DNA of 10,275 bases from Candidatus Zixiibacteriota bacterium (GTDB taxonomy: Bacteria; RBG-13-66-14; B26-G2; WVWN01), in the NCBI GenBank assembly GCA_030613505.1, contig JAUWLW010000069.1, positions 1-10,275 on the forward strand, written 5' to 3'. Position 1 is the first letter of the stretch, and every line of letters begins with the position of its first letter. The notes under the pieces were generated by a model. That model worked only from the letters and a program-made list of their open reading frames with translations, made no database searches and had not been told where the DNA came from. Position numbers and translations under genes: made by a program. Shown here piece by piece: positions 1-10,275 of this stretch.

Positions 1-1
1 C

Positions 2-30
2 TTGTGATTTTCATAACGATATTCTATACT
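2..30 (+). promoter_or_regulatory. Sigma70-like promoter of the aminotransferase gene
   Basis: A -35-like TTGTGA at 2-7 and a -10-like TATACT at 25-30 are separated by exactly 17 bases. Transcription would start near base 37 and leave a leader of about 37 bases that contains GAGG at 61-64, nine bases before the ATG at 74. The next gene to the left is outside the window, so it cannot be excluded that this gene is also read from upstream. Predicted from consensus only. Confidence 0.6.
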
Positions 31-73
31 TGCCGTCCGGCAACCCGCCGAAGGTCAACCGAGGTTACCAGCC

Positions 74-1216
74 ATGGTTAAAAAATACTTAATGACCCCC
101 GGGCCGACGCCCGTTCCCGCGGCGGTGGCTTCCGCGCAGACGGTGGACATGGTCTCGCACCGCGGCCGCGAATTCCACGAGCTCTACCAATACGTGACGA
201 AGACCCTCCGCGAGGTCGTGGGGACGTCGCACGAGGTGTACCTTCTGACGGGGTCCGGCACGTCGGCGATGGAGGCCGCAGTCGCCAACCTCACGTCGCC
301 GGGAGAGAAGGCGCTGGTCATACGCGGCGGCCACTTCGGCAACCGTTGGGCCGACATACTCAAGGAATACGGCGTCATGGTGCGGGCCATAGACGTGGAG
401 TGGGGCCGCGCGGTGAACCCCAAACTCGTCGCCGAGAGGTTGGCCGAGGATACCGAGAACGAAACACGGGCCGTCTTCACCACCTTCGTCGACACGTCCA
501 CCGGCGTCGTCCAGGACGTCGAAGAGATAGGCCGCATCGTGGCCGACAAGAACGCGCTCCTCGTCGTGGACGCCGTCTCGGGCCTGGGCGCCGTGGACTA
601 CCGCATGGACGAGTGGAACGTGGACGTCACGCTCTCGGCCTCGCAGAAGAGCTTTATGACGCCGCCGGGCATCGCGTTCATGTCGCTCAGCGGCAACGCG
701 TGGAAGGTCTGCGAGCGGGCCAAGTGTCCGCGGTACTACTGGGATCTACGTAAGTGTCGCCAGTTTGGCGAGAAGCACGAGACGCCGTTTACGCCCGCGG
801 TGGCGACGCTGCGCGCGCTGGCCAAGGCGCTCGAGCTCATGATGGAGGAGGGATTGGCCAACATCTTCGCCCGCCACGAGAAGATGGCGCGGGCCACGCG
901 CGCCGCGGTAAACGCGCTGGCGCTGCGGCTGTTCGCGCTCAACCCCGCCGACGTCCTGACCGTAATACGGCCCCCGGACGACATCGGCGCCGACGAGCTC
1001 CGCGGCCACATCGCCCGCACCTACGGCGTGGTCTTCGGGGGCGGCCAGGGCCAGCTCAAAGACCGCATCATCCGCATCGCTCACATGGGCGCGGTGGGGC
1101 CGTTCGACATTATAACGGCTGTCTCGGCGTTGGAGGCGGGATTGGCCGACAAAGGCTACGTCTTCGAACTGGGCGTCGGCGTCGGCGCCGCGGAAGAGAT
1201 CATCAAAGAAATGTAA
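74..1216 (+). CDS. Class V PLP aminotransferase, alanine/serine-glyoxylate (AGXT/PucG) type
   Basis: A cytoplasmic pyridoxal-phosphate enzyme expected to move an amino group between a small amino acid (alanine, serine or similar) and a 2-oxo acid such as glyoxylate or pyruvate. Visible family hallmarks are the N-terminal TPGPTPVP, the phosphate-binding loop TGSGTSAMEAA (residues 59-69), GGHFGNRW (85-92), the cofactor-contacting aspartate in VVDAVSG (D166), and the Schiff-base lysine K192 in SASQKSFMTPPG. The C-terminal small domain ends with a basic RIIRIAHMG segment typical of substrate carboxylate binding. At 380 residues it is of normal family length and looks intact. The ATG at 74 follows GAGG by nine bases. 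Substrate cannot be fixed: serine-pyruvate, alanine-glyoxylate and ureidoglycine-glyoxylate enzymes share these motifs. Its own promoter and terminator make it look monocistronic, so neighbours do not help. The fold is certain; the substrate is not. Confidence 0.93.
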   Translation: MVKKYLMTPGPTPVPAAVASAQTVDMVSHRGREFHELYQYVTKTLREVVGTSHEVYLLTGSGTSAMEAAVANLTSPGEKALVIRGGHFGNRWADILKEYGVMVRAIDVEWGRAVNPKLVAERLAEDTENETRAVFTTFVDTSTGVVQDVEEIGRIVADKNALLVVDAVSGLGAVDYRMDEWNVDVTLSASQKSFMTPPGIAFMSLSGNAWKVCERAKCPRYYWDLRKCRQFGEKHETPFTPAVATLRALAKALELMMEEGLANIFARHEKMARATRAAVNALALRLFALNPADVLTVIRPPDDIGADELRGHIARTYGVVFGGGQGQLKDRIIRIAHMGAVGPFDIITAVSALEAGLADKGYVFELGVGVGAAEEIIKEM

Positions 1217-1238
1217 ACGTGGAACGCCCTAACAACCG

Positions 1239-1268
1239 AGGCCCCGCGGCGAGCGCGGGGCCTTTTTT
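1239..1268 (+). terminator. Rho-independent terminator of the aminotransferase gene
   Basis: A nine-pair stem (AGGCCCCGC at 1239-1247 with GCGGGGCCT at 1255-1263) closes a seven-base loop and runs straight into six T residues at 1263-1268. It begins 22 bases after the stop codon. It lies between convergent genes. The reverse strand has the same stem but no good T run after it, so it acts mainly on plus-strand transcripts. Confidence 0.9.
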
Positions 1269-1297
1269 ATTACGCGTTGGCACGGGACGACCCTACG

Positions 1298-1990
1298 TCA
1301 AAACGACCGCGCCACCCCCGCCTCGCCGAAGGGCCGGAGCTTCTTTTCCCGGTTCAGGAAAATGTCGTCGTAGTAGCCGCCTATCTCTACCCCGGCGCGG
1401 CCTATTAACTTCCAATTCGGCGCTACCGCGACCTCGAGCTCGCCGAAGGGGGCGTTCTGCCATTCCGTTTTATCTTCGGCAAACGTCCCGTACGTGTCGC
1501 TGAAGTAATAGAGGAGGCGGCCGCGGTCGCCGGCGCGGAACGAAACCGGTCCGAAAAGGCGTCTCCCGACGGAGGCGTCATAGCCGACGCGGAGCCACGG
1601 TAAGTATTGGTGCGTTACCACCGGGTAGTACGGCGCCGGGTACTGGAGCTTGACGACGCCCAGGCCCGCGACCGGCCTGGCGACGAGCTCCCAGCCGCCG
1701 GGCGACATCTTCCGGTTATACCCATACTCCAATATCGGCTCGAAGATGTTGTCGTCGCCCGGGTAGCCGTAGATTTGGAGGCGGAAGAGGTGGTTATTCA
1801 ACTCCCCTACGCCGTAAGTTATCTCTCCCCGTAACCCGGCCTCCTCGTAGAAGTAGGGGTAGTAGTAATCGGTGGCGTTGAAGCGGAAAAGGCCCAGGGA
1901 AAAGGATAATTCAGCCGCGGATATTGCCGAAGCGGCAAAGCAAAATAACGCGACGGCGTTTACAAAGACTCTATATAAATATGGTTTCAT
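1298..1990 (-). CDS. Hypothetical secreted protein, probable outer-membrane beta-barrel
   Basis: I do not recognise a named family. The 230-residue product begins with a clear Sec signal peptide: a basic start (K2, R7), a hydrophobic core and a likely cut after AISA (about residue 25). The mature ~205 residues are rich in Tyr, Phe, Gly and Arg, with many short alternating hydrophobic/polar stretches typical of beta-strands. The chain ends in ...VARSF, and a C-terminal phenylalanine is a hallmark of outer-membrane barrels recognised by BamA. Size suggests 8-10 strands. The ATG at 1990 is preceded by CTCCCTTTAA with no Shine-Dalgarno match, so translation initiation is weak or atypical. It is convergent with the aminotransferase gene and lies 91 bases downstream of the lipoprotein gene on the same strand. 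Its 5' end is AT-richer than most of the window. Barrel assignment is inference; the signal peptide is clear. Confidence 0.75.
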   Translation of the reverse strand: MKPYLYRVFVNAVALFCFAASAISAAELSFSLGLFRFNATDYYYPYFYEEAGLRGEITYGVGELNNHLFRLQIYGYPGDDNIFEPILEYGYNRKMSPGGWELVARPVAGLGVVKLQYPAPYYPVVTHQYLPWLRVGYDASVGRRLFGPVSFRAGDRGRLLYYFSDTYGTFAEDKTEWQNAPFGELEVAVAPNWKLIGRAGVEIGGYYDDIFLNREKKLRPFGEAGVARSF

Positions 1991-2029
1991 TTAAAGGGAG
2001 CGTCGTATAGGACAGGGCGTTGTTAGTAA

Positions 2030-2053
2030 GGTAAATAAAAACGCGGCTTCGCG
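2030..2053 (-). terminator. Weak terminator-like hairpin after the lipoprotein gene
   Basis: Read on the minus strand, a short CGCG-AAGC-CGCG hairpin (2053 to 2042) is followed by TTTTTA and more T/A. It lies about 28 bases past the stop codon of the lipoprotein gene and upstream of the barrel gene. The stem has only four pairs, so termination would be partial at best. Confidence 0.3.
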
Positions 2054-2081
2054 GGCGGACATTATGAATAAGTTCGCATCG

Positions 2082-3134
2082 TCATTCGATTAGATAATAC
2101 AGGGAATAAGTACCGCCTTCGTTTCGGGCGGCCATCCAGTATTTTTTCCCTTCTTCTTCGAAAGTTACTTGTTCGGGAGCGCCGATTTCTATAGGGAGTG
2201 TTCCGAGATGGAATTCGCCGTTATCACAAATTACGTGAGTTTGCTGCCCCAACGCTATCCCGTAATTATAACGGCGGAACGCCGTACAATTAAACGCCGA
2301 GGACAAAACGTACGGCCCGGGCGGCGCGAAGAAAGGAAGTACGTAAACTCCGCCGCCGGCGGGGGCTAAGTCTCGTAGTAATATCGCGCTGTAGTACATT
2401 TCCCCGAAATTAATCGTACAGGCGAAAAATATACCGCCTTCCGTCGGCGCCGCATCGCTAATACCGGATAAGGTAAAACCTTTCGGGAGGTCCGGGTATT
2501 CTTTGACCCATTCTACGCCGTTAAAAACCCAAATAAAATCCCCTGCGGGCCACGCGAAAATGAGGCCCGACGGCGCCGCGCCAACGGAGTTTACATCCGG
2601 TAACTCGTACCGCTCGGACCAATTCCCGTAGTCGTAACGGTAAATCCCGTCCAACGTCGTAACCCAAAAAGAGCTTTCGCTGGTCGCGGCTACCGAGAAA
2701 AAAGGTGCCTTAGTAGGTACGTCGCGTACCCGGCCCCAACGGCCTTTTTCATTTTTCAATAATACCGCCTCGGAGTTACTGTCAATCATGGTTGCGCCAA
2801 CCGCCCACCCTATTTCCCCGGCGAAATCTATGTCGTAAAGTTCACTGTCTTTTTCTTCAACGGTATAAACCTCTTCTAACGCCGAGCCGTTCCACCTTAA
2901 TATCCTACCTTGGCTTTCGCTGGAGCTGGGCGGGAACTCGCCTACCAGCGATATTCGGCCCCTTTTGTCCGCGGCAATACTGTTTACATTTACGGCCGTC
3001 GAAGCCGCCGAAAGCCAATTAACGTTTACAGGTTCAAGAGGGGGTGCGCCGCAGCAGGTTATAAAAACCGCGACCCCGCCGGCCCATAACAGGGCCCGGG
3101 TCGCCTTCCGCCACAACCGCCTTTTACCGCCCAT
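2082..3134 (-). CDS. Putative lipoprotein with beta-propeller-like repeats
   Basis: A 350-residue protein with no family I can name. The N-terminus has a strongly basic start (K4, R5, R6, R9, K10, R13), a hydrophobic stretch (LLWAGGVAVFI) and a Cys pair C27-C28 followed by GAPP. This resembles a lipoprotein signal, although the lipobox (ITC-C) is imperfect. The rest carries degenerate repeats of about 45-50 residues of the type 'sva....g.iwv.....giyryd.gnWse.y' (for example DIDFAGEIGWAVG, SVAATSESSFWVT and SVGAAPSGLIFAW), as in kelch/two-component-regulator-type beta-propellers. It is probably anchored at the cell surface or periplasmic face. The start is well supported: AAGGGAGG at 3139-3146 lies four bases upstream of the ATG. 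GC is near 50 percent in sampled stretches, against above 70 percent in the activase gene, which may indicate separate origin or relaxed codon selection. The barrel gene follows on the same strand. Confidence 0.75.
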   Translation of the reverse strand: MGGKRRLWRKATRALLWAGGVAVFITCCGAPPLEPVNVNWLSAASTAVNVNSIAADKRGRISLVGEFPPSSSESQGRILRWNGSALEEVYTVEEKDSELYDIDFAGEIGWAVGATMIDSNSEAVLLKNEKGRWGRVRDVPTKAPFFSVAATSESSFWVTTLDGIYRYDYGNWSERYELPDVNSVGAAPSGLIFAWPAGDFIWVFNGVEWVKEYPDLPKGFTLSGISDAAPTEGGIFFACTINFGEMYYSAILLRDLAPAGGGVYVLPFFAPPGPYVLSSAFNCTAFRRYNYGIALGQQTHVICDNGEFHLGTLPIEIGAPEQVTFEEEGKKYWMAARNEGGTYSLYYLIE

Positions 3135-3150
3135 AGGGCCTCCCTTACGC

Positions 3151-3182
3151 GTATAGTATGCAGCCGGTTTTGCTTAAAGCAA
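3151..3182 (-). promoter_or_regulatory. Possible promoter and operator-like palindrome upstream of the lipoprotein gene
   Basis: On the minus strand, TTGCTT (a -35-like element) lies 16-18 bases before CATACT/TACTAT (a -10-like element), just upstream of the Shine-Dalgarno. The -35 overlaps a 13-base palindrome TTGCTTAAAGCAA at 3170-3182, which could be a repressor site. A second -10-like TATACT (3211 to 3206) lies further upstream without a good -35. Consensus matches are moderate. Confidence 0.3.
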
Positions 3183-3231
3183 GGGCCTGAGAAGGCCACT
3201 TTATTAGTATAAGAACCTTGTTTAACGTTAC

Positions 3232-3270
3232 CTACCCGCCGCCAGCGCGACATCGAGGCGCTGGCGGGCC
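3232..3270. repeat. Dispersed copy (3) of the activase 3' tail
   Basis: Bases 3241-3270 match 29 of 30 bases of the activase 3' end at 6111-6140. The match continues, with a one-base deletion, to the position of the activase stop codon. Read on the minus strand it would encode ARQRLDVALAAG, against ARQRLEVALAAK in the gene. The core folds as a ten-pair hairpin (CCGCCAGCGC 3239-3248 with GCGCTGGCGG 3258-3267). It is joined directly to the palindrome at 3275-3301. No longer gene fragment surrounds it, so it is not simply the remains of a second full activase gene here. Confidence 0.85.
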
Positions 3271-3274
3271 TTTC

Positions 3275-3301
3275 GTAGGGGCCGACCTTTAGGTCGGCCC
3301 G
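3275..3301 (+). repeat. Palindromic intergenic repeat, copy R1
   Basis: GTAGGGGCCGACCTTTAGG... forms a perfect ten-pair inverted repeat (3279-3288 with 3291-3300) around a two-base centre. It is nearly identical to 5958-5984 and related to the copies at 5562-5588, 5862-5883 and 6018-6043. With the tail copy in front (3241-3270) it makes a composite unit that recurs at 5921-5984. Confidence 0.85.
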
Positions 3302-3311
3302 AGCGCGCGGA

Positions 3312-3331
3312 CAAGGGCCTTAAGGCCCTTG
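3312..3331. repeat. Perfect 20-base palindrome CAAGGGCCTTAAGGCCCTTG
   Basis: Both halves are exact reverse complements. It follows R1 after a CGAGCGCGCGGA spacer and ends 23 bases before the stop codon of the minus-strand membrane-protein gene at 3355. The spacer and left half recur in decayed form after R2 (about 5585-5611), so it is part of a larger repeat and not a chance palindrome. Neither side has a T run, so it is not a typical intrinsic terminator. Confidence 0.75.
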
Positions 3332-3354
3332 CCTTTCCGCCGAAGAGCCACCAG

Positions 3355-3873
3355 CTACCCGTACCCCATCGCGCCCCAGTCGACGGCGACGCGCTGTCGG
3401 TCGTTGGGGTCTATCTTGACGGCGACCGTCTCGCCCGGCTGTATATGGGGCACGGCGTAGCGCGGCACGACGGTATCGAACGCCACGACGTAGGGTGAGC
3501 CGAAGCCGTCTTCCACCTCCAGCGTCAGCGAGAGCAGCGGTTGGTCGTTGACGGTAACGGTACCCCCCCCGCTCGGGCCGCCCAGGCTCAGGACCGTCGC
3601 GCGGCCCGGGCGGCCTACGGCGCGGAGCTTGGCCCGGGCGCTCATCCCCTTGAACACGTCGAACACGGGCCTCAGGAGGAAATACATGCCGGTCAGGAAC
3701 ATCCCGGCGGCCGAGACGACCGCCGCCACCTGGACGGCGTACGTCGCCATTATGGCCTCGTACCTCGCCTCCCCCAATAGCTTGGGCGCCCATTCCACCG
3801 ACGACTGCCAGAGGATGATGGGCACCCAGGCGACGAAGACGAGCAACATACCGGTGCCGAATTTGCTGCGCAT
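3355..3873 (-). CDS. Small two-helix membrane protein with a C-terminal soluble beta-rich domain
   Basis: With the start at 3873 the protein has 172 residues. Two predicted membrane helices (about 7-24 and 45-67) form an N-terminal hairpin. They are followed by a soluble domain at about 86-166 containing GRPGRATVLSL, TVTVNDQPLLSLTLEV, and PGETVAVKIDPNDRQRVAVDW. This pattern, 'G.pa.AtVl...vN..P...l.leV....PY.v...PG..v.VkiDP.....a.dW', resembles the DUF3592-like/OB-like domains found in many bacterial two-helix membrane proteins. No catalytic residues are apparent and the function is unknown. The frame stays open to an ATG at 3936, but that start adds 21 Pro/Arg-rich residues and lacks a good ribosome site; AAGGAG five bases before 3873 decides the start. 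It lies 121 bases after fetB on the same strand and may be co-transcribed. The repeat block begins just past its stop. Confidence 0.8.
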   Translation of the reverse strand: MRSKFGTGMLLVFVAWVPIILWQSSVEWAPKLLGEARYEAIMATYAVQVAAVVSAAGMFLTGMYFLLRPVFDVFKGMSARAKLRAVGRPGRATVLSLGGPSGGGTVTVNDQPLLSLTLEVEDGFGSPYVVAFDTVVPRYAVPHIQPGETVAVKIDPNDRQRVAVDWGAMGYG

Positions 3874-3878
3874 GGCGG

Positions 3879-3884
3879 CTCCTT
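3879..3884 (-). promoter_or_regulatory. Shine-Dalgarno AAGGAG that sets the start at 3873
   Basis: AAGGAG on the minus strand lies five bases upstream of the ATG at 3873-3871. It favours this internal methionine over the in-frame ATG at 3936. Confidence 0.75.
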
Positions 3885-3904
3885 GGCGAATAGGATTTGG
3901 CGAA

Positions 3905-3919
3905 CGCGGCCTGGCCGCG
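3905..3919. repeat. Short inverted repeat CGCGGCCTGGCCGCG
   Basis: Seven-base perfect arms around a central T, in the 121-base gap between fetB and the small membrane-protein gene. It could be a hairpin or a binding site. It has no T run and is not obviously related to the other repeats in the window. In GC-rich DNA such short palindromes can arise by chance. Confidence 0.35.
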
Positions 3920-3994
3920 GCGGAAGGAATTTTCAAGTTAACCCAAAGAAGTACCGCCCCCGGCTCGAGCCCCCTCGCTTAGCAGGAGGCTTTT

Positions 3995-4780
3995 TTACAC
4001 TAAGCCGGCGCGGAGTTGATGAGCGGGGGTGAAGAACGCGCGGCTGTACCAGATCACGGCGGCGATCGTGCTGGCCGCGGCGGCGGCGGCGATCATGTAG
4101 ACGATCACGATCTGGTAGAGCACCGCGGCCGTGGGGGCGCCCCCCGCGAGTATCATACCGGTCATCGCGCCCGGAATTTGCACGATCCCAACCGTCATCA
4201 TCATATTGATGGTGGGGATCAACGCCATCTTGACGGCGTGCCGGACGTACGGCCGTGCCGCCAGTCGCGAGGTGGCCCCCGCCGCCAGCGCCGCTTCCAG
4301 CCGCTCGGCGTGCTCGCGAGCGGAAGTGGCGAACGTCGCCATCCCGAGCGAAGCGCCGTTCATAGAGGCGTTTATGATCATCCCGGCGAGCGGTATCAAA
4401 TACCGCGGATTGTACCACGGCTCGACGCGAACAATCACGCCGAAGAGGATCATAATAACGAGGACGGAGCCGAGCAACACCGCCGCCGTCGCGATGATCA
4501 CCGTCCGGCCGACGCCTCGACCCACCCGCCGCGCGCCGTGCCAACCCGCCACCGCGACCATAGCCGCGATCGCCAACAGAACCAAATACCATCTGTCCAG
4601 GCCGAAGATCCACTTGAGGAGGTAACCGACCGCTATAAGCTGCACGAACGTGCGGACGGTCCCCACGAGGAGAGTTTTCTCCAAAAAAAGGCGGTTCAAC
4701 GCGGAGACGACGGCTACGATGACGACGAAGACGAGCGCAATCGCGACGTCGGGCAACGTCAGGTCGACGAAGCCCTCCAT
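3995..4780 (-). CDS. fetB: FetB-type ABC transporter permease (UPF0014 family), likely iron export
   Basis: An inner-membrane permease of 261 residues, matching the usual ~260 of the FetB/YbbM (UPF0014) family. In E. coli FetB works with FetA to export iron and relieve iron or oxidative stress. About seven hydrophobic segments are visible (near 11-28, 37-58, 63-80, 93-118, 126-147, 185-212 and 216-248). Family signatures are NPRYLIPLAGMIINASMNG (124-142), the cytoplasmic coupling loop EAALAAGATS (162-171), and MMTVGIVQIPGAMTGMILAGG (194-214). The start at 4780 shares one base with the fetA stop (TGATG) and has GAGGGGG eight bases upstream, indicating translational coupling. Looks intact. The family assignment is strong, but the substrate in this organism is inferred from the E. 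coli homologue and other metals or substrates are possible. Confidence 0.9.
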   Translation of the reverse strand: MEGFVDLTLPDVAIALVFVVIVAVVSALNRLFLEKTLLVGTVRTFVQLIAVGYLLKWIFGLDRWYLVLLAIAAMVAVAGWHGARRVGRGVGRTVIIATAAVLLGSVLVIMILFGVIVRVEPWYNPRYLIPLAGMIINASMNGASLGMATFATSAREHAERLEAALAAGATSRLAARPYVRHAVKMALIPTINMMMTVGIVQIPGAMTGMILAGGAPTAAVLYQIVIVYMIAAAAAASTIAAVIWYSRAFFTPAHQLRAGLV

Positions 4781-5520
4781 CAGTCGAGCCCCCTCACGAA
4801 CTCCCGCGTGACTTCAACTTGCGGCCTCTCCAGGATCCGACGCGGCGTCCCCTCCTCCGCGACGCCTCCCGCCGCCAACACGACGATCCGGTCCAGCGCC
4901 CGCAGCTTCGGGATCTCATGCGTGACGTGGAGGAGCGTCATACCGTCTTCCTCCACGCGACGGTAGAGCCTCTCCAGCACCGCCCTCGCCGTCGGCGGTT
5001 CCAGCGAGGCCGTCGTCTCGTCGAGCATGAGGATTTGCGGCCGGAGAGCCAACGCCCGGGCAAGGCACACGCGCTGCTGCTCGCCGACGGAGAGCGCCGC
5101 CACCGGACGGTCGAGCCCCACGTCGGGAAGGGCCACCTCCTCCAGGAGCGCCGACAGCCCCTCCTCGCCGCCGCCGTTGCCGGCGGCTTGCAACCCGAAC
5201 AACAAGTTATCGCGGACCGTCTCGCCGAAGAGGAAAGGTTTTTGCGGCACGAGCTGCGCGCCGCGCCGCAGCGACAATACCTCCCGGTCGCGGACGTCCT
5301 CGCGGTCCACGAGGACGCGGCCGGCGTCGACATCCAGGAGCCGGTTGATCAGTTTAAGCAGCGTGGTCTTGCCGCAACCGGAGGGGCCGACGATCCCGAG
5401 CCGCTCGGCCCGGCCTACGACGACGTTCAGGCCGGCGAAGACCTGGGACGCGTGGCCTTTCGCGCCGTCGCCGGTACGCAGCGTCTTGTAGACGTCCTCG
5501 CATTGGACCATCGGCTCCAT
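4780..5520 (-). CDS. fetA: FetA-type ABC transporter ATP-binding protein, partner of FetB
   Basis: A cytoplasmic ATPase of 246 residues that powers the FetB permease encoded immediately downstream. All ABC motifs are present: Walker A GPSGCGKTT (45-53), Q-loop Q93 in VPQKPFLF, signature LSVGEQQ (143-149), Walker B ILMLDE (163-168), a D-loop-like SLEP (172-175) and the switch histidine H201 in HVTHE. The stretch after Walker B reads DETTASLEP instead of the common DEPTSALDP, which FetA-like proteins tolerate. Assignment to FetA over other ABC families rests on the adjacent, overlapping fetB. The ATG at 5520 has no Shine-Dalgarno. A -10-like TATTAT ends seven bases upstream, so the mRNA could be nearly leaderless. 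An internal ATG at 5511 preceded by GGAG is an alternative start. Confidence 0.9.
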   Translation of the reverse strand: MEPMVQCEDVYKTLRTGDGAKGHASQVFAGLNVVVGRAERLGIVGPSGCGKTTLLKLINRLLDVDAGRVLVDREDVRDREVLSLRRGAQLVPQKPFLFGETVRDNLLFGLQAAGNGGGEEGLSALLEEVALPDVGLDRPVAALSVGEQQRVCLARALALRPQILMLDETTASLEPPTARAVLERLYRRVEEDGMTLLHVTHEIPKLRALDRIVVLAAGGVAEEGTPRRILERPQVEVTREFVRGLD

Positions 5521-5527
5521 CGGCGCG

Positions 5528-5533
5528 ATAATA
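5528..5533 (-). promoter_or_regulatory. Possible -10 element giving a leaderless fetA mRNA
   Basis: TATTAT on the minus strand ends seven bases before the fetA ATG at 5520, after the hairpin at 5541-5559. No convincing -35 is present at the right distance (the sequence there is the GC-rich hairpin). It is suggested mainly by analogy with the same arrangement upstream of the HicB-like gene. Confidence 0.3.
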
Positions 5534-5536
5534 GCA

Positions 5537-5559
5537 TAAAAGGCGGCCCGGGGCCGCCT
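5537..5559 (-). terminator. Hairpin terminator after the HicB-like gene
   Basis: On the minus strand an eight-pair stem (AGGCGGCC with GGCCGCCT, plus-strand 5541-5548 and 5552-5559) with a three-base loop is followed by TTTTATG. It lies about 48 bases past the HicB-like stop and just before fetA, so it would separate the two units. The T run is short, so efficiency may be modest. Confidence 0.55.
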
Positions 5560-5561
5560 AC

Positions 5562-5588
5562 GTAGGGACCGACCTTTAGCACGAGCCG
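5562..5588 (+). repeat. Palindromic intergenic repeat, decayed copy R2
   Basis: The first 18 bases match R1 at 17 positions (GTAGGG[A/G]CCGACCTTTAG). The right arm of the palindrome is then missing, and the sequence rejoins the R1 flank (CGAG.CGCG.GG..ACRAGGGCC.TAAG) through about 5611. The stop codon of the HicB-like gene (5607-5609) falls inside this repeat-derived sequence. Confidence 0.65.
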
Positions 5589-5606
5589 CGCGGGGGGACG
5601 AGGGCC

Positions 5607-5816
5607 CTAAGAACGAATAGGAAAACGCCGCCTTATCGGCGGCGGAACGGGTTCGGCGTGTTTCTCGAGGCTCGCGAGAAATCCGGCGATGGCGTCCTTA
5701 ATATTGGCCACGGCCTCCTCGCGCATCGCGCCCTGGGAAACGCAACCCGGAAGGGCCGGCGCCTCCGCGACGAAGACGCCGTCTTCGTCTTGCTCGACGA
5801 TTATACGATATTTCAT
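5607..5816 (-). CDS. HicB-like antitoxin-family protein, orphan
   Basis: A 69-residue protein with the HicB N-terminal pattern: MKYRIIVEQDEDGVFVAEAP (1-20), then ALPGCVSQGAMREEAVANIKDAI (21-43), closely matching the partial-RNase-H-like fold of the HicB/COG1598 family. Classical HicB proteins neutralise the HicA mRNA interferase and often have a C-terminal DNA-binding domain. Here the chain ends in a short Pro/Arg-rich tail (PVPPPIRRRFPIRS) with no such domain. No HicA-like frame (about 60 residues with a double-stranded RNA-binding-like fold and catalytic His) is visible on either side, so this is a solo member or a remnant of a toxin-antitoxin pair. The ATG at 5816 has no Shine-Dalgarno and lies eight bases past a perfect TATAAT. 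The stop codon lies within repeat-derived sequence, so the last residues may be recently altered. Confidence 0.85.
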   Translation of the reverse strand: MKYRIIVEQDEDGVFVAEAPALPGCVSQGAMREEAVANIKDAIAGFLASLEKHAEPVPPPIRRRFPIRS

Positions 5817-5824
5817 ACGTTTAA

Positions 5825-5853
5825 ATTATAACGCGCTTAGCCTGGGTAAACAA
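5825..5853 (-). promoter_or_regulatory. Sigma70-like promoter of the HicB-like gene, near-leaderless
   Basis: On the minus strand a -35-like TTGTTT (5853 to 5848), a 17-base spacer and a perfect -10 TATAAT (5830 to 5825) precede the ATG at 5816. The expected start point is within one or two bases of the ATG, so the mRNA would be essentially leaderless, which fits the absence of a Shine-Dalgarno. The -35 lies in an AACAATAT block that recurs at 5997-6004. Confidence 0.6.
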
Positions 5854-5883
5854 TATAAAAAGGCCGCACCTGGAGGTCCAGCC
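5849..5883. repeat. AACAATAT block plus decayed palindrome, copy R3
   Basis: AACAATATAAAA (5849-5860) followed by GGCCGCACCTGGAGGT parallels AACAATATGAAAA (5997-6009) and GGCCGCACCTGAAGGT (6018-6033). The palindromic arms at 5862-5871 and 5874-5883 pair imperfectly. Compared with the second unit, about 30 bases are missing after the palindrome and 8 before it. This marks the left end of a local duplication. Confidence 0.65.
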
Positions 5884-5953
5884 GGGCGTCGGGCGTACAA
5901 CGGTGCGCCGCTACTTCGCGGCCAGCGCGACCTCGAGGCGCTGGCGTGCCTGG
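5881..5953. repeat. Duplicate copy (1) of the activase 3' tail
   Basis: This segment matches 6071-6143 at 71 of 73 bases at a constant offset of 190 bases; the differences are at 5920 and 5947. On the minus strand it encodes QARQRLEVALAAK followed by TAG, exactly as the true gene end does, plus the 3' flank. It carries no start codon or upstream coding sequence of the activase. It joins directly to the palindrome at 5958-5984, with the same TTTCGTAGGGG junction as the copy at 3232-3301. Confidence 0.92.
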
Positions 5954-5957
5954 TTTC

Positions 5958-5984
5958 GTAGGGGACGACCTTTAGGTCGGCCCG
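5958..5984 (+). repeat. Palindromic intergenic repeat, copy R4
   Basis: GTAGGGGACGACCTTTAGG... differs from R1 at one base. The ten-base arms (5962-5971 and 5974-5983) pair with one mismatch. Together with the tail copy to its left, bases 5921-5984 align with 3241-3301 at 58 of 61 positions with one three-base gap. Confidence 0.85.
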
Positions 5985-5996
5985 CCATATTCGTTT

Positions 5997-6043
5997 AACA
6001 ATATGAAAACCGATGGTGGCCGCACCTGAAGGTACGGCCCTAC
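5997..6043 (-). repeat. AACAATAT block plus palindrome, copy R5 (reverse orientation)
   Basis: Read on the minus strand, GTAGGGCCGTACCTTCAGG at 6043-6025 is the same repeat family in the opposite orientation. The arms at 6018-6027 and 6030-6039 pair over ten positions with one G-U type mismatch. It lies 58 bases after the activase stop. As RNA from the activase transcript it would be a stable hairpin, followed some 15 bases later by TTTTCATATT, so weak termination is possible but not convincing. Confidence 0.7.
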
Positions 6044-6070
6044 GATAAAACCCTCAATCGCCACACGGCC

Positions 6071-6143
6071 GCCGGGCGTCGGGCGTACAACGGTGCGCCG
6101 CTACTTCGCCGCCAGCGCGACCTCGAGGCGCTGGCGGGCCTGG
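6071..6143. repeat. Parental or resident copy (2) of the tail repeat, overlapping the activase 3' end
   Basis: This is the member of the three-copy repeat that lies in a real gene: the last 13 activase codons, its TAG stop and 30 bases of 3' flank. The core folds as a ten-pair hairpin (6109-6118 with 6128-6137), so the end of the coding region is itself palindromic. Confidence 0.9.
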
Positions 6144-9100
6144 TGGATGAAGGCCTCGACGCGGGTGCGGGTGGTGGCGGACTCCAGGCCGTCGTACGAC
6201 ATGTTCAATATGGGGATGTTGTCGTAGTCGCCCTGCACGCGCTTGAGTAGCGCCGAGACGATGACGCCCGGCATGCACGTGAACGGCATCAGGTTGGCGA
6301 CGCCGTGCAGGCCGTGCTCGGCGTACTCCGCGGCCTTCCCCACCGACAGGATAGCCTCCCCCTCGAACGTGTCGTGCACGTACCGCGAGCCCATCTTGAT
6401 GGTCTCGTCGACCTCGGGCTCGGGCCAGTTGCGCGCCAGGCCGTCGAAGAGCGACGTTATCTTGGCGTAGTCGGCCTTCTGGATTTTTTGCGTGACGTAG
6501 CTCAGCGCGAGGCGCGAGTAGTCGCCGCGGATCTTGCAGTCGCGGATGCGCGTCCAGTTGGTATACCAGAACCACTCGGAGATGGTCGGCATGTAGACCT
6601 CGCCGCCCAGCGCCTCCACCTGCTCGATGAAATGGTTATTGGAGAAGCGGTTGGAGCGGACGTAGATCTCGCCGACGATGCCGATGCGGGGCTTAGGCTC
6701 GTCGGTCGTGGCGACGCTCGGCCACGCCTCGACCGCCTCCCGGCATATCGCCAGGATGGCATCCAGCGTACCCTCCGTCAATATGCTATCCTCGACGCGT
6801 TTGACGTATTCCCAGTAGAGCTCGTGCGCGGCGCCGGCCTCGAGCTCGTAGGGCCGCGTCTGGAAGAGCAACTTCTCCAGCATGTCGATGGCGACGATGC
6901 CCTGCCACGCCCGCCGCGTGAACTCGTTGCCGACGATGCCGAGGTCGTTGTACAGCGTCTTGCCCTGGTTGGGGCTGAAGACCGGCACGTCGCCCATGCC
7001 CAGCTCGGCCAGGACGATGCGGTGGAGCATGTTGTACTGGCCGAAGCGGCAGGGCCCGGACCCCGCGGGCATGAAGAATATGGCGCGCTCCGGGTCGAAG
7101 TCGTCCCGCTTGGCGTACTTCACCATGTCGCCGGTGGTAACGATGCAGGGATAGCACTCCTTGCCGGTGGTGAACTTGCGGCCCCAGACGAGAGTCTCGT
7201 CGTCAGGCTCGTCCATCATCACCGCCGGCACGCCCACCGCCTCGAACGCCGCGCGGATGGCGTAGGCGTGGTCGCACATGTACGGTATGTAGACCTTGCG
7301 CTTGTGGTCCTCCGCCGCCAGCGAGAGGCGCTTGATCTCGACCGTGGCCGGTACCTTGTCGCGGAAGTTCTTGATGCTGTCCAGGAACGCCTCCGCCCGG
7401 GTGATGGCGCCGGCGTCGGCGGAGTGCTCGTCAATCTCGAGCTGCAGGAACGGCTTACCGCCCATCTTGACGCGGAAGAACTTCAACAGGAACGAGTCCG
7501 GGCCGCAGCCGAAGTTGGTGATGTAGACGCCGTGGAGGCGCGGGTCCTTGCGCACGATCTCGACCGCGGACAGGATCTTCTGGCCGTACTTCCAGTACAT
7601 GTTGTCCCACTCGTGGGAGAGCTCTACCTCCTCCACCGGCAGGAAGTCCATCGGGATGGCGAGCGTACCTAAATCGCGGAACTTCTTGGGTATATCGAGG
7701 TTGATGCCGCGGTCGCAGGTGTTGTACGGCCGGCCTATGACGACGACGGCGTTGTCGTCCCGGCCCAGCTCCTCCAGCACCTGGATGCCGCGGGTCTTTA
7801 CGTGGGCGTAGAACTCGTTCTGCGCGCGCTTGGCCGCCTTGAACGCCCGGCGGACGTCGCCCTTCTTCACGCCCAGCGGCTTGAGGGCGTCGTGGAGCGC
7901 GTTCACCAGGGCCGCGTCGCCCCGCTCGAAGAAGAGCTTCGCCACCAGAACCGGCATCTCCTTGGCCTCTAAATCGAGGGCCGACGAGATGACGTACGGC
8001 GCCGTCTGGACGTACGGGCAGGTGAACGACTTGTCGGTGAGCGCGTTCTGCTTCTCGAGCGATATCGCGGACGGCATGAAGACGGCGTCCACGCCCTTCT
8101 TGAGCAGGTCTATGACGTGACCGTGCGCCACCTTCACCGGGAAACAGCACTCCGACGCCACGGCCTCAACGCCGTCGTGGATGATGTTCTTGTTGGTATA
8201 GTCGGAGATGACCACCTCGAAGCCCACCTCGGCCAGGAAGGTCTTGAAGAACGGCAGCATCTCTTGGACGAAGAGGGCGCGCGGCAGGCCGACGCGCGGC
8301 GCGCCCTCGGCCGGTTTCGCCGACGTGTAGTCGCGGCTCAGGAGCTTCTCGCGTTCGGCGAAGAGGTTGGGCAACCCCTCGCCGCGTTTGTGGACCTTCT
8401 TGCGCTCGACGTCGTACTTCTCGCACCGCGAGCCGTAGTACAGCGGCTCTTCGCCCTCCACCGTCACCACTTTTATCTCGCAGTGGTTCGAGCAATCGGC
8501 GCACTCGAACGAGCTCTGTTCGTACTTGCGAGTGGCGAGGTCCCAACTCTTGAAAGAGCTTTCGCTTTCGCCGTCCCACAGCTCGCGCGCGATCATCGCC
8601 ATGCCCCAGGCGCCGGTGACCTCGTGGTGGTCGGGGACGGTGACCGGCTTGCCGGTGACCTGCTCGAAGGCCGCGACGACGGCGTGGTTGAACGCCACGC
8701 CCCCCTGGAAGAAGATATTGTCGCCGACGCGCTTCTCCTGGACCACGCGGTTGAGGTAATTCAATACGATGGAGTAGCCCAGGCCGGCGCACAGGTCCTC
8801 GCGCGGCGCGCCCTTCTGCTGGTGGCTTATGATGTCGGTCTCCATGAAGACGGTGCAGCGCTCGCCCAGCCGGCAAGGCGCCTCCGACCCCAGCGCCAGC
8901 TCGGCGAACTCCCGCTTGATGTTGACGTCCAGGCGCTCGCTCTGCTCCTCGATGAAGGAGCCGGTCCCGGCGGCGCAAACCTTGTTCATCTCGAAGTCGA
9001 CGATGGCGCCGTTGTCGAGCGCGATGTATTTCGAGTCCTGGCCGCCTATCTCGAAGACGGTGTCGACGCCCGGGTCGATGTAGGCCGCGGCGGTGGCCTG

Positions 9101-10275
9101 CGCCGTAATCTCGTTCTTGACGACGTCCGCGCCGATGAAGTCGCCGGTGAGGTAGCGGCCGGAGCCGGTGGTCCCGACGCCCCGCACGACTACCTTGTCG
9201 GCGACCTCCGCGCCCACCTCGGCCAGGCCGCGCTTGATGGCCTCTATGGGCCGCCCCGCCGTCATCAGGTAGCACTTGGATATGATGTTGAAACTCTCGT
9301 CCATCGCGACGACGTTGGTGGAGAGCGAGCCCACGTCGACGCCCAAGAAGCAGTCTATCTTCTCGCCGTCTTTCGGGAGCGTGGCGTCGGCCTTGGGCTC
9401 GAGGTGGACGTCGCGCAGGACGAGGCGCTCCTGGCCCTGCTCCTCCTCGTGCGCCGCGGCGAGGTAGTCGTAGAAAGCTTTCGTGCCGGCGAAGGAGGTC
9501 AGCTCGTCGCGCTCCGCCGCGGCCAGGACCGCGCCGATGGCGCCCATGGAGGCGAAGTATTCGGGGATGACGAGCTCGCCGGCGTCCAGGCCCAGGACCT
9601 CGGTGAAGGCGCGGACCATGCCCTTGTTGGCCGCGACGCCGCCCATAAAGCAGTAGTCGAGGCGGAAGTCCTTGCCCTTGGCGATGGTGGCCTTGAAGTT
9701 GCGCGCCATCGCGAAGCACAGGCCGGCGACGATGTCGTAGTCCGGCGCGCCCTCCTGCTGGAGGTGGATCATGTCGGACTTGGCGAAGACGGAGCAGCGG
9801 CCCGCGATGCGCGGCGGGTGCTCGGAGCGGAGCGCCAGGTCGCCGAACTCCTCTACCGTCAGGTCGAGGCGGCTGGCCTGCTGGTCGAGGAAGGAGCCGG
9901 TCCCGGCGGCGCAGATGGTGTTCATCGCGAAGTCGCGGATGACGGTGCGGCCGGTCTTCTCGTCCTCGCCCAGGATAATCAATTTGGAGTCCTGGCCGCC
10001 GATCTCGACGACGGTGTGGACGTTCGGGTAGAGGCGGCCCACCGCGGCGGTCTGTGCGACGATCTCGTTGGCGAAGGGCGCGCCCGAAATGTCGGACGCC
10101 AGCTGGCCGCCCGAGCCGGGGACGGTCAGCGACTGGATTGGGCCGGCCGGGGGACGGCCGAGGACGTCGGCGACGCCGGCGGCGAGCGCCTTTACGGGCT
10201 GGCCTTTGTGGCGGAGGTAATGGTCCTCGACGACGTTGTACTCGACGTCGAGCAGGACCAGGTTCACGCTGATGG
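6101..10275 (-). CDS. Giant fused acyl-CoA dehydratase activase/reductase-like protein (BadF/BadG/BcrA/BcrD type), partial
   Basis: A [4Fe-4S] ATPase that in relatives injects low-potential electrons into 2-hydroxyacyl-CoA dehydratase or related double-cubane enzymes, using ATP hydrolysis. Residues are numbered from base 10267. There are two ASKHA ATPase domains: about 1-285 (IGGQDSK; ICAAGTGSF with C119; GRCSVF with C158) and about 303-565 (GVDVGSLSTN; GGQDSKY; VCAAGTGSF with C431; GERCTVF with C471). C119/C158 and C431/C471 match the cluster ligands of activases. A zinc- or Fe-S-type motif follows (C589, C592, C596, C615). Next comes a DUF2229-like domain from about 655 (GLPRALF, C707-C708). 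The last region, from about 840, resembles dehydratase D-component-like proteins, with conserved C851, C921, C998, C1038, C1041, C1073 and C1331. The usual start with the first DxG(S) loop is missing: the frame runs off the right edge, and a GTG at 10267 falls inside the first beta-strand (SVNLVLLD). No separate dehydratase subunits are visible here, so the substrate is unknown. Confidence 0.92.
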   Translation of the reverse strand, partial: ISVNLVLLDVEYNVVEDHYLRHKGQPVKALAAGVADVLGRPPAGPIQSLTVPGSGGQLASDISGAPFANEIVAQTAAVGRLYPNVHTVVEIGGQDSKLIILGEDEKTGRTVIRDFAMNTICAAGTGSFLDQQASRLDLTVEEFGDLALRSEHPPRIAGRCSVFAKSDMIHLQQEGAPDYDIVAGLCFAMARNFKATIAKGKDFRLDYCFMGGVAANKGMVRAFTEVLGLDAGELVIPEYFASMGAIGAVLAAAERDELTSFAGTKAFYDYLAAAHEEEQGQERLVLRDVHLEPKADATLPKDGEKIDCFLGVDVGSLSTNVVAMDESFNIISKCYLMTAGRPIEAIKRGLAEVGAEVADKVVVRGVGTTGSGRYLTGDFIGADVVKNEITAQATAAAYIDPGVDTVFEIGGQDSKYIALDNGAIVDFEMNKVCAAGTGSFIEEQSERLDVNIKREFAELALGSEAPCRLGERCTVFMETDIISHQQKGAPREDLCAGLGYSIVLNYLNRVVQEKRVGDNIFFQGGVAFNHAVVAAFEQVTGKPVTVPDHHEVTGAWGMAMIARELWDGESESSFKSWDLATRKYEQSSFECADCSNHCEIKVVTVEGEEPLYYGSRCEKYDVERKKVHKRGEGLPNLFAEREKLLSRDYTSAKPAEGAPRVGLPRALFVQEMLPFFKTFLAEVGFEVVISDYTNKNIIHDGVEAVASECCFPVKVAHGHVIDLLKKGVDAVFMPSAISLEKQNALTDKSFTCPYVQTAPYVISSALDLEAKEMPVLVAKLFFERGDAALVNALHDALKPLGVKKGDVRRAFKAAKRAQNEFYAHVKTRGIQVLEELGRDDNAVVVIGRPYNTCDRGINLDIPKKFRDLGTLAIPMDFLPVEEVELSHEWDNMYWKYGQKILSAVEIVRKDPRLHGVYITNFGCGPDSFLLKFFRVKMGGKPFLQLEIDEHSADAGAITRAEAFLDSIKNFRDKVPATVEIKRLSLAAEDHKRKVYIPYMCDHAYAIRAAFEAVGVPAVMMDEPDDETLVWGRKFTTGKECYPCIVTTGDMVKYAKRDDFDPERAIFFMPAGSGPCRFGQYNMLHRIVLAELGMGDVPVFSPNQGKTLYNDLGIVGNEFTRRAWQGIVAIDMLEKLLFQTRPYELEAGAAHELYWEYVKRVEDSILTEGTLDAILAICREAVEAWPSVATTDEPKPRIGIVGEIYVRSNRFSNNHFIEQVEALGGEVYMPTISEWFWYTNWTRIRDCKIRGDYSRLALSYVTQKIQKADYAKITSLFDGLARNWPEPEVDETIKMGSRYVHDTFEGEAILSVGKAAEYAEHGLHGVANLMPFTCMPGVIVSALLKRVQGDYDNIPILNMSYDGLESATTRTRVEAFIHQARQRLEVALAAK

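Follow-up and report, generated by a model that had tools for sequence, protein, structure and literature searches.

GTAG REPs consist of a GTAG head followed by a palindrome (PMC2817692, PMC3733652), and RAYTs cleave single-stranded DNA next to REPs, sometimes at a distance (PMC8266576). Nunvar and colleagues proposed that the freed end primes rolling-circle copying of the REP module, and reported four cases in which the 3' end of a rayt had become trapped between REPs (PMC2817692). Furthermore, Bertels and Rainey described REPINs in tandem clusters whose units take in the sequence beside them (PMC3116915). That REP arrays grow together with adjoining DNA, including rayt 3' ends, in a RAYT-linked manner is known already; what is new in the arrays described here is the repeated capture of the tails of ordinary genes.

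These arrays share with the GTAG REP/RAYT REPtrons (PMC2817692, PMC3733652, PMC8266576) the GTAG head and palindrome, the inverted pairs, the location at gene 3' ends, a rayt between two inverted REPs and an HUH/Y1 transposase of the NF047646 family; they differ in belonging to an uncultivated lineage, in their low copy number (~35) and in having doublets between duplicated gene tails. The REPIN clusters of Pseudomonas fluorescens SBW25 (PMC3116915) also show doublets tandemly repeated with their flanks (f1-REPIN-f2), and one cluster adjoins each RAYT, as a further likeness; however, SBW25 REPINs are nearly identical, whereas the elements of a single array here may have entirely different interiors, and they are flanked by a gene tail that carries its stop codon and sometimes the terminator. 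In the four BIMEs that hold a rayt 3' end (PMC2817692) a gene 3' end likewise becomes the inter-REP segment, but the tails captured here are those of ordinary host genes; one genome has five such arrays and a sister species about three. The arrays fit the published picture (PMC2817692, PMC3116915), the captured segments here being tails of ordinary genes.

The window, that is, the whole stretch of DNA analysed, is an entire contig of 10,275 bases from a 2.86-Mb draft genome of Candidatus Zixiibacteriota. The features of its activase locus are the following:

6101-10267, minus strand: CoA-enzyme-activase-like gene whose tail was captured (two BcrAD_BadFG domains and DUF2229 in the Pfam scan)
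6071-6144, minus strand: C, the original activase gene tail, first arm of a 74-bp direct repeat
5957-6044, no strand assigned: REP doublet (BIME/REPIN), a pair of REPs in inverted orientation around an AT-rich spacer
6017-6044, minus strand: left-end REP of the pair, GTAGGGCCGTACCTTCAGGTGCGGCC on that strand, of the type found before the RAYT on C95
5957-5984, plus strand: right-end REP of the pair, GTAGGGGACGACCTTTAGGTCGGCCC
5881-5954, minus strand: B, duplicate of the activase tail and 3' flank, across the doublet from the gene
5860-5883, minus strand: degenerate second left-end REP after B (a weak match at 5862-5883 and reading of the sequence)

On the activase strand, the order is the C tail, a REP, the AT-rich spacer, an inverted REP, GAAA, the B tail copy and the decayed REP. 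C comprises the last ~44 nt of the coding sequence, with the stop at 6101-6103, and ~30 nt of 3' flank. B is identical to C at 72 of 74 positions (97%), and both differences in the coding part are synonymous. The limits given in the preliminary description were too narrow, since B makes up a whole arm of the 74-bp direct repeat (5881-5954, 6071-6144): this local array has two tail repeats, C and B, and a pair of inverted REPs between the gene tail and its copy. Read from its sequence, the degenerate REP at 5860-5883 suggests the remnant of a second, decayed unit.

The palindrome had been proposed to be REP-like, and it is: it has the form GTAGGG-N5-CCT-NN-AGG-N5-CC, a 5' GTAG followed by a palindrome as in GTAG REPs, and 35 sites in the genome match the strict pattern (none with the reversed-pattern control), or 50 places by similarity at a loose E-value. 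The REP half of the aligned stretch (26 bases) matches twice in the window with at most three mismatches, compared with no match in 200 shuffles. The copies inspected in detail, a subset of all copies, are intergenic. Inverted doublets with a short spacer, the REPIN or BIME arrangement, number seven in this genome and six in the sister genome G001, with none for the reversed-pattern control; the activase doublet at 5957-6044 is 77% identical to the C95 doublets. A search for a RAYT, also suggested beforehand, found an intact gene: of four proteins above the Y1_Tnp cut-off, the one on C95 is a RAYT according to NCBIfam (NF047646, 94.5 bits, cut-off 80), and an alignment shows conserved HxH and Tyr motifs. 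This rayt (79222-79737) is bracketed by inverted cognate REPs, at C95:79142 and 79776, of the same type as the window REPs, and also lies between two copies of the tail of its upstream gene. On this sequence evidence, the C95 RAYT is the putative cognate transposase of the window REPs and the most likely driver.

Four other genes of this genome have arrays with the same layout as that of the activase; gene names beyond the Pfam-scanned genes of the window are our reading of the translations:

fumarase alpha: two tails and two doublets
K+-channel-like gene: three tails, one RAYT element and one doublet
small exported protein: four tails and three doublets
C79 membrane protein: three tails, including a terminator hairpin, and longer spacers

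All seven tight REP doublets sit in gene-tail arrays (activase, fumarase alpha, K+-channel-like gene and small exported protein). The repeats flanking them score 43-163, against shuffle maxima of 11-14, with the exception of the outermost fumarase doublet, which is flanked by a tail on just one side and reaches a score of 10. Their length ranges from ~46 bp to more than 90 bp, unlike the fixed short target duplication of a classical IS or MITE. The units repeat together with adjacent non-REP DNA, as in tandem REPIN clusters, but are not near-identical within a cluster, and a single array can hold different spacers, or a RAYT and a doublet. Tail repeats are mostly absent at single REPs without a doublet, and 240 kb of REP-free control sequence contain two such repeats within a spacing of 350 bp; the sample comprised the stretches around search matches and this control sequence. 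Genome-wide, the activase tail hairpin occurs at three sites, all on this contig (gene tail C, copy B and a copy A described below), and searches with the other four captured tails found none outside their own arrays. By codon position, 23 differences between tail copies are synonymous and 21 are not, with no clear selection on the copies, and inspection by eye of CT cleavage sites at the array junctions showed no consistent pattern. In the C79 array (L135, 541-1201), the captured tails hold a hairpin like an intrinsic terminator, which is thus present three times.

The repeat probably arose through the growth of REP arrays at the 3' ends of genes, with a RAYT as the most likely driver; we likewise favour, to the same degree, a recurring by-product of such growth over a unique fused element. 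The array would start from a doublet of two inverted GTAG-REPs downstream of the activase gene, and as it grew the adjacent gene tail (~74 bp, with the stop codon) would be duplicated across the doublet to give tail-REP..REP-tail. The cognate RAYT, an HUH single-strand nuclease, would nick beside the REPs, and the freed end would prime copying of the neighbouring segment, which would rejoin at a REP, as earlier proposed for BIME growth. We infer both the RAYT as agent and this copying step; the arrays may reflect module copying or insertion with a long duplication.

The arrays are known from draft assemblies of uncultivated bacteria and in small numbers, five here and about three in G001. In G001, tail repeats accompany two of the six doublets, which counts against array growth; the captured tails are those of fumarase and of a hydroxyacyl-CoA-dehydrogenase-like gene (named from reading the sequence). 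Furthermore, a RAYT of G001 is bracketed by two tail copies of a small gene beside a thiolase-like gene. The fumarase junction GAA(A/G)TACGG is common to G001 and this genome, and the fumarase array is therefore older than their split, while the activase array is absent from the activase downstream regions of G001 and G003, so it is younger than the split or was lost there. G002 shows no REP doublets. The orphan RAYT of G003 is flanked by 75-bp repeats that are the tail of a multi-copy gene family, a weak support for tail capture, and the same flanking repeat is found in the related record L181. In the surroundings of 29 further RAYT loci of public genomes, searched for captured tails, long direct repeats were mostly the REPs themselves; at ~25 RAYT loci outside the genus, repeats of the REP type came with no recognisable captured tail, which also speaks against array growth. 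Separately, a gene-tail motif ending in TSLGRVKALFR and a stop (L165, 1312-1386 and ~2062-2136) is present in at least nine places in each of three genomes and often ends at GTAGGGG; it may be the common C-terminal end of a protein family. Two Y1 transposase genes are adjacent in G001 (L164, 722-1318 and 1498-1992).

A third copy of the activase tail lies 2.7 kb from the array, among other palindromes:

3230-3270, minus strand: A, ~40 nt of the activase tail with the stem CCGCCAGCGC..GCGCTGGCGG (sequence comparison)
3274-3301, plus strand: REP joined to A
3302-3335, no strand assigned: second palindrome, CAAGGGCCTTAAGGCCCTTG, into which the REP of A runs without a break
5561-5611, no strand assigned: decayed copy of the REP of A and its flank, downstream of hicB (80% over 51 nt)

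Copy A is located outside the array, ends truncated at its stop codon and shows no second REP. The compound unit formed by its REP and the second palindrome recurs downstream of hicB in G001. At the site of A, G002 has hyp3 with no REP or tail downstream, and in G001 and G003 the UPF0014 gene is missing and the activase-AT5 region contains no hyp3. The second compound palindrome, ACAAGGGNCTTNAGNCCCTTGTC, ~10 nt and then GGCTCGAGCTGAAGGTCGGCCCCTACG, is recurrent in the genus (3274-3335 and 5561-5611 in the window, L062 ~2370-2450 and ~2620-2690) and occurs several times in G001. The window also encodes a HicB-like antitoxin (5607-5816) with no HicA partner; in G001, hicB precedes a short gene that appears hicA-like, and the HicB of the window genome has a different C-terminus. 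In the stretch from the activase to the class V aminotransferase (1298-5520), the four genomes of the genus all differ in which genes they have and in what order: hyp3, ABC and UPF0014 are permuted in G002, and UPF0014 is absent in G001 and G003.

Part of the array pattern could be given by ordinary tandem duplication, in which slippage or template switching at strong palindromes copied the tail together with the doublet, without a transposase, and later deletions trimmed the ends. Slippage typically yields direct repeats of tail and element, the C79 units are alike in both tail and spacer, and two arrays apparently end in a decayed REP or in a doublet, as tandem duplication would give. However, tandem copying predicts elements that are alike, and three arrays have unlike interiors between near-identical tails (a RAYT and then a doublet; two different spacers; the type alpha-beta-alpha). 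Recombinational replacement of the interiors after slippage could explain such differences; the tails at both ends of several arrays and the rarity of such repeats in control DNA also stand against tandem duplication, which we regard as unlikely. An equally low probability is given to the reading that in this genus the insertion of a RAYT or doublet itself copies 50-150 bp of the adjacent gene tail across the element, tail-element-tail being the footprint of RAYT transposition. Still less likely is a long target duplication of 45-150 bp whenever a REP doublet or RAYT inserts, which would leave the same footprint. It would account for unlike elements between tails, including whole RAYT elements, in two species and at different genes, but IS200/IS605 relatives make no larger target duplications (PMC2817692), the repeat length varies widely, the gene tail would nearly always have to be the target, and no paired empty and filled site was found for these arrays.

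The preliminary description had instead read A and B as one composite of tail and palindrome, formed once and dispersed as a mobile unit, on account of a shared junction. A and B are indeed alike across the join: realignment of 3241-3301 with 5921-5984 gave the claimed 58 matches in 61 letters with one 3-base gap. The gene copy (6107-6141, 97% identical to A) lacks the junction, as had also been said, and shows no REP at that point because the coding sequence runs on. However, the junction of B is ..TGCCTGG followed by TTTCGTAGGGG, and that of A is ..GGGCC followed by TTTCGTAGGGG; they lie 3 nt apart, with the alignment gap exactly on the junction, and many other REP ends also contain TTTC (GAAA on the opposite strand). 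Furthermore, A equals the gene at both positions where B departs from it. These facts argue that A was not copied from the present-day B, and that a single founding composite is not required. With the tail in three places on one contig against dozens of REP sites, the composite as such was not dispersed, and the REP of A runs into a palindrome cluster of another kind. A single dispersed composite is thus very improbable, while the REP-like palindrome, the RAYT in the genome and the captured gene tail beside REPs stood. Under array growth, we infer that A is probably a displaced, truncated piece of a tail-REP unit, a displaced REP end with its tail, which would have arrived by exchange between REPs or by a second capture. 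It had also been suggested that the activase owes its C-terminus to insertion of the element into the gene, a reading that we practically discard for this genome. The activases of G001 and G003 end within coding sequence in QARQRLEVALAARK and QARQRLEVALAPRAGQGA, respectively, each followed by the stop, with no tail copies downstream; both encode the QARQRLEVAL tail without the element or copies of the hairpin, and therefore the gene donated the tail. The tail hairpin is imperfect in these sister activases and so looks incidental. What favours such an insertion is that in G003 (L063, ~885-920) a different palindrome, GGACAAGGGGCTTAAGCCCC, provides the last residues of the activase and its stop (TAA), so protein ends supplied by palindromes do occur in this genus.

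The spread of REP sequences is poorly understood. In units that carry a recognisable and datable piece of a neighbouring gene, the array records the order and the limits of its growth steps, and the arrays described here supply concrete junctions that any model of RAYT action must account for. Furthermore, the stop codons and terminators of ordinary genes can be duplicated by REP growth.
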